Source: Runella defluvii (GTDB lineage: Bacteria > Bacteroidota > Bacteroidia > Cytophagales > Spirosomataceae). Taken from it: a stretch of DNA of 64,000 nt. Below are positions 1 through 64,000 of this stretch, piece by piece. The position numbers and the translations under genes are program-made. Positions within the stretch are counted from its first letter, which is position 1, and each line of letters begins with the position of its first letter. A model generated the notes under the pieces. It did no database searches, had not been told where the DNA came from, and worked only from the letters and a program-made list of their open reading frames with translations. The stretch is taken from positions 538,206 to 602,205 of the forward strand of contig NZ_JACIBY010000002.1 in NCBI RefSeq assembly GCF_014195535.1. Direction: 5' to 3'.

Positions 1-945
1 TTTCAACTCTTTGAGGCGCTTCGAATTTGGAAAATCCCGTTCAAAGCGGGTGATAATCTCGTATTTGCGGGGATAATCTCTTTTCCACAGCAACAACGAC
101 GTCAAGAGCGTTTCACGCGTAACTGGCAAATGAGACAATTGACGGTCTAGTACATTGTAAAATTCTGTCATTACCTCGTACAAATCTGGCAGAGGTGTAA
201 TGTCTTTTTGAATATGTTCTAACAAACACCCTTGGTAGTCCAATGACAACACCGCATCGTCAAAGGGCAAAATACGCAACGGCGGATGATATACCTCCGA
301 CGAAAAAAACGAGGGTTCATTCCCTTTGCGGTACTCCTCAAACATAGCCTCCGTCCAGTTTTTAGTAGCGACAAAAAACTTAGTACGCTCGTAATACTGC
401 GCTTCTAACGCCGCTCTTACAAACGCATTTTGGCCCGTGTCGGAGGTGTCTTGTGTCGCCTTGTAGCGTTCCCAGCTTTCTTCGGCCAAATCTTGCATTA
501 ATTTGGTATAAATGTCGGTAGAGACTTTTTGCATCAACGGCCGCTTCATCAACGAATCCCCCCCAAATACCCCCTGCTGGTACAAAAAGCGGTTGATGAT
601 TGCGGCTTTGTTTTTGCCTTCAAATTCAAACTTTCCGTGGACTTCCTGCCCTTTGAGGGTATCGCCTTTGGGCAAGAAAAAACGGTGGATGTACGTGCGG
701 TTGGTGGTATCCATGTAATGAACATACACCACTTGCGAGCGCTCGATGGGTACGCCTACGCGCAAAAAATGGTTGCTATCAATAGGTACATCGCGGGCGG
801 TAAATTGGTAGTTTTCCCAATCTATTAGAGGGGTGTATTTGAGGTTGGGCGTTTCAAATTTAAGGTCAAGAAAGCTGGTAGGGCGTTGACTTCGGAGTTC
901 AAGCCCTATCAACAGCAGAGCGATGATTAACAATTTCATTTTCAT
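1..945 (-). CDS. Exported TlpA-like protein, N-terminal region (partial)
   Basis: The frame is open for 315 codons from the ATG at 945 to base 1, so the gene runs off the left edge. The product starts with a short signal peptide (MKMKLLIIALLLIGLELRSQ) and continues as a non-catalytic domain like the one preceding thioredoxin in Bacteroidota TlpA/ResA proteins. It is a clear paralogue of the gene at 34297-35289: both carry a DSL...PL(M/V) stretch, a helical segment with WERY/WERF, and F(E/Q)RDFPNS near the visible end. In TlpA proteins a CxxC thioredoxin domain normally follows this point, and that would lie outside the window. It is divergent from the M14 peptidase gene. The function is inferred from architecture only. 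Confidence 0.7.
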   Translation of the reverse strand, partial: MKMKLLIIALLLIGLELRSQRPTSFLDLKFETPNLKYTPLIDWENYQFTARDVPIDSNHFLRVGVPIERSQVVYVHYMDTTNRTYIHRFFLPKGDTLKGQEVHGKFEFEGKNKAAIINRFLYQQGVFGGDSLMKRPLMQKVSTDIYTKLMQDLAEESWERYKATQDTSDTGQNAFVRAALEAQYYERTKFFVATKNWTEAMFEEYRKGNEPSFFSSEVYHPPLRILPFDDAVLSLDYQGCLLEHIQKDITPLPDLYEVMTEFYNVLDRQLSHLPVTRETLLTSLLLWKRDYPRKYEIITRFERDFPNSKRLKELK

Positions 946-985
946 GGGCTGATGGCTGATTTAGCGTTCGTACTTGCGAACCTGC

Positions 986-1006
986 GCGAAAGTTCTGAAC
1001 TTTCGC
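986..1006. repeat. Palindrome in divergent intergenic region
   Basis: Two perfect 10-base arms, GCGAAAGTTC and GAACTTTCGC, are separated by a single base, and a weaker GTTCG/CGAAC pair lies just to the left. It sits between the divergent TlpA-like and M14 genes, about 30 bases before the M14 start codon. It could be an operator or another short interspersed palindrome; nothing distinguishes the two. Confidence 0.4.
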
Positions 1007-1035
1007 GGAGTTTTCACAATATCTCCTTTAAGATC

Positions 1036-2307
1036 ATGAAACACCTGTTATTGGTGGTTTCTTTTTTTTGTATGTCTGAAACCATTATTGCCCAAAGTAA
1101 CCTCGCCCAGCGCCTTTTCGACGCGCACGATTTATTTCGAGAAAAAAGCGTAAACGTACGTCGCGAATTTAAGCACCGCCACTTGGTGCCGCTTATCGAA
1201 CGCCTCAAAACGAGCCCTAATTTTGCGGTAAGCGAAGCAGGAAAATCGTTTGAAGGACGTGGCATTTATCAAATCAAATACGGAAAAGGCGCACCTCCTG
1301 TGCTTCTTTGGTCGCAAATGCACGGCGACGAAGCTACCGCGACGATGGCTCTCCTCGATATTTTTAACTTCCTGAATGCCAGCGGCGATGGTTTTGATGA
1401 CCTTCGCAAAAAGCTTTTGGAGAAAAGTACGTTGTATTTTGTGCCAATGCTTAATCCCGACGGCGTCGAACGTTGGCAGCGCCGCACGGCTCAAGAAATC
1501 GACATGAACCGCGATGCGGTGCGTCTTCAATGCCCAGAGTCGAAACTGCTTAAAAACCTTCAACAAACCCTCAAGCCGTTGGTGGGCTTCAACCTCCACG
1601 ACCAAAGCCCTCGGTACAGTGTAGGGAATACCAAAGAAGTAGCCGCGATTTCGTTTTTGGCAACGGCTTACAACGAAGAACGTACCATCAACTCCGTCCG
1701 CGAGCGAGCCATGCAGCTCATTGTGGGCATGAACCGCGATTTACAGAAATATATCCCCAATCAGGTCGCTCGGTATTCGGACGAGTTTGAACCCAGGGCT
1801 TTCGGCGATAACATTGCCAAATGGGGAACGAGTTTGGTACTCATTGAGTCGGGCGGCTACAAAAACGACCCCGAGAAGCAGTATTTACGCAAGATGAATT
1901 TCATCGCTATTTTGACCGCGCTTGAAGCCATCGCCGATGGAACCTACACGCGTCAGAATCGGAACGACTACGAAAAAATTCCGCAAAACGAGAAAAACCA
2001 CTTTGACCTTATTATCCGCAACGCCCGCACGGAACTCAACGGCGTCAGCTATACCGTTGATGTAGCCATTAACCGCAACGAGTCCAATAATGCCGATGCG
2101 ACGGGCTTTAGCTACCGCAGTAGTGTCGAAGATTTTGGTGATTTGTCGGTGTTTTATGGCATCGAAGAAATCGACGCCCAAGGAGCGCAACTGCTCGACC
2201 CCAAGAGCGGCAAACCTGTGGTATTAAAACTAGGCGACCGCGCCAATTTTGAATTGCGTTCGGACAAGAAAAACTGGAAAGTTGACAACGGATTTTTAAA
2301 AAATTAA
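1036..2307 (+). CDS. M14 family zinc carboxypeptidase
   Basis: Exported metallocarboxypeptidase that removes C-terminal residues from peptides. I chose the ATG at 1036 because it opens directly into a signal peptide (MKHLLLVVSFFCMSETIIAQ); an in-frame start at 952 would put 28 unrelated residues in front. The zinc site reads HGDE (His96, Glu99) with the third ligand in NLHD (His188), and the catalytic glutamate is probably Glu271 in LIESGGY. The motif IDMNRDA matches the substrate-binding Asn-Arg of the family. About 424 residues, with roughly 100 residues after the catalytic domain that I cannot assign. The specific substrate cannot be told. Confidence 0.85.
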   Translation: MKHLLLVVSFFCMSETIIAQSNLAQRLFDAHDLFREKSVNVRREFKHRHLVPLIERLKTSPNFAVSEAGKSFEGRGIYQIKYGKGAPPVLLWSQMHGDEATATMALLDIFNFLNASGDGFDDLRKKLLEKSTLYFVPMLNPDGVERWQRRTAQEIDMNRDAVRLQCPESKLLKNLQQTLKPLVGFNLHDQSPRYSVGNTKEVAAISFLATAYNEERTINSVRERAMQLIVGMNRDLQKYIPNQVARYSDEFEPRAFGDNIAKWGTSLVLIESGGYKNDPEKQYLRKMNFIAILTALEAIADGTYTRQNRNDYEKIPQNEKNHFDLIIRNARTELNGVSYTVDVAINRNESNNADATGFSYRSSVEDFGDLSVFYGIEEIDAQGAQLLDPKSGKPVVLKLGDRANFELRSDKKNWKVDNGFLKN

Positions 2308-2350
2308 CTTTCTACGTGCCTGTCCAGATTATTTGTAGAAAAAGTGAAAT

Positions 2351-2418
2351 ATGTCACCCCGATGGGGCTTTTGGAGAATCTGGTATTTCGTTCTACGAAG
2401 ATTTGGCTCCCCTGGAGC
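2351..2418. repeat. Interspersed repeat B, copy 1 (diverged)
   Basis: Between the M14 and DoxX genes lies a diverged member of the roughly 77-base repeat that also flanks the gene at 3135-3764. Shared elements, read in reverse, are the GAGC start, an AATCTT-GTAGA core and a CTCC/GGAG-type palindrome followed by TGACAT. It has the same orientation as the copy at 3763. The palindromic ends suggest a REP-like, non-autonomous element. Confidence 0.5.
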
Positions 2419-2470
2419 AATAAATAGGCAAAACAATACAGCGTTAGTTAGACTTGTCCAACGTTTTTAC

Positions 2471-2567
2471 CCACAGATTAGCACAGAGAGAACCGCAGAT
2501 GAATAGCCTCATTAAGTCCTTTTTCAGCGAAAATCTGCGTTTTTATTAGTCAGCGGCCTTCTGCGGG
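2471..2567. repeat. CACAGATT/ATCTGCG interspersed hairpin
   Basis: This stretch carries CCACAGATTAGCACAGAG, then CGCAGAT (2494-2500) answered by ATCTGCG (2533-2539), and ends in CTTCTGCGGG. It resembles short decayed palindromic repeats that recur between Bacteroidota genes. Together with the repeat at 2351 it accounts for most of the gap from 2308 to 2611, in which I see no gene. Confidence 0.4.
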
Positions 2568-2611
2568 CGAAATAACTGAAAGTCCTTAGTTAACAATAAA
2601 CTTAAAAATCA

Positions 2612-2971
2612 ATGAAAAGAGCAAAGCTGGTTTTAACATTTCTCTTCGGAGCTGTAATGATTTTTGCAGGCGTTAGTCACTTTTTAAAGCCAGCGATGTT
2701 TTTTCCGTTCATTCCTGATTTCCTCCCCCAAGCCGCAATTAATTACTTGGCAGGTATCGCAGAAATTGCTGTAGGAATAGGCATATTTATTCCCCGTTTT
2801 CGTTCACTTGCCGCACTTGGCATCTTCGTCATGATGCTGGTATTTTTGCCTTTGCACGTTATTGATGTTTTCAAAGAAAACCCTGCCATTGGTAGCCACC
2901 AAGTCGCCTTGATACGTTTACCCATTCAATTTGTTTTGATTGCTTGGGCTTGGTTTATTTATAAGAAATAG
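2612..2971 (+). CDS. DoxX family membrane protein
   Basis: A 119-residue protein with four predicted membrane helices separated by very short loops. The signature of the DoxX/DoxD-like superfamily is visible in the FAGVSHFLKPAMFFPFIPDF region and the IAEIAVGIGIFIP helix. Proteins of this type sit in the inner membrane; some are linked to thiosulfate oxidation or redox homeostasis, but a specific reaction cannot be given. It stands alone, with repeat-bearing DNA on both sides. Confidence 0.75.
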   Translation: MKRAKLVLTFLFGAVMIFAGVSHFLKPAMFFPFIPDFLPQAAINYLAGIAEIAVGIGIFIPRFRSLAALGIFVMMLVFLPLHVIDVFKENPAIGSHQVALIRLPIQFVLIAWAWFIYKK

Positions 2972-3002
2972 AATCTGGGAAATAGACTAAACGCACTAAA
3001 AA

Positions 3003-3079
3003 ACGCCTCAGAGAGGTGAAATCTTAGTAGATACGAAAAGCGCCCCTCTTATCACTAAGCTCCATAGGAGTGACATCTT
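3003..3079. repeat. Interspersed repeat B, copy 2 (left of 3135 gene)
   Basis: A unit of about 77 bases ending in a 23-base segment (3057-3079) with core CTCCATAGGAGTGACATC. The same 23 bases return inverted at 3763-3785 with one mismatch, and the weaker similarity extends over the entire unit. The two copies bracket the A/T-rich gene at 3135-3764 in opposite orientation. Confidence 0.65.
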
Positions 3080-3134
3080 TCACGCTTACAGAACGATAGA
3101 ATCATTATTTTTCATCAAAAAAATTTAATTTCAA

Positions 3135-3764
3135 ATGGAAGTATTCCAAAAATACAAAGAGGAAATTGACGAAATATTCTCTCGTTTTCAATGTGAAGAC
3201 ACTGCTCTTTTGCCAAAAACAGCCTTAGAAAATGCTATTTTAATAGTTGGCTTAAACCCCTCATCTCCATTAAAAAATGAGGAAATTCAAACTAATGTAG
3301 ATGGCACAAATACTTCGAGTTATCCTCAACATGGAGGGGATAAACTTCACAAATATTTTAGAAGATTCCCTTTACTCGTAGAAAATACAGGCTATGAATG
3401 GTCGCACATAGATTTACTTTTTTTAAGAAAAACGGATTCTACGGATGTTAAAAAATTATGGAAGGAAAATAAAGAGTTTATAAAAGCCCAACTCAAGGTG
3501 AGCACCGAAATTATCAAAGCATTAAATCCTAAAATTATTATTGTCAATAATGCTTTTGGTCGTGAGTTGTTAGAGAGTTTTAAAGAAGAAGGAAATTATT
3601 CAATTTCTGAGTTTAACTCCACAATAGGAACCTATTATTTTAACGATACAATACCCCTATTTTTCTCAAGTATGTTTGAAGGTCCTTCTCCTATGGACAA
3701 CGGTACATTTGAACGATTGAAATGGCACATTCAATGGGTATTGGACAACCATTTGACGAAATAA
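3135..3764 (+). CDS. Uracil-DNA-glycosylase-superfamily-like protein
   Basis: Encodes 209 residues. I do not recognise a named family with certainty. The pattern is reminiscent of the UDG fold: an early VGLNPSSP loop in the place of the catalytic GxNPS/G motif, a central strand KIIIVNNAFG, and a late loop FEGPSPMDNGTF where UDG families place the DNA-intercalating HPSP-type motif. The usual catalytic Asp/Asn and His are not obvious, so activity is doubtful. The gene is visibly richer in A and T than panC and the M14 gene and is enclosed by inverted copies of repeat B; its stop codon overlaps the right copy by two bases. This suggests acquisition by transfer. Confidence 0.4.
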   Translation: MEVFQKYKEEIDEIFSRFQCEDTALLPKTALENAILIVGLNPSSPLKNEEIQTNVDGTNTSSYPQHGGDKLHKYFRRFPLLVENTGYEWSHIDLLFLRKTDSTDVKKLWKENKEFIKAQLKVSTEIIKALNPKIIIVNNAFGRELLESFKEEGNYSISEFNSTIGTYYFNDTIPLFFSSMFEGPSPMDNGTFERLKWHIQWVLDNHLTK

Positions 3765-3840
3765 GATGACACTCCTATGGAGCTTAAAAGGAATGGGGGC
3801 TCATTTATTTTACTACAAATGGTACGCCTCTCCGAAGCTC
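3763..3840. repeat. Interspersed repeat B, copy 3 (right of 3135 gene, inverted)
   Basis: Inverted partner of the unit at 3003-3079: its first 23 bases match the reverse complement of 3057-3079 except at one position, with weaker similarity across the remaining 55 bases. It begins inside the stop codon of the preceding gene. Confidence 0.65.
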
Positions 3841-3870
3841 TTTTTCAACAGTTTAACCTGTACTCAAAAG

Positions 3871-3878
3871 TACATTTG
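3871..3878 (+). promoter_or_regulatory. Probable promoter -7 box of panC-panD
   Basis: TACATTTG is an exact match to the Bacteroidota -7 consensus TAnnTTTG and lies 29 bases before the panC start codon. It overlaps a GTAC(TCAAAA)GTAC dyad. No convincing -33 TTTG is present at the usual distance, so the call rests on the -7 box alone. Confidence 0.5.
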
Positions 3879-3907
3879 TTGACTTGCAAACAATATAGAA
3901 ACCTAAA

Positions 3908-4750
3908 ATGCACATTTTTCCCACCATAGCCGATTTGCGGGCCTACTTACGTACGCAACGTACCCAAGGCAAATCTGTCGGATTTGTACCCACGATGGGG
4001 GCGCTTCACGAAGGACATTTGTCGCTCATCGAGGCATCCAACGCCCAAAATGACCTGACGGTTTGCAGTATTTTTGTCAACCCGATTCAGTTTAACAACC
4101 CCGACGACCTCGCTCGGTATCCTCGTACGCTGGAAACCGACTGTGAATTGCTCCAAACCGTTGGTTGCGACGCCGTTTTTGCGCCGTCCGTTCAAGAAAT
4201 GTACCCTGAAAAGTCCCTTTTAACCTTCGATTTTGGCGATTTGGAACGTGTGATGGAGGGTAAATTTCGCCCTGGCCATTTCAACGGTGTGGGCGTCGTT
4301 GTCTCGAAATTATTCAACATCGTTCAGCCCGACCGTACGTATTTTGGCCAAAAAGACTTGCAACAAGTGGCCGTTGTGCGACGCATGATGATTGATTTGG
4401 GATTTCAAATAGAACTTCACCCTCGCCCCACCCTTCGCGAAGCGGACGGGCTGGCGATGTCATCGCGCAATCGTAACCTCACCCCCGACGAACGCGCCCT
4501 TGCGCCTCACATTTACGCGGGCCTAAGTGCGGCCAAAGCTTCCCTTTTAGGAGGTCGTTCCCCCGCTGATGTCAAAGCGTGGATGGATGCACACTTTGCC
4601 CAAGAACCCGCTTTTCGTTTAGAATATTTTGAAATTGTGAATGCTTTCAGTCTGCAAGATGTTACTGAGCTACAACCTGAAGGACAAACCGCGCTGTGTA
4701 TTGCAGCCCACCTTGGAAAGGTTCGTCTGATTGATAATATAGTTTTTTAG
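3908..4750 (+). CDS. panC: Pantothenate synthetase
   Basis: Joins pantoate and beta-alanine using ATP, the last step of pantothenate (vitamin B5) synthesis in the cytoplasm. The 280-residue length is typical. The nucleotidyltransferase HxGH motif is His34-His37 within [10 protein letters not shown], and [10 protein letters not shown] and AMSSRN further on match conserved active-site segments, the latter at the place of the KMSKS-like loop. panD follows after 34 bases on the same strand, which supplies the beta-alanine, so the two genes form a small biosynthetic operon. Confidence 0.97.
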
Positions 4751-4784
4751 ACTGAAATTTGCCGCGAAAACAATCCAAACAACA

Positions 4785-5132
4785 ATGTTTGTTACCCTTT
4801 TTAAGTCAAAAATCCACCGCGTTAAAGTAACGCAAGCCGAGCTCAACTACGTAGGAAGCATCACCATCGACGAAGCCCTCATGGAAGCGGCGGGTATCTT
4901 GGAAAATGAACAAGTACACGTAGTTAACAACAACAACGGCGAACGACTCATCACGTATGTCATCAAAGGAGAGCGCAATACGGGCATTATTTGCCTCAAT
5001 GGTGCCGCCGCCCGCAAAGCCCAAGTAGGCGACGTGGTCATTATCATTTCGTACGGAATGATGACCGAAGAAGAAGCCAAAACCTTCAAACCAAAAATCG
5101 TTTTCCCCGACGAAAATAACAGAGTTTTATAG
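4785..5132 (+). CDS. panD: Aspartate 1-decarboxylase precursor
   Basis: Makes beta-alanine from L-aspartate for pantothenate synthesis. The 115-residue proenzyme has the self-cleavage site Gly24-Ser25 in YVGSITID; Ser25 becomes the pyruvoyl cofactor. Lys9 and His11 near the N-terminus and the NGAAAR stretch around residue 72 also match the family. It is the second gene of the panC-panD unit. Confidence 0.97.
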
Positions 5133-5137
5133 TTAAT

Positions 5138-5215
5138 GGTCGATAGTTAATAGTCCACAGTCCATAGAAAATAACGAATCTACTATGGACTATCGACCGT
5201 GGACTATGGACTACA
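5138..5215. repeat. Intergenic inverted repeat (GGTCGATAGT type)
   Basis: GGTCGATAGT at 5138-5147 is answered by ACTATCGACC at 5189-5198, and AGTCCACAGTCCATAG by CTATGGAC plus TGGACT after a short interruption. The element fills the gap after panD and ends 12 bases before the next start codon. It may act as a terminator-like hairpin, but no T-run follows; an interspersed repeat is the simpler reading. Confidence 0.5.
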
Positions 5216-5227
5216 AAAAACATACAG

Positions 5228-6235
5228 ATGAAAAATATTCTCAAATACTGCCTTTCGCTTGCCGTAGCGGGTGGGTTGATGTGGTACGTTTTTAAAGACA
5301 TGGACTTGGCTTCCATGTGGGCAAAATTCCAACACGCCAACCATAGCTGGCTCATTTTGGTCACCATTTTTACCATCGTTGCCGCTTGGAGCCGTGCCTA
5401 CCGTTGGAATATGCTCCTCGAACCACTGGGGTATCGTCCCTCTGCCTTCGACTCGACCGTGGCCGTTTTTACGGGATATTTTGCCAATCAACTCATTCCA
5501 CGGGCGGGCGAAGTGACCCGTTGCGGTACGCTCAATCGCCTCGAAAAAGTACCCGTCAATGTAGGCTTTGGTACCGTAGTAGCCGAACGCGTTTTTGACG
5601 TTGTAACGCTTTTGTTTTTGATTGGACTTGCGTTTGTGCTCGAATTTGGGCGTTTGAGCAATTTCTTCATGGAGTTGTTTGGTGAAAAGTTAGGGATAGG
5701 CCAAGGAAGTGGTAGCAATCGAATAGCCCTTTTGGGAGGTTTGGCGGTACTAGGAATAGGCTTTTTAGGAGCCGCGTGGTGGTTTTACCGAAAAAATGCC
5801 GAGCGTTTGCGTCAAAATTCGCTTTTTGCCAAAATCGAAGGATTTGTATTGGGGCTAATTGATGGTTTGTTGAGCGTCCGAAAACTACGGAATCCGTGGT
5901 TGTTTTTGTTCCATACCATTCTCATCTGGACTATGTACTTGCTCAGTTCGTACGTTTGTTTTTTTGTACTGCCTGAGTCATCAAACCTCACCCTTCTGGC
6001 AGGACTAACCATTCTTATCATGAGTGGTTTGGGAATGTCGGCACCCGTGCAAGGAGGCATTGGCCCCTATCATATTTTGGTAAGTAGCGCATTGGTACTT
6101 TACGGATTATCGAAAGAAGACGGCCTTGCCCTCGCGACGTACATCCACGGTACCCAAATGATTCTGATGCTAATTCTAGGCGGAATTTCGTTTATCATCA
6201 CCCTCGTAAAAAGCCCAAAAACCGCAGTGGGATAA
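5228..6235 (+). CDS. Lysylphosphatidylglycerol synthase TM/flippase-like membrane protein
   Basis: A 335-residue integral membrane protein with seven to eight hydrophobic segments. It belongs to the UPF0104/LPG_synthase_TM group: the helix around WSRAYRWNMLLEPLGY, the loop FANQLIPRAGEVTRCGTLN, and the late glycine-rich segment SAPVQGGIGPYHILVS are the conserved features. Members without a soluble aminoacyl-transferase domain, like this one, are thought to move lipid-linked molecules across the inner membrane; the cargo is unknown. It may be cotranscribed with panCD but is separated from panD by a repeat. Confidence 0.8.
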   Translation: MKNILKYCLSLAVAGGLMWYVFKDMDLASMWAKFQHANHSWLILVTIFTIVAAWSRAYRWNMLLEPLGYRPSAFDSTVAVFTGYFANQLIPRAGEVTRCGTLNRLEKVPVNVGFGTVVAERVFDVVTLLFLIGLAFVLEFGRLSNFFMELFGEKLGIGQGSGSNRIALLGGLAVLGIGFLGAAWWFYRKNAERLRQNSLFAKIEGFVLGLIDGLLSVRKLRNPWLFLFHTILIWTMYLLSSYVCFFVLPESSNLTLLAGLTILIMSGLGMSAPVQGGIGPYHILVSSALVLYGLSKEDGLALATYIHGTQMILMLILGGISFIITLVKSPKTAVG

Positions 6236-6251
6236 CGTTATGTGTATAACT

Positions 6252-6291
6252 GTTATCCGTTAACTGTTAATCGTGATTGATAACGGATAAC
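6252..6291. repeat. Inverted repeat GTTATCCGTTA/TAACGGATAAC
   Basis: Perfect 11-base arms at 6252-6262 and 6281-6291 with an 18-base loop lie between the flippase-like gene and rfaE2. No poly-T tail follows, so a role as a terminator is uncertain. Confidence 0.5.
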
Positions 6292-6343
6292 TTATTCTTC
6301 GGTTACAATTTCAACTTTTGTGTAATTTTTACGTAACAATCTC

Positions 6344-6829
6344 ATGTTTAACTCCGCCGCTAAAATTTTATCTTGGGAAGAAGGTGCGCAAGCCGCCCGC
6401 GCTTGGCAAGCAGATGGTCAAAAAATTGTATTTACCAACGGATGTTTCGACATCGTTCACTTGGGCCACATCGATTACCTCGAAAAAGCCCGTAACTTAG
6501 GCGATAGAATGGTGCTTGGCCTCAACACCGACGCCTCGGTAAGCAGCATCAAAGGCCCGCTTCGCCCTGTGGTCAACGAATACGCCCGCGCCCGCTTGAT
6601 GGCCTCATTGGGGTTTGTGGATGCTGTCATTTTGTTCGGAGAACCTACGCCGTTGGAGCTAATTCAGACAATTTGTCCTGATATTTTGGTCAAAGGCGAC
6701 GATTATTCAGTAGATAACATCGTTGGTGCGGATTTTGTCGTTAATAGAGGAGGAGCCGTGAAAACCATTCCGTTAGTGAAAGGTTATTCGACGACTTCGC
6801 TCATCGAAAAGATTAAAAATAGTTATTGA
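6344..6829 (+). CDS. rfaE2: D-glycero-beta-D-manno-heptose 1-phosphate adenylyltransferase
   Basis: Transfers AMP from ATP to heptose 1-phosphate, giving ADP-heptose for the inner core of lipopolysaccharide. The 161-residue protein corresponds to the C-terminal half of enterobacterial HldE and stands alone here, as in many Bacteroidota. The HxGH motif is His39-His42 in [29 protein letters not shown] and the terminal [11 protein letters not shown] are family hallmarks. The heptose kinase gene is not in the window. Confidence 0.93.
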
Positions 6830-6850
6830 CAGCGAAAAATCTAAGAAAAC

Positions 6851-7561
6851 ATGGGTGGTTTAATTCTCATTGGAATTGTCTTTATGGTCATTGGTATGAT
6901 TGTCCAATGGCGCTTAAAAAGCAAATTTACCGAATACTCGCAGGTAGGATTAATGAACGGCATGAGTGGTGCAGAAATTGCCTCACAAATGCTGCGCGAT
7001 AATGGCATCTACGACGTGCGCATCACGCAAGTAGAAGGAATGCTTACTGACCACTATAATCCCGCGGATAAAACCGTTAACCTAAGCGCCGATGTGTATC
7101 ACGGACGCAGTGTGTCGGCGGCGGCCGTGGCTGCCCACGAATGCGGACACGCCGTACAACATAAAGTAGCTTATGGCCCCCTGAAGATGCGTTCAGCATT
7201 GGTACCTGTGGTGCAGGTGTGTAGCAACATCCTGAACTTTTTCAACATGGCGATGATGTTCATTGGCGGGTTTATTTTCTACAATCAAGGTCTGGTTAGC
7301 ACCACCATTCTAACTGTTTTGGTAGCCGCCAACTTAGGGGTAACCTTGTTTGCCATGATTACCCTTCCTGTCGAATTTGATGCAAGCCGCCGCGCCTTGG
7401 CGTGGGTTGAACAACGTGGCGTTGTCAATCGTAACGAATACGGAATGGCCAAAGATGCACTCCAATGGGCTGCCCTCACCTACGTAGTAGCTGCGTTGGG
7501 AGCGTTAGCAAACTTACTATATTACGCAAGTTTATTGCTCGGTCGTCGTAGCGATGACTAA
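6851..7561 (+). CDS. Membrane zinc metallopeptidase (YugP-like)
   Basis: A 236-residue inner-membrane protein of the YugP/neutral zinc metallopeptidase family. An N-terminal helix (about residues 3-20) is followed by a soluble stretch leading to the zinc site His96-Glu97-Cys98-Gly99-His100 and then three further hydrophobic segments. LPVEFDASRRALAW around residue 175 is the second conserved block and probably holds the third zinc ligand. Natural substrates are not known. It follows rfaE2 by 21 bases on the same strand and ends before a strong terminator. Confidence 0.85.
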   Translation: MGGLILIGIVFMVIGMIVQWRLKSKFTEYSQVGLMNGMSGAEIASQMLRDNGIYDVRITQVEGMLTDHYNPADKTVNLSADVYHGRSVSAAAVAAHECGHAVQHKVAYGPLKMRSALVPVVQVCSNILNFFNMAMMFIGGFIFYNQGLVSTTILTVLVAANLGVTLFAMITLPVEFDASRRALAWVEQRGVVNRNEYGMAKDALQWAALTYVVAALGALANLLYYASLLLGRRSDD

Positions 7562-7568
7562 AAGTACG

Positions 7569-7624
7569 TGTTGAGGTTGCTCACAATCTCTAAAGTACCG
7601 TTGAGGTTGTGAGCAACCTCAACA
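7569..7624. repeat. 18-base perfect inverted repeat, GGTTGCTCACAA type
   Basis: Arms TGTTGAGGTTGCTCACAA (7569-7586) and its exact complement (7607-7624) surround a 20-base loop that itself repeats part of the arm. A related hairpin with the core GGTTGCTCACAACC occurs at 49432-49451. It lies just upstream of the rho-independent terminator at 7634. Confidence 0.6.
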
Positions 7625-7633
7625 CAAACAAAC

Positions 7634-7660
7634 AAAAAAGCGGCTTTCGGCCGCTTTTTT
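7634..7660. terminator. Bidirectional rho-independent terminator
   Basis: AAAAAAGCGGC-TTTC-GGCCGCTTTTTT forms a GC-rich stem with a four-base loop and T-runs on both strands. It separates the rfaE2/metallopeptidase unit from the convergent gene ending at 7719. Confidence 0.9.
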
Positions 7661-7718
7661 GTTGCACTATCGTTATTCAAAATTCGTCATTCGTCACTCC
7701 TCAATTCGTCATTCGCCT

Positions 7719-10700
7719 CTATTCAATTACTTGAATCCAGCCTTTACAGATTGAATTGCCTGGCAGTGTGAGCTGGTAATAATACGTGCCGTTTATAACA
7801 TCTTTGCCCCAATCATCAGCGTAGTTGTCACTGGCGAAAACGCGTTTTCCCCAACGGTTAAAAATCTCAATGCGCGTACTTGGAGCGCCTACCACGAAGG
7901 TATCGTTTTTACCATCGCCGTTGGGGGTGATGACGTTCGGAATTTTGTCTAAGTTCAACACCGACACCGACTGCGTCACGGTACTTGCACACCCGCGCGG
8001 CGAATACGCTTTGAGTGTTACTTGATACGTTCCGTTTTGGGTATAATCCAACGCTCCAGGTGCCGCCACGCCCGACTTCGTTCCATTACCAAAATCCCAC
8101 TCATAACGCGATGCTCCCGTTGTTCTATTCACGTATTGCACCATCGTCGGTTTGCCGCAAGCGTAGGTGGGTACGACATCAAAACTGGTGTTTTGTGGGC
8201 CACTTTCCACGTTTACCGTCACTGTTTTACTTGGTTTACAGCCATCAGGATAAACAGCCGTCACGGTGTAGGTAGTAGTTTGCAAAGGGTTAGCAACGGG
8301 GTTTTTGATTGTGGTATCCGACAAAGTTGGTGACGCTTTCCAGCGAATTGTCCCTGCACCTTGCGCTAACAACATGGCCGTTTGCCCCACACAAACTGTC
8401 GTGTCAGGTGTTACTCTAAAATCAGGCTTATTGTTATCAATGCGAACAGTAATGGTTTTTTGTGGCAAACACCCATCGGCATATTGCCCCGTCACGGTAT
8501 AGACGGTTGTCACCAACGGTTTGGCAGTTACCCGCGTTCCGACCGAATCACTCAACGTCAACGAAGGAGTCCAACGATAACGAGTGGCGCTACCTTGGGC
8601 ACTCAAAACGGCACTTTGTCCTACGCAAATCGTGGTATCTTTAAACGCCGCAAAGTCAGGCTTATCGTTGTTGATTTTAACCGTTACGGTACGCGTCACG
8701 ACGCAAGCCGAATCCGTAATGGTGCAAATAAAATTGGTAGTAGCATTCACCTTCGCGATGGGATTAGCAATAGTTGGATTGCTCAAACCCGCCGCAGGCG
8801 TCCACGAATATTTCAATCCGCCAGTCGCTTTGAGTGGCACACCTACGTTGCTACAAACAGTGGTATCTCCACTGGCAGCCGCTTTGCTTACGCCTACTTT
8901 GATAATTTTTGTCACAACATCTTGTCCACGGCAAACCAAGGGATTAGATGCCCGCAGCGTCACACGGTATTCACCTGGTTGATTAAATGTGTAAGTTGCT
9001 TTCAGCGGATCACGCGAGATGTTGTTTCCTTGCACATCCCAGGTATAAGTCTTTCCACCTTCACTGGTGTTTAAGAAATCCAACGTCATAGGCGCACAAC
9101 CCGACAATACATTTTTGGTTGTCCCTTGATAGACATCAAAATCGGCCTTGAGGCGGTCGATGTCAAACTTGAATGCCGCGTTGTTACAATCCCCACTGTT
9201 ACGATTTACCGCCCACACGTTGGGCGTAGAAGGGAAATTGGCTTGGCGACACACACACGTGGCCTGATAAATCACACCATTTTTGGCAAAACGGCTCGTT
9301 CCACCGTCCACGTGATCACCGTCGGTACTCGCGGTTGTACTTCCAATAAATGTACCGTATAACAGCGATTTTGCTCCTTTTTCTAAAATAGCAATGTAAA
9401 AATTGCTTCCCGTTGTGGTTTGTCGATAAGCGTCAGGCGTTGTTGGCAAGCCAATGGTGCTACTGGTGGGGTTATAGCCATTTCGTGAATTGACGACCCC
9501 TCCCCAACCCGACAAATAAATATTCCCACATTCGTTGACCAAAAAAGCAGTCGGTGCAATATCTGGCCTTGCTCTTGATGAACCAATGGTGGTTGAAAAT
9601 ATCGTTCGCGAAAGTGTTTTATCTAAAGCATGAATAAACTGCCCCGCATTGGTATTGCTATAAACTCCTGTAGTGGTGGGATAACGGCCACGCGTGAGTC
9701 CAAAAACGTGGACATTTTCTTCCGCATCCACATCCAACAAATACGCCACGTCTGAGCTATCCGTCCCGAGGTAGGTCAATTGTTCCAATTTATCGTTGAC
9801 AAATTTGGCCACAAAACCATCTTCTTCCCCGCTTTTGGTGCTCTTAAATGCGGTTGTTTTAGCGGGTAAATTTGAGCTTCGGGTCAACCCTGCGACGTAC
9901 AAAGCCCCCGACGGTGCCCATTTTACGCCGTATGCTCCGTCCGCAGCTGTTCCTCCCAAGTACGTACTCATGAGCATTGTTCTGAGGTCTGAACTTAGCT
10001 TAAACACCACCGCATCTTGGCGCCCCCCTCCGTACTGCGCCGTGGTGGGATTGACCGTCGGGAAATTGGTCGAGTTGGTCGAAGTAGCCACATAGACATT
10101 GTCTTTGTCATCTACCACTACTTCCCCCCTGAACTCATCGCTGTAGTTGATCAAGTTAAAATCAAAAGTGCGGCAAATTCCATCATTGCCGTTGCCTCCC
10201 ACCAGCGTACTTGCCGCTAACGTTGACCCATCGACACTCAGTTTCAGCACAAAAATGTCGCTACCATTGGTATATCCAAATCCTCCGACAGGTTCAACGG
10301 CCGTTCCGCCGCCAAAACGCGTTTGATAGGCACCAGATGAGAGCGGAAAATTTTGCGACGATGTTGTCCCAAAAATCACCAGTTCTCCTTTGTTATTCAC
10401 AATCATACTGTGCGGCACGTCAACGTCGGAGCCTCCAATGTAGGTTCCGTAAAGAAGACGAGTACCGTCAGGGCTAAATTTTAACAAACCCATATCCACA
10501 CTCTGCGTTGCTTGACGCTGAAAAGCTCCCGCAGTGGCTGGGAAAGGCCCTGTTGAGTGCAATGTACCAATCGAATACAAGTTCCCTTGTTCGTCGTACG
10601 TAGCAGCGTGTCCAAAATTGTTGGCAAACGAACCCGAGAAAGTCGAAAACACCAGCTCAGGGTCAATCGTCAGCGCTTGGCTGCGGTCGTATCCTTTTGG

Positions 10701-11387
10701 AAAATTAAACGACAACTGATTTCCATCTAACTGATAATGAGCTGCTACTTCGCGGGTACGGTTGTTGATTTCTTGGTACGTATAAGGTTTTAATTCCCGA
10801 AATGTATTGATGGAAGTTTCGACCGCCAGTTGATTATCTTCCAACTTCAACGACTTACTACCCTCGTAACGAAGCTTAATTTTAGAGGCATCGGCCTGAG
10901 GATCTACCAAAAATTCGTACTTGAGGGTTTGGCGGAAGGCATACATTTTAAAGTCGATGCCAGGATAGACATCTTCATAGACAATCTCGCCAAACGAGGA
11001 CACATCTTGCGCCCACTTGCTGGGGTCATTGCCCAAGAAATAGTTAAACTTGGCGGCGTTTGAATGGTCTTCTTTTACTTTGATGGCCGACGACGCCCCG
11101 TCAAACATCACTTCCACCGCGTGCCCGTTTACCAGCGGACTTATACGGGCGTTAGACAAGCGCTCACCCGTGGCATGGGCACTACGAAGAGGATTTCCCT
11201 CAAAAAAAACGTACATCAGCGATTTTTCTTTCAGGAGCAAATACCCTCCTGGAATATCGGCGCGATAACGTACGTCGGCGTCCCATTGACCTTGATTACG
11301 CACAAAACGAACCGCCGAGGGGGTTTGCGCACGCCCCTCTCCCCACACCAAAAACAATACAACTAAAATGCGTACAAAATGCTTCAT
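7719..11387 (-). CDS. Large secreted beta-propeller/PKD protein with type B T9SS sorting domain
   Basis: A 1222-residue exported protein with signal peptide ([21 protein letters not shown]). The N-terminal 220 residues match the domain with [10 protein letters not shown] and [13 protein letters not shown] that precedes SBBP-type propellers in Bacteroidota. Residues of about 245-720 contain recurring (S/G)T(Y/L)xGG blades. These are followed by a PKD-like domain, three related modules of about 85 residues with (C/V)CVGQ...YTVT...GC, and a second PKD domain. The final 85 or so residues begin [16 protein letters not shown] and run through [11 protein letters not shown], the CHU_C/gliding-motility-associated C-terminal domain. 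Such proteins are exported by the type IX system and usually displayed on the cell surface. Substrate and role (adhesion or binding) are not determined. Confidence 0.88.
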
Positions 11388-11509
11388 ACTAAAACAAACG
11401 AAAAGAATTCGTTGAAATTATGCAACCTATAAAGGCAAGACTTTCCAAAACGCTGGAACGTTGGAAAGCCTCGTTATTTTCTTTAAAAATCAGCGTTCAG
11501 CCTCTCCTA

Positions 11510-12313
11510 TTACCCTTTTGAGAGTTCTTTGGCGCGGCGCTCAGCGGCCAAAATTCCCGTTTGGAGCGTCTGGGCCAAGCCCCCACCTTCAAACTCGCGA
11601 AGGGCGGCTTCGGTCGTTCCTCCTTTGGAAGCAACGGCCTTAATCAGGTCATCGAGGCTTTTATCGGCGTTGTTGATAAGATGGAAAGACCCCAACATGG
11701 TTTGCTTTACCAACAAAGTTGCCATCGACTCCTCAAAGCCCATTTGCTTGCCTGCTTCCACCATCGCTTTGACCAAATAATAGAAGTACGCAGGGCCGCT
11801 ACCGCTCAAGGCCGTTACGGCATCAAGCATCGACTCGTCTTCCAAAAACACCGAGCGTCCCGTGGCATTGATGAGATTATCAACTTTTAGCAATTGGGCA
11901 AAACTCAACTCCTTCGCCGCCGAAAAGCCCGTGATACCCATTCCCAGCATGGCAGGGGTATTAGGCATGGCCCTAATGACCAAACGGTGATTTAGTGTTT
12001 CTTGAATGGTAGAAATCGGAATCCCCGCCATTATTGACAACACCACTTGCTGCGGTTGAAGTACCTCCCGCAAGGCGTCCTGAACCATGCCGAAATCTTG
12101 CGGCTTTACCGACAAAATCACGACGTCGTACTCGCCCACGTGCGCGCTGATGGTTTCGACCACCACACCCGTGTTTTCGGTTCGCAGGTTTTCGGCGCGA
12201 TTGGCGCTTTTTTCAATCAAAAGAAGGTTTTCTTTTTTTACTAAATCATATTGCAAAAACGACTTGGCAAAGGCCATTCCCATGTTTCCGCAACCTACAA
12301 TGGCAATTTTCAT
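11510..12313 (-). CDS. proC: Pyrroline-5-carboxylate reductase
   Basis: Reduces 1-pyrroline-5-carboxylate to L-proline with NAD(P)H, the last step of proline synthesis. The 267-residue protein opens with the Rossmann motif IVGCGNMGMAF, has SVKPQD and MPNTPAMLGMGITGF in the middle, and carries the C-terminal signature ALSGSGPAYFYYLVKAM plus the SKGGTTEAALREFE block that closes the dimeric active site. It is a single gene, divergent from the S9 peptidase gene with 103 bases between them. Confidence 0.96.
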   Translation of the reverse strand: MKIAIVGCGNMGMAFAKSFLQYDLVKKENLLLIEKSANRAENLRTENTGVVVETISAHVGEYDVVILSVKPQDFGMVQDALREVLQPQQVVLSIMAGIPISTIQETLNHRLVIRAMPNTPAMLGMGITGFSAAKELSFAQLLKVDNLINATGRSVFLEDESMLDAVTALSGSGPAYFYYLVKAMVEAGKQMGFEESMATLLVKQTMLGSFHLINNADKSLDDLIKAVASKGGTTEAALREFEGGGLAQTLQTGILAAERRAKELSKG

Positions 12314-12416
12314 CAGTTTCGACTAAGAAGTTTGAGATTATGTCGCAAAATTGAGGATAATTTACCAATAAAACGCTCCATTAGTGTATTTTTGAAGACC
12401 AAATACGTTCATTTTC

Positions 12417-15281
12417 ATGAAAAAACTTCTCCTTTACACTTCATTATGTTTCTTGGGCTGCTACACTGCTTTCGCCCAAAAGAAACCCAAAAAAACAACG
12501 CCGCCCCCCGCGCCGATTGCCAAAAAAGCCCTTACCCACGATGTGTACGACTTTTGGAAAGACATTCCTGAGCGCGTCGTCAGCAACAATGGGCAATGGT
12601 TTGGTTATGCGCTTAACCCACAAGAAGGCGACGGGAAAGTCGTTTTTCAAAATTTTGTCACGAACCAAACCGACTCGGTGGCACGAGGCGGTGAGTTGCG
12701 TTTTTCCAACGATTCTGAATTTGCCGTTTTCAAAATCAAGCCCCAATTGAGCGCTACCAAAGCGGCCAAGCGGGCCAAAAAGAAAAAGGACGAAATGCCA
12801 AAAGACTCGCTGGGCATCTATGCGCTTTCGACCAAAAAACTCAGCAAATTTCCTGCCATTCAGTCATTCAAATTACCCGAAAAAGGCAGCGAATGGGTCG
12901 CGTACTTAGGCGAAAGTCCCAAAGTAAAGCCTGACACCACCAAAAAAGCCCCCACAAGACGCGCCAAACGCGAATCGGATGAAAACGGCTACCGCTTGGT
13001 GACGCGTATGCTCAAAACCAGTACCGAACGCGCATTCGGGTTTGTGACCGATTATGAAGTGAGCAAAAACGGCAAGCGCTTGGCATTTGCAACTTCAGGT
13101 AACGATTCTACCAAAGCGGGGGTTTATGTCTTTGAACCCACGTCAAACCAACTTCAGCAGGTTTATGAAGGGCATTCAAAGCACAAATTCAAAAAGCTGT
13201 CTTTTGACGAAAATGGCGAACAATTGGCTTTCATTGCCGATTTGGACACCAACAGCAAAGCCCAAATTCGTTTGCCCAAATTATTCTACTGGAAAGCGGG
13301 TCAAGCTACTGCCGCTCGCCTAGCCGATGAGGCGAACCAACCTGCGGCGCAAGGATGGCTTGTGAGTGGCGAATACACCCCTCGTTTTGCCAAAGATGGT
13401 TCTAAGTTGTTTTTTGGTACCAACCCCAAGCCCATCGTACAAGACACCACCTTGCTTACCGAAGAAATTGTCAACGTGGAAGTATGGCATTGGCAAGACG
13501 AACGCCTTCAAACCCAGCAAAAAGTAAGCCTCGAACGCGACAAAAAGCAGTCGTATTTGGCCGTTGCTCACCTTAACGACCTAAAATTGACGCAGTTGGG
13601 TACATTAGAAGTTCCTGATGTTACACTTGTCAATGAAGGCAATGCTGATTTTGCCGTTGGTAAATCCGACCGTCGCTACTCGCACCAGCACTGGGATTGG
13701 AATCCCGTAGAGGATGCCTATATCATTAGCTTGCGCGATGGTTCTAAAAAAATGGCCAAAGAAAAAATAGAAGGCAGTGCGCGTACCTCACCAGAAGGCA
13801 AGTATTTGTACTGGTTTTCTAACCCTGACACCGCTTGGTTTGCGCACGATATTACGGCCAATCAAACCATTCAGTTGACCAATAATAAAACCGTTAAATA
13901 CGCCGACGAAGAAGATGACCATCCAGATTTCCCCAATCCGTACGGCATAGCGGGCTGGACTAAAAACGACCAGTATTTGTTGGTATATGACCGTTTTGAC
14001 ATTTGGCAAATTGACCCTAAAAAGCCTACATCGCTCGTAAAATTAACCGATGGCCGCGCCGCCAAAAACCAGTACCGCTACGTTCGTTTGGATGCCGAAG
14101 AGCGAAACATCGATCTTGGTAAGTCTCTTTTGTTGCGTACCGTCAACGAAACTACCCGCCAAGAAGGTTTCAGTCAGCTGACGGGCAGTGCTATCCAGCG
14201 TTTGTACGAAGGCGATTTCAAAGTAGGAATGGCCGTGTTGAAGGCCAAAGACGCCGACCGTGTTCTTTTCACCAAAGAAACGTTCAAAGAATATCCCGAT
14301 TGGTACGCGACCGATTTAAGTTTCAAAAACGTAAAACGCGTTACCGAAGCTAACGCCCAGCAAGCCAACTACTGGTGGGGAAGCGTCGAAATCGTCAATT
14401 GGCGCGCGGGTGATGGTACACCATTGCAAGGGTTACTCTACAAACCTGAGAATTTTGACCCGACCAAGAAATACCCAATGATGACGTATTTCTACGAGAA
14501 AAATTCCGAAAATATTCATACCCACTACGCCCCTCGCCCGATTCGTTCGTACATCAACTTCTCGTACTTTACCAGCAATGGGTACGTGGTTTTTGTTCCT
14601 GATATTGTTTACAAAGACGGCTACCCTGGCCAAAGTGCGTACAATTGCATCGTGCCAGGCGTGTTGAGTATGATTGATAAAGGGTTTGTGGATAAAGACA
14701 AAATTGGTATCTCAGGCCACAGCTGGGGCGGCTACCAAACGGCTTACCTTGTGACCCAAACCAACCTATTCCGTGCAGCCGAAGCAGGCGCTCCTGTCTC
14801 AAACATGACGAGTGCTTACGGCGGAATTCGCTGGGATTCAGGAATGTCGCGCCAAGCGCAGTACGAGCGTACCCAAAGCCGTATTGGTGGGACACTTTGG
14901 GAAAAGCCCATGCAATACCTCGAAAACTCGCCGCTTTTCCACGCCCCCAAAATCGAAACGCCTGTGTTGATGATGCACAACGACGATGATGGTGCCGTGC
15001 CTTGGTACCAAGGGATCGAATTTTACATGGCACTCAAGCGCCTCAACAAGCCCGTTTGGATGCTTAATTACAACGGAGAAAAACATGGATTAACAAAACG
15101 ACAAAATATGAAAGATTTTGCCGTACGTTTGTACCAATATTTTGACCACTACCTCAAGGATGCACCTGCTCCCGAGTGGATGTCGGAGGGCCTTCCAATG
15201 GTCGAAAAGGGAATCCGTCAAGGACTTAGCCCCGTTTCTTCTCAGAAGGCTTCGCAGCTCGGTAGTGGCTCGCAAAAATAG
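12417..15281 (+). CDS. S9 family (prolyl oligopeptidase-type) serine peptidase
   Basis: A 954-residue exported peptidase: a signal peptide (to about residue 20), a Lys/Pro-rich linker, a beta-propeller of roughly 600 residues, and a C-terminal alpha/beta hydrolase domain. The nucleophile is Ser769 in GHSWGGYQ; Asp857 or a neighbour in HNDDDGAVP and His890 in GEKHGL complete the triad. It resembles dipeptidyl-peptidase/acylaminoacyl-peptidase-like S9 members abundant in Bacteroidota, acting on peptides in the periplasm or outside. A TAnnTTTG match (TATTTTTG, 12387-12394) lies 22 bases before the start and may be the -7 box. Confidence 0.9.
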   Translation: MKKLLLYTSLCFLGCYTAFAQKKPKKTTPPPAPIAKKALTHDVYDFWKDIPERVVSNNGQWFGYALNPQEGDGKVVFQNFVTNQTDSVARGGELRFSNDSEFAVFKIKPQLSATKAAKRAKKKKDEMPKDSLGIYALSTKKLSKFPAIQSFKLPEKGSEWVAYLGESPKVKPDTTKKAPTRRAKRESDENGYRLVTRMLKTSTERAFGFVTDYEVSKNGKRLAFATSGNDSTKAGVYVFEPTSNQLQQVYEGHSKHKFKKLSFDENGEQLAFIADLDTNSKAQIRLPKLFYWKAGQATAARLADEANQPAAQGWLVSGEYTPRFAKDGSKLFFGTNPKPIVQDTTLLTEEIVNVEVWHWQDERLQTQQKVSLERDKKQSYLAVAHLNDLKLTQLGTLEVPDVTLVNEGNADFAVGKSDRRYSHQHWDWNPVEDAYIISLRDGSKKMAKEKIEGSARTSPEGKYLYWFSNPDTAWFAHDITANQTIQLTNNKTVKYADEEDDHPDFPNPYGIAGWTKNDQYLLVYDRFDIWQIDPKKPTSLVKLTDGRAAKNQYRYVRLDAEERNIDLGKSLLLRTVNETTRQEGFSQLTGSAIQRLYEGDFKVGMAVLKAKDADRVLFTKETFKEYPDWYATDLSFKNVKRVTEANAQQANYWWGSVEIVNWRAGDGTPLQGLLYKPENFDPTKKYPMMTYFYEKNSENIHTHYAPRPIRSYINFSYFTSNGYVVFVPDIVYKDGYPGQSAYNCIVPGVLSMIDKGFVDKDKIGISGHSWGGYQTAYLVTQTNLFRAAEAGAPVSNMTSAYGGIRWDSGMSRQAQYERTQSRIGGTLWEKPMQYLENSPLFHAPKIETPVLMMHNDDDGAVPWYQGIEFYMALKRLNKPVWMLNYNGEKHGLTKRQNMKDFAVRLYQYFDHYLKDAPAPEWMSEGLPMVEKGIRQGLSPVSSQKASQLGSGSQK

Positions 15282-15290
15282 ACATTATTA

Positions 15291-15383
15291 GACCTATAAG
15301 GTTTTTAAAACCTTCCAGGTCTGGCAAAAGTAGTTTTTATTTAGCCCTTTAGAGCTGTAAGGTTTTTGAAACCTTACAGCTCT
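15291..15383. repeat. Two tandem hairpins of the AAGGTTTT(N)AAACCTT type
   Basis: The first (15291-15321) has outer arms GACCT/AGGTC and an AAGGTTTT/AAAACCTT core. The second (15351-15383) has perfect 15-base arms, AGAGCTGTAAGGTTT against its complement, with a three-base loop. The second hairpin ends ten bases before the start codon of the acyltransferase gene, so a transcript beginning upstream would fold the ribosome-binding region next to a very stable stem. Confidence 0.65.
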
Positions 15384-15393
15384 GCTCAATCGA

Positions 15394-16293
15394 ATGTATT
15401 ATTTATCTGCTTTCTTCTATTACTTCCTACTTATTCCCATCTCTCGCCTTCCATTTGGCGTCTTGTATGCCATTGCCGATGGCCTGAGTTGGCTTTTTTT
15501 CAACGTAGTGGGTTACCGCAAACAAGTAGTTGTGGAAAACATCCGCAACTCTTTCCCCGAAAAATCAGAAGCTGAAATACAGCAAATTGCCCGCGACTTT
15601 TACACGCATTTGTGTACGCTTATCATCGAGACGGTTAAGGCATTCAGTATGACCCGTGCTGAATTTATGCAGCGCGTTTCGTTTACGGGCTTAGACCTTC
15701 TCGACCATTATGCCAAACAAGGTAAAAGCATTATCATAGCCGCGGGGCATTGCCACAACTATGAATGGCTCGTGACGGGCATCGACCCACTCGTAAAACA
15801 CAAAGTAATGGCCTTGTACCGTCCTTTGAACAATCGTTTTTTTGACGAAAAAATCAAGCAGAGCCGTAGCAAATTGGGTTTAAACTTAGCATCGATTTAC
15901 GAAATCAAATCGCAGTTTGGGGAGCAAGTCGTCGAGAAACCCGTGGCGGCGGCCTTTGCCATGGACCAATCGCCGTCCAATCCAGAGAGCGCCTACTGGA
16001 TGCAGTTTTTAAACCAAGACACCCCCATTCTGTTTGGCACCGAAAAATACGCCAAAGAATACGACCTTCCCGTTGTTTTTGGGCACATTCACGCCCAAAA
16101 GCGCGGTTATTACTACGCCAATTTTGAATTACTCACCGACACTCCCCGCGAAACGGCCTACGGAGAAATCACCGAGAAAATGATGAAGTGGCTCGAAGCC
16201 GACATCCGCCAAGAACCTGCGACTTGGCTCTGGAGCCACAAACGATGGAAGCACAAACGAACTACCGTCCAATCGCCACTTTCCGAAGGATAG
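15394..16293 (+). CDS. LpxL/HtrB-like lysophospholipid acyltransferase
   Basis: A 299-residue membrane-bound acyltransferase of the lipid A late-acyltransferase family, which adds secondary acyl chains from acyl-ACP to lipid A precursors. The N-terminal hydrophobic segment (YYLSAFFYYFLLIPISRLPFGVLY) anchors it in the inner membrane. The catalytic HX4(D/E) motif is represented by GHCHNYEW, and LYRPLNN and AFAMDQSPSNP match later conserved blocks. Bacteroidota members are shorter and more divergent than the E. coli enzyme. Its last 32 bases overlap the convergent MoxR gene. Confidence 0.85.
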   Translation: MYYLSAFFYYFLLIPISRLPFGVLYAIADGLSWLFFNVVGYRKQVVVENIRNSFPEKSEAEIQQIARDFYTHLCTLIIETVKAFSMTRAEFMQRVSFTGLDLLDHYAKQGKSIIIAAGHCHNYEWLVTGIDPLVKHKVMALYRPLNNRFFDEKIKQSRSKLGLNLASIYEIKSQFGEQVVEKPVAAAFAMDQSPSNPESAYWMQFLNQDTPILFGTEKYAKEYDLPVVFGHIHAQKRGYYYANFELLTDTPRETAYGEITEKMMKWLEADIRQEPATWLWSHKRWKHKRTTVQSPLSEG

Positions 16294-17218
16294 AATCAAT
16301 CACAAAACGGGTTGTCATGCCATCGGCTTCGGCTTCGTAGTTGAGCATGATGCGGTGGTTGAACACATCGGGAGCTACTTCTTTGATGTCTTCGGGCAGC
16401 ACATAGTCTCGGCCATCCATGTACGCCAAGGCTTTGGCGGCAAGGTTGAGTTTAATGGTTCCGCGCGGTGACACCCCAAACTGAATATAGCGTGCTTCTT
16501 CACGAAGGGCATAATCCAACGGGCGGCGCGTGGCAAATACCAACTCTACGATGTAGTTTTCAAGGGTTTCGGATAACGTGATTTGGTTGATTTCCTGACG
16601 GATTTGAGCAATGTCTTTTTTCGACAAAATAGGCTTAGGCTCATAATTATAATCCAGATTCGACATCCGACGCATGACCTCCAATTCTTGGGGTTTGGTA
16701 GGATAATCTACGAACACCTTCATCATAAAACGGTCTAATTGCGCCTCAGGAAGCGGATACGTACCTTCTTGTTCTACGGGGTTTTGGGTCGCCAACACAA
16801 AAAACGGTTGATCCAATTGGAATGTTTCTTCTCCAATGGTCACTTGTTTTTCTTGCATAGCTTCAAGCAACGCCGATTGCACTTTGGCAGGCGAACGGTT
16901 GACCTCATCGGCCAAAATCAAATTGGCAAAAATCGGCCCTTTTTTTACTTCATAATCGCCCAATTTGGGTCTATAAATCATCGTCCCCACAATGTCTGCA
17001 GGCAACAAGTCGGGCGTAAATTGGATGCGTTGAAAATCGAGGCTTAGCACACGAGCTAAAGTATTCACTGTCAGTGTTTTGGCCAACCCAGGCACTCCCT
17101 CCAACAAAATATGGCCTCCCGTAAAAAGCCCCACTAAAAGGCGGTTGATGAGGGTTTCTTGCCCTACCACTACCTTACCCATTTCTTCAAAAACCGCTTT
17201 TATTTTTTTTTGTGACAT
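16262..17218 (-). CDS. MoxR family AAA+ ATPase
   Basis: A 318-residue cytoplasmic AAA+ ATPase thought to act as a chaperone in metal or cofactor insertion and envelope stress. Walker A is Gly41-Thr48 (GVPGLAKT), Walker B is LILADEVN, sensor 1 lies in VLATQNPVEQEGTYPLPEAQLDRF, and the C-terminal lid carries SPRGTIKLNLAAKALA. MoxR genes usually precede DUF58 and von Willebrand factor genes; here none follows, and the neighbour is a convergent acyltransferase. It is an orphan copy in this window. Confidence 0.92.
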   Translation of the reverse strand: MSQKKIKAVFEEMGKVVVGQETLINRLLVGLFTGGHILLEGVPGLAKTLTVNTLARVLSLDFQRIQFTPDLLPADIVGTMIYRPKLGDYEVKKGPIFANLILADEVNRSPAKVQSALLEAMQEKQVTIGEETFQLDQPFFVLATQNPVEQEGTYPLPEAQLDRFMMKVFVDYPTKPQELEVMRRMSNLDYNYEPKPILSKKDIAQIRQEINQITLSETLENYIVELVFATRRPLDYALREEARYIQFGVSPRGTIKLNLAAKALAYMDGRDYVLPEDIKEVAPDVFNHRIMLNYEAEADGMTTRFVIDSILRKVAIGR

Positions 17219-17325
17219 CTTGGTTTGTCGCTTTTTTTCAAAATCTCAAAGCGTAAAGTTAGACATTTAGGACATTATTTTCACAATTCTATTTACTTTG
17301 TATATCAACCGAATTTATAAGCACT

Positions 17326-18222
17326 GTGTCCGATTTTCGATTAAGAGTTTTTTGTAGTGTAGCCCAACACCTTAGCTTTACCAAGGCCGCAAGCGAATTG
17401 TTTGTTTCCCAACCAGCCGTCACCAAGCACATTCGAGAACTCGAACAGCAGTACGGCACACGCCTTTTTGAGCGCAAAGGCAATTCGGTCGTATTAACCG
17501 AAGCGGGCGAAATTTTGAAACGCTATTCGTCGCAGATTTTGCATTTATACCAAGAAGCCGCGTTTGAATTGGGGACGCTGCAAGACAAGCATAACGGTGT
17601 TCTTCGGCTGGGAGCGAGTACGACCATCGGTCAGTATTTGATTGCGCCACTTTTGGCGAAATACTACGAAAAATTCCCGCAAGTGGAGCTTTCTCTCCTC
17701 AACGGCAACACCGAAATGATTGAAAATGCTGTTCTTTCTCACCACATTGATTTGGGGGTGGTAGAAGGCAAAAAGCACCAATCGGGTATTAAATACGTTG
17801 ATTTTATGGACGATGAGCTCGTAGCGGTGGTGCACGTTAAAAGTAAGCTATCTACCCTCAACGAGATTTCGGTACAAGAGTTAGCAAAAATTCCGCTAGT
17901 ACTGCGCGAACGAGGCTCTGGGACGTTAGAAGTGATTGAAAGCGCCCTCAAAGAACACAACCTCAAGCTATCGTCGCTCCAAATCGTAATGCACTTGGGG
18001 GGAACCGAAAGCATTAAATCGTTTCTGGAGCATTCAAATTGCATGGCTTTTTTGTCCATTCGTTCTATCCAAAAAGAACTCACAACGGGCCAAGTTAAAA
18101 TTATAAAAATCAACGAATTACAATTATTACGGAAATTTTGGCTCATTCACTTACAAGGTCAGCCAGAACCTATGGCTGAAGCGTTTATGCGGTTTGCCTT
18201 TCGTGAATATCCTAAAAAATAA
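17326..18222 (+). CDS. LysR family regulator (YeiE/CbbR-like) next to sulfite dehydrogenase genes
   Basis: A 298-residue LysR regulator starting at GTG (17326), chosen because the helix-turn-helix begins at once (FRLRVFCSVAQHLSFTKAAS...SQPAVTKHIRELE). The effector domain contains RERGSGTLEVIES, the loop typical of the CysR/CbbR/YeiE branch whose ligands are small anions. In enterobacteria YeiE has been tied to sulfite tolerance. Here the gene lies 33 bases upstream of and collinear with a sulfite-oxidase-family gene, so regulation of that pair in response to sulfite is a reasonable inference, not shown. Confidence 0.85.
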   Translation: MSDFRLRVFCSVAQHLSFTKAASELFVSQPAVTKHIRELEQQYGTRLFERKGNSVVLTEAGEILKRYSSQILHLYQEAAFELGTLQDKHNGVLRLGASTTIGQYLIAPLLAKYYEKFPQVELSLLNGNTEMIENAVLSHHIDLGVVEGKKHQSGIKYVDFMDDELVAVVHVKSKLSTLNEISVQELAKIPLVLRERGSGTLEVIESALKEHNLKLSSLQIVMHLGGTESIKSFLEHSNCMAFLSIRSIQKELTTGQVKIIKINELQLLRKFWLIHLQGQPEPMAEAFMRFAFREYPKK

Positions 18223-18255
18223 CAACGTATCCATCTAACCTATTTCGATTTCTCT

Positions 18256-19488
18256 ATGAACTCACACATTCACAATCGCCGAGGTTTTCTCAAGAAAAGT
18301 GCCCTCACTACCCTTGCGGGCATGGTGGGGACGGAGATTGTTTTTGCCAAAAACATGCCTCCACACCACGTTCCGTTGGCTTTCGACGAAGGATTGGCAG
18401 GAAAGCACCCCGACATGGTTGTACTGAGTGACAAACCATGGAATGTAGAAACGCCGCCCCACTTGTTAGACGACGCCATTACGCCCATAGAACGGATGTT
18501 TATTCGTAATAACGGCCTCGTTCCTGAGGAAAAAATCGACCCTTCGACTTGGACACTCACCATCAAAGGTGAATCGGTCAAGCAAACCAAAACCTATAAA
18601 ATCAGCGACTTAAAGGCCAAATTCAAAACCTACACCTACCAGCTGGTGTTGGAATGCGGCGGAAATGGCCGTTCAGGCTATGTTCCTCAAACCTCTGGAA
18701 ATCAGTGGGATCAAGGGGCGGTAAGCTGTGCCGAATGGACGGGTGTACGCCTCAAAGATATTCTGAACGATGTGGGTCTAAAAGACGATGCCGTTTATAT
18801 TGGGTATTATGGCAAAGACCTTCATCCGAGCCGCGACCCGAGCAAAGTCGTGATTTCGCGCGGGGTTCCCATCAAAAAAGCCATGGAAGACGAAACCCTC
18901 ATTGCGTGGAGTCTCAACGGCAAAGACCTCCCGCTAATGCACGGCTTTCCGCTGCGCCTTGTGGTAGGTGGCTGGCCTGCGTCGGTATCAGGCAAATGGC
19001 TGCACACGATTGCGGTACGCAACAAAGAACACGACGGTGCCAAAATGGACGGACACAGCTACCGAGTACCACGCCAAGCTGTGATGCCAGGAGAAAAACT
19101 AGCCGAAACGCCCGAAAACTTCCGCATCATTGAGTCGATGCCCGTAAAATCGCTTATTACTTTCCCCAAAACGGGCGCGATGATTGATGTTGGGAAATCA
19201 CTGTCTCTTCGTGGCCACGCTTGGGCGGGCGATTTAGCCGTCAAAGACGTATTTACGTCCATTGACTACGGAGCTACTTGGCAAAAAACCACGCTCCAAA
19301 CACCCAAAAATCGTTTGGCGTGGCAGCAGTGGGCCGCTCAAGTCCAGTTTCCTCAAAAAGGGTACTACGAAGTGTGGGTACGCGCCGTAGATTCGCAAGG
19401 GGTATCGCAACCGATGGTGATTCCTGCGTGGAATCCAGGTGGTTACCTCAACAACGCTTGTCACCGTATTGCTGTTAAAGTCGTTTAA
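18256..19488 (+). CDS. sorA: Sulfite dehydrogenase, molybdopterin subunit (SorA/SoxC-like)
   Basis: A 410-residue molybdenum enzyme of the sulfite oxidase family that oxidises sulfite to sulfate in the periplasm. The twin-arginine signal is Arg8-Arg9 in NRRGFLKKS. Cys134 in LECGGNGR is the conserved molybdenum ligand, and the Mo-co dimerisation domain occupies roughly the last 120 residues (SLRGHAWAGDLAVKDVFTSID). It lacks a haem domain; electrons probably go to the cytochrome encoded 12 bases downstream. Export depends on a Tat system, of which tatC lies at 63058. Whether the true donor is sulfite or a related S-oxide cannot be settled from sequence. Confidence 0.85.
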   Translation: MNSHIHNRRGFLKKSALTTLAGMVGTEIVFAKNMPPHHVPLAFDEGLAGKHPDMVVLSDKPWNVETPPHLLDDAITPIERMFIRNNGLVPEEKIDPSTWTLTIKGESVKQTKTYKISDLKAKFKTYTYQLVLECGGNGRSGYVPQTSGNQWDQGAVSCAEWTGVRLKDILNDVGLKDDAVYIGYYGKDLHPSRDPSKVVISRGVPIKKAMEDETLIAWSLNGKDLPLMHGFPLRLVVGGWPASVSGKWLHTIAVRNKEHDGAKMDGHSYRVPRQAVMPGEKLAETPENFRIIESMPVKSLITFPKTGAMIDVGKSLSLRGHAWAGDLAVKDVFTSIDYGATWQKTTLQTPKNRLAWQQWAAQVQFPQKGYYEVWVRAVDSQGVSQPMVIPAWNPGGYLNNACHRIAVKVV

Positions 19489-19500
19489 CCCGATATACCA

Positions 19501-19899
19501 ATGAGAACGAACATCATATTCCTTTGTGTGGCCGTGGTGGCGTTTTGTTTGGCGGCCATTCGCCGCGAACCGTCCGCCTATCCGTCAGCGACGCTGACCG
19601 CAGCCGTTGCCGACAGTGTCGATAAAGAAACAGGATTGGCCCTCGACCCTAACTTCATGATTGTGAAGGCGCAATGTACGAGTTGCCATTCCCCAAAACT
19701 CATTCTTCAACACCGTTTTACCCGCGACGAATGGTTGAGTAAAATTCGCTGGATGCAGCGCAATCATAAATTGTGGGATTTGGGGGAGTCAGAAAAGACC
19801 GTCCTCGATTACCTAGCAAAACACTACGCCCCCAGCCAAAGTGCCTACTCGCGGCGCGAAGCACTGCGTAATGTAAAATGGTATAAATTAGAGAATTAA
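19501..19899 (+). CDS. sorB: Monohaem cytochrome c, electron acceptor of SorA
   Basis: A 132-residue protein with an N-terminal export signal and one haem c site, Cys59-Thr-Ser-Cys62-His63. Met in KIRWMQ is a plausible sixth ligand. It follows sorA by 12 bases, matching the SorA-SorB arrangement in which the cytochrome passes electrons from the molybdenum subunit to the respiratory chain. The stop codon region overlaps the convergent gene by 12 bases. Confidence 0.8.
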   Translation: MRTNIIFLCVAVVAFCLAAIRREPSAYPSATLTAAVADSVDKETGLALDPNFMIVKAQCTSCHSPKLILQHRFTRDEWLSKIRWMQRNHKLWDLGESEKTVLDYLAKHYAPSQSAYSRREALRNVKWYKLEN

Positions 19900-20427
19900 C
19901 TCCAATGACGGCACGTGTTCAAGGCGCGTGCCGTTAGCTTTTTTTTCAATACCTAGCTGCATTCGTTGTAAGAACTCACAATACACAGGAGAAATCAAAT
20001 TCTCCGCCTTGGAAGTCATTAACGCGTGCAATCGTAGTTCCCCTTTTTTTAGTTCGCTACCGAATATACGTTCAGCACTTAGCTCATAGAGTTGTTTTCT
20101 GAGTAATTTCTCCGTCAAGGAAATCGACGTATCAGTTTCAGAACACAGTTCACTGATAAATTGCTCGCACCATAAATAACCCAACTTTCTCGGAATCAAG
20201 GCATTTCTCACAAATCGACAGGAAACGTCTCCCACCAAGTAAATATCCTGAATGTTTTCGCTGTGAATCGTTTTCTTTACTTCTTTCAAATACGCATCAT
20301 CCTCAAAATCAAACACCGAAGCAGGGGATGTCAGAAAGAATACGTCGCCAAAATGCCTGCGAATAAATCCTTCCATTTGGCAGAAAGGACATACCAAAAA
20401 TAACTGATTTGAAGAAATGGAATTCAT
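19888..20427 (-). CDS. Degenerate beta-carbonic-anhydrase-like protein
   Basis: A 179-residue protein with no close family that I recognise. Two segments recall beta-carbonic anhydrase: IQDIYLVGDVSCRFV, in the place of the IxVxGHxxCG strand and zinc loop, and a C-terminal KKGELRLHALMTSKAENLI resembling the family's GELxLHGWVYDIxTGxI strand pair. The zinc-binding His of GHxxCG is absent (GDVSC), and no CxDSR motif is visible, so catalysis is unlikely. An N-terminal CPFC pair might bind a metal instead. It is convergent with and slightly overlaps sorB. Confidence 0.5.
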   Translation of the reverse strand: MNSISSNQLFLVCPFCQMEGFIRRHFGDVFFLTSPASVFDFEDDAYLKEVKKTIHSENIQDIYLVGDVSCRFVRNALIPRKLGYLWCEQFISELCSETDTSISLTEKLLRKQLYELSAERIFGSELKKGELRLHALMTSKAENLISPVYCEFLQRMQLGIEKKANGTRLEHVPSLELIL

Positions 20428-20450
20428 AGCATTTGGTTGTTGATGAAGGT

Positions 20451-20477
20451 GGGCTGTTCCAGTAATTGGAACAGCCC
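20451..20477. terminator. Hairpin GGGCTGTTCC/GGAACAGCCC
   Basis: Perfect ten-base arms with a seven-base loop lie between the coiled-coil gene and the carbonic-anhydrase-like gene, followed at 20488-20505 by a second dyad, GTACTTT(TCTT)AAAGTAC. No long T-run follows on either strand, so terminator function is likely but not certain. Confidence 0.5.
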
Positions 20478-20513
20478 TTTGGTAATGGTACTTTTCTTAA
20501 AGTACAGTGTAGG

Positions 20514-20753
20514 TTAGTTGATTTTTATCTCCGCATTCAGCCCAGTAGTTGGTTGCTTCAAAAGCTGTTGTTTGGCTTCAAAAAAATCCTGCTGAAGTTG
20601 CTTAATACGCTTTTCGCGCATTTTTATATCTTCTTCATTTTGGCTTTTTTCAATTTTATTTTCGTGAAACCGCACTTTCACCTGCACAAACTGCGCCAAG
20701 AGGTCAATGGCCTCCAATGACGAAAAATGACCATTCAAAAGTTGTATATTCAT
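20514..20753 (-). CDS. Small coiled-coil protein
   Basis: A 79-residue protein whose middle (EDIKMREKRIKQLQQDFFEAKQQLL) is a charged, probably coiled-coil helix. It starts 12 bases after the end of icd on the same strand, so the two genes are probably cotranscribed. No function can be given. Its start (MNIQLLNGHF) lies where an operon gene would be expected, and the reading frame fills the space between icd and a hairpin. Confidence 0.65.
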   Translation of the reverse strand: MNIQLLNGHFSSLEAIDLLAQFVQVKVRFHENKIEKSQNEEDIKMREKRIKQLQQDFFEAKQQLLKQPTTGLNAEIKIN

Positions 20754-20765
20754 TTTTTCAGAAAG

Positions 20766-22202
20766 TTATTGTCCTTGTCCTAGTGAAAAAGCAGGGGTGC
20801 CATCAAAAGCGTACAAGTTTTCGGTCTTGATGATGTCGATGTTGTGCTCGCTTGCGGCCTCCAACAACCCTACGATTTGTTGTTTGTCTAACTCGGTTGT
20901 TCCGACAGGTTTAAAGCGGCAACGCCAGTGGTCGGTGCAGAATGTTTCGGGAAAACCTTCTGGCCAAACTTTGATACCACGGTTGGTAATCATGCTCAAT
21001 GTTGCCTCGGATGTGTTGATTTTCTGCACCATCGCTGCCAACTCATCGGCACTTTCGCCGTCCCAATGCACAAACAAATCCACCCCTAGCAATTCTTTTT
21101 TCTTGGGAGCTTTGCGTTGGTATTTTGGCAGGTTAAACGAAGTGCCTGCGGCATAACTTACGGCGTTTAATTGAGTCGGTTTTTCACCCAAATTTTTGAT
21201 GACTGCCTCGGCAAACTCCTTCGTCCCTACTTTTTGCTTACTAATCCCTTCTTTGTAAATATCGTAGGTATGGATGCCTTCTTCGATGGTTTTGAGCCAG
21301 GCGTTTTGTACTTTTTCGGCTACATCGGTTTGGCCAATGTGGTTGAGCATCAGCACCGCTCCTTGCAATAAGCCCGACGGATTAGCCATGTTTTGGCCTG
21401 CTCTTCGGGGTGCCGAACCGTGAATCGCCTCAAACATAGCGCACTCTTCGCCGATATTGGCTGAACCCGCCAAACCTACTGAGCCCGCAATCTGAGCGGC
21501 CACGTCGCTAAGCACGTCTCCGTACAAATTCGGCATCACAATGACGTCAAACGCTTCGGGTGTATCCGCCATTTTAGCAGCTCCAATGTCAATAATCCAG
21601 TGTTCATTTTCGATGGTAGGGTATTCTTTCGCAATTTCATCAAAGACTTGGTGAAACAGTCCGTCGGTTTGCTTCATGATGTTGTCTTTGGTAAAACACG
21701 TCACTTTTTTACGGTCGTAGTTTTTGGCATACTCAAACGCATAGCGAACGATTTTTTCGCAGCCTGGGCGGCTAATCAGTTTCAAACATTGCACCACCTC
21801 GTCGGTTTGTTGGTGTTCGATACCTGCGTACAAATCTTCTTCGTTTTCGCGCACAATCACGATGTCCATTTGCGGGTGTTTTGTTTTCACAAAAGGATGT
21901 AAACTAATGCACGGACGGATGTTGGCATACAAACCCAAAAACTTACGCGTAGTTACGTTCAAACTTTTGTAACCACCACCTTGGGGAGTCGTAATAGGGG
22001 CTTTCAAGAATACTTTGTTGCGGCGGATAATGTCCCACGATTCTTTGGCAATCCCTGAGGTGTTACCTGCTAAATACACTTTTTCACCCACCTCGATTTC
22101 ATCTACTTCGATTTGCGCCCCTGCGGCTTTGATAATGGAAAGAGTGGCATCCATGATTTCGGGACCGATGCCGTCGCCCTTTGCTACCGTAATTCTTTTC
22201 AT
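20766..22202 (-). CDS. icd: NADP-dependent isocitrate dehydrogenase, long type
   Basis: Oxidatively decarboxylates isocitrate to 2-oxoglutarate in the TCA cycle. I start at the ATG at 22202 (MKRITVAKGDGIGPEI). An in-frame start ten codons earlier would overlap a near-consensus -7 box (GACCTTTG on this strand, 22230-22237). The 478-residue length exceeds the E. coli enzyme; the isocitrate/isopropylmalate dehydrogenase core (IVRENEEDLYAGIEH, the GDVLSDVAAQIAGSVGLAGSAN block) ends near residue 335, and an additional C-terminal domain of about 120 residues follows, the layout known from the Thermus thermophilus-type enzyme. Divergent from a LysR gene. Confidence 0.9.
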   Translation of the reverse strand: MKRITVAKGDGIGPEIMDATLSIIKAAGAQIEVDEIEVGEKVYLAGNTSGIAKESWDIIRRNKVFLKAPITTPQGGGYKSLNVTTRKFLGLYANIRPCISLHPFVKTKHPQMDIVIVRENEEDLYAGIEHQQTDEVVQCLKLISRPGCEKIVRYAFEYAKNYDRKKVTCFTKDNIMKQTDGLFHQVFDEIAKEYPTIENEHWIIDIGAAKMADTPEAFDVIVMPNLYGDVLSDVAAQIAGSVGLAGSANIGEECAMFEAIHGSAPRRAGQNMANPSGLLQGAVLMLNHIGQTDVAEKVQNAWLKTIEEGIHTYDIYKEGISKQKVGTKEFAEAVIKNLGEKPTQLNAVSYAAGTSFNLPKYQRKAPKKKELLGVDLFVHWDGESADELAAMVQKINTSEATLSMITNRGIKVWPEGFPETFCTDHWRCRFKPVGTTELDKQQIVGLLEAASEHNIDIIKTENLYAFDGTPAFSLGQGQ

Positions 22203-22295
22203 TAATGAATTTGTTTTTGGTTGACGGTGCAAAGGTCTGTAGTAGTATTTATAAATTTTTATTTAACTTTACAATAGTTATCATAAATATTTTTT

Positions 22296-23222
22296 ATGAA
22301 TTATACGCTTAACCAATTACGAATATTCCTCAAAGTGGCACAAACACGCAGCATTACGAAAGCTGCTGAAGAGCTACATTTGACGCAGCCTGCGGTTTCG
22401 ATTCAGCTCAAAAACTTCCAAGAGCAGTTTGATATTCCGTTGATTGAAGTGCTCCACAAGAGAATCTACGTCACTGATTTTGGTCAAGAAATAGCCGAAG
22501 CTGCCGACAAGATTTTGACCGAAGTATATGCCATCAATTATAAAATGCACGCCCACAAAGGTCAACTTACGGGCAAACTCAAGTTTTCGGTGGTATCGAC
22601 GGGCAAGTACATCGCCCCTTACTTCATTGCCGATTTTATCAGGCAACACCCTGGCGTAGAGCTCCAAATGGACGTTACCAACAAAACCCAAGTGGTAACG
22701 AGTCTCGAAAAAAATGAGGTTGATTTTTCGTGGGTAAGTGTCTTGCCCGAGACCCTGAAAATTGAAAAAATTGAGCTTATGCAAAACAAGCTTTTCGTAG
22801 TAGGAAATGCCGAAACGCAGTACAACGAAGCTCTTTATGATAAATCCATTTTTGAAAATATTCCGCTCATTTATCGAGAACAAGGATCAGGTACACGGCA
22901 TGTGATGGAAAAATTTATTCTTCAAAATAACCTTCCCGTCCGCAAAAAAATGGAATTGACCTCCAACGAAGCCGTCAAACAGGCCGTCATTGCGGGACTT
23001 GGGTATTCCATCATGCCGCTCATTGGTATCAAAAACGAACTGGTCAATCAGCAACTGCGCATTATTCCCGTAGAAGGTTTTCCCATCACTTCTACTTGGA
23101 CGTTGATTTGGTTGAAAGACAAAAAGCTTTCGCCCGTTGCCCAAGCTTACTTAGACTACGTGACCCAAGAAAAACAGAACCTAATTCATGAAAAGTTTGC
23201 TTGGTTTGAAAATCAGGGATAG
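22296..23222 (+). CDS. LysR family regulator divergent from icd
   Basis: A 308-residue LysR protein with the helix-turn-helix at residues 1-60 (LRIFLKVAQTRSITKAAEELHLTQPAVSIQLKNF) and a CysR/CbbR-type effector domain containing YREQGSGTRHVMEKF. The 93-base gap to icd is very A/T-rich and holds short dyads such as ATTTATAAAT, so control of icd or of its own gene is a natural guess. Its TAG stop is made by the first bases of the repeat array that follows: base 23222 is both the G of the stop and the first base of unit 1. Confidence 0.88.
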   Translation: MNYTLNQLRIFLKVAQTRSITKAAEELHLTQPAVSIQLKNFQEQFDIPLIEVLHKRIYVTDFGQEIAEAADKILTEVYAINYKMHAHKGQLTGKLKFSVVSTGKYIAPYFIADFIRQHPGVELQMDVTNKTQVVTSLEKNEVDFSWVSVLPETLKIEKIELMQNKLFVVGNAETQYNEALYDKSIFENIPLIYREQGSGTRHVMEKFILQNNLPVRKKMELTSNEAVKQAVIAGLGYSIMPLIGIKNELVNQQLRIIPVEGFPITSTWTLIWLKDKKLSPVAQAYLDYVTQEKQNLIHEKFAWFENQG

Positions 23223-23845
23223 CGCGAGCATACTGCTCGTGATTCCTATTCAAAGGCTTCTAGCAGTTTTTCATGAAACTCCTACTATTAGGCTGGAAGC
23301 CTTTGAATAAACGGCACGAGGCATAGCCTCGCGCCATCTTCTTAACGCTGATAGCGCGAGCATTCTGCTCGTGATTCCTATTCAAAGGTTTCTAGCCTTA
23401 ATTTATAACTCTGGCTGGAAGCCTGTAAATAAACGGCACGAGGCGCAGCCTCGCGCCATCTTCTTAACGCTGATAGCGCGAGCATTCTGCTCGTGATTCC
23501 TATCCAAAGGCTTCTAGCCATTTTTCATGAAACTCCCGATATCTGGCTGGAAGCCTATAAATAAACGGCACGAGGCGCAGCCTCGCGCCATCTGCCTGAA
23601 AACTGATAGCGCGAGCATTCTGCTCGTGATTCCTATTCACAGGCTTCTAGCCGTTTTTCATGAAACTCCCACTATTAGGCTGGAAGCCTTTGAATAAACG
23701 GCACGAGGCGCAGCCTCGCGCCATCTGCCTGAAAACTGATAGCGCGAGCATTCTGCTCGTGATTCCTATTCAAAGGCTTCTAGCCTTAATTTATAACTCC
23801 GGCTGGAAGCCTGTAAATAAACGGCACGAGGCGCAGCCTCGCGCC
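23222..23845. repeat. Array of five RAYT-linked palindromic units
   Basis: Units at 23222-23335, 23354-23457, 23476-23589, 23609-23722 and 23742-23845, separated by 18-19 bases. Each starts GCGCGAGCATTCTGCTCGTG (an own hairpin), continues CAAAGGCTTCTAGCC, a loop, GGCTGGAAGCCTTTG, and ends CACGAGGCGCAGCCTCGCGCC (a second hairpin). The outer ends also pair with each other, so a unit can fold as one long stem with two side hairpins. Units 1, 3 and 4 are 114 bases long with a TTTTTCATGAAACTC loop; units 2 and 5 are 104 bases with a TTAATTTATAACTC loop. Confidence 0.9.
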
Positions 23846-23929
23846 ATCTTCTGCTACCTCTGATACCTTTCGGTTAACTTTTCGTCCTATTACTGCTAAA
23901 CAAGTTAGCCATTTTAACTTCAACATAGT

Positions 23930-24457
23930 ATGTCAGAAAAGTATAAATTTTTCGAGGGAGGGCTGTTTTTTGTTACCCTTACAGTCGTAGGATGGATTGA
24001 TGTTTTTACTAGAAAAGACTACGCTGAAACAATTATCAAAAACCTAAATTATTGCATTGATAATAAAGGCCTTATTGTCCATGAGTTCTGTATAATGCCT
24101 AGCCATCTTCATTTAATTTGTGAAGCAAAAAAAGGTAATCTTGGAAGTATTTTGAGGGATTTTAAAAGCTTTACGGCAAAACGAATTATTGAACAAATAC
24201 AAGAGAATCCTCAAGAAAGTAGAAAAGAGTGGTTGCAGTATATGTTTACGTTTTTTGCCAAACGTAATAGTCACAACGCCCAAAATCAATTTTGGCAACA
24301 ACACAATCACCCCATTAGTTTAGAATCTTCAAAATGGATACAAGAGAAAACAGAATACATCTGGAATAACCCTGTAAAAGCAGGTATGGTTGACGAACCA
24401 CAACATTACATTTACAGCAGTGCATATCCATTTACAGAATTAAAAATACCAAAATAA
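23930..24457 (+). CDS. REP-associated tyrosine transposase (RAYT, IS200-like)
   Basis: A 175-residue Y1 transposase-family protein. The metal-binding HUH motif is His59-Leu-His61 in MPSHLHLI, and the catalytic tyrosine is Tyr143 in EYIWNNPVKAG; FWQQHNHPI upstream of it is also typical of RAYTs. Such proteins cleave single-stranded REP hairpins and are thought to spread them; they are usually single-copy and not flanked by true IS ends. Here five palindromic units lie upstream and one and a half downstream, the half unit beginning four bases after the stop codon. The reading frame and both catalytic motifs are intact. The gene is richer in A/T than its surroundings. Confidence 0.93.
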   Translation: MSEKYKFFEGGLFFVTLTVVGWIDVFTRKDYAETIIKNLNYCIDNKGLIVHEFCIMPSHLHLICEAKKGNLGSILRDFKSFTAKRIIEQIQENPQESRKEWLQYMFTFFAKRNSHNAQNQFWQQHNHPISLESSKWIQEKTEYIWNNPVKAGMVDEPQHYIYSSAYPFTELKIPK

Positions 24458-24460
24458 ACC

Positions 24461-24628
24461 TAGGCTGGAAGCCTTTGAATAAACGGCACGGGGCACAGCC
24501 TCGCGCCATCTTCTTAACGCTGATAGCGCGAGCATTCTGCTCGTGATTCCTATTCAAAGGCTTCTAGCCTTCATTTATAATCTGGGTGGAAGCCTATAAA
24601 TAAACGGCACGAGGCACAGCCTCGCGCC
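24461..24628. repeat. RAYT-linked repeats downstream: half unit and one full unit
   Basis: At 24461-24507 only the right half of a unit is present (TAGGCTGGAAGCC to CTCGCGCC). A complete 103-base unit with the short loop follows at 24526-24628. The spacer between them (ATCTTCTTAACGCTGATA) is the same as between upstream units 1-2 and 2-3. Confidence 0.88.
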
Positions 24629-24692
24629 ATCATAAGAGTAAAAAAAGGGCTTAGCTGAGTTTCAATGATAATGTACAAAAACCCTATTCATA

Positions 24693-26030
24693 ATGCTTAG
24701 CCCTTTCTTCGTCAGCGTTCTACTGTTTATCAGCATTTTAGCCATTATTATTTTGAGCTCGCGGTACAAGTTCAACACCTTTTTTGTGCTGGTACTCGTA
24801 GCAATGGGCGTAGGATTTGCCGCAGGCATGGACGGAGAAAATGTACTCAAAGCCCTCAAAGTAGGTTTTGGAGGTACACTTGAAAAAATAGGTTTACTCA
24901 TTATTTTGGGTGCTACGCTGGGCGTTATTTTGGATAAAACCAACGCGACCCTCAGTCTTGCTCATTTTGTTTTGGCTAAAACAGGCGAACGCTACGCTCC
25001 CTTGGCCGTGAGTATCATTGGTTTTTTGATTGGACTACCGATTTTTTGTGATTCAGGCTTTGTCGTATTGAGCGGGCTTGTCGTTTCGTTGGGGCTTCAA
25101 TTGCCCCAAAAGCGAATATCGCTGATAGGCTGTTTGGCAACGTCGCTTTATGCAGTGCATTGCTTGGTACCGCCTCACCCTGGAATCACCGCCGCCGCTG
25201 GGGTGCTCAACGTCGATTTAGGAAAAGCCATGTTATTAGGCGTATTGGTCGCATTACCCGCTGCCATTGTAGGGTATCTGTACAGCCTTGCCCAGCCAAC
25301 TCCCGAAATAGAAACACCCGATCAAAACTCCTTACCTACCCCAACCATTCCGACCGAAAATCTTCCTTCTCCTTTGCGCTCCTTTCTACCGATTATCGTT
25401 CCCATTGCCCTCATTTCGCTCAAATCAGTCGTATTGCTTAGCCCCGACGCGCTGCCTGCGGTTTTACTTACAATGGTCAAGTTTTTGGGTGAGCCTATTC
25501 CTGCCCTTATTGTTGGCTTACTACTGACCTTACCATTGTTTCGTCCGCTGCAAAAGGAGCAACTCAATGCCCTGTTCGACGATGCCATCTCCAAAGCAGG
25601 ACCGATTTTGATTGTAACGGCGGCGGGAGGAGCTTTTGGAGAAATCATCAAAGGGCTTGAACTCGGAAAAGTCTATGGTTCGGCCATTGCTTCGGGTGGT
25701 TGGGGACTGCTTATTCCTTTTGGATTAGCCGCTATTTTCAAAACTGCCCAAGGGTCTTCGACGGTTGCTGTTGTCTCTACTGCTTCATTAATTGCGCCTT
25801 TGTTAGATTCGTTAGGTTTTGCTTCCGAAACAGGCACGGTGCTCGCCCTACTTGCTACGGGAGCAGGTTCGATGGTGACTTCACACGCCAACGATTCTTA
25901 CTTCTGGGTCATTTCTCGCTTTGGCAATCTTAGCGTATCTCAGACCTTGCGTCTCTTTTCGCCAGCCTCTACCCTGATGGGCCTGGTCGCTCTGAGCATG
26001 GTTTATCTTCTAAAATTCTTACTTCTGTAA
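24693..26030 (+). CDS. GntP family gluconate/organic acid permease
   Basis: A 445-residue inner-membrane transporter with about twelve helices, of the GntP family of H+-coupled symporters for gluconate and related sugar acids. Recognisable blocks are GTLEKIGLLIILGATLGVIL, IGLPIFCDSGFVVLSGL, HCLVPPHPGITAAAG and, near the C-terminus, KTAQGSSTVAVVSTASLIAPLL and GAGSMVTSHANDSYFWVISRF. No gluconate kinase or dehydratase lies beside it, so the substrate (gluconate, glycerate or another hydroxy acid) is open. The gene starts 64 bases after the last RAYT unit. Confidence 0.88.
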   Translation: MLSPFFVSVLLFISILAIIILSSRYKFNTFFVLVLVAMGVGFAAGMDGENVLKALKVGFGGTLEKIGLLIILGATLGVILDKTNATLSLAHFVLAKTGERYAPLAVSIIGFLIGLPIFCDSGFVVLSGLVVSLGLQLPQKRISLIGCLATSLYAVHCLVPPHPGITAAAGVLNVDLGKAMLLGVLVALPAAIVGYLYSLAQPTPEIETPDQNSLPTPTIPTENLPSPLRSFLPIIVPIALISLKSVVLLSPDALPAVLLTMVKFLGEPIPALIVGLLLTLPLFRPLQKEQLNALFDDAISKAGPILIVTAAGGAFGEIIKGLELGKVYGSAIASGGWGLLIPFGLAAIFKTAQGSSTVAVVSTASLIAPLLDSLGFASETGTVLALLATGAGSMVTSHANDSYFWVISRFGNLSVSQTLRLFSPASTLMGLVALSMVYLLKFLLL

Positions 26031-26062
26031 ATAATCAGGTGATGAGCATCCTTCGGCAGAAT

Positions 26063-26096
26063 TATTCGACACTCTGCACTCTACCTTCGACATTCG
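26063..26096. repeat. Interspersed repeat C, single arm
   Basis: ATTCGACACTCTGCACTC and the following bases match the right arm of the inverted repeats at 35295-35366 and 37925-37983. The left arm and loop are missing here. It lies between the GntP gene and the RsmB-like gene. Confidence 0.55.
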
Positions 26097-26141
26097 CGGA
26101 ATTCCTTGTACTTTTGAGGAATATTTGTCCATCTTCCCCGA

Positions 26142-27335
26142 ATGAGATACCACCGTGTGTTGGTCGAAGCGATTGTTTTTTCGCTCGGCGAAATTTTTGA
26201 AAAAGGCCGTCAAGCCGATAAAGTGATTGAGCAAGTCCTCAAATCAAACCGTAAATGGGGCGCTCGCGACCGCGGTTTTATTGCCGAAAATACCTACGAA
26301 ATCGTCCGCTGGTGGCGGTTGTTATTGTTTGTAAGTCAAGAAGAACGACCCGCTTACAGCGATATTTTTGCCATTTGGCAGACACTCAAGGGCAACGAAC
26401 TTCCCGCCTGGACCGAATTTGACCACATTCAGCCGCAGCGTATTCGTCAAGCCTACGAAGAAGCTAAGAAAATCCGAAAAGTCCGCGAATCTATCCCCGA
26501 TTGGCTCGACGAAGTGGGAGCTTTGGAATTAGGAGAGAAATGGGACGATGAACTGCACGCGCTCAACCAAACTGCCCCCGTTGTTTTACGCGTCAATACC
26601 CTCAAAACCAACCGCGAAGCACTTCAAAAGCAGTTGGCTGAAGATGGCATTCAAACGAACCCACTTCCTTCGTTGCCCTCGGCGTTGGCATTGACAGAAA
26701 AGAAAAATGTATTTCAAACGGAGGCGTTCAAAAACGGCTTTTTTGAGGTTCAAGACGCGGGTTCGCAGGTGATTGCCCCCACGCTCGACGTTCAGCCTGG
26801 AATGCGGGTCATTGATGCTTGCGCAGGCGCTGGTGGAAAAACCTTGCACTTGGCCGCTTTGATGCAAAACCAAGGGAGATTGATTGCTATGGACGTAGAG
26901 AACTGGAAACTAGACGAACTTCGCCGCCGCGCACGTCGCAATGGGGTAAGCAACGTCGAAACGCGCCTCATCGAAGCCAAAACCATCAAGCGCCTCCGCG
27001 AAACGGCCGATCGCGTTTTGTTAGACGTGCCTTGTTCAGGTTTGGGAGTGCTTCGACGAAATCCAGATTCTAAATGGAAGATTATGCCCGAATTTTTGGC
27101 GCAAATTCGCCAAACGCAGTACGATATTTTAAGCCATTACTCACAAATGGTTAAACCTGGCGGCAAATTAGTCTATGCTACTTGTAGCATTTTACCCTCA
27201 GAAAGCGAAAATCAGGTGCAGCGCTTTCTCAAAGAGCAAGGCCAACAATGGACGCTTGAAACCGAAACGCGCACCTCTCCCGCCCGCGACGGATTCGACG
27301 GGTTTTATATGGCATCGTTGGTAAAACCTTGTTAA
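26142..27335 (+). CDS. RsmB/NOP-family RNA (cytosine-5) methyltransferase
   Basis: A 397-residue SAM-dependent methyltransferase that makes m5C in rRNA or tRNA. The N-terminal 140 residues resemble the NusB-like/RNA-binding part of RsmB. The Rossmann core has DACAGAGGKTLHLA (SAM site), LLDVPCSGLGVLRRNPD (motif IV, Cys of PCSG) and YATCSILPSESENQVQRF (motif VI, catalytic Cys of TCS). The TCS motif with a shortened C-terminus fits RsmB more than RsmF or TrmB-type families. Followed by murB after 46 bases. Confidence 0.88.
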   Translation: MRYHRVLVEAIVFSLGEIFEKGRQADKVIEQVLKSNRKWGARDRGFIAENTYEIVRWWRLLLFVSQEERPAYSDIFAIWQTLKGNELPAWTEFDHIQPQRIRQAYEEAKKIRKVRESIPDWLDEVGALELGEKWDDELHALNQTAPVVLRVNTLKTNREALQKQLAEDGIQTNPLPSLPSALALTEKKNVFQTEAFKNGFFEVQDAGSQVIAPTLDVQPGMRVIDACAGAGGKTLHLAALMQNQGRLIAMDVENWKLDELRRRARRNGVSNVETRLIEAKTIKRLRETADRVLLDVPCSGLGVLRRNPDSKWKIMPEFLAQIRQTQYDILSHYSQMVKPGGKLVYATCSILPSESENQVQRFLKEQGQQWTLETETRTSPARDGFDGFYMASLVKPC

Positions 27336-27381
27336 AAACCACCTTTTTTACGTTATTTGTCCAAGGAACCACTCACCCATA

Positions 27382-28401
27382 ATGCTTACCATTCAAAGCA
27401 ACGTTTCACTCAAGCCGTATAATACCTTCGGTATCGATGCCACCGCACGCTACTTGGTAGAAGTAGAAAACGAAGAAGACATTCAGACACTCCTTCAACT
27501 TCCCAATGCACACACGTCACCAATGCTCATTTTGGGCGGTGGCAGCAATCTTCTCCTCACGCAAGACTTTAATGGGTTGGCGGTCAAAATCAATCTCAAA
27601 GGCATTCAAGTTGTGAAAGAAGACCAAGAGCACGTCTGGGTACGGGCGGGGGCTGGTGAAAACTGGCATGGTTTTGTCATGCACTGCGTCGAAAAAGGCT
27701 GGGCTGGCCTCGAAAATTTATCTTTGATACCTGGTACCGTCGGAGCCGCCCCCATGCAAAATATTGGTGCGTACGGTGTCGAAATCAAAGACACCTTCGA
27801 CCGCCTCGAAGCAGTGCAGTTAGCCACGGGCGAAAAACACATTTTTACCAATGCCGATTGCCGCTTTGGCTACCGCGATAGTGTGTTTAAAAATGAAGTG
27901 AAAGGCCAATATATCATCAGCAGTGTTCAGTTTAAGCTGGCCAAACAGCCCACTTTTCAGGTATCGTACGGCGACATTCAAACGACCCTTACGCAAATGG
28001 GCGTCAAAGAATTAAGCATTCGAGCAGTAAGTGAAGCCGTCATCAAAATTAGACGTAGCAAACTCCCCGACCCCGCCGAAATCGGAAACGCGGGCAGTTT
28101 TTTCAAAAACCCCGAAATCCCTGCTTCGCAGTACGAAGCACTTAAAATCCAATACCCAGCCATTCCAGGCTATGTGATCAACGACACGACCGTGAAAGTG
28201 CCAGCAGGTTGGTTGATTGAACAAAACGGCTGGAAAGGAAAACGTTTTGGAAGCATTGGCGTTCATACCCGACAAGCGCTGGTACTGGTCAACTACGGCG
28301 GAGGAAAAGGTGCTGACATACAACAACTTGCCTATAAGATTCAAAACTCAGTCGAAGAGCAATTTGGTATTCGGTTGCATACAGAGGTAAACTTCGTATA
28401 A
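27382..28401 (+). CDS. murB: UDP-N-acetylenolpyruvoylglucosamine reductase
   Basis: Reduces UDP-GlcNAc-enolpyruvate to UDP-MurNAc in peptidoglycan synthesis. The 339-residue protein is of the longer type I (E. coli-like). FAD-binding features include LGGGSNLLLTQDFNG and PGTVGAAPMQNIGAYGVE; the substrate Arg lies in FGYRDSVFK, the proton-donor Ser in NAGSFFKNP and the catalytic Glu in the terminal HTEVNFV. A terminator follows directly after the stop codon. Confidence 0.96.
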   Translation: MLTIQSNVSLKPYNTFGIDATARYLVEVENEEDIQTLLQLPNAHTSPMLILGGGSNLLLTQDFNGLAVKINLKGIQVVKEDQEHVWVRAGAGENWHGFVMHCVEKGWAGLENLSLIPGTVGAAPMQNIGAYGVEIKDTFDRLEAVQLATGEKHIFTNADCRFGYRDSVFKNEVKGQYIISSVQFKLAKQPTFQVSYGDIQTTLTQMGVKELSIRAVSEAVIKIRRSKLPDPAEIGNAGSFFKNPEIPASQYEALKIQYPAIPGYVINDTTVKVPAGWLIEQNGWKGKRFGSIGVHTRQALVLVNYGGGKGADIQQLAYKIQNSVEEQFGIRLHTEVNFV

Positions 28402-28403
28402 AA

Positions 28404-28432
28404 AAAAGTTGGCCAGAAACTAGCCAACTTTT
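28404..28432 (+). terminator. Rho-independent terminator of murB
   Basis: AAAAGTTGGC and GCCAACTTTT pair around a nine-base loop immediately after the murB stop codon. The DNA from there to 28683 is A/T-rich; it holds one further dyad, CAAAAATT-AA-AATTTTTG at 28455-28472, and no gene that I can see. Confidence 0.8.
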
Positions 28433-28683
28433 CGGAACCTTCCTCTTTTTTAACCAAAAATTAAAATTTTTGATGTTTCCTTAAAAAACAAACCTCTATA
28501 TCTTTTTACTCTCCTTTTTTCGTCTTTTTGGTTTATATTTATTGGAGAGTTGTTAAAACCTATTTATTGCAGCTTAATTCACTCACTGCGCTTTTTATAA
28601 CATAAAACCTTCGCCAAATCGTTCTAAAGACAACTGAAAAGTTCCCTTTAAACGGCCAACTGCCCGAATCTGTCTATTCTCCC

Positions 28684-29196
28684 CTAAAATGCGTGTTCGT
28701 ACACGTATAATTTGTCTTTCAATTCTTTTCGAGCAATGTGAATCCTGTTTTTGACTGTTCCAATCGGAATACGCAAACGCTCCGCAATTTCATGGTATTT
28801 GAATCCTCGGTAGTGCATCATAAACGGCGTACGGAACGATTCTTCTAATGAATCTACGGCGCGGTTGATGTCATTCATTATAAACGTTGAAGGCGCGTCA
28901 TTATCCGTGCTATTCTCAAGCGAATTGATGTAGTACAAATTTTCAGATTCGTCAATGAAAGTATTCTTCCTTACCATGCGCTGATAGTTGGTAATGAACG
29001 TGTTTTTCATAATTGTGTAGAGCCACGCTTTTAGGTTAGTTCCATCAGCATATTTTTCTCGGTTGGTAAACGCCTTCAACAAGGTATCTTGAAGCAAATC
29101 ATTGGCATCATCATGGTCTTTGGTGAGGCGCATGGCAAATGGTTTCAATGACTTTGAAACTTTTGAAATATTGTAGGTGAATTCTATGGCGGTCAT
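28684..29196 (-). CDS. ECF-type RNA polymerase sigma factor
   Basis: A 170-residue ECF sigma factor. Region 2 (about residues 10-80) has DANDLLQDTLLKAF and NLKAWLYTIMKNTFI, and region 4 (about 110-165) has SLEESFRTPFMMHYRGFKYHEIAERLRIPIGTVKNRIHIARKELK split into its two helices. No anti-sigma or FecR-like gene lies next to it, which is common for the conserved Bacteroidota group of short ECF factors. Upstream are a good TTTG-N21-TAACTTTG promoter and three dyads described separately, one across that promoter, hinting at autoregulation. Confidence 0.92.
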   Translation of the reverse strand: MTAIEFTYNISKVSKSLKPFAMRLTKDHDDANDLLQDTLLKAFTNREKYADGTNLKAWLYTIMKNTFITNYQRMVRKNTFIDESENLYYINSLENSTDNDAPSTFIMNDINRAVDSLEESFRTPFMMHYRGFKYHEIAERLRIPIGTVKNRIHIARKELKDKLYVYEHAF

Positions 29197-29218
29197 GGTC
29201 TTTGGATTGTTGATTTTT

Positions 29219-29246
29219 GTTTAATCTTTATGAAGCAAAGTTAAAC
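29219..29246. promoter_or_regulatory. GTTTAA dyad 1, overlapping sigma gene promoter
   Basis: GTTTAA (29219-29224) and TTAAAC (29241-29246) with exactly 16 bases between them, starting 22 bases upstream of the sigma factor start codon. The right half overlaps the probable -7 box of the sigma gene (29236-29243 on the minus strand). Half-site centres are 22 bases apart, two helical turns, as expected for a dimeric regulator bound to one face. Confidence 0.6.
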
Positions 29247-29268
29247 AATAATATTTTACAATACCAAA
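29236..29268 (-). promoter_or_regulatory. Probable promoter of the ECF sigma gene
   Basis: On the minus strand TTTG (29268-29265) is followed after 21 bases by TAACTTTG (29243-29236), an exact fit to the Bacteroidota -33/-7 consensus TTTG-N19-21-TAnnTTTG. The predicted untranslated leader is about 30 bases. Confidence 0.65.
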
Positions 29269-29418
29269 CCTATTTTGGAAATTATAGAACAAAATCCTAC
29301 TAATTTTATTCTAAGCGACTAATTTTAATGTCTTTTACAATGCCTTTTTTCCAAAAAAACAAGTCAAAAAGAAGCAAAAAAGGGGCATTTTACACAAAAA
29401 AGTACAATTTTTAGTTTT

Positions 29419-29446
29419 GTTTAATTTATAGAAAAATAAGTTAAAC
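29419..29446. promoter_or_regulatory. GTTTAA dyad 2
   Basis: GTTTAA (29419-29424), 16 bases, TTAAAC (29441-29446): the same architecture as dyad 1, exactly 200 bases further from the sigma gene. The DNA between 29247 and 29418 is A/T-rich, with no gene visible. Confidence 0.5.
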
Positions 29447-29468
29447 AAAATCAAAAATTCTAATGTCT

Positions 29469-29496
29469 GTTTAATATTAAAAACAATCTATTAAAC
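29469..29496. promoter_or_regulatory. GTTTAA dyad 3
   Basis: GTTTAA (29469-29474), 16 bases, TTAAAC (29491-29496). It begins 50 bases after dyad 2. As in the other two, the left half-site continues as GTTTAAT. Confidence 0.5.
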
Positions 29497-29527
29497 AAAA
29501 ACCCCCTATTCACCGAAGGAAACAACC

Positions 29528-29558
29528 AAAAAAGCGCCACTTTCGATGGCGCTTTTTT
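29528..29558. terminator. Rho-independent terminator
   Basis: AAAAAAGCGCCA and TGGCGCTTTTTT pair perfectly around a seven-base loop. It lies 33 bases beyond the end of the epimerase gene, so it most likely ends the prmA-epimerase transcript; it is symmetrical and could act in both directions. Confidence 0.9.
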
Positions 29559-29591
29559 GGTATATCTACTTACCTCAAAATGAGAGACCTT

Positions 29592-30413
29592 TTAGAGTGC
29601 GTAATAAAAATCTAAAGGGTTGGGGTACAAAAACGAATAGGGAAGGTGCGTTTGCAGGCGCTCCGACGAAATCAGTTTGTAAGGCGCTGAAGCATCATCC
29701 TCAAACGTTGGAGGAATATACCCAAACGGTTCGCAACTCCCCAAATAAACCTCGCGGCGGGTAGGATGTTGGGGCGAAACCACGTTATAGGTTTGATTCC
29801 ATGCTTCGTTGGGCGAAGATAAAAACGTTTCAATGATTCCGATGGCGTCGTCGCGGTGCAGATAGTTGACGGGCAAATGCCCCGTCGTCAGATTTTTTTT
29901 ACCCGATACGTATTTTGCAGGAATACGCTCGTAGCCCATCAAGCCACCGCAACGAAGCACGAGCCACGTTTTTCCTACTTCCTGAATGATACGCTCGGCT
30001 TCGACCAAGGCAGGTGCCGCCGCCTGCTCGGGTGTTATTACGTCGTCTTCTACCGCCGTCCGATTGTCATCGGCATAGACCGACGTTGAACTTACGTAAA
30101 TCACGCGCTGCACCGAGCTATTTTTTAGCAAAGTGGCCAGGTGCTCGATTTGGGCAGGATGAAACGTCGCGCCCGTGTGCGCCAATCGCGGCGGGATATT
30201 TACAACCAACACTTCGGTATCCAACAAATAGTCCCAGCCTATTCCTTTCGGTTCGGGCGACAATTGCAGCCAAAGCGGCTCAATCCCTGCCTGACGCAGT
30301 TCGCTCAGTTTTTCGGCACGGGTTGTTGAGCCTCTGACCACGTGTCCTTGTTCTATGAGTTTTTTGGCCAAAGGTAAGCCCAGCCAGCCACATCCTAAAA
30401 TACTTACTTTCAT
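29592..30413 (-). CDS. NAD(P)-dependent epimerase/reductase (YeeZ-like, extended SDR)
   Basis: A 273-residue SDR-fold protein. The nucleotide-binding motif is GCGWLGLPLA at residues 8-17, and YVSSTSVYAD supplies a Ser/Tyr pair, but the usual YxxxK is not evident, as in the YeeZ/YbjS-like atypical SDRs. KYVSGKKNLTTGHLPVNYLHRDDAIGII is the substrate-side conserved block. The start codon overlaps the prmA stop (ATGA), so translation is coupled. The substrate is unknown. Confidence 0.75.
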   Translation of the reverse strand: MKVSILGCGWLGLPLAKKLIEQGHVVRGSTTRAEKLSELRQAGIEPLWLQLSPEPKGIGWDYLLDTEVLVVNIPPRLAHTGATFHPAQIEHLATLLKNSSVQRVIYVSSTSVYADDNRTAVEDDVITPEQAAAPALVEAERIIQEVGKTWLVLRCGGLMGYERIPAKYVSGKKNLTTGHLPVNYLHRDDAIGIIETFLSSPNEAWNQTYNVVSPQHPTRREVYLGSCEPFGYIPPTFEDDASAPYKLISSERLQTHLPYSFLYPNPLDFYYAL

Positions 30414-31243
30414 GGTTTTTCAAAACGTAAGGTTGCCCATTGGTTGAGCGTTTTTTGAGCTACTAACTTGAGTCCAACTTCTTCGGCTTTTTGCGTAATA
30501 TCCGCTATGTCAAACTCGTAAAAACCGCTCACCATCATCGTACCACCCGCTTTTAAGAACGTTTCATAAATAGGAATTTCGCGAAGCAAAATGTTGCGGT
30601 TGATATTGGCCAACACAATGTCGTAGGTGTCGTGCGGACAGTCTTCGATGGTTCCTTGAAAAACGGTCATGTGTTTACAACCATTCATCTCAGCGTTTTC
30701 GACGGCATTGAGGTACGCCCATTCTTCGATGTCGAAGGCGGTGAGTTTAGTCGCACCCAATAGTTCCCCCAAAATCGCCAAAATACCCGTACCACTTCCT
30801 ACGTCGAGCAACGATTTTCCCTGATGATCCAGCGAAAGTTGTTGTTCCATGACCAAGGTAGTGGTTTCGTGGTGACCCGTTCCAAACGACATTTTGGGGT
30901 CAATCACAATTTCGTACTGAAACGCAGGATTCGGCTCGTGGTACGACGCACGCACGCGGATTTTCCCCGCCACTTCAATCGGCTGGTAGTTTTTCTCCCA
31001 TTCTTCGTTCCAGTTTTTGGGTTCGAGCTGTTGGTATTCCACCGTAATCGGCGTCATCGACTGGTAGTCGTCAACCAATTGCTGAAGTTGGGCAGCGTCA
31101 AATTGTTCATCTATGATATAAGCCAAAAGCCCTTCGTCGGTTTCGACAAACGACTCGTAGCCAATTTGGCCTAATTCAGCCATCACGATTTCGTTAAAAT
31201 CAGGATTAAGCGTCAAACGCGCTTCATAATAAGTAGCAGGCAT
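30410..31243 (-). CDS. prmA: Ribosomal protein L11 methyltransferase
   Basis: Methylates ribosomal protein L11 on several amino groups using SAM. I start at the ATG at 31243 (MPATYYEARLTLNPDF). A longer frame begins at 31318, but a consensus -7 box lies at 31269-31276 inside that extension. The 277-residue product has an N-terminal L11-recognition domain and the Rossmann motif LLDVGSGTGILAILGELLGA, followed by VLANINRNIL. PKMSFGTGHHETT is the conserved PrmA segment before the SAM site. Overlaps the epimerase gene by four bases. Confidence 0.93.
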   Translation of the reverse strand: MPATYYEARLTLNPDFNEIVMAELGQIGYESFVETDEGLLAYIIDEQFDAAQLQQLVDDYQSMTPITVEYQQLEPKNWNEEWEKNYQPIEVAGKIRVRASYHEPNPAFQYEIVIDPKMSFGTGHHETTTLVMEQQLSLDHQGKSLLDVGSGTGILAILGELLGATKLTAFDIEEWAYLNAVENAEMNGCKHMTVFQGTIEDCPHDTYDIVLANINRNILLREIPIYETFLKAGGTMMVSGFYEFDIADITQKAEEVGLKLVAQKTLNQWATLRFEKP

Positions 31244-31268
31244 AGTTTCATAAATTACCGTTTCGCTG

Positions 31269-31276
31269 CAAAGGTA
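31269..31276 (-). promoter_or_regulatory. -7 box for prmA
   Basis: TACCTTTG on the minus strand matches TAnnTTTG exactly, 25 bases before the chosen prmA start. It excludes the longer prmA frame. Confidence 0.6.
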
Positions 31277-31296
31277 CGCCCAATCTGATTTTAAAC

Positions 31297-31304
31297 TACA
31301 TTTG
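31297..31304 (+). promoter_or_regulatory. -7 box for the FAD/Fe-S oxidoreductase gene
   Basis: TACATTTG on the plus strand matches TAnnTTTG exactly, 19 bases before the start at 31324. With the box at 31269-31276 it makes a compact divergent promoter pair. Confidence 0.55.
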
Positions 31305-31323
31305 CACAAACCATTCATGTCTG

Positions 31324-34263
31324 ATGTTTTACGTTACCACTACCCAACTTCCTTTTGAACAACTTACCTCTGATTTTGAGGGAGAATTGTATTTTGATAC
31401 CACCACTCCGCACCAAGCCATCCGTAAATTGTACTCCACCGATGCTTCGGTCTATCAAGAAATGCCCTTGGCGGTGGCTTTGCCGCGCAGTAGTAAGGAC
31501 ATTCAACAATTGATTGCGTTTGCTACCCGCCACCAACTGACGCTTATTCCAAGGGCCGCAGGTACATCGCTTGCGGGGCAAGTAGTAGGCAATGGCATTG
31601 TCATCGATATTTCTAAATATTTTGATAAAATCCTGGAAGTCAACCCACAAGAACGTTGGGTTCGAGTACAGCCTGGCGTTATTCGCGACGACCTCAACGC
31701 CTTTTTGAGACCTTACGGCTTGATGTTTGGCCCCGAAACGTCCACGGCGAGCCGCGCGATGGTGGGCGGAATGATTGGTAACAATTCCTGCGGTCTCCAC
31801 TCCATCAGTTGGGGCACCACCCGCGACCATTTGTTGGAAGTAAAAGCCCTGCTTTCCGACGGTAGCGAAGTTCATTTTGGCCCCGAAGTTTCAAAGACTA
31901 ATTCACCAAAAAATACCGAAGGTGACTTGAAGCAAAAAATCGACAACGAGATTTTTGCCCTGCTTTCAACGCCTTCGTACCAAGAAGAAATTCATAGAAA
32001 CTTCCCCAAAAAAACCGTCACTCGGCGCAACACAGGCTACGCCCTCGACGCCCTGCTGGATACCGCGCCTTTTGGGGGAACGGAAGCCTTTAACCTATGC
32101 CGACTTATTGCAGGCTCGGAAGGAACGCTCTGTTTTGTGACCGAAGCAAAACTAAATTTATTGCCGCTGCCGCCTGCTGAGTTGGGTTTGTTGTGCATTC
32201 ATTGCACGTCGCTGCACGAGTCGTTGCTAGCCAACGGCCTCGCCATGCGTCATCAGCCATTGGCGTCGGAGCTGGTCGATAAATACATCATGGATTTTAC
32301 CAAAGGCCACAACGAATACCGCCACAATCGCTTTTTTATCGAAGGCGACCCCGCAGCCATGCTCATGGTGGAATTTGGCGCTGCGACCCGCCCCGAAGTA
32401 GAAGCCATGGCGAGCCGCTTGGTGGCTGAGCTAAAAGCCGCCAATTTGGGCTATGCTTACCCGCTTTTGTTTGGCGACGAATCGAAAAAAGCGTGGGATG
32501 TTCGTAAAGCAGGTTTGGGTCTTATCCGAAACCTCCCTGGCGACACCCAGCCCGTGAACCTCATCGAAGACTGTGCCGTAGCGGTAGAAGACCTGCCCGA
32601 TTACATTCAAGACCTTGGCGAAGTGCTTCAAAAACACGGGGTTCATGCCTCATACTATGCGCACGCAGGAGCGGGCGAGTTGCACGTGGAGCCAATGGTG
32701 AACTTAAAAACTTCCGAAGGAAAAGCTACGTTTCGGGCGATTTTGGCCGACACGGCCGTATTGCTCAAAAAATACAACGGCTCGCTCTCGGGCGAGCACG
32801 GCGACGGACGTCTGCGCGGCGAGTTTATTCCTTTTATGATGGGCGAGCAGGTGTATGAGCTGTTTAGAAAAGTGAAAGCCATTTTTGACCCGAACGGCGT
32901 ATTTAACCGTGGCAAAATTGTGGATACGCCGCCCATGAACGAATTTTTGCGCTACCAACCCGACCAAGTTGCGCCCAAAACCGAAACCGTTTTTGATTTT
33001 AGCCACCAAGAAAGCATCCTTCGGTTGGCCGAAAAATGCAGCGGTTCGGGCGACTGCCGCAAAACCCAAATCACGGGAGGTACGATGTGCCCCAGCTACA
33101 TGGCCAGTCGCCGCGAACGCGATACCACCCGCGCCCGCGCCAATATGCTTCGTCACTTTTATACCGAGGCTACGCCTACGCCTACCAGCGCCGAAGAAAC
33201 CAAAGAAATTCTTGATTTGTGTTTGTCGTGCAAAGGCTGTAAATCAGAATGCCCGTCGAGCGTGGACATTGCCAAAATGAAGGCCGAGTTCTTGCAAAGC
33301 TATTATGACAAAAATGGCGTTCCGTTTCGTGCGCGTTTGATTGCCAACTTTACGCAACAGATGAAGCTCGCGAGCCTCGTCCCTTGGGCGTACAACGCCG
33401 TTTTTGGTACCGAAAGTTTACGCAAAATCGCCAACCGCATCGTCGGTTTTCACCCCGACCGCACCATGCCCATGCTGAGTAGCACCACGTTGAAGCAGTG
33501 GGCAAAGGGCAAGGAGCAAGGGGCAAAAGGCAAAGGGCAGGTTTATCTTTTTTGTGATGAGTTTACGAATTTTAATGACGTAGAAATTGGCCAAAAGGCC
33601 ATTCAGCTTTTGGAGAAATTAGGCTACGAAGTGCTCATTCCTACTCACCTCGAAAGCGGGCGCACGTACCTTTCGAAGGGACTGGTTAAAGAAGCCAAAA
33701 AGATAGCCATTCAAAACGTAACGTTGCTGAAAGACTTGATTTCGAGCGAGACGCCGTTGGTGGGCATCGAGCCTTCGGCTTTGTTGACCTTCCGCGACGA
33801 ATACCTCGATTTGGTACCTGCCTCGCTCCGCGAAGAGGCGCAAAAATTGGCCCAAAATGCCTTGTTGTTTGATGAGTTTATCGCTCGCGAAATCGACGCC
33901 AAAAACATCCGTAGTAGCCAATTTACGGAAGACCGTCAGCTCATAAAACTACACGGTCACTGTCACCAAAAAGCGCTTGGTTCGCTGACCCCGACGAAGA
34001 AAATGTTGTCATTGCCACAAAACTATCAGGTACAGCTGATTCCATCGGGGTGCTGCGGAATGGCGGGTTCATTTGGATATGAAACAGAACATTACGAACT
34101 TTCGATGCAGGTAGGAGAATTGGTGCTTTTCCCTACGGTTCGACAACAGCCCGACGATGTGCTTATCGCCGCACCAGGCACCAGTTGCCGTCACCAAATC
34201 AAAGACGGTACGGGCAAAAAAGCCCTTCATCCGATTGAGATTTTGTGGAATGCCTTGCGTTAA
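31324..34263 (+). CDS. FAD-linked oxidase and Fe-S dehydrogenase fusion (GlcD/GlcF or D-lactate dehydrogenase type)
   Basis: A 979-residue fusion that probably oxidises a 2-hydroxy acid such as D-lactate or glycolate and feeds electrons into the respiratory chain. The N-terminal FAD-binding PCMH domain has RAAGTSLAGQ, NNSCGLHSISWGTTRDH and GSEGTLCFVTEAKLNLLPLP. Two Fe-S clusters follow (CSGSGDC...CPSY and CLSCKGCKSECPSSVD), then CCG-type domains ending in PSGCCGMAGSFGYE. Between the clusters and the first CCG region, around residues 726-739, is a low-complexity WAKGKEQGAKGKGQ stretch encoded by an interspersed repeat (33499-33540). The exact substrate cannot be told. Confidence 0.88.
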   Translation: MFYVTTTQLPFEQLTSDFEGELYFDTTTPHQAIRKLYSTDASVYQEMPLAVALPRSSKDIQQLIAFATRHQLTLIPRAAGTSLAGQVVGNGIVIDISKYFDKILEVNPQERWVRVQPGVIRDDLNAFLRPYGLMFGPETSTASRAMVGGMIGNNSCGLHSISWGTTRDHLLEVKALLSDGSEVHFGPEVSKTNSPKNTEGDLKQKIDNEIFALLSTPSYQEEIHRNFPKKTVTRRNTGYALDALLDTAPFGGTEAFNLCRLIAGSEGTLCFVTEAKLNLLPLPPAELGLLCIHCTSLHESLLANGLAMRHQPLASELVDKYIMDFTKGHNEYRHNRFFIEGDPAAMLMVEFGAATRPEVEAMASRLVAELKAANLGYAYPLLFGDESKKAWDVRKAGLGLIRNLPGDTQPVNLIEDCAVAVEDLPDYIQDLGEVLQKHGVHASYYAHAGAGELHVEPMVNLKTSEGKATFRAILADTAVLLKKYNGSLSGEHGDGRLRGEFIPFMMGEQVYELFRKVKAIFDPNGVFNRGKIVDTPPMNEFLRYQPDQVAPKTETVFDFSHQESILRLAEKCSGSGDCRKTQITGGTMCPSYMASRRERDTTRARANMLRHFYTEATPTPTSAEETKEILDLCLSCKGCKSECPSSVDIAKMKAEFLQSYYDKNGVPFRARLIANFTQQMKLASLVPWAYNAVFGTESLRKIANRIVGFHPDRTMPMLSSTTLKQWAKGKEQGAKGKGQVYLFCDEFTNFNDVEIGQKAIQLLEKLGYEVLIPTHLESGRTYLSKGLVKEAKKIAIQNVTLLKDLISSETPLVGIEPSALLTFRDEYLDLVPASLREEAQKLAQNALLFDEFIAREIDAKNIRSSQFTEDRQLIKLHGHCHQKALGSLTPTKKMLSLPQNYQVQLIPSGCCGMAGSFGYETEHYELSMQVGELVLFPTVRQQPDDVLIAAPGTSCRHQIKDGTGKKALHPIEILWNALR
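33499..33540. repeat. GGGCAAAGGGCAA repeat inside a coding sequence
   Basis: A 42-base run of GGGCAA/GAGCAA/GGCAAA units, in frame within the FAD/Fe-S gene. It shares GGGCAAAGGGCA and GAGCAAGGAGCAA-like words with the intergenic element at 61576-61671. The encoded Lys/Gly-rich linker has no counterpart in the flanking domain sequences. Confidence 0.55.
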
Positions 34264-34296
34264 AATTGACCCTTAATCACTATTTATTTACACCAA

Positions 34297-35289
34297 ATGA
34301 AGATGCGATTTTTGTGTACGTTGTTATTGGGAGCAATGCAGTGCCTTGCGCAACCCAATGTTCACATTCGGGGGCATTTTGAGGGGTTCCCATCCTCAAA
34401 ATACCAAATTTCAATAAAACTCTCGAACTCCTTCTATTCGTCGAGTTCGATTGCGAAAGGGTACACTGATAATCATGGCAACTTTGAAACCGATATTCGT
34501 TTAGAAACGCCCCAAAAAGTTTCCATTGATTGCCTCGGCTATCGGGTTGATTTTATTTTATCTCCCAACGACACCCTCGTTTTCTGTAATCCAAGCCGTA
34601 TGCAGTCACCACAAGTGCAGGGGCGTACGGCCGCACTGCATCAGTTTTTGTACGAAAGTATGCTGTTCGGGAAAGATTCTTTGGCCGACAAACCGCTGGT
34701 GAGGCACATGTCTTTGGATAATTACAGTACGATTATTAATGACCTCGCTGATCAGTATTGGGAACGCTTTCAACGAACGTGTGATACTAGCCATTCGTTT
34801 ATGAACACCTACGTAATGGCATCCATCGAAGGACAAAAGTTTATTCGTAAACAGGCCCACCTTCGGTCGCAGGGAGAATTGTATATCAACGAAAAGCCGC
34901 CTTTTAAACTACTTTCAGACGATGCCCGAATCTCTGACTCATATATCTCGTCTGTTCAGCAGCATTTTTTGGGAACGAGTTTAGATATGGGTATGGTACG
35001 AGGAACATTTGTCATTCCAGACAGTACTCAATGGGAAAAGGCTTACAATACGCTTTCGGAAGGGCTACAACACCTCCCGCACACGCGCGAGTTGACCCTA
35101 GCTCAACTCACGCATCGGTCGCTTTTTACCCGCGGGGGTATCGGCCCCAACGGAAGAACAAAAAATTTCCAAGGGCTTTTCGAGCGCTTTCAACGTGATT
35201 TCCCTAATTCCTCTTATTTAGAAGCCATCAACGAAGCCATTATTTCAACTGATATACGCTTCAAACCCATTGAAAAGCCTAAAAATTAG
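34297..35289 (+). CDS. Exported TlpA-like protein lacking thioredoxin domain
   Basis: A 330-residue protein with a signal peptide (MKMRFLCTLLLGAMQCLAQ) and a DUF4369-like beta domain followed by a helical region, as in the part of Bacteroidota TlpA proteins before thioredoxin. It is paralogous to the partial gene at 1-945 (shared DSL..KPL, WERF, FQRDFPNS). The frame stops about 25 residues after FQRDFPNS, where TlpA proteins continue into the CxxC domain; no CxxC is present. It may be a binding-only paralogue or an old truncation. The role is unknown. Confidence 0.7.
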   Translation: MKMRFLCTLLLGAMQCLAQPNVHIRGHFEGFPSSKYQISIKLSNSFYSSSSIAKGYTDNHGNFETDIRLETPQKVSIDCLGYRVDFILSPNDTLVFCNPSRMQSPQVQGRTAALHQFLYESMLFGKDSLADKPLVRHMSLDNYSTIINDLADQYWERFQRTCDTSHSFMNTYVMASIEGQKFIRKQAHLRSQGELYINEKPPFKLLSDDARISDSYISSVQQHFLGTSLDMGMVRGTFVIPDSTQWEKAYNTLSEGLQHLPHTRELTLAQLTHRSLFTRGGIGPNGRTKNFQGLFERFQRDFPNSSYLEAINEAIISTDIRFKPIEKPKN

Positions 35290-35294
35290 TTGGA

Positions 35295-35366
35295 GTGTCG
35301 AGGGTAGAGTGCAGAATGTCGAGTAAGTGGATTTCATTCGACATTCTGCACTCTACATTCGACATT
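35295..35366. repeat. Interspersed repeat C, complete inverted unit
   Basis: Arms of about 30 bases (35295-35324 and 35336-35366), near-complementary with a core AGAGTGCAGAATGTCGA, enclose the 11-base loop AAGTGGATTTC. It lies between the TlpA-like gene and the convergent ABC permease gene. Confidence 0.7.
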
Positions 35367-35386
35367 ATTTATTATCTATCTTCGTT

Positions 35387-37807
35387 TTATTCATTTTTCA
35401 ACACTTCAGCGGGGTTACTTCTTGCCGCTTTGAGCGTTTGCGAGCCAATCATCAGAAAGGCAATCAACAATACTACCAATAAACCCGCCAACAACTCAAC
35501 CACCTGCACAGGTGTATGATAAGGAAAATTGGTGAGTACAAAGCGTTCAAAGAAAACATACGTCACGGGCAAAGCAATACCCGCCGAAAGCAGCAACTGA
35601 AACAGAAACCCACGGCTAAGCACATAAATAAGATGGCTCGACGTAGCCCCCATTACTTTGCGAATACTTACCTCTTTCAACCGTGTTTCGGTAGTGTAAG
35701 CCACCATGCCAAACAACCCCATAGAGGCGATTGAAATAGCCAAAAATGCAAGGAAACCAATGATTTTGAGCAGTGTAGAAAATTCGCTGTAAGCCTCTTC
35801 GATTTCTTCGTCATAAAATTTTGCGTTTAGAGGGTGTACTCGGTCAATTCCCTTCCAAGCTGCCTCTATTTTGGCTCTTGTTGCTAGCAAATCGGTACTT
35901 TTTATTTTTACATTCACGACGGCTCTATCCTCGGGCGTCCAGTGCATAAAAGCAACGGGTTCAATCAGATTATCGACTTTGCCATAGTGAAAATCTTTCA
36001 TCACCCCCACAATTTCTACTTTGCGAGTCCCCTGAAAATTGCTGAATGTCACGACTTGGCCTATTGCTTTTTCGGGGTTGTTTTGGCTAATGTTAAATCG
36101 TTTTAAAAACCGCTGGTTTACAATCATTTCGGTGGCAGCCATGGAGGTAGTGGGATGCGTTTTAAAACTTCCCCCCGCAATAAGTTGGTACTCATGCAAG
36201 GTTAGGTAGTTTTCGTCCACGTTATTGGTCATCACCAGCGCCGAGTCAAGGGAATTTTGGTACTTCACAAAGCCCCCCCAAGCATTTCCTACGCTTGTCA
36301 CGATGACCGACCGCGACAAGGCCGTCACTTCGGGCATTTCGCTCAGTTGTTTTATAAAAGCATCGGGTCTATTACCCTGCATGTCAATGTTAAGAATGTT
36401 TTCGGTGCTGAACCCCAAATCAAAGGAAAGGATGTTTTTGTACTGCACATACCCAACAGCCGTCGTTGTAATAAATATCAATGTGAGGGTGTACTGAACC
36501 ACCACCAGGGCTCGTCTTAGGGTAAGGTGTTTGAAGACCTTCACGTTCGACACGTTTCGAAGTGCACTCATCGCACTGACTTTTGAAAAGAACAACGCAG
36601 GCATGAAACCTGCCATAACACCGACCGTTACCGAAAAAACGACAAAAGCTAGTATCATCCACGGCGTGAGTTCAAGTTGTACCGTTTGCTGCATTTCGGG
36701 AGCTAGACTAATCAGTATCGGCCGCAAAATGAGAAACAGCACAAAAGACAACACCAGTGCAGCCAGTGAAATCATAATGGCTTCTACCAAAAACTGTTGC
36801 CGTACTTCACTTTTTCCTGCCCCAATCGCTTTGCGAAGCCCTACCTCTTTGAAGCGGCGCATGGCACGCGCAATCGAAAGGTTGGTATAGTTGAAACAGG
36901 CTGATAAAATCACCACCAACGCAAGCCCCACAAGTATCCACAAAACCATTGGGGGCATGTGAGGCCCCACCGCACCAGGCCCGCCCTCGGTTCCACGGAG
37001 CGTTTCGCCCACCACAATAGTGTATAAGGGAAGAAGTTCAAGTTTTATCTTCGTATTGTTATTGCTGAGGTTTTCTTCTCTTGCCACCGTTTCTAGTTGC
37101 GATTCAACCGTCGCAACATCGCCGTTTTCGGGCAATAAAAGATACACGTAATTAGCCCATTTGCTAAGCCATTGATCCAAATTTTTGCCCTTGTTGAGTT
37201 GTTCAGCCGTTGATAAAGACACCAATGCCTCAAAATGAATGTGCGAAAAAAACGGAACATCCTTCATGACTCCCGTCACTCGGTAATTGAGGGTATCAAA
37301 CTGAACCGCTTCCCCAAGCACATCTTCGCGGCCAAAAAGCTTTCGGGCGGCGGTTTCGGTCAACACAATCGAGTAGGGTTCTTTCAGAGCAGTTGTGACA
37401 CTACCTTCCCGCATCGAGAAGCTAAATACGTTGAAAAACGACGGGGTTGCCCAAACACCCTTGATAGGAAGTACATTATCTCCTACTTTGGCATCTTGCG
37501 AAAAGTCATTCCCAACAATCGCCACCTCTTCAGCCCCTGCCACTTTTTCCTGAATGAGCTTTCCCACCTTTATCGAGGTAGCAGCGTATTTACCACTTTG
37601 TTCTCCATTGACCGTCGCCATGTTGGTGAGGCGGTAGATTCTGTCACCCTTATCGTGAAACTTATCGTACGAATAGAGATCCAGCACAAAAGCGATTAAA
37701 AGCAACCCCACCGACATACTGATGGCAAGGCCAACAATGTTGATGAAAGAGAATAATTTATTGCGCAGCAAATTGCGTCGTGATGTTTTAATGTAGCTTC
37801 CAATCAT
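35387..37807 (-). CDS. FtsX/MacB-type ABC transporter permease
   Basis: An 806-residue inner-membrane permease with the MacB-type layout twice over: a helix near residues 20-42, a large periplasmic domain with the conserved FSFxxREG-like stretch (FNVFSFSMREG), three helices (around 290-390), then a second periplasmic domain and three helices at the end. GLRKAIGAGKSEVRQQFLVEA and VSIRKVMGATSSHLIYVLSRGF are the coupling segments, and the C-terminus NPAEVLKNE is typical for Bacteroidota. It has no ATPase gene beside it, as is usual for this group. Cargo unknown. The gene is bounded by two direct copies of repeat C. Confidence 0.9.
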   Translation of the reverse strand: MIGSYIKTSRRNLLRNKLFSFINIVGLAISMSVGLLLIAFVLDLYSYDKFHDKGDRIYRLTNMATVNGEQSGKYAATSIKVGKLIQEKVAGAEEVAIVGNDFSQDAKVGDNVLPIKGVWATPSFFNVFSFSMREGSVTTALKEPYSIVLTETAARKLFGREDVLGEAVQFDTLNYRVTGVMKDVPFFSHIHFEALVSLSTAEQLNKGKNLDQWLSKWANYVYLLLPENGDVATVESQLETVAREENLSNNNTKIKLELLPLYTIVVGETLRGTEGGPGAVGPHMPPMVLWILVGLALVVILSACFNYTNLSIARAMRRFKEVGLRKAIGAGKSEVRQQFLVEAIMISLAALVLSFVLFLILRPILISLAPEMQQTVQLELTPWMILAFVVFSVTVGVMAGFMPALFFSKVSAMSALRNVSNVKVFKHLTLRRALVVVQYTLTLIFITTTAVGYVQYKNILSFDLGFSTENILNIDMQGNRPDAFIKQLSEMPEVTALSRSVIVTSVGNAWGGFVKYQNSLDSALVMTNNVDENYLTLHEYQLIAGGSFKTHPTTSMAATEMIVNQRFLKRFNISQNNPEKAIGQVVTFSNFQGTRKVEIVGVMKDFHYGKVDNLIEPVAFMHWTPEDRAVVNVKIKSTDLLATRAKIEAAWKGIDRVHPLNAKFYDEEIEEAYSEFSTLLKIIGFLAFLAISIASMGLFGMVAYTTETRLKEVSIRKVMGATSSHLIYVLSRGFLFQLLLSAGIALPVTYVFFERFVLTNFPYHTPVQVVELLAGLLVVLLIAFLMIGSQTLKAARSNPAEVLKNE

Positions 37808-37924
37808 GGCCCAAGGTTTAGTTAGTTCTGTACTAATTTCTTACTGCAAGAGTACTGAACGATTGGAAGTTAAATACAAAAATGGGGTAAATTGGGCTAA
37901 AAATGGGATGAATCTCCGTGACAC

Positions 37925-37983
37925 AATGTCGAATGCAGAGTGTCGAGTAAGTGGCTTTCATTCGACATTCTGCATTCGACACT
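37925..37983. repeat. Interspersed repeat C, second complete unit
   Basis: Arms of 24 bases (37925-37948 and 37960-37983) with three mismatches surround the 11-base loop AAGTGGCTTTC, which differs by one base from the loop of the unit at 35295-35366. It has the same orientation as that unit. Confidence 0.7.
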
Positions 37984-37996
37984 CCAAATATCAGTT

Positions 37997-39718
37997 TTAT
38001 TTCAACTTCGACAGTTCCTCTTTTACAAAATTCATCAGCTCGGTGATGTAGCCTTTTGAGAAATCGAAAGGAATGTTGGCTGCGGCGTAAATCTGGCTAA
38101 TCGGCACGGTGTAACCCAATTTTAGGGCGTTCAAATACCCTTCGAGTCCCTTTTGTGGATTTTGTTTGTAATTGCGCCACACCCCTACGGCCCCTAACTG
38201 CGCCATGCCGTACTCAATGTAGTAAAACGGCACTTCGTAAATGTGGAGCTGTTTTTGCCAAATGTATTTTTTCGCGTCATCGAGTCCGTTCCAGTCGGTT
38301 ATGGAGTCGCTAAATTGTTCATAAACCGTCAACCACGCTGCTTGCCGCTGCTCCACGGTATGCGTAGGATTTTCGTAAAGCCAATGCTGGAATTTGTCGA
38401 TGGTAGCTACCCAAGGCAGAGTTTCGATAATCGACTCCAAGTGCTGGATTTTGGCGCGGCGCAGGTCATCTTCATTATCGAAGAACACATCCCAGTAGTC
38501 CATCGTCAACAACTCCATGCTCATTGAGGCCAATTCCGCCACTTCAGCAGGAGGATTTTTAAACGAATTGAGCATCAAATCGCGCGTCACAAAATTGTGT
38601 ACAGCGTGGCCACCTTCGTGCAACAACGTCACCAAATCGCGCAGGTTAGAGGTAGCATTCATAAAAATGAACGGCACCCCGATTTCTTCCAACGGATAAT
38701 TGTACCCACCAGGCGCTTTCCCTTTCCGCGATTCGAGGTCGAGGTGCCCCATGGCTTTCATAATTCGTAAATAATCACCGAGTTGCGGGTCAAGATTGGT
38801 AAAACAAGTAATCGTTTTTTCCAACAACTCTTCCCCCGTACTAAACGGTTTTAGCGGCGGGCGATTTTGGGGATCGACTTTAAAATCCCACGGACGAAGC
38901 GCTTCCAGCGCCAACGCTTCTTTACGCTCCTGCGCCATATCGTTGAGCATCGGCACGACTGCTTCTGCCACCGATTCGTGGAAGTTAAAACAGTCCTGAG
39001 GCGTGTAATCAAAACGCCCCAACGCGGCAAACATATAGTCGCGAAAATTAGCAAAACCTGCATTGGTGGCTACTTCGTGACGCAAATCACGCAGGGAATT
39101 GAGTAATTGATCCAGCGTATCTTTGTCGGCCAAGCGGCGCGTTTGAATTTGTTGCCACGCTTCTTCACGCACCGCACGGTCGGTTGATTGTAATATATCC
39201 GACGCTTTTTGGAGCGTCATTTCTTCCCCGTTTATCGTCACCGTCATCGCCCCGATAATCGCGCCGTATTTGGCTTGTTCGGTTTGGATTTGGGTTTGTA
39301 GCGGAATATTTTCTTCCCTAAAAATCTCAATTGCTTTCTTCATTCCGCGCAGCGCCACCTCAAAACCTTGGTCTTTGAGTTCACTCAAAAAAGGACTATC
39401 CAATGCTTTCTTATCTAGCTCATTTCCGTACGTACTGAGCTGTGGCTGAAAGTTTTCCACAAAATCGTTAAACTCCTGTTGATATTGTTCGCTGCTGGTA
39501 TCGCAGGTCATGCGGATGTATCGCCACGCGAAGTTTTCTGACAAATACGACTCCAATTCGCTTTTGTCCAAAAACCACTGACGAAGTTCGTCCGTTGATT
39601 CAATGACGCGGTTTTTTAGGTTTTCGTAAAAAGGTTGAAGTTGCTCCCAAGTCGTTAACGAAAACTCCTCGCCCAAAAACGGACGGGGCGGGCGCTGCGG
39701 TATGGTAAGTGCTGACAT
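37997..39718 (-). CDS. M3 family oligoendopeptidase
   Basis: A 573-residue cytoplasmic zinc peptidase of the PepF/M3B branch that degrades short peptides. The zinc motif is His367-Glu368-Gly-Gly-His371 (HEGGHAVHNF), with the third ligand glutamate near residue 396 in AEVAELASMSMELL. GVPFIFMNATSN just before the zinc helix and FYYIEYGMAQLGA near the C-terminus are family features. The length is within the usual range. No signal peptide. Confidence 0.92.
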   Translation of the reverse strand: MSALTIPQRPPRPFLGEEFSLTTWEQLQPFYENLKNRVIESTDELRQWFLDKSELESYLSENFAWRYIRMTCDTSSEQYQQEFNDFVENFQPQLSTYGNELDKKALDSPFLSELKDQGFEVALRGMKKAIEIFREENIPLQTQIQTEQAKYGAIIGAMTVTINGEEMTLQKASDILQSTDRAVREEAWQQIQTRRLADKDTLDQLLNSLRDLRHEVATNAGFANFRDYMFAALGRFDYTPQDCFNFHESVAEAVVPMLNDMAQERKEALALEALRPWDFKVDPQNRPPLKPFSTGEELLEKTITCFTNLDPQLGDYLRIMKAMGHLDLESRKGKAPGGYNYPLEEIGVPFIFMNATSNLRDLVTLLHEGGHAVHNFVTRDLMLNSFKNPPAEVAELASMSMELLTMDYWDVFFDNEDDLRRAKIQHLESIIETLPWVATIDKFQHWLYENPTHTVEQRQAAWLTVYEQFSDSITDWNGLDDAKKYIWQKQLHIYEVPFYYIEYGMAQLGAVGVWRNYKQNPQKGLEGYLNALKLGYTVPISQIYAAANIPFDFSKGYITELMNFVKEELSKLK

Positions 39719-39806
39719 AAAGCTAAATTTGCAATGTTTTGATTTTGTTGTCTAACAAAAGAACCTAAAAATTGGTTTTTCTGAAAACATCGGACATTTA
39801 TTTCCC

Positions 39807-40265
39807 ATGCTACTCAATTTTCTCCTTGTGCTCGGCACGTTTGTTTTTATGGAAGGCTTTGCCTGGTTCACGCACAAATACATCATGCACGGCATCATGT
39901 GGAACTGGCACGAATCGCACCACGTACACCACAAAGGCTGGTGGGAAACCAATGACCTCTTTGGAATCATTTTTGGCGTATCGGCCACGGGCCTCATCGT
40001 AGTAGGCTCAGAAGTAGAAGCACTTCGTTGGTTGATGTACGTTGGTTTTGGCATTACCCTGTACGGCATTGGGTATTTTCTTTTTCACGACGTGATTGTT
40101 CACCGTCGGGTAAAAATCAAATTTAAAACCAGCAATCGCTACCTCAACCGCATCATTCGGGCGCATTATATCCACCACAAAGTCCACGAGCGCGACGGTG
40201 CCGAGGCGTTTGGTTTTTTGTATGCCCCAAAAAAATACGAGAAAGCTTCCGTGAAGGGCGAATAA
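39807..40265 (+). CDS. crtZ: Beta-carotene hydroxylase (CrtZ type)
   Basis: A 152-residue membrane di-iron hydroxylase that adds hydroxyl groups to the beta-ionone rings of carotenoids, giving zeaxanthin-type pigments. The histidine clusters are complete: HKYIMHG, HESHHVHH, HDVIVHR and HYIHHKVHERDGAEAFGFL, the last diagnostic for CrtZ. Other carotenoid genes are not in the window, so it stands apart from any pigment cluster. Confidence 0.88.
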   Translation: MLLNFLLVLGTFVFMEGFAWFTHKYIMHGIMWNWHESHHVHHKGWWETNDLFGIIFGVSATGLIVVGSEVEALRWLMYVGFGITLYGIGYFLFHDVIVHRRVKIKFKTSNRYLNRIIRAHYIHHKVHERDGAEAFGFLYAPKKYEKASVKGE

Positions 40266-40344
40266 TAACTCTCAACTACTTCTCAGTTTTTATAGTAGTT
40301 TTCATTTGGGTGCGTCTTTTTTCCCAAAATACCAGATTAAGATT

Positions 40345-41106
40345 ATGACAAGATTGTTTTACTGCTGCGCTTTCTTGTTGGCGCTCACGGTAAGTTCGTT
40401 TGCCCAGAAAAAGAAAAAAGTCGCATCAACGACCAAAGATGCTATCTTAGTTTTTGCCAAAACCAAGGGATTCCGTCACGCTTCCATTCCCAAAGGAAAA
40501 GCCGCGTTGATGTTGCTTGGTGAACAAAACAGATTCGCCGTAGATACGACCGAAGATGCCAGCGCATTTACGTCCGAAAACTTAAAAAAATACAAAGCAG
40601 TGGTGTTTTTGAGTACCACAGGTGACGTCCTCAACGATGCCCAACAAACTGCTTTTGAGCAATACATTCGCGGAGGCGGAGGTTACGTAGGGATTCACGC
40701 GGCGGCCGATACCGAATACGATTGGCCTTGGTACAATCAGTTGGTAGGGGCGTATTTTTTAAGCCACCCCAAACAGCAAAGCGTGGACGTGGTGGTACAC
40801 AGCCAAAACCACCCTTCTACCTCGATGCTCCCCGACCGCTGGAAGCGTTTTGACGAATTGTATAATTATAAAAAAATTGTGTTGGGGATTAAAGTCCTCG
40901 CCACGCTCGATGAAAGCACCTACAAAGGGGGCGCAAACGGGGTCAATCACCCGTTTATATGGTATCGTGAATTTGACGGAGGGCGATCGTTTTACACAGG
41001 TGGCGGCCACACCGACGAATCGTTTGTAGAACCATTGTTTGTCCAACACCTTTTAGGCGGCATCGAATACGCCATGGGACGCAAGTCCGTAAAGAAACCA
41101 ATGTAA
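40345..41106 (+). CDS. Exported ThuA domain protein
   Basis: A 253-residue protein with a signal peptide (MTRLFYCCAFLLALTVSSFAQ); the ATG at 40345 was preferred over an upstream in-frame start at 40306 for that reason. The ThuA fold, a glutamine-amidotransferase-like domain, is shown by ILVFAKTKGFRHASIPKGKAA, GGGGYVGIHAAADTEYDWPWY and the late FYTGGGHTDESF. ThuA-like proteins are linked to trehalose and other sugar utilisation, but their reaction is unsettled. Followed by a terminator. Confidence 0.85.
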   Translation: MTRLFYCCAFLLALTVSSFAQKKKKVASTTKDAILVFAKTKGFRHASIPKGKAALMLLGEQNRFAVDTTEDASAFTSENLKKYKAVVFLSTTGDVLNDAQQTAFEQYIRGGGGYVGIHAAADTEYDWPWYNQLVGAYFLSHPKQQSVDVVVHSQNHPSTSMLPDRWKRFDELYNYKKIVLGIKVLATLDESTYKGGANGVNHPFIWYREFDGGRSFYTGGGHTDESFVEPLFVQHLLGGIEYAMGRKSVKKPM

Positions 41107-41140
41107 GGGGTTACGTTGGCACCTGAGTACAATCACGAAG

Positions 41141-41171
41141 AAGGCAGGCCCGAAAGGAACCTGCCTTTTTT
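41141..41171 (+). terminator. Rho-independent terminator of the ThuA gene
   Basis: AAGGCAGG and CCTGCCTT enclose an eleven-base loop, followed by a T-run, 34 bases after the ThuA stop codon. Confidence 0.85.
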
Positions 41172-41256
41172 ATACACCAAAAATCAGCGAAAATGATGCT
41201 AAAACTGCGTTTTTTTTGGTACTTTACACAAAATTCTATTTCGCCTTTCCTTACCC

Positions 41257-42051
41257 ATGAAGATAAGAGGTAAAAGTGTATTTACGTACCAAATACACAC
41301 CCCTACAACCGTTCAAATGCTTCTTAGTCCCCGACGCCAAGAAGGACAAATTGTCCTCAAAGAAGAATTTAGCACCGACCCTTTTGTTCCTTTTAGCAAC
41401 TACAACGACTCTTACGAAAACCATTGCGTGCGCGCTGTTCTTCCCGTCGGACAACTAACGATTACTACCGAAATAGAAGTGCTGGTCGATGAAGAAGAGG
41501 CGCCAAGTGCCCCTTTTCCTCCCTATATTTTAGTGGAAAATTTGCCTACGGAAACGTTGGTATATCTTTCGCCCAGCCGTTATTGTCAATCGGACTTACC
41601 CGAACTTCAAAATTTGGCAAGCCAAATCGTGGGCGATGCTTCGTGGGGTTACGAACAAGTAGAAGCTATCAGGCGTTGGATTTACCACCATGTTCGCTAC
41701 GAATACAACACCACTTATTCGACCACCACGGCCTTAGACGTAGTTTATCAGCGAGTAGGTGTTTGTCGCGATTTTACACATTTGGGCATTGCCTTGTGCC
41801 GCACGCTGTCTATCCCCGCCCGCATGACAGTCGGCTACCTCGACAAGCTCAATTTCATGGACTTACATGCCTGGTTTGAAGCCTACGTAGGCGACAAATG
41901 GTACACTTTCGACGCCGTCCAGTCAGAAACCCACGGCTACCGCGTTGTGCTTGGCTATGGCCGCGACGCCGCCGACGTAGCGATGGTGACGCAATTTGGC
42001 AATGCAACCCTCCACTCGCTGGAAGTAGAGACGGAGCTGTTGGAGGAATGA
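41257..42051 (+). CDS. Transglutaminase-like family protein
   Basis: A 264-residue protein with an N-terminal bacterial transglutaminase-associated beta domain (residues 1-110) and a transglutaminase-like core. The catalytic Cys lies in VGVCRDFTHLGIALCR, the His in DLHAWFEAYVG, and the Asp in WYTFDAVQ. No signal peptide is seen, so it is probably cytoplasmic, perhaps acting as a peptidase or in peptide cross-linking; the substrate is unknown. Confidence 0.85.
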   Translation: MKIRGKSVFTYQIHTPTTVQMLLSPRRQEGQIVLKEEFSTDPFVPFSNYNDSYENHCVRAVLPVGQLTITTEIEVLVDEEEAPSAPFPPYILVENLPTETLVYLSPSRYCQSDLPELQNLASQIVGDASWGYEQVEAIRRWIYHHVRYEYNTTYSTTTALDVVYQRVGVCRDFTHLGIALCRTLSIPARMTVGYLDKLNFMDLHAWFEAYVGDKWYTFDAVQSETHGYRVVLGYGRDAADVAMVTQFGNATLHSLEVETELLEE

Positions 42052-42103
42052 AAGTTAGAATTTACCCTATGGAATTAAAAGCTACATAAAATTGAACTAG
42101 GAG

Positions 42104-43139
42104 CTAATTCTTTACGATTGACAAAATATCTTGAAAGTTCGTAGAGATAATTTTCAAATTCTCATCCACTAATAACGTGTATGGGATGCCTGTAATTTTA
42201 AGCTTTTGCACAAGTTCACTATTAAAGCCCCCCTTTAATTCAGAAAGTTGAGACCAGTTAAGCTTATCTTTTTGAATCGCCTTCAACCAATCCCCTTTAT
42301 CTTCATCTAAGGAAATACTTATTATCGCTATTGATTTTTTTTTCAAGCAATTGTTGATGCTCTATAAGTATCTTATTCTCATGCCTGCAAGGAGCACACC
42401 ATGAAGCCCAAAAATTCAATATTGTTTTTCCTTTAATCATTGTACTTAATTGCCTCATTTGCCCTTGCGTGTCTGGAACAGTAAAGTCTTCCACTTTTTT
42501 TCCAATGTCATTTTGCTCTGTTTTTTCGATTTCTTTTTGAAAGTCGCGTCCTTCTTCACTATCCTGTAATTCTTTCAAAAGCGACAAAAACTGCTTTTTA
42601 GTCCTTTGTACACCACAATAATACATTGCTTGATTTACTAAAAAGAGAGACAAATAGGAATTATTATGAGCATTAATATACTTTTCGATTTCGTCACCAA
42701 CCATTGTGTTCCTCTTGAGTATGTTTTTCTCCGATTGTACAATTTTATTTTGCAAGTTCATTTGCGAAATAAAATCCTTTGATTCTTGCTCTCCCTCAAT
42801 GGATAATGTTTGTAATCTATACTCCTTCTGTCCTTCATATTTATATGGAGCTAAGTTTACTTTAATTATTCCATTTGTCAACCATACACCCAATCCTCCC
42901 TTTACCTTATCTGAATTTATTATCGCAAGACAGGGGTGTTCTACATAGCCTTCAAAAACAAATTTTCCATTTCTTACCTTTGAGACTGGTTCGCTTATTT
43001 CATTATTACCTATGACCATGATGGTAATTGTAGAAATACTATCCGCATTACTAATTTCCCCCTCTAATCGAAATGACTGCTTTTGGGCATATAATTCTAA
43101 ATTAACACCTATAAAAAACAAAAAAATAAAATTTCTCAT
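42104..43139 (-). pseudogene. TlpA-type thiol-disulfide oxidoreductase split by a frameshift
   Basis: An exported TlpA/ResA-like reductase. The first frame (43139 down to 42303) gives a signal peptide, a DUF4369-type domain and the start of thioredoxin with the active site WCAPC. It then leaves frame at a run of nine A on the coding strand (T at 42335-42343). The rest of the thioredoxin fold (IAIISISLDEDKGDW, TGIPYTLLVDENLK with its cis-Pro) is intact one frame away, down to 42104. One fewer A would give a continuous LLEKKSIAIISISL. It may be a recent mutation, an assembly error or a site of polymerase slippage. The gene is richer in A/T than the adjacent transglutaminase gene. Confidence 0.8.
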
Positions 43140-43554
43140 AACTGTCCGTGCTTTTAACTGAAAAGAATAAAATTCGCCTAAACAAAATCAAACAATCATT
43201 TAATTTACACTAATTAATTATTTTAACGTGTTAATTACAATTATATTATTTCAACAACTACTACAAATGTTGCGCCTCTACCGAGGCCACTTTGAATTCC
43301 TCCAAAAATTTTGATTAAATATTTAAATGGGTTTTAAGAAACGTATGGGTGTGAAAATCGAAAAAAGGTTTCATGGGCGTAGGATTTTAAAACGTTGAAA
43401 ATTCGTGTAGAAGAAGACACTGTAAATCAACAGATTAAAACTTCATTTCCAACAACATACCGATAGAATCGCACGAAAAACTTATCAAACGGTAATAAAT
43501 TTTTCAAACCGAATCTGTTTTGCAAATTTTGTACTATCTAAACAGCCTATAAAA
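43140..43554. other. A/T-rich intergenic region
   Basis: About 415 bases between the divergent TlpA-like and serine hydrolase genes. I see no reading frame of note, no strong hairpin and no exact TAnnTTTG box; it presumably holds the two promoters. Confidence 0.5.
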
Positions 43555-44979
43555 ATGCGTAAAACAACCCTTCTCGCCTGTCTCATTTTTTCCATAAGTA
43601 CCGCTCTACTAGGACAAAACCCCTCTCAAGCCACTAAAATTGACCAATTTTTGCAAGCTATGGCCGCCAAAAGCAACATTCCAGGCTTTGCCATTGCAGT
43701 TGTAACAAAAGATTCGGTGATTTTATCAAAAGGGTACGGAATCGGTTCCGACAATCGGCCAATCACCTCACAAACACCATTTGCGATTGCTTCCCTCAGC
43801 AAAGCTTTCACTGCGATGTCGGTAATGCAACTGGCAGCTGCCCACAAAATCGACATTTCTTCTCCTGTCAAAAGGTACATTCCATCTTTTGAACTTGATG
43901 ACCCGCGAGGTCAAAAAATAACCGTTGACCACCTTTTACACCAAACCAGTGGCTTGAATGACAAGGTCTTCCCCGAGCTGGCCTTTCATCACCAACCGAC
44001 TTCCCTAAACGAAGCGATTTCCCGCCTGAAAAATGTCAAACTTGGGGTTAATCCAGGTACAAAGTTCCGCTATCACAATCCAAATTATCAAATCCTTGCA
44101 CAGACTGTCGAATCGGTCAGTCAGCAAGCCTTTCCCCATTATTTGGAACAGCAGATTTTTAAACCACTTGGGATGAATAATACCAAGAGCGTTTCCTTGA
44201 CAAAATCGTTCTCCAGTAGCTCGGCGCGTTTTCAAAATGGCCACATTTTTGCCCTAGGAAAGCCAATTTCTATTCAGGAACCCGATTGGTTTGTCGAGGG
44301 TGCAGCAGGAATGGTTTCCAATGCAGAGGATATGTCCAAGTGGCTTAGGTTGCAATTGAACCATGGTCAATGGAACGGTGCGTCGCTACTGGATAGTGTT
44401 CATTTAAAAATGATGCAAACCTCAACAAAAACATCGCCCTATGGAATGGGTTGGTTTGTTGCTCCCAATGGCACGATTAGCCACAGTGGGATTCTGTGGA
44501 CATACAGCGCCGAACAGATGATTTCTGCAAATGGCTACGGCATTGTTATTTTGTTTAACGGTGGAATCAATCTTTTCGAAGATTACCACGCTTTCATTCA
44601 AGGAGTCGCTGATATTTTGGACAATAAAACGGCTGATGTCCCAATTGTACCGAGTTGGCTTTATCCACTTTGTGCTTTTTTAATAGGCATACTTTCTATT
44701 GGTTTGGCAACTAGACGTTTGTTTCGGCAAAACCATTGGTACAAAAACTACGTTCGTCGCCCAGCCTGGCTTACAATACTTTTTCTTTTTACCCGAACTC
44801 TCCCGCTCATTTTATTTTTATGCAGCCCTTATCTGCTGACCGCAATCAGTGGCCGCGTACTCAACTGGAAACGCATTTTTCTGATGGGGCCAGACATCAC
44901 TGTGGTATTAACCATTATCGTGCTGTTAAACACCCTAGTGGTAGTGAGGCGATTGTATTTTCTAGCCAAACTGAGATAG
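43555..44979 (+). CDS. Serine hydrolase, class C beta-lactamase fold, membrane-anchored
   Basis: A 474-residue exported protein: signal peptide to about residue 20, beta-lactamase/DD-peptidase fold to about 355, then a C-terminal extension with three to four hydrophobic helices. Active-site motifs are Ser80-Leu-Ser-Lys83, Tyr-His-Asn in FRYHNPNYQ, and HSG in ISHSGIL. Such proteins are usually peptidases or esterases, not antibiotic-hydrolysing enzymes. The membrane tail would tether it to the inner membrane facing the periplasm. An ABC permease gene follows after 76 bases. Confidence 0.88.
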   Translation: MRKTTLLACLIFSISTALLGQNPSQATKIDQFLQAMAAKSNIPGFAIAVVTKDSVILSKGYGIGSDNRPITSQTPFAIASLSKAFTAMSVMQLAAAHKIDISSPVKRYIPSFELDDPRGQKITVDHLLHQTSGLNDKVFPELAFHHQPTSLNEAISRLKNVKLGVNPGTKFRYHNPNYQILAQTVESVSQQAFPHYLEQQIFKPLGMNNTKSVSLTKSFSSSSARFQNGHIFALGKPISIQEPDWFVEGAAGMVSNAEDMSKWLRLQLNHGQWNGASLLDSVHLKMMQTSTKTSPYGMGWFVAPNGTISHSGILWTYSAEQMISANGYGIVILFNGGINLFEDYHAFIQGVADILDNKTADVPIVPSWLYPLCAFLIGILSIGLATRRLFRQNHWYKNYVRRPAWLTILFLFTRTLPLILFLCSPYLLTAISGRVLNWKRIFLMGPDITVVLTIIVLLNTLVVVRRLYFLAKLR

Positions 44980-45055
44980 ATATTATTTTATATAAAGTAT
45001 ATTTACATATAAATAATACTTTTAATACAGTAACATTTGTTCATCCAGAAAATCT

Positions 45056-47461
45056 ATGCTTATGTACTGGCACTACCTCACCTTTGCTTGGCGCCGCATT
45101 CGGCGTGAGAAAAAAATTAACTTAATCCGCATCGCTAATTTAGGTATCGGACTGGCAAGTGGCTTGGTCATTTTTCTTGTCGTCAACTACATGTTGACCT
45201 TCGACCGTTATCACCCTGAGGTAGAACGCTCGTATTGGGTAGTGACCGACCTAAAAAGAGAAACAACGCTCCAAACCGATGCGGCTCCTCGCCCTTTGGC
45301 CGAAGTACTCCGCCGCGATTATTCGTTTGTAGAAAGTGCTGTGAAATTAGAAACCTTTTTTGGACGTACCATCAGCATTCCTAATGGCCAAGGAGGTTGG
45401 GAAAAGAAGTTCAATGAATCGCGAAACATGTGCTTCACCGAATCTCAGTATTTTGATTTGTTTGGGGTAGAATGGCTCAGTGGCGACCCTCAAAAAGCCT
45501 TGGCAACGCCCAATGCCATCGTCATCAGCGAGCGATACGCCGAGAAATATTTTCAAACCACACTCGCCCTTGGGAAAACTGTACGACTGGACAATCGGGT
45601 CAATCTGACCGTTACGGGTATCATTAAAAATCCACCCTCAAACACCCAACTTCGTTACGACGGGCTCGTCTCCTACGCAACCCTCACAAACTTAGAACCG
45701 CCCACTGCCCTCAACGATTGGCTAGGGCTTCAAAGCATGTGTTTTGTTCGACTGCGCAAGGGCATTTCTCCCAACCAACTCACCACTGCCTTGGCAGCCG
45801 TTCAGAAGAAGCATTTGCCAGCGGCTCAACTTCGCAACTTTTCGTACCACGTTCTTCCGCTGACGGAGCTCAATCACGCTCGGAGCGGCATGGCACCTCG
45901 CCCTATATTGTTTGCTTTGATGGCCGTTGGATTGTTGCTTGTGGCGGCGGCTTGTATCAATTACATCAACTTGGCCACGGCCCAAGCCTTGCAACGCGCC
46001 CACGAAACGGGCGTTCGCAAAGTAGTGGGTAGCAATCGCTGGCAATTGATAAAGCAGTTTATGACCGAAACCGCCCTGCTGACTTTCGCTGCCGTGCTTC
46101 TTGCCTTAATTTTGACCCAGTTGGCGCTGCCCGTGGTCAATGACACCCTCACTCAGCAAGATGAGACGCTTCATCCCAACATTTCTGTTTTGGATGTATT
46201 TACCCCCAATGCCCTCCTTTGGTTTGTTCCACTGGTATTGGGTGTAGTTTTTTTGGCGGGTTTTTACCCTTCTTGGGTGTTATCGGGTTTTAATCCTATC
46301 AAAGCCCTCGCGGGGCGATTGACCCGAGCCAAAGGCGGACTCACCATTCGGAGAACACTGATAACGGGACAATTTTTGCTCACTCAGCTCTTTTTGATTG
46401 TCGTATTGGTCATTACCAGCCAACTTCGACACATGCAAAAAGCCGATTGGGGCTTTAGAACCAACGACAAATTGGTGGTTTGGTTGCCCAAACAAGGCCC
46501 TATTCCTTACGAACGGTTACGCAAAAGTTGGTTAGATACGCCTGGGGTACAATCCGTCACATTTGCCAACGAACCACCCGTTTCTCCTTATAACCGTCCC
46601 AGTCCGTTCAGTTATCATACCTCTACAGAACCCGAATCGTTTGAAATCCTCGTCCGCACCGCCGATGAACACTACTTGTCGGCTTTTGGGCTTGCGCTCG
46701 TCAAAGGACAGAATTTTAGCAAAACGGATACCTCTCGCCACGAAGTGCTGGTGAACGAAACTTTTGTAAAACAGCTCGGCATCGCTTCCTCGAATGAAGT
46801 CATCGGCAAACCCATTCATATTAAAGGTACAGAGCACATTATTGCGGGTGTTGTTAAAGATTTTCGCACGGGAAATTTGCACGAGCCCATCCGCCCAATC
46901 GCGCTGGTACATGACTTATCTCACAGCTCGATGGCGGTTCTCACCTTTGCACCCTCGGCAGTGTCCTCGGCTACTAAAACAGTTGAAGCAATTTGGAACA
47001 ACACTTTTCCAGAAGATATTTACAGAAGAAGTTTCTTGAATGAACTGCTCGACTCTTTCACAAAAATGGAGCAACTTCTAGCTGGGTTTGTGCAGATTTT
47101 CGCCTTTATTGCCATCGTCATGAACTGCCTCGGGCTGTACGGCCTGGTGACGTTTATGGCCGAAAAACGGGCGAAAGAAATTGGCGTTCGGCGGGTGCTT
47201 GGCGCGCGAACCGAACAATTACTATGGGTTTTTGGGCGAGAATTTAGTCGCTTATTGTTGGTGGGGTTTGCCGTTGCCGCCCCCCTAGGTTGGTGGCTTA
47301 CATCGGGCTGGTTACAGCAATACGCCTATCGCATCCAAATGAGCGGCTGGTTTTTGGTGGCTACGCTTGGGCTCATGGTTGCCATTACTGCCGCCACCAT
47401 CATAGGCCACGCCATGAAAGCCGTTGTGACCAATCCCGTGAAGCACTTGCGCGCAGAGTAA
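45056..47461 (+). CDS. FtsX/MacB-type ABC transporter permease
   Basis: An 801-residue permease with the same double MacB layout as the protein at 35387-37807, of which it is a distant paralogue. It has an N-terminal helix (residues 22-42), HETGVRKVVGSNRWQLIKQFMTETALL in the first coupling loop, and KEIGVRRVLGARTEQLLWVFGREF in the second, with the C-terminal NPVKHLRAE. A second ATG three codons in (45062) is an equally possible start. ATPase partner not seen; cargo unknown. Confidence 0.9.
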   Translation: MLMYWHYLTFAWRRIRREKKINLIRIANLGIGLASGLVIFLVVNYMLTFDRYHPEVERSYWVVTDLKRETTLQTDAAPRPLAEVLRRDYSFVESAVKLETFFGRTISIPNGQGGWEKKFNESRNMCFTESQYFDLFGVEWLSGDPQKALATPNAIVISERYAEKYFQTTLALGKTVRLDNRVNLTVTGIIKNPPSNTQLRYDGLVSYATLTNLEPPTALNDWLGLQSMCFVRLRKGISPNQLTTALAAVQKKHLPAAQLRNFSYHVLPLTELNHARSGMAPRPILFALMAVGLLLVAAACINYINLATAQALQRAHETGVRKVVGSNRWQLIKQFMTETALLTFAAVLLALILTQLALPVVNDTLTQQDETLHPNISVLDVFTPNALLWFVPLVLGVVFLAGFYPSWVLSGFNPIKALAGRLTRAKGGLTIRRTLITGQFLLTQLFLIVVLVITSQLRHMQKADWGFRTNDKLVVWLPKQGPIPYERLRKSWLDTPGVQSVTFANEPPVSPYNRPSPFSYHTSTEPESFEILVRTADEHYLSAFGLALVKGQNFSKTDTSRHEVLVNETFVKQLGIASSNEVIGKPIHIKGTEHIIAGVVKDFRTGNLHEPIRPIALVHDLSHSSMAVLTFAPSAVSSATKTVEAIWNNTFPEDIYRRSFLNELLDSFTKMEQLLAGFVQIFAFIAIVMNCLGLYGLVTFMAEKRAKEIGVRRVLGARTEQLLWVFGREFSRLLLVGFAVAAPLGWWLTSGWLQQYAYRIQMSGWFLVATLGLMVAITAATIIGHAMKAVVTNPVKHLRAE

Positions 47462-47500
47462 AATAACACGATGTGAAAGCAATTAAGCGATGCTTAAAAC

Positions 47501-47534
47501 AAAGCCCCACGCTCAATGATGAACGTGGGGCTTT
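47501..47534. terminator. Bidirectional terminator between ABC permease and msrA
   Basis: AAAGCCCCACG and CGTGGGGCTTT pair perfectly around a twelve-base loop, with A/T runs on both flanks, between convergent genes. Confidence 0.88.
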
Positions 47535-47549
47535 TAATTTGATGCTTCA

Positions 47550-48203
47550 CTAATTTTTCTTCAATTTCTCCTTAAACACCTTGCGGAATTTATCCACTTT
47601 GGGTGCTACCACGAAGGCACAATAGCCTTGGTTTGGGTTGTTGGCAAAATAATTTTGGTGATAAGCTTCGGCCACATAAAACTTTTCCGCTTTCGCCACT
47701 TCCGTTACGATGGGCTTACTGTAAGCACCCGAAGCATTGAGTTCTTTAATGGCTTTTTCGGCCAACTGTTTTTGCTCATCGTTGTGGTAAAAAATGACCG
47801 AGCGGTACTGCGGCCCCACGTCGTTTCCTTGACGGTCTTTGGTCGTTGGGTCATGGACGCGGAAAAATACCTCCAACAATTCCACGTAACTCACCTTTTT
47901 AGGGTCATATTTGATTTCCACACATTCGGCATGACCCGTTACTTTGCTACATACTTGTTCGTAAGTGGGATTTTCGATAAATCCACCCGAGTACCCCGAC
48001 ACCACCGACTCCACACCTTCCATCTCGTGATAGACGGCTTCGGTACACCAAAAACAGCCCGTACCAAAAGTTGCGGTGGCCAATCCTGTCTGGGTTTTTG
48101 CTTTGTCTTCCATTTGTTCGATTTTTTTTGCCGACTGTCCACACGACGAAAGTGCCGTCAGCGTCAGCGTTCCGAGAATCAATTTTTTGAGGAATGTTTT
48201 CAT
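47550..48203 (-). CDS. msrA: Peptide methionine-S-sulfoxide reductase, lipoprotein form
   Basis: Reduces the S-epimer of methionine sulfoxide in damaged proteins. The catalytic Cys lies in GTGCFWCTEAVY, and GYSGGFIENPTYEQVCSKVTGHAECVEI and RVHDPTTKDRQGNDVGPQYRSVIFY are the conserved MsrA blocks. Unlike cytoplasmic MsrA it begins with a lipoprotein signal (lipobox ending in Cys21, LSSC), so it should act on envelope proteins. 217 residues. Confidence 0.95.
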   Translation of the reverse strand: MKTFLKKLILGTLTLTALSSCGQSAKKIEQMEDKAKTQTGLATATFGTGCFWCTEAVYHEMEGVESVVSGYSGGFIENPTYEQVCSKVTGHAECVEIKYDPKKVSYVELLEVFFRVHDPTTKDRQGNDVGPQYRSVIFYHNDEQKQLAEKAIKELNASGAYSKPIVTEVAKAEKFYVAEAYHQNYFANNPNQGYCAFVVAPKVDKFRKVFKEKLKKN

Positions 48204-48368
48204 AATTAATCAACAAAAAAGGGGTTGTGAAAGTGCCTTAGCGTCTTTCCCGCAAATACATACGAGAAAAGACGTAATTTTAACGAACTTTGCAGCGAAA
48301 AGTTTTGTGATACAATTATCTGACTTTTAATTCAAAGCGAATGTCAGCCATCTGACACTTTTTCCAAA

Positions 48369-49400
48369 ATGACGAGAACCGAGCTTTCCACTTTAGGCGA
48401 ATTTGGGCTAATTGAGCGCATCAATCAGCAATTTACTCCTGTTTTGCCCCAAACCATCAAAGGAATTGGTGACGACGCTGCCGTCATCGACACGGGTAGT
48501 GATGAATATACGTTAGTTTCGACCGATATGCTCATCGAGGGTGTTCATTTCGATTTGAGCTACGCCCCTCTAAAACATTTAGGCTTTAAGGCCGTGGCTG
48601 TCAACGTCTCTGACATTGCTGCCATGAATGGCACTCCTCGCCAAATTACAGTCAGCATTGGGCTAAGCAACCGTTTTTCGGTGGAAGCCATTGATGAGCT
48701 GTATGCGGGCATTCAAACGGCGTGTGAAGCCTACAAAGTTGACTTGGTAGGAGGCGACACGAGCGCGTCGCGGTCGGGGCTAGTGCTATCAGTGACGGCC
48801 ATCGGAACGGTCAAAAAAGATAAAATCGCGTACCGAAACGGCGCCCAACCCAACGATGTCATCTGTGTGACGGGCGACTTAGGCGCGGCGTACTTAGGAC
48901 TTCAATTGCTCGAACGCGAAAAAAGGGAGTTTTTAGAAAACCCCAACATGCAACCCCAACTTGAAGATAAGGCTTATTTGATAGGCCGTCAGCTCAAGCC
49001 CGAAGCGCGTACCAACATCATTTATGAGTTGAACGATGCCGATTTGGTGCCTACTTCGATGATTGACGTATCCGACGGATTGGCATCTGAAATCTTGCAT
49101 TTGTGCAAACAATCGGGAACGGGTGCCCAAATTTTTGAAGAACATATCCCTGTCGCCGATGAGACATTCCTCACCGCCGATGAGTTTAAATTAAGTCCTT
49201 TAACGTCAGCGTTGAACGGTGGCGAAGATTACGAGTTGTTGTTTACGATTAAACAAACCGACTACGAAAAAATCAAAAACTCACCGCACATTAGTTTCAT
49301 TGGCTTTATGACCAATGACCCCTCTGCCGTAGAAATTGTAACCAAAGGAGGCGGCCGCTTTCCCGTGCAAGCCCAAGGTTGGCAGCATTTGACGCGGTAG
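48369..49400 (+). CDS. thiL: Thiamine-monophosphate kinase
   Basis: Phosphorylates thiamine monophosphate to the active cofactor thiamine diphosphate. The 343-residue protein has GIGDDAAVID, a Mg/ATP site, STDMLIEGVHFDL, VDLVGGDTSAS and IDVSDGLASEIL, all hallmarks of the ThiL/PurM-like fold. It is a single gene; no TPP riboswitch was seen upstream, which fits a salvage/activation enzyme. A near-consensus -7 box (GAACTTTG) lies about 80 bases before the start. Confidence 0.95.
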   Translation: MTRTELSTLGEFGLIERINQQFTPVLPQTIKGIGDDAAVIDTGSDEYTLVSTDMLIEGVHFDLSYAPLKHLGFKAVAVNVSDIAAMNGTPRQITVSIGLSNRFSVEAIDELYAGIQTACEAYKVDLVGGDTSASRSGLVLSVTAIGTVKKDKIAYRNGAQPNDVICVTGDLGAAYLGLQLLEREKREFLENPNMQPQLEDKAYLIGRQLKPEARTNIIYELNDADLVPTSMIDVSDGLASEILHLCKQSGTGAQIFEEHIPVADETFLTADEFKLSPLTSALNGGEDYELLFTIKQTDYEKIKNSPHISFIGFMTNDPSAVEIVTKGGGRFPVQAQGWQHLTR

Positions 49401-49431
49401 TAAGTGTGGATTGTGTGTTGGGGTTGTGTGT

Positions 49432-49483
49432 TCGGGTTGCTCACAACCCGAGTTATGGTGTGTGGGTTGTAAGCAACCCACAC
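49432..49483. repeat. Two hairpins of the GGGTTG(CTCA/TAAG)CAACCC type
   Basis: TCGGGTTG-CTCA-CAACCCGA (49432-49451) and GTGTGGGTTG-TAAG-CAACCCACAC (49460-49483) stand in series between the convergent thiL and comB genes. The core GGTTGCTCACAACC is shared with the inverted repeat at 7569-7624. They may act as terminators without T-runs or be interspersed repeats. Confidence 0.6.
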
Positions 49484-49510
49484 CACGACATTGCAACCCA
49501 CACCACGATA

Positions 49511-50218
49511 TTACATATTCACTAATGTGCTTCCGCGAAGTACGGGCACGACGTCGTACAAGTCGCGCTGCAAGCAGTACGCAATGTCTTTATGAATACC
49601 TAAACGCTGCAAACGACGCACGTGCGACGAGTTGGCGACGTATCCTAATAAGTCATTTTGGGCTTGTTGGTACGCCCGCATGGCCATCAAGGCACTGTCT
49701 TCTCCAATAATGTATTCGTCTTTGAGGGCATCGACCAATGCTCCCGCAAACAAGGTATCTTCCAAATTGACCCGACCTTTCCAGCCCGCACACAACACGA
49801 GTACGTCGTAAGGCTGCGATTTAAGGTGGTTAACAATGGCTCCTAAATTCAAAAATGCGCCCACCAATACTTTCACCGCCGAGGTTTTGGCTTTAGTGAT
49901 GGATAACGTACCGTTGGTGGTTGTCATCGCAATGTTTGCCCCCACTAAGTCTTCGTCCATGTAGCTAAACGGCGAATTGTCGAGGTCAAACCCTTCGACT
50001 TTCATGGCATTCCGTTCGGCGGCAGCGATGTAGCCTTTTTGTTGAAGTTCAAAACATTCTTCCACCGTGGCTACGGGCGTGATACTTCCTACGCCATACG
50101 CCAGGCCCGTCACCATGCACGAGGTAGCCCGAAAGATGTCCGTCACTACGACAATCGTATTGTCAATAGTATGAAGGTGAAGCAAATCGGGGGTTAAACA
50201 AACATCAATTGATTTCAT
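49511..50218 (-). CDS. comB: 2-phosphosulfolactate phosphatase (ComB-like)
   Basis: A 235-residue protein of the ComB family, Mg-dependent phosphatases that make sulfolactate in coenzyme M synthesis in archaea. VVTDIFRATSCMVTGLAYGV, MTTTNGTLSITKA and VLCAGWKGRVNLEDTLFAGAL are the family blocks. ComB homologues are widespread in bacteria that make no coenzyme M, and the substrate there is uncertain. It starts ten bases after gcvT on the same strand, so the pair is probably one operon. Confidence 0.88.
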   Translation of the reverse strand: MKSIDVCLTPDLLHLHTIDNTIVVVTDIFRATSCMVTGLAYGVGSITPVATVEECFELQQKGYIAAAERNAMKVEGFDLDNSPFSYMDEDLVGANIAMTTTNGTLSITKAKTSAVKVLVGAFLNLGAIVNHLKSQPYDVLVLCAGWKGRVNLEDTLFAGALVDALKDEYIIGEDSALMAMRAYQQAQNDLLGYVANSSHVRRLQRLGIHKDIAYCLQRDLYDVVPVLRGSTLVNM

Positions 50219-50228
50219 ACAAAAAATA

Positions 50229-51329
50229 TTAGACCGTTGGTTTTACAAAAGGCAATTTCACCACTTGGGCTTTGAGCAAACGCTCGCGTACTTTTACAAA
50301 AATTTCACTTCCTACTTTGCTGCTTGCCAATGGAACATAGCCAAGTCCAATTCCTTTTGACAACGTTGGCGACTGCGTTCCTGAGGTAACGTGCCCAATC
50401 ACGTTTCCGTCGGCATCACACAATTCGTAGTGCCCGCGCGGAATTCCACGGTCAATCATTTCAAAACCTACCAATTTGTTGGCAAGACCTGCTTGTTTTT
50501 GGGCAAGAAGCACGTCTGAGTCAATAAAGTTTTTGGTAAACTTAGTAACCCAACCCAGTCCCGCCTCCAACGGAGAAGTGGTATCGTCAATATCGTTTCC
50601 GTACAAGCAATAGCCCATTTCTAAACGAAGCGTATCGCGTGCACCAAGGCCAATTGGCTTGATACCCAACTCTTTGCCTGCTTCAAAAATAGCATTCCAT
50701 ACTTCAACCGCCGATTCTTTTGGAATATACAACTCAAAACCGCCCGCACCCGTATAGCCCGTGGCAGAGATAATGATGTCAGGCAGACCCGCAAACGTAC
50801 CTTTCACAAAAGTGTAATAGTCCATTTCTGACAAATTCACCTCGGTGAGTGATTGCAACGCTTCAGCCGCTTTAGGGCCTTGAACGGCAAACAAGCAAAG
50901 GTCGTCCGAGATGTTGTGCATTTCGACTCCTTCGGTATTTTGGCTCTGAATCCAATTCCAATCTTTTTCGATATTAGAAGCATTGACGACCAAAAAGTAT
51001 TCATCCGCACTCACTCGATACACCAACAAATCGTCCACTACTCCACCCTTTCCGTTGGGAAGATAGCTGTATTGAATTTTTCCGTCGAAAAGCACCGAAG
51101 CGTCGTTGGCCGACACACGTTGAATCAAGTCCAAAGCCTTGGGGCCTTTGACAATAAACTCACCCATGTGCGACACATCAAACACACCCACGCCGTTGCG
51201 AACGCAGTGGTGTTCTTCGAGGTCAGACGAATAGCGAACAGGCATTACGTAGCCCGCAAATGGTACCATTTTTGCCCCCAACTGTTGGTGTAGGTCGTTA
51301 AGAGGAACTGTTTTTAGTTGCTCAGTCAT
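50229..51329 (-). CDS. gcvT: Aminomethyltransferase (glycine cleavage system T protein)
   Basis: Transfers the aminomethyl carbon from lipoylated H protein to tetrahydrofolate in glycine cleavage. I start at the ATG at 51329 ([14 protein letters not shown]); a frame opening at TTG 51359 is less likely because a consensus -7 box lies at 51357-51364. The 366 residues include [36 protein letters not shown] and [20 protein letters not shown]. The remaining gcv genes are elsewhere. Confidence 0.95.
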
Positions 51330-51356
51330 GTTCTTGGCTTGTTGAAATTTTGGGTG

Positions 51357-51364
51357 CAAAGCTA
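51357..51364 (-). promoter_or_regulatory. -7 box for gcvT-comB
   Basis: TAGCTTTG on the minus strand fits TAnnTTTG exactly, 27 bases before the gcvT ATG. Confidence 0.55.
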
Positions 51365-51461
51365 CCTTTCTAAATTGACAATCAGAAAAGTGCAGGTTTT
51401 GAAAAACGAGTTATTTCAAAAAAATGAACAAGACGCTTTAGGGGCATTTATAAATTCCGCG

Positions 51462-51469
51462 TACTTTTG
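51462..51469 (+). promoter_or_regulatory. -7 box for the ImmA-like gene
   Basis: TACTTTTG fits TAnnTTTG exactly and lies 27 bases before the ATG at 51497. It overlaps the alternative TTG start at 51467, which is therefore unlikely. Confidence 0.5.
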
Positions 51470-51496
51470 TCTAGGAATCAAGCTTTTAAGAAAGCC

Positions 51497-52192
51497 ATGG
51501 GAAAGAAAAAGCCACCTATTAATCAAGTAGCCATTGATTTTCATTTGCCCAACCGCACAGTGCTGCACTTGGGGCAAATCGCGGCACAACGTGAAGGGGA
51601 GCGCCTTTTCCAAACGCTTTTGACAGAGGAATGGCTACTCGAACCCGCTGGCGAAGCCGCCGACGTGTCGTCGGGACAGGAGATTATTCGGCAAATTGGG
51701 CGCCGACTTGCTTATCCCGAAGACGTAAAAGTTGCCCAACTTCACCACGTCGAAAACGATTTTGTAGGCTTTTCGGCTTTGTATCAAAACAAAGGATGGG
51801 TTTTTATCAATGCCAAAGCCTCTGATTACGAACGCCACTACTACACCTGTTTTTTGGTCACTTCGTTGGGGTTATATATGAACTACCCCGCCGCTGAACT
51901 TAGCGCCCGCGCCGAGCAGTTGGTATTTGAAACTTTCTTACCCGAGGCAGACGTGCGTAGTTTTTTTCACCGAGGTATTTCCAAACTTTCGCCTTCGTTG
52001 GCAATGGACATTGCTGATTTTTTCCAAATGCCTTTTACGGTGATTCTCAAACGTGCTCTTTTACTCGAAATCATTTCGGACGAGCAATACCGTAACTTCC
52101 GAACCGTCAAGCCCGAGCGCCCCGTCAAAGCTCGTCCCTTGTTTGTTTCCAAATCAAGCGAAAGTGAATACGCCGATGAACAATGGGGGTAA
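51497..52192 (+). CDS. ImmA/IrrE-like protein without the metal site
   Basis: A 231-residue protein counted from the ATG at 51497. The order of segments resembles the ImmA/IrrE metallopeptidase fold: GFSALYQNKGWVFINAKASD where family members have the strand before the active-site helix, then ERHYYTCFLVTSLGLYMNY in place of the HExxH helix, then RAEQLVFETFLPEADVRSFF (compare the EANxFAAxLLMP helix) and a winged-helix-like IADFFQMPFTVILKRALLLEIISDEQY. The HExxH residues are missing, so it is probably non-catalytic. The link is by pattern only. It is not part of an obvious toxin-antitoxin or phage region. Confidence 0.5.
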   Translation: MGKKKPPINQVAIDFHLPNRTVLHLGQIAAQREGERLFQTLLTEEWLLEPAGEAADVSSGQEIIRQIGRRLAYPEDVKVAQLHHVENDFVGFSALYQNKGWVFINAKASDYERHYYTCFLVTSLGLYMNYPAAELSARAEQLVFETFLPEADVRSFFHRGISKLSPSLAMDIADFFQMPFTVILKRALLLEIISDEQYRNFRTVKPERPVKARPLFVSKSSESEYADEQWG

Positions 52193-52319
52193 TTTCCTCT
52201 TGACATCTATCCCTGATTTTTGTAGATTTGTTTTTGCGAGTTACGCGTATCATCTCCCTCATTGATACGCCCTTGCGCCGTTTTTTTATTACTCAACGTA
52301 AGTCAAACACTTTTCAATC

Positions 52320-53087
52320 GTGCATCGTATTATTTCCCCCAAAACGCTCTTAGGGTATGCCTTAGGCATTTCTATTACCCTCCCCTTCTATTCATGTCGG
52401 CGCATCGTAACAGGAACGATTAATTGCAAGGACATCGCCACTTATACGTCACCCTACGGCTTATTGAACTCCATTCAAGCGACCGTCGGCGACGTGTATT
52501 ACATCAATCAAAAAGACAAGTTTGTGGGGTATATATTCCACGAACAACCCGATTCGAGCCATATTTTGGTGGATAATTCCATCAATTCTTTGATGATTTC
52601 GGCCGACATCAATTTATCGACCTCGCTTGATTCGGAGACGCCAAAAATCAAACTACTCTCGGCTAAAGTGGAAGAAAGTTTGGAGCGAAATACCCAACTC
52701 AAACTCAAAAATGCCACCCGTGTACGGCTGAATCGACCGTACTTTTTTCTCCAAAAAATCGAAACCGAACAAAACGAAACCTTTGCCAAGCTCAACCAGG
52801 ACAATGTTTTGTTTATGGTGATTACGAGCGTCGTCTATTCCGATTCGCTATCGCTCCAAACCAAAAACAATAGCACAAACCAGAGTGGGATTCAGACCCT
52901 CAAAATTGAAGGCATCACGTTTCAGTTGACTTCCAACTGCAACGATTTAATCAACGTCGAAGGCAAAAAAACGGGGGTATTTTTTAAAGCATTGTTTTTC
53001 AGCTACGATAAAAACACCAAAAAGCTCGTTCCTTACACCCAACTCTTCGATTTCAAAAATTACGTTGTAAACACTGTTAACCAATAA
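52320..53087 (+). CDS. Hypothetical lipoprotein
   Basis: A 255-residue protein starting at GTG (52320), followed by a signal sequence with a probable lipobox (LPFYSC, Cys at residue 26). The mature part is soluble, with no cysteine pair or repeat that I recognise. It ends nine bases before the patatin gene on the same strand, so the two may be cotranscribed and act together in the envelope. Confidence 0.65.
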   Translation: MHRIISPKTLLGYALGISITLPFYSCRRIVTGTINCKDIATYTSPYGLLNSIQATVGDVYYINQKDKFVGYIFHEQPDSSHILVDNSINSLMISADINLSTSLDSETPKIKLLSAKVEESLERNTQLKLKNATRVRLNRPYFFLQKIETEQNETFAKLNQDNVLFMVITSVVYSDSLSLQTKNNSTNQSGIQTLKIEGITFQLTSNCNDLINVEGKKTGVFFKALFFSYDKNTKKLVPYTQLFDFKNYVVNTVNQ

Positions 53088-53096
53088 CTCAACCTT

Positions 53097-54002
53097 ATGT
53101 CTATTTTTCCATTCCAACACCTTGTGTTCAAAGGCGGGGGCGTCAAAGGCATTGCCTACGTAGGTGCCATGAAAGCCCTCGAAGAAGCCAACATCAGTTC
53201 CCAAATCAACGGCTTTGCGGGTACGTCGGCAGGCTCTATTGTGGCTGCCTTGGGAGCTTGCCGCATTTCTTCCGATACCCTCAATACGTTTTTGGCCTCC
53301 ACCAACTACGAAAACTTCAAAGACAAAGGAGGTATCTTCAATTTTGTGGAAGACCTTGCCAACAAATTTGGCCCTTACGAAGGCGATTATTTTTTGAACA
53401 GTTGGTTCAAAGTTTTTCTCCAACAACAAAATATCAATCCCGCCATTACTTTTGAAGAAGTGTATGCCCAGTTTGGAACCACGTTAAAGGTATTTTCAAC
53501 GGACTTAAACACGCAACAAATTCAGGAGTTTTCAGTAGCAAAAACCCCCAATGTTCAAATCGCGATGGCGGTGAGAGCCTCCATGTCGATTCCTATGTTT
53601 TTCAAAGCATGGCAATTTCCTGACGCCAACCCCAGCAGCCACCTTTATGTGGACGGCGGCGTGATGTATAACTATCCAATTGATACGTTTGATAACGCAA
53701 CCAGCCCAGCCGATGCTACTTTGGGCTTCTTCTTGGCCGACTTACAAAAAGCCGCCCCGCCCAACCAATTAACCTACGGCGTTGACCAATTAGAAACCTA
53801 CATCAAGTCGCTGTTTGAAGCCTTGCTAAACTCTCAGAATTGGATGATTGAGAAGAATTTATACGAAAGCGACCGCACCATCCAAATTGATGATTTAGGA
53901 ATTTCGGCTACTGATTTTAGCATTACACCGCAGCAAGTACAAGCTTTGTACCATTCGGGATATACCTCCACCAAAACATTTTTACAAGCTTTTCGAGGCT
54001 GA
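53097..54002 (+). CDS. Patatin-like phospholipase
   Basis: A 301-residue Ser/Asp-dyad lipid hydrolase. The oxyanion hole is GGGVKG near residue 12, the nucleophile Ser lies in GTSAGS near residue 43, and the catalytic Asp in DGGVMYN near residue 185. No signal peptide is present, so it is cytoplasmic unless exported by a dedicated system. It follows the lipoprotein gene closely. Confidence 0.9.
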   Translation: MSIFPFQHLVFKGGGVKGIAYVGAMKALEEANISSQINGFAGTSAGSIVAALGACRISSDTLNTFLASTNYENFKDKGGIFNFVEDLANKFGPYEGDYFLNSWFKVFLQQQNINPAITFEEVYAQFGTTLKVFSTDLNTQQIQEFSVAKTPNVQIAMAVRASMSIPMFFKAWQFPDANPSSHLYVDGGVMYNYPIDTFDNATSPADATLGFFLADLQKAAPPNQLTYGVDQLETYIKSLFEALLNSQNWMIEKNLYESDRTIQIDDLGISATDFSITPQQVQALYHSGYTSTKTFLQAFRG

Positions 54003-54033
54003 TTTTACCCCTAACTTAGCGCCTCTTTTTTGT

Positions 54034-54070
54034 CCTAACTTTTTTGGAAAGTATTCCCAAAAAGGTTAGG
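54034..54070. terminator. Hairpin after the patatin gene
   Basis: CCTAAC-TTTTTTGG pairs with CCCAAAAAGGTTAGG with small mismatches, followed by a short T-run. It separates the patatin transcript from the arabinose locus. Confidence 0.6.
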
Positions 54071-54131
54071 CATTTTTAAATCAATAAATTCAAAAAAATA
54101 ATTTGAAAAATAATAGAAAAGAGGGTAATAT

Positions 54132-54148
54132 TGTGTCCAAACGACACA
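54132..54148. promoter_or_regulatory. Candidate AraR operator
   Basis: TGTGTC-CAAAC-GACACA is a perfect six-base dyad ending nine bases before the araR start codon. Its position suits autoregulation. I did not find a second copy upstream of araB or araA, so assignment to AraR is conjecture. Confidence 0.35.
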
Positions 54149-54157
54149 TTCAGAAGA

Positions 54158-54856
54158 ATGAACCAATACCCTCATTCAACCCGCTTACTGGTTGCCATCG
54201 ACTGTATCATCTTCGGTTTTGACGGAGACGAGATAAAACTGCTAGTTATCAAACGTAATTTTGAACCAGAACGCGGCAAGTGGTCGCTGATGGGCGGGTT
54301 TGTAAATCAAGAAGAAGACCTGGAAGTTGGAGCTGAACGGATTTTGTATGAACTGACAGGACTAAATAATATTTATGTCGAACAATTACTGACGTTTGGC
54401 AAGGTCAATCGTGATCCCGTCGAGCGCACCATTTCGGTTGTTTTCTTTGCGCTTATCAACATCCACAGCCACGACGAAGAGTCTGTTCGGGCACACAATG
54501 CTCATTGGGTAAGTTTAAAAAATATGCCCCAACTCATTTTTGACCACGAAAAAATGGTTCAGAATGCCCTTGAGCGCCTGCGCTATAAAGCCGCCCTCCA
54601 CCCCATTGGTTTTGAGCTCCTGCCCGAAACATTTACCATTCCTCAATTACATAAACTTTACGAAGCCATTTACGGAATGCAGTTGGACAGACGCAACTTC
54701 AGTCGTAAGATTTTGTCCACGGGCTTGCTGGTAGATACGGGCGAAAAAAATGAAAACTCGGCGACAAAAAAAGCCGTTTTGTACCGCTTAGACAAAGAAA
54801 AATACGAAGACAAGTTTCACTCTTTTTGGTATTTCATGCCAGAACCTTCCGCCTAA
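54158..54856 (+). CDS. araR: Nudix-family arabinose regulator (AraR, NrtR-like)
   Basis: A 232-residue protein with an N-terminal Nudix domain (residues 1-140) and a C-terminal winged helix. The Nudix box is incomplete: WSLMGGFVNQEEDLEVGAERILYELTGL keeps the overall shape but lacks the full GX5EX7REUXEEXGU residues, as expected for a sensor and not a hydrolase. Regulators of this NrtR-related type control araBAD in Bacteroides by binding L-arabinose. The ATG at 54158 was chosen over a TTG at 54131. It directly precedes araB, with 36 bases between. Confidence 0.88.
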   Translation: MNQYPHSTRLLVAIDCIIFGFDGDEIKLLVIKRNFEPERGKWSLMGGFVNQEEDLEVGAERILYELTGLNNIYVEQLLTFGKVNRDPVERTISVVFFALINIHSHDEESVRAHNAHWVSLKNMPQLIFDHEKMVQNALERLRYKAALHPIGFELLPETFTIPQLHKLYEAIYGMQLDRRNFSRKILSTGLLVDTGEKNENSATKKAVLYRLDKEKYEDKFHSFWYFMPEPSA

Positions 54857-54892
54857 ACAGTTAATATTCAACGAAATAGAACAAAATATATC

Positions 54893-56539
54893 ATGCAACA
54901 TCAATACACTATTGGGCTCGACTACGGTACTGATTCGGTTCGGGCCTTGGTTGTAGATACCCAAACGGGTGAAGCAGTGGGTACAGCCGTACATTACTAC
55001 GAACGTTGGAAAAAAGGGCTCTACTGCCAACCTGAGTTATCTCAATTTCGCCAACACCCGCTCGACTACGTTGAAGGGCTTGAAGCATCTATCAAAGGGG
55101 CATTACAAGGACTTCCAAGCGAAGTAGCAGCCAATATCGTAGGAATTTCGATTGACACGACAGGCTCTACCCCTGTGGCCGTCGATGAACAAGGCACTCC
55201 GCTCTCACTCCTTCCCGAATTTGCCGAGAACCCCAACGGCATGTTTATTCTTTGGAAAGACCATACCGCCAACGCCGAAGCCGAGGAAATCAACGAAGTA
55301 GCCCACCGCTGGCCCATTGATTACACCAAATACGTCGGGGGCATTTATTCTTCGGAATGGTTTTGGGCAAAAATTTTACGTACCCTCCGCGTCGATGAGC
55401 AGGTACGTGCCCGTGCCTTTTCGTGGGTAGAACACTGCGACTGGATTTCGGCGGTGCTAACGGGTAACACCCATCCGTTAGAAATGAAACGCTCACGCTG
55501 CGCCGCTGGACATAAAGCCATGTGGCACAACGAGTTTGACGGCTTGCCCGCCGAAGATTTCTTGGTAGCTATTGACCCACTCTTAGAAGGATTGCGCGCG
55601 CGTTTATTCCAAGACTCCCATACTTCCGACCAAGCCATGGGCGTGATTTCGGAAGAATGGGCCACTCGTCTTGGTTTGCCCAACAATGTCGTGATTGGCG
55701 TTGGAGCTTTCGACTGCCACATGGGCGCCGTTGGAGCCGAAATTCAACCCTACGATTTTGTGCGGGTCATGGGTACTTCTACCTGCGATATGCTCATTGC
55801 TCCCAACGAAGAAATCGGGCACCTGTTGATTCGCGGTATTTGTGGGCAAGTCGATGGTTCGATTATCCCAGGAATGCTCGGAATGGAGGCAGGTCAGTCG
55901 GCTTACGGCGATTATTACGCGTGGTTCCAGCGGGTCATTACCGAACCTGTGCGCACATTGCTGGGTGAAGCTGCCGCCGAAGAGCTCGCCCAAAAACTGA
56001 TTCCATACCTTTCGGAAGAAGCCGCCAAACTACCCGTGACGGACAAAGACCCCGTGGCGCTCGATTGGGTCAATGGCCGACGTACCCCCGACGCCAACCA
56101 CTCACTCAAGGCTGCCATTTCTGGACTTAACCTCGGCACAGACGCCATCAAACTGTTTAAAGCCATTGTCGAAGCTACGGCATTTGGTTCCAAAGCCATT
56201 GTGGACCGCTTCATCAACGAAGGTGTTCCCATCAAACAAGTCATTGCAATCGGAGGTGTGGCAAAAAAATCACCCTTTGTAATGCAAACGCTCTCTGACG
56301 TTTTAAACATGCCCATCAAAGTGGCTAGTTCGGACCAAGCCTGCGCCTTAGGGGCAGCTATGAATGCCGCAGTCGCCGCAGGAGTGCACCCAACATTATT
56401 GGACGCTCAAAAAGCGATGGGCTCAGGTTTTGATGCGCTTTACGAGCCAAATACTAACAAAACCCCTGTTTATCAAAAACTTTATCAAAAATACATCCAA
56501 CTTGGCGAGTTTGTTGAAAAGGGCATTTCAGTGAATTAA
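54893..56539 (+). CDS. araB: Ribulokinase
   Basis: Phosphorylates L-ribulose to L-ribulose 5-phosphate. The 548-residue protein is of the FGGY kinase family with IGLDYGTDSVRALVVD (phosphate 1 motif), IVGISIDTTGSTPVAVDE, GVGAFDCHMGAVGA and the C-terminal IAIGGVAKKSPFVMQTLSDVLN. Gene order araR-araB-araA-araD gives the function strong support. The stop codon is inside the left arm of a perfect 23-base inverted repeat. Confidence 0.95.
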   Translation: MQHQYTIGLDYGTDSVRALVVDTQTGEAVGTAVHYYERWKKGLYCQPELSQFRQHPLDYVEGLEASIKGALQGLPSEVAANIVGISIDTTGSTPVAVDEQGTPLSLLPEFAENPNGMFILWKDHTANAEAEEINEVAHRWPIDYTKYVGGIYSSEWFWAKILRTLRVDEQVRARAFSWVEHCDWISAVLTGNTHPLEMKRSRCAAGHKAMWHNEFDGLPAEDFLVAIDPLLEGLRARLFQDSHTSDQAMGVISEEWATRLGLPNNVVIGVGAFDCHMGAVGAEIQPYDFVRVMGTSTCDMLIAPNEEIGHLLIRGICGQVDGSIIPGMLGMEAGQSAYGDYYAWFQRVITEPVRTLLGEAAAEELAQKLIPYLSEEAAKLPVTDKDPVALDWVNGRRTPDANHSLKAAISGLNLGTDAIKLFKAIVEATAFGSKAIVDRFINEGVPIKQVIAIGGVAKKSPFVMQTLSDVLNMPIKVASSDQACALGAAMNAAVAAGVHPTLLDAQKAMGSGFDALYEPNTNKTPVYQKLYQKYIQLGEFVEKGISVN

Positions 56540-56582
56540 CCTTGCAAATCTTACATCCCGATGTAAGATTTGCAAGGTTAAT
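56535..56582. repeat. Perfect 23-base inverted repeat between araB and araA
   Basis: Arms 56535-56557 and 56560-56582 are exact complements with two bases between, core CTTGCAAATCTTACATC. The araB stop codon lies in the left arm. The hairpin has no T-run and leaves 63 bases to the araA start, so it more likely shapes mRNA stability or relative expression, or is an interspersed repeat, than terminates. Confidence 0.75.
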
Positions 56583-56645
56583 GGAGAGTATGTAGTGTCC
56601 TCGAAATCATCGACCATTTAACAACATTAAATTTAATTACCTAAT

Positions 56646-58130
56646 ATGCTCAAACAGTTTGAAGTCTGGTTTGTCACAGGAAGCCAGCATTTATACGGAG
56701 AAGAAACGCTCCGTCAAGTTGACGAACACTCTCAAATCATTGCCGATTTTTTCAACGACTCCCCTACCATCCCCGTACGAGTTGTTTTTAAGCCCGTTGT
56801 CAAAACGCCCGACGAGATTTTGACTATCTGCAAAGAAGCCAACAGCACTCCTAACTGTGTGGGTATCATCACGTGGATGCACACATTTTCGCCCGCTAAA
56901 ATGTGGATAAATGGCCTCAATGCACTTCAACTTCCGTTGCTCCATTTACATACCCAATTTAACCGTGACATTCCATTCAACGACATTGACATGGATTTCA
57001 TGAACCTCAACCAATCGGCGCACGGCGACCGTGAGTTTGGGTTTATCATGACTCGGATGCGTCTCAATCGCAAAGTGGTCGTAGGGCACTGGCAGTCAGA
57101 AAATGTTCTCGAAAAAATCAACATTTGGAGCCGCGTTGCCGCCGCTAAATACACCATGCAAACCATGAAAGTGGTGCGTTTTGGGGACAACATGCGCCAA
57201 GTAGCCGTAACAGACGGCGACAAAGTAGCGGCCGAAATGAAGTTTGGATTTTCGGTCAATACCCACGGAGTAGGCGATTTGGTAAAGTACATTAATCAGA
57301 TTTCGGAAGCCGATATTTTTACCCTTCTTCAAGAATACGAAGACACCTACGAGATGATGCCATCGTTGCTCAACGGCGGCTTGATGCGTCAGTCGGTCTT
57401 TGAAGCAGCACGTATCGAACTCGGTATCAAAGCATTTTTGGAAGAAGGTGGTTTTTCGGCTTATACCAATACCTTTGAAGACCTTCACGGAATGCGCCAA
57501 CTTCCAGGCATTGGCTCTCAGCGCATGATGGCCGCAGGCTACGGCTACGGTGGCGAAGGCGACTGGAAAACCTCAGCCATGGTACGCGTCATGAAAGTAA
57601 TGGCGAGTGGCTTAAAGGGTGGCAACTCATTTATGGAAGATTATACCTACCATTTCGACCCCGCCAATCCGATGGTACTCGGCTCGCACATGCTCGAAAT
57701 TTGCCCAAGCATTGCCGCCAATAACGTCAAATGCGAAGTACATCCGTTGGGAATTGGTGGAAAAGAAGACCCCGTTCGTTTGGTATTCAACGCTGCCGCA
57801 GGACCTGCCCTCAACGTTTCATTGATCGACTTAGGCAACCGTTTCCGTTTGTTAGTCAACGAAGTAGAAGCCGTAGAAGTAACCGAAACTTTCCCAAAAC
57901 TTCCAACGGCGCGCGCCCTGTGGAAACCCCAGCCAAGCATGGAAGTCGGCCTGCAAGCGTGGATTTTGGCGGGCGGTGCTCACCACACCGTTTACAGTCA
58001 AAACTTGACGACCGAATACATCGAAGATTTTGCCGAAATGCTAGGGGTAGAGCTCGTTGTCATTGACAAAAATACGACCATTCGTGGGCTCAAAAACGAC
58101 CTACGTTTCAGTGAAGTAGCGTACAAATAG
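56646..58130 (+). CDS. araA: L-arabinose isomerase
   Basis: Converts L-arabinose to L-ribulose. At 494 residues it matches the family. [41 protein letters not shown] and [20 protein letters not shown] are conserved blocks, the last with metal-binding and active-site residues; [37 protein letters not shown] contains the catalytic glutamates. Third gene of the arabinose unit. Confidence 0.97.
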
Positions 58131-58162
58131 TTTTTGTGTTAGAATTTTAGCCACCACCAAGT

Positions 58163-58867
58163 ATGAGTATTTACCAATCGCTGAAAGAAGAGTGTTTTGA
58201 GGCCAATATGCAGCTTCCCAAGCTCGGGCTAGTGCTTTTTACCTTTGGTAATGTAAGCGCCGTTGACCGCTCGAAGGGCGTGTTTGCCATCAAACCAAGC
58301 GGAGTTCCGTACGAGCACCTACGTCCAGAAGACATTGTTATCATGGATTACGACGCCAAGGTGGTCGAAGGCAGTATGCGCCCATCGTCTGATACAAAAA
58401 CGCACGCGTTGTTGTACAAAACCTGGGAAGACATCGGCGGAATCACCCATACGCACAGCACCTATGCCGTGGCTTGGGCCCAAGCGGGTCTCGATATTCC
58501 CATTTTTGGCACCACCCACGCTGACCATACCCACCAAGACATCCCTTGTGCACCCGTCCTTACCGACGCCATGATTGAGGGCGATTATGAACACGAAACG
58601 GGCAACCAGATTTTTGACGTCTTCACGGCCAAAGGAATTTCACACAAGGAAGTTGAAATGGTTTTATTACAAAATCATGGCCCATTTACGTGGGGAAAAA
58701 ACGCGGAGAAATCGGTGTATAATGCTGCGGTATTGGAAGAAGTAGCACGGATGGCTTACCTCACGCTACAAATCAACCCCAATACTCCGCGTATTAAAGA
58801 TACGCTCCGTATGAAACACTACGAACGTAAGCATGGCAAAAATGCCTACTACGGACAAGGATGTTAG
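58163..58867 (+). CDS. araD: L-ribulose-5-phosphate 4-epimerase
   Basis: Converts L-ribulose 5-phosphate to D-xylulose 5-phosphate, which enters the pentose phosphate pathway. The 234-residue class II aldolase-fold protein has FGNVSAVDRSKGVFAIKPSG, the zinc site in ITHTHSTYAVAWAQAG and FGTTHADH, and LLQNHGPFTWGKNAEK. Starts 32 bases after araA and ends before a hairpin terminator. Confidence 0.96.
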   Translation: MSIYQSLKEECFEANMQLPKLGLVLFTFGNVSAVDRSKGVFAIKPSGVPYEHLRPEDIVIMDYDAKVVEGSMRPSSDTKTHALLYKTWEDIGGITHTHSTYAVAWAQAGLDIPIFGTTHADHTHQDIPCAPVLTDAMIEGDYEHETGNQIFDVFTAKGISHKEVEMVLLQNHGPFTWGKNAEKSVYNAAVLEEVARMAYLTLQINPNTPRIKDTLRMKHYERKHGKNAYYGQGC

Positions 58868-58875
58868 AAATTTGC

Positions 58876-58919
58876 AACAATACTCTTCTTAAGCTAAATA
58901 ATACTAGGAGAGTATTGTT
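58876..58919 (+). terminator. Hairpin terminator after araD
   Basis: AACAATACTCT (58876-58886) pairs with AGAGTATTGTT (58909-58919); a 22-base loop separates the arms and an A-run follows. It probably marks the end of the araBAD transcript. Confidence 0.6.
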
Positions 58920-59003
58920 ACAAAAAAATGCTAGAGATTAACATTTTTATTTAATAAATTACGGCCAATTTTATATTATTCGTATTTAATTTAACGCTTG
59001 CAC

Positions 59004-60293
59004 ATGAAAAAAATAACAACAGATTACTGTGAATTAATTATTTTACGGGTTATAATTTTTTTATTTTTCACTTCTTCTTTTATTTTTATTATTTTAACAA
59101 ATGAAAACAAGTTTGACGAATCTTTCCACTTAATAGATATAAACAATTATTTTTCTCATGGAATAAATATTAAATCCCTTAAAAATCACACTACTCCAAC
59201 TGGCCCAGGGAGCCACATTTGGGCTACTTTTTGGGGAAAACTATTTGGTTATAATATTATTACTTTTCGATTTAGCGTATGGTTTTGTTGGCTCTTTATT
59301 TATATTTTACTTGAACATTTATTCAAGGAAAAAAGGAGAAATACTAATACAGTTGCGTTGCTTTTATTTTCAACTCCATACGCGCCTACCCTCGCAGGTC
59401 TTCTAATGACAGAAGCCTTCGGATTATTTTGTGCTTTAATGGGAACACTACTATTAATTATATCATTCAAGGTAAAAAAACACTCAATACTATTAATAAC
59501 TTCAACCTTATTTATGGGCATTGCAATTATTTCTCGATTATATTTTTTATGCCTAGCACCTTCTTTTTTTATGCTAATGTTTCAGAAAAAACTCTCTACA
59601 TCTTTATCATTTACTTATTCAAGTATTTTAATAGCCAATATAATACTTATATTTCCTTTCCTATCCTTATGTTTAATTTGGGGGGGAATTATCCCGCCAA
59701 GCTACTATAAAGTTCACTCAGCACAAAATCTACATCTAGCGCTTAATTTTCCAAGATTTATCTCTGTATTAATGTACCTAGGTGCTTATTTATCTCCTAT
59801 CATAACCCTTCAACTCATTCAAAAAGAAATAAAGATAGAAATAAAGACGATTATTATTTTACTTATTATCTCTGTCTTTATATTTTCTTATGTATATGTA
59901 TGGAACATTGATACAACTTTCACAAAATCAGGTCTAATAAATTATATTGATCAAAAAATTCGTTTTTTAAACCCAACTATTGGATATATTTTTTATTTTT
60001 TTTCAATTTTTATCTCTATTTTTAGCTTATATTATTTCAATAAAAACTTTAAATCACTCAAAAAAAACGACATTATAATATTTTGTTATTATACAATTGT
60101 ATTCTTCCTCATATTACAGATATTTATTTCTGGAAACAACCCATTTTACGAAAGATACCTTATTCACATCTTACCTTTTTTGTGGATTATTTGCGGAAAT
60201 ATGAAATTCAAAAAGACCATTTTGTTTTACGTTTTTATATTAGCAGGTATTTTCATAGGTCAATTAGCACTCTGGAGGTGGTATTTTGAGTAA
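59004..60293 (+). CDS. Multi-spanning membrane protein, GT-C glycosyltransferase-like, A/T-rich
   Basis: About 430 residues from the ATG at 59004, with ten or more hydrophobic segments. The first periplasmic loop holds NKFDESFHLIDINNYFSHG, the position of the Asp-Glu motif in GT-C glycosyltransferases (ArnT/PMT-like) that use lipid-linked sugars. The rest of the family pattern is weak, so this is a fold-level guess. Base composition is strikingly A/T-rich, with long T and A runs, in contrast to araD and galM on either side, indicating recent acquisition. It breaks an otherwise coherent arabinose/sugar cluster. Confidence 0.55.
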   Translation: MKKITTDYCELIILRVIIFLFFTSSFIFIILTNENKFDESFHLIDINNYFSHGINIKSLKNHTTPTGPGSHIWATFWGKLFGYNIITFRFSVWFCWLFIYILLEHLFKEKRRNTNTVALLLFSTPYAPTLAGLLMTEAFGLFCALMGTLLLIISFKVKKHSILLITSTLFMGIAIISRLYFLCLAPSFFMLMFQKKLSTSLSFTYSSILIANIILIFPFLSLCLIWGGIIPPSYYKVHSAQNLHLALNFPRFISVLMYLGAYLSPIITLQLIQKEIKIEIKTIIILLIISVFIFSYVYVWNIDTTFTKSGLINYIDQKIRFLNPTIGYIFYFFSIFISIFSLYYFNKNFKSLKKNDIIIFCYYTIVFFLILQIFISGNNPFYERYLIHILPFLWIICGNMKFKKTILFYVFILAGIFIGQLALWRWYFE

Positions 60294-60399
60294 GTTTAAT
60301 AAAAGTCACCTATTATCTCCTTTATAATTAGTTTTATAAATTCAACTAAATATAGCTTCTAAAAAATAATTCAATTATTTCAACCCAACCAATTATTCC

Positions 60400-61563
60400 A
60401 TGAAATCCACTTTTTTGCCCCTCCTTTTGGCAGGGCTAGTCATTTTCCAAAGTTGCTCCAACAAATCCTCAGAAAGCAGTGAGTCAACTACCGAAACGCA
60501 AGCGCTCAAAATTGAAAAAACCGATTTTGGCAAACTTCCTGACGGACAAACCGCCGAGCTTTATACCCTTAAAAACGCCAATGGTATGGAAGCAAAAATC
60601 ACCAATTATGGCGGCATCATTACCCATCTTACGGCCCCTGATTCTAGCGGTGTGTTCGACAATGTGGTTTTGGGGTACGACTCCTTAGCAGGATACCTCA
60701 AATCGAGCCCTTATTTTGGCGCACTGGTAGGTCGGTACGGAAACCGCATTGCCAAAGGGAAGTTTACACTTGATGGTAAAACGTACACATTGGCTGTCAA
60801 CAACATGGTCAATCACCTTCATGGTGGTACAGTAGGCTTCGATAAAGTTCTTTGGAAAGCCGAACCGATTGAAGGTGAAGAGCCTGCGCTTAAACTTTCG
60901 TACGTAAGCAAAGACGGCGAAGAAGGCTACCCAGGCAATCTGAACGTAACGGTGACTTATACGCTTCAAAAAAACAACTCGATTAAAATTGATTACACTG
61001 CCACTACCGACAAAGCAACGGTCATTAACTTAACCAACCACACGTATTTTAACCTAACGGGAGCAAAACGTGATATTCTTGATCACCAACTGACCTTGAA
61101 CGCCGACCGCTTCTTACCCGTTAACGAAACATTGATTCCAACGGGAGAATTAAAACCTGTGGCTGGAAATGTATTTGATTTTACCAAAGCGACGGCCATT
61201 GGTGCACGTATCAATGACCCTAAAGACCAACAAATCAAGTACGGTGGTGGCTACGACCACTGCTGGGTGTTGAATAAAAAAGACAAGGAGCTTAGTCTAG
61301 CTGCTACGGTATATGAGCCTACAACGGGCCGTATCATGGAAGTTCAGACGACCGAACCTGCGATTCAGTTTTACACAGGCAATTTCTTGGACGGCAGCAT
61401 CACAGGTAAGAAAGGGATAAACTATCCAAAACGCTTTGCCCTCTGCCTCGAAACCGAGCATTACCCCGATTCACCTAACCAATCAGCATTCCCAACAGTG
61501 GTGCTAAAACCAGGTGAAACGTACCAAACAACAACGATTTATACGTTTTCTGCGAAGAAATAA
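60400..61563 (+). CDS. galM: Aldose 1-epimerase, lipoprotein form
   Basis: Interconverts alpha and beta anomers of aldoses. The 387-residue protein starts with a lipoprotein signal (lipobox FQSC, Cys19) and a Ser/Thr-rich linker, so it should work in the periplasm or outer membrane, making the right anomer for uptake. NHLHGGTVGFDK and NLTNHTYFNLTG hold the two catalytic histidines, and ETEHYPDSPNQ the catalytic glutamate. Its position next to araBAD suggests arabinose among its substrates. Confidence 0.93.
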   Translation: MKSTFLPLLLAGLVIFQSCSNKSSESSESTTETQALKIEKTDFGKLPDGQTAELYTLKNANGMEAKITNYGGIITHLTAPDSSGVFDNVVLGYDSLAGYLKSSPYFGALVGRYGNRIAKGKFTLDGKTYTLAVNNMVNHLHGGTVGFDKVLWKAEPIEGEEPALKLSYVSKDGEEGYPGNLNVTVTYTLQKNNSIKIDYTATTDKATVINLTNHTYFNLTGAKRDILDHQLTLNADRFLPVNETLIPTGELKPVAGNVFDFTKATAIGARINDPKDQQIKYGGGYDHCWVLNKKDKELSLAATVYEPTTGRIMEVQTTEPAIQFYTGNFLDGSITGKKGINYPKRFALCLETEHYPDSPNQSAFPTVVLKPGETYQTTTIYTFSAKK

Positions 61564-61575
61564 TGAAATGAAAAG

Positions 61576-61671
61576 GGCAAGTGGGCAAAGGGCATAAAAG
61601 GCAAGAGGCAAATGAGCAAGGAGCAAAATGCAAATTGGCAAGAATCAAGTTTTGCCCTTTGCCCACTTGCC
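61576..61671. repeat. GGGCAA-rich element with 19-base inverted repeat
   Basis: GGCAAGTGGGCAAAGGGCA (61576-61594) is answered exactly at 61653-61671. The bases between are further GGCAAG/GAGCAAG words. It fills the gap between the convergent galM and pcrB genes and is related to the in-frame repeat at 33499-33540. Confidence 0.7.
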
Positions 61672-61713
61672 TCTTTGCTAACTTGCCTATTTGCTATTTG
61701 TCCCTTCCTTCTT

Positions 61714-62475
61714 TCAGACGGTTACTTTATCATTAAAAGCCCTGACAAGTTGGGCAATTTCGGGAAGTAAATCGGGATTTTGTTCAATGCCGTTTCCTAC
61801 CACAATCACATCAGCACCTGCTTCCAGAGCGGCTTGTGCTTTGAACGGAGAATTGATTCCTCCACCCACAATGATGGGCGTATCTACTGCTTTGCGAACA
61901 GCCGCAATCATCTCAGGCGAAACGGGTTTTTGAGCCCCACTACCTGCATCCAAGTACATCACTTGAAGCCCCAACAATTCGCCTGCCATGGCCGTACAAG
62001 CGGCTACGCTAGGTTTATCGTGCGGAATAGGCGTGGTGTTGCTGATGTAAGAAACCGTCGTTGCACGGCCACTTTCCACCAGCATATACCCCGTAGGTAC
62101 TATTTCCAATTGACTACGTTTCAACAGAGGAGCTGCCACCACGTGTTGGCCAATGAGAAGTTCAGGATTACGTCCCGAAATCAGCGACAACAACAAAATA
62201 GCGTCGGCGGAAGGCTCAATGTGAAGGCTATTGCCAGGAAATAAAATGGCAGGGATGGATGTATGCTCGTGAATGGCCTTGATGATGTCGTCGGCGGCAT
62301 AGCGTGTAATGAGGCTTCCTCCGACAAAGAAGAAATCAACCCCGTGACGTACACTCTCGGCCAATAAAAAAGGAAACGACGAAAACTCGACCTTATCGGG
62401 ATCGAGCAAAACGGCAAATGCCTTACGTCTTTCTTGAAGATTATCCTGGAGTATCGTTCGTATTCTTGACCTCAT
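61714..62475 (-). CDS. pcrB: Geranylgeranylglyceryl/heptaprenylglyceryl phosphate synthase (PcrB family)
   Basis: A 253-residue TIM-barrel prenyltransferase that joins a polyprenyl diphosphate to sn-glycerol 1-phosphate, an archaeal-type ether lipid step also found in Bacteroidota and Firmicutes. KAFAVLLDPDKVEF, FFVGGSLIT, ILFPGNSLHIEPSADAIL, MYLDAGSGAQKPV and IIVGGGINSPFKAQAALEAGADVIVVGN are the conserved phosphate- and prenyl-binding blocks. The start overlaps the upstream small gene by 35 bases; no later ATG fits. Confidence 0.9.
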   Translation of the reverse strand: MRSRIRTILQDNLQERRKAFAVLLDPDKVEFSSFPFLLAESVRHGVDFFFVGGSLITRYAADDIIKAIHEHTSIPAILFPGNSLHIEPSADAILLLSLISGRNPELLIGQHVVAAPLLKRSQLEIVPTGYMLVESGRATTVSYISNTTPIPHDKPSVAACTAMAGELLGLQVMYLDAGSGAQKPVSPEMIAAVRKAVDTPIIVGGGINSPFKAQAALEAGADVIVVGNGIEQNPDLLPEIAQLVRAFNDKVTV

Positions 62476-62866
62476 TCGTTTGTTGCTGTGTAGCCAAAAA
62501 ATCCATTAATTTTTGACGTGCTATATCCAACGCCCACGTCATCGCCAACGAAGTCGCTGTTTTTACTAACCACGACGGTTGGTTGTTGGTTCGTTCGGGC
62601 AATGCAAAAGATGCTTGTTGTTTGGTTTTGACTTCGGGCTCATCGTCTGGTAACAGTAGTTCTAGTACTAAATAAACCGCCGCAATTGCCCCGCCTATCA
62701 CCAAAGCCTGCTTACCGACACGCGCCGCGTCATCTTTCAAATCCGTCATTTTTTCTTCCAAGAGTTTACGGTACCCTTCCGATACCTCCTTCAGCTCCGT
62801 TTTGCGGCTGTTGGTATCTCCGAAAGGCTCTTCAAACGAAAGGATATTTTTAGGAAGTGATGCCAT
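62441..62866 (-). CDS. Small membrane-associated protein upstream of pcrB
   Basis: A 141-residue protein with one membrane helix (about residues 50-70, ALVIGGAIAAVYLVLELLL) between a charged, probably helical N-terminus (ELKEVSEGYRKLLEEKMTDLKDDAARVGK) and a Gln-rich C-terminus. No named family recognised. It overlaps pcrB by 35 bases, so the two genes are translationally linked. Confidence 0.65.
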   Translation of the reverse strand: MASLPKNILSFEEPFGDTNSRKTELKEVSEGYRKLLEEKMTDLKDDAARVGKQALVIGGAIAAVYLVLELLLPDDEPEVKTKQQASFALPERTNNQPSWLVKTATSLAMTWALDIARQKLMDFLATQQQTNEVKNTNDTPG

Positions 62867-63008
62867 TGGGTGGTTATTTTATCGTTAAGCATTAAAATCT
62901 GCTTAAAAAAATCAGCTAATTCTTTCTCAAAAGTCGTAAAAACCTCTTAGATGCCCAAAACAGAACCTTATTTTTAAAGAAATTGTAATGCAAACACGTC
63001 GAAGCGCG

Positions 63009-63016
63009 TACCTTTG
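63009..63016 (+). promoter_or_regulatory. -7 box for tatC
   Basis: TACCTTTG fits TAnnTTTG exactly, 41 bases before the tatC start. A TTG at 62983 lies 23 bases upstream as a weak -33 candidate. Confidence 0.5.
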
Positions 63017-63057
63017 TAGTTCCTATACATTACCAATCATTCCTTATTTGAAACAAA

Positions 63058-63960
63058 ATGCCACTCGATCAAGAATTTGACAACCCCACCCACGAAGAAT
63101 CAGAAATGACGTTCATTGAGCACCTCGAAGAACTACGCTGGCACGTTATCCGAGCCGTAGGTGCAATTATTGTTTTTACCATTGGGGCATTCATCTTTAT
63201 TGAAGAGATATACGATAAAATTATTTTGGCCCCCTCTCGTTCGGATTTCTGGACTTACCGAATGTTGTGTAAAATCGCAGATTTCACAGGAGCCCAAGGG
63301 CTTTGCATCAACCAACTTGATTTTGAGCTTCAAAGCCGCGAAATGGCAGGGCAATTTACGATGGCCTTGATGTCGGCGCTTATCATTGGCCTTCTCTTTG
63401 CGTTTCCGTATGCGTTTTGGGAAGTTTGGCGATTCATTAAACCAGGTCTAAAATCCTCTGAGCGCAAAATGTCGCGCGGGGCGGTATTTTACGTTACGTT
63501 TTTGTTTATGTCAGGGGTACTTTTTGGTTATTACATTGTTGCTCCATTGGCCATCAACTTCCTTGCCAATTTTAAGCTTGACCCGCGCATCAAAAACCAA
63601 TTCGATATTACATCATACGTAGGCTTAATTTCTATTTTGACCCTTGCCTGCGGTCTTACGTTCCAATTGCCTGTTGTCGCTTTTGTACTTTCTAAAATTG
63701 GTTTTCTCAATCCACGCTTCATGCGTGAATATCGCCGCCATGCGTTCGTCGTCATTCTTATTTTAGCCGCAATCATCACGCCTTCACCTGATGTTCTTAG
63801 CCAAGTATTGGTGGCCTTACCGCTTTCGTTGCTTTACGAAATCAGTATTTTTGTATCGGCTTGGGTAGAGCGTAACAAGAAAGCCGACGCGGAACTCGAA
63901 GCCAAACAAGAGGAAGACGATGCTTTTAACAACCCTTGGACACCCGACGCCGATGTCTAA
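63058..63960 (+). CDS. tatC: Sec-independent protein translocase subunit TatC
   Basis: The receptor for twin-arginine signals in the inner membrane. The 300-residue protein has six membrane helices and the signature FIEHLEELRWHVIRAVGAI at the N-terminus; FAFPYAFWEVWRFIKPGL and ITPSPDVLSQVLVALPLSLLYEISIFVS are conserved later blocks. It is longer than E. coli TatC because of a first periplasmic loop of about 50 residues and an acidic tail. No tatA/B gene is next to it within the window. SorA at 18256 is a likely substrate. Nothing recognisable lies in the final 40 bases. Confidence 0.95.
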   Translation: MPLDQEFDNPTHEESEMTFIEHLEELRWHVIRAVGAIIVFTIGAFIFIEEIYDKIILAPSRSDFWTYRMLCKIADFTGAQGLCINQLDFELQSREMAGQFTMALMSALIIGLLFAFPYAFWEVWRFIKPGLKSSERKMSRGAVFYVTFLFMSGVLFGYYIVAPLAINFLANFKLDPRIKNQFDITSYVGLISILTLACGLTFQLPVVAFVLSKIGFLNPRFMREYRRHAFVVILILAAIITPSPDVLSQVLVALPLSLLYEISIFVSAWVERNKKADAELEAKQEEDDAFNNPWTPDADV

Positions 63961-64000
63961 TGAAAATCATAGCATAAATGATTCAGTTTATTGATATACA

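Follow-up and report, generated by a model that had tools for sequence, protein, structure and literature searches.

Conserved inverted-repeat dyads upstream of a Cytophagales ECF sigma factor gene as candidate operators of a CarH/LitR-like MerR regulator

Dyads and promoter at the sigma gene

The window analyzed here, a 64,000-nt stretch of the Runella defluvii genome, carries an ECF sigma factor gene on its minus strand, preceded by a promoter and three copies of a single inverted-repeat dyad. The features of the locus are as follows.

28684..29196, minus strand: gene of a 170-aa ECF sigma factor containing regions 2 and 4 (open reading frame; Pfam Sigma70_r2/r4_2)
29219..29246, no strand: proximal dyad O1, GTTTAA-N16-TTAAAC, over the -7 box (sequence, shuffles, orthologue conservation)
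29236..29243, minus strand: -7 box TAACTTTG (read on the sense strand)
29265..29268, minus strand: -33 element TTTG, separated by 21 bases from the -7 box (sequence)
29419..29446, no strand: distal dyad O2, 200 bp from O1 (sequence, shuffles, conservation)
29469..29496, no strand: distal dyad O3, 50 bp past O2 (sequence, shuffles, Runella conservation)
29528..29558, no strand: terminator-like hairpin, flanked on either side by an A/T tract (read by eye)
29592-30413, minus strand: upstream gene on the same strand as the sigma gene, ending at 29592 (open reading frame list)

The sequence-only reading that drew attention to this locus had described three identical dyads with an identical 16-base spacer, 200 and 50 bases apart, and its positions were matched exactly: GTTTAA-N16-TTAAAC occurs three times in the window, with these same start-to-start offsets, against a mean of 0.01 in 100 dinucleotide-preserving shuffles, none of which reached three. 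It had also described a near-ideal TTTG-N21-TAACTTTG promoter for the sigma gene, and this too was found on the minus strand, with its -7 box lying within the first dyad. The hairpin sits between the end of the same-strand upstream gene and the distal dyads, and with that gene ending at 29592, O2 and O3 thus appear to be part of the sigma gene’s own control region.

Genome-wide, the exact element is rare: the R. defluvii assembly (7.99 Mb, 50 contigs) holds six copies, three of them in the window, against four for a backwards control pattern. The extended form TTGTTTAA-N16-TTMAACAA, allowing at most one mismatch and matched on both strands, picks out only the three window dyads and a fourth place at C11:~67984-67986; two more places carry one mismatch on one strand only, and the N17 form adds one further place at C3:626773-626805 (L210), with one mismatch on each strand. 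At two mismatches the two strands yielded 30 and 37 matches for N16 (control 27 and 28) and 35 and 38 for N17 (control 28 and 26), and because these counts lie close to the control the weaker sites cannot be trusted; a wide regulon was consequently dropped and the strong sites alone were retained.

Conservation of the dyads and the question of looping

Of the family genomes, 103 of 121 encode a sigma orthologue of at least 61% identity, and no other listed relative exceeds 47%. We compared the upstream regions of all 103, which span 31 genera, taking the best dyad within 20–95 bp of the ATG as proximal and that within 110–345 bp as distal, with 20 shuffles per locus. The best proximal dyad scores 12/12 in 40 loci, 11 in 34, 10 in 17 and lower in 12, so that 74 of the 103 reach at least 11/12 where shuffles predict 0.3, and 91 reach at least 10/12, a score that shuffles yield about five times; each of the 31 genera contributes at least one locus at 10/12 or better. 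The best distal dyad is perfect in 46 of the 103 loci (0.05 in shuffles) and scores 11/12 in a further 21 (2 in shuffles). The spacer is conserved along with the arms, 94 of the 113 exact-arm pairs being spaced by 16 (81 pairs) or 17 bases (13 pairs) and all remaining spacings from 0 to 60 together accounting for the other 19. Within Runella itself (genus g1, ten loci), O1 scores at least 11/12 throughout, nine loci carry a perfect O2 dyad between -241 and -251 relative to the ATG, and nine carry an O3-like site of at least 11/12 (N16 or N17) between -286 and -301. Both half-sites and spacer are therefore kept across orthologous sigma genes, while shuffling reproduced the observed dyad rate neither in the window nor in the orthologues’ upstream DNA. 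The proposal that the dyads form an operator set is strongly supported by this conservation of half-sites, spacer and promoter overlap in 31 family genera and other Cytophagales, and the comparison likewise lends strong support to the three window dyads acting as a conserved operator.

The overlap with the promoter recurs among the orthologues. Among the family loci whose proximal dyad reaches 10/12, 61 of 91 carry a TAnnTTTG box there, of the Bacteroidota -7 consensus type, and the other 30 have no strict match. In 50 of the 61 the box abuts the right arm, in seven, the type to which the window belongs, it lies in the left arm, and in four it lies elsewhere; NTTG at a spacing of 21 accompanies it in 37. 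Such an overlap between the -7 box and the proximal dyad is well suited to repression, and it suggests that the sigma gene may be repressed in the dark.

The individual arms further hint at what might bind them. Excerpts of PMC9304148 give the CarH repeats as 11-bp nnnnTnnACAn units, and the half-site consensus TTAAACA contains TAAACA, which matches the CarH core TnnACA. Across 150 upstream stretches (103 from the family and 47 from named genomes, five of which repeat family genomes), the 250 arms found opposite a perfect arm comprise 150 perfect ones, 77 with one substitution, 12 with two and 11 with more; TnnACA is kept in 72 of the 77 single-substitution arms, and substitutions at free positions number 93 of 101 by weight, although such counts draw on related rather than independent sequences. 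When distinct single-substitution arms are counted only once, the core is kept in eight of 11 (p 0.065), and in the 20 distinct one- or two-substitution arms free positions account for 23 of the 29 changes, where 3/7 would be expected (p 7e-5). The tandem 11-bp direct repeats that characterize CarH operators were not found in these dyads, whose arms are inverted, separated by N16 or N17 and spaced 22–23 bp centre to centre; as dyads outside the family moreover recur after about 44 bp, the half-sites fall on a 22-bp grid.

The sequence-only reading had further raised the possibility of looping between O1 and the distal pair, and here the outcome is divided. Perfect distal dyads are widespread, lying 179.5, 188, 200 or 250 bp from the proximal one in Runella and at 164–165 bp in g2, 188 bp in g7, 212 bp in g12, 233.5 bp in g35, and 75, 120 and 151 bp in g23; in seven further genera (g3, g5, g9, g17, g19, g27 and g30) every listed locus has them 204.5–207 bp apart. 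Helical phasing, by contrast, found no support over 18 genus-level distances (Rayleigh p 0.13–0.60 for periods of 10.3–11.0), in a test that paired best-scoring sites and hence entered R. defluvii at 250 bp and four g23 loci at 75 bp, and it was set aside as a proof of looping. The constant distance of about 205 bp can also have a cause other than looping, since further conserved blocks lie between the distal and proximal dyads of that clade. Looping between O1 and O2/O3 is therefore best described as possible.

One of these blocks, TTCCACA-N3-TGkGG-N6-TTCCACA, borders the inner side of the distal dyad in genera of the Spirosoma/Larkinella type (L032, L070, L072, L101 and others). Searched with two mismatches in ten genomes, nine of which had been chosen beforehand from the 205-bp clade, it was found at the sigma locus in eight; the two matches in R. 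defluvii lie away from that locus, G004 has one extra match and G069 none, and by eye the block is missing from the DNA between the window’s sites. TTCCACA itself fits TnnACA and may therefore represent further half-sites, whereas a role for the block as an RNA attenuator is unconvincing given z-scores of -1.85, -0.93 and +0.79 in three examples. These observations bear on an alternative role for the distal pair, namely control of a distinct promoter further upstream, or of a transcribed leader, in place of action at a distance on the sigma promoter; this role is compatible with the explanation we favor for O1. It draws on the g17 distal dyad, which itself contains a TAnnTTTG box, on the conserved blocks downstream of the distal dyad in seven genera (both read by eye) and on the lack of helical phasing; yet a -7 box is not a constant of distal dyads, examples from g5 and g27 having none by eye, and the TTCCACA block is absent between the window sites. 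On balance we hold this role for the pair to be rather unlikely, if still worth entertaining.

A candidate binder and its carotenoid neighborhood

The identity of a candidate binder emerges from gene order outside the family. Among the best 80 of 575 sigma relatives in named genomes, we assigned 42 loci to other families (Algoriphagus, Belliella, Marivirga, Roseivirga and others, many from metagenome assemblies), two of which hold less than 1500 bp upstream, and called crtI-like genes by sequence motif. Within this set a merR gene lies upstream of sigma on the same strand in 28 loci, ending no more than about 540 bp from the sigma ATG in 27 of them and about 1.1 kb away in L263; a crtI-like gene follows sigma in 35; a proximal dyad is present in 39, the exceptions being L285, L289 and L293; and a second dyad stands 43–45 bp upstream of the first in 33. 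All four features occur together in 24 of the 42. In the named family loci from the same best 80, a crtI-like gene is found next to sigma in 25 of 38, so that in non-family and named family loci alike the sigma gene shows the crt linkage by which carotenogenic ECF factors are recognized. In Runella no crtI-like gene was found after sigma at any of the ten loci, and crtI lies elsewhere in the genome. Between sigma and crtI, a TTTTTGGTTAAAAAAGAGGAAGGTTC-like conserved stretch with a terminator-like hairpin behind it recurs in several genera (L021, L033, L072, L073, L090, L113 and others); it may be a small RNA or a regulated terminator.

The dyad also accompanies merR on its own. Genus g32 has no sigma orthologue, and there the dyad is found at the merR promoter in nine of nine merR loci, with a desaturase-like (crtI-like) gene next; in genome G021 it lies between merR and a set of crtI-like, crtB, lycopene cyclase and photolyase genes. 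More broadly, a dyad of at least 11/12 lies in the 500 bp before merR at 16 of 30 loci and is missing from the other 14; at the R. defluvii merR no dyad of at least 9/12 was found from about 635 bp before the gene to 65 bp into it. The merR gene is present in 114 of the 121 family genomes, in a single copy in R. defluvii, and the sigma gene is absent from five of the seven genomes without merR against 13 of the 114 with it (one-sided Fisher p 0.0007, in genomes that are related and thus not independent). Two genomes with sigma and dyad have no merR match (G010 and G013), both less than 90% complete, as is G023, one of the five genomes that have neither gene.

The R. defluvii MerR protein, encoded at C2:64435-65316 about 500 kb from the dyads, combines an N-terminal MerR DNA-binding domain (PF13411, E 3.4e-16) with a B12-binding domain (PF02607, E 2.5e-9), and its best PDB matches are Thermus thermophilus LitR/CarH (E 1.6e-16, residues 4–218 of 290). 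In an alignment of 72 MerR rows that counts six genes twice, the W, E and H of CarH are each kept in all 72 rows and the axial His is kept in 71; the W, the E-H pair and the axial His have known roles in CarH. An AlphaFold2 model of an Algoriphagus orthologue, 58% identical to the R. defluvii protein (pLDDT 86.6), retrieves CarH as the first-ranking structure, with a TM of about 0.8 to the cobalamin domain (target-normalized) and about 0.58 to the full chain (query-normalized, large rmsd), the full-chain fit perhaps reflecting a different predicted placement of the domains. The PF02607 match and this model together indicate the helical bundle plus Rossmann domain by which CarH-type proteins bind B12. 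As the R. defluvii protein scores 86.5 bits against the NCBI CarH equivalog NF052513, below its cut-off of 400, we file it as a CarH/LitR-like relative and not as CarH itself. Together, sequence, conserved residues and predicted fold point to a CarH/LitR-like MerR B12 photoreceptor as the putative binder. Its gene is adjacent to a carotenoid synthesis gene (PF04240) and, on the other side and one gene further, has a 6-pyruvoyl-tetrahydropterin synthase (PTPS) gene as neighbor.

Genes beyond sigma and merR can also carry the dyad. The fourth strong R. defluvii site (L169:7987-8014) lies upstream of a two-domain fasciclin gene, and dyads precede fasciclin homologues at 10 of 30 loci, the other 20 having none of at least 11/12, in a count made without a shuffle control. 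At L050, L051 and L053 the dyads lie upstream of PTPS and GTP cyclohydrolase I (folE) genes (Pfam assignments on L051 and L053), enzymes that could presumably serve photolyase cofactor supply. No dyad of at least 11/12 was found in the 180 bp read upstream of Runella crtI (12 loci) or photolyase (26 loci), one crtI locus having a 10/12 dyad and some open reading frame starts being uncertain, so that control of these genes would need the sigma factor as a relay. Conserved boxes were seen in their upstream DNA, in which no common sigma-target motif could be settled: a CAAAACCTA..GTAGTTTTG-like inverted repeat precedes the second photolyase gene at several Runella loci (photolyase set L333-L341), while upstream of Runella crtI (L308-L319) there is a CGTATATTC-like box together with AAACCG. 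Both may be sites of the sigma factor or of another regulator.

Proposed circuit and relation to known systems

In light of these results we propose, with good though not full confidence and from comparative sequence data, that the dyads are operators of the CarH/LitR-like MerR photoreceptor, which would repress the carotenogenic ECF sigma gene in the dark and release it in the light. In the dark, MerR carrying adenosylcobalamin would bind the inverted TTAAACA half-sites at O1 and block the housekeeping promoter at its -7 box, with bound O2 and O3 raising occupancy, perhaps via contact with O1; light would then break the cobalamin bond, the repressor would leave, and the sigma factor so made would presumably turn on carotenoid and photoprotection genes. 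A bolder version has the B12 photoreceptor, seated on inverted half-sites along a 22-bp grid, bridge the promoter and operators about 200 bp distant into a light-gated DNA loop over sigma throughout the Cytophagales, with the same operator found at merR-crt in genomes without sigma as a case of evolutionary rewiring; taken as a whole, this we regard as speculative and unlikely.

Other explanations of the dyads fare worse. The region is A/T rich, as the idea of chance repeats would have it, but the shuffles and control patterns contradict that idea and have already refuted it, leaving it a practically negligible probability. It is also conceivable that the sigma factor regulates itself, each dyad being an ECF promoter with its -35 and -10 elements across a 16–17 spacer and no repressor site at all: the 16/17 spacing does resemble that of ECF promoters, and the site overlaps the start region. 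However, the element is symmetric, is repeated 43–45 bp upstream outside the family and 75–250 bp upstream within it, also precedes merR in g32, a genus without the sigma orthologue, and is itself overlapped by a TTTG-N21-TAnnTTTG promoter, and we consider autoregulation of this kind very improbable. A different repressor, with the MerR link owed to a shared neighborhood, deserves only slightly more credence. The g32 dyad lies between merR and a divergent gene for an XRE-type protein, and either product could thus bind it there; but 23 of 61 family genomes, some of them from the dyad-bearing genera g3, g5 and g9, lack an XRE homologue at E <= 1e-20, whereas merR is present in nearly all family genomes (114 of 121) and precedes the dyads at 28 of the 42 non-family loci from the best 80 of 575, and variation of the half-sites follows the CarH core TnnACA. 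On its distribution over these 61 genomes, the XRE protein is rejected as a general binder.

The predicted MerR-sigma circuit resembles, without matching, several systems known from other bacteria, here compared through excerpts of the cited papers. In Streptomyces coelicolor LitR-LitS-crtE, a B12-based MerR protein governs the gene of an ECF sigma factor, which in turn transcribes a carotenoid promoter (PMC12705666), the same pairing of MerR-B12 regulator and ECF sigma gene that we propose for Runella. That organism belongs to another phylum, however, its LitR is described as promoting litS transcription in the light whereas the promoter overlap in Runella suggests repression in the dark, and a dyad with distal copies is not described for LitR in the excerpted parts of PMC12705666. 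With CarH of T. thermophilus and Bacillus megaterium the Runella protein and its sites would share domain order, predicted fold, the W, EH and His residues, the half-site core TnnACA and an operator overlapping the promoter, there a sigma-A one (PMC8156234, PMC9304148, in part). They differ in that those operators comprise three or four tandem 11-bp direct repeats according to the same excerpts, while here the half-sites are inverted and 22–23 bp apart centre to centre, the dyads are repeated about 44 bp or mostly 150–250 bp apart, and the direct target is a sigma gene. Myxococcus xanthus likewise joins MerR-B12 proteins (CarA/CarH) and an ECF sigma factor (CarQRS) in one photoprotection circuit, but there CarQ is released from an anti-sigma factor, and CarA/CarH act on the crt promoter and not on carQ (PMC8156234, PMC9304148, in part). 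In a Cytophagales relative, the carotenoid cluster of Echinicola marina has the same rpoE and merR gene content; the portions of PMC8683446 consulted report that content with no operator or mechanism, and the terms LitR and light are absent from its main text.

We found no description of this operator in the excerpts of the open-licence PMC literature, in which PMC7064467 and PMC11796333 have no bearing on the operator. As far as these sources extend, operator geometry and wiring differ from both LitR-LitS and CarH, whereas the merR-rpoE-crt gene content is already known from Echinicola (PMC8683446). The analysis thus provides a predicted light-response circuit for a group of Bacteroidota in which the operators are mapped and the regulator and sigma factor are named. 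The suggested binding of a CarH-like protein to inverted and not direct repeats bears on how one MerR-B12 scaffold may read different operator geometries, and the locus offers a compact candidate part for light-controlled expression in Bacteroidota.
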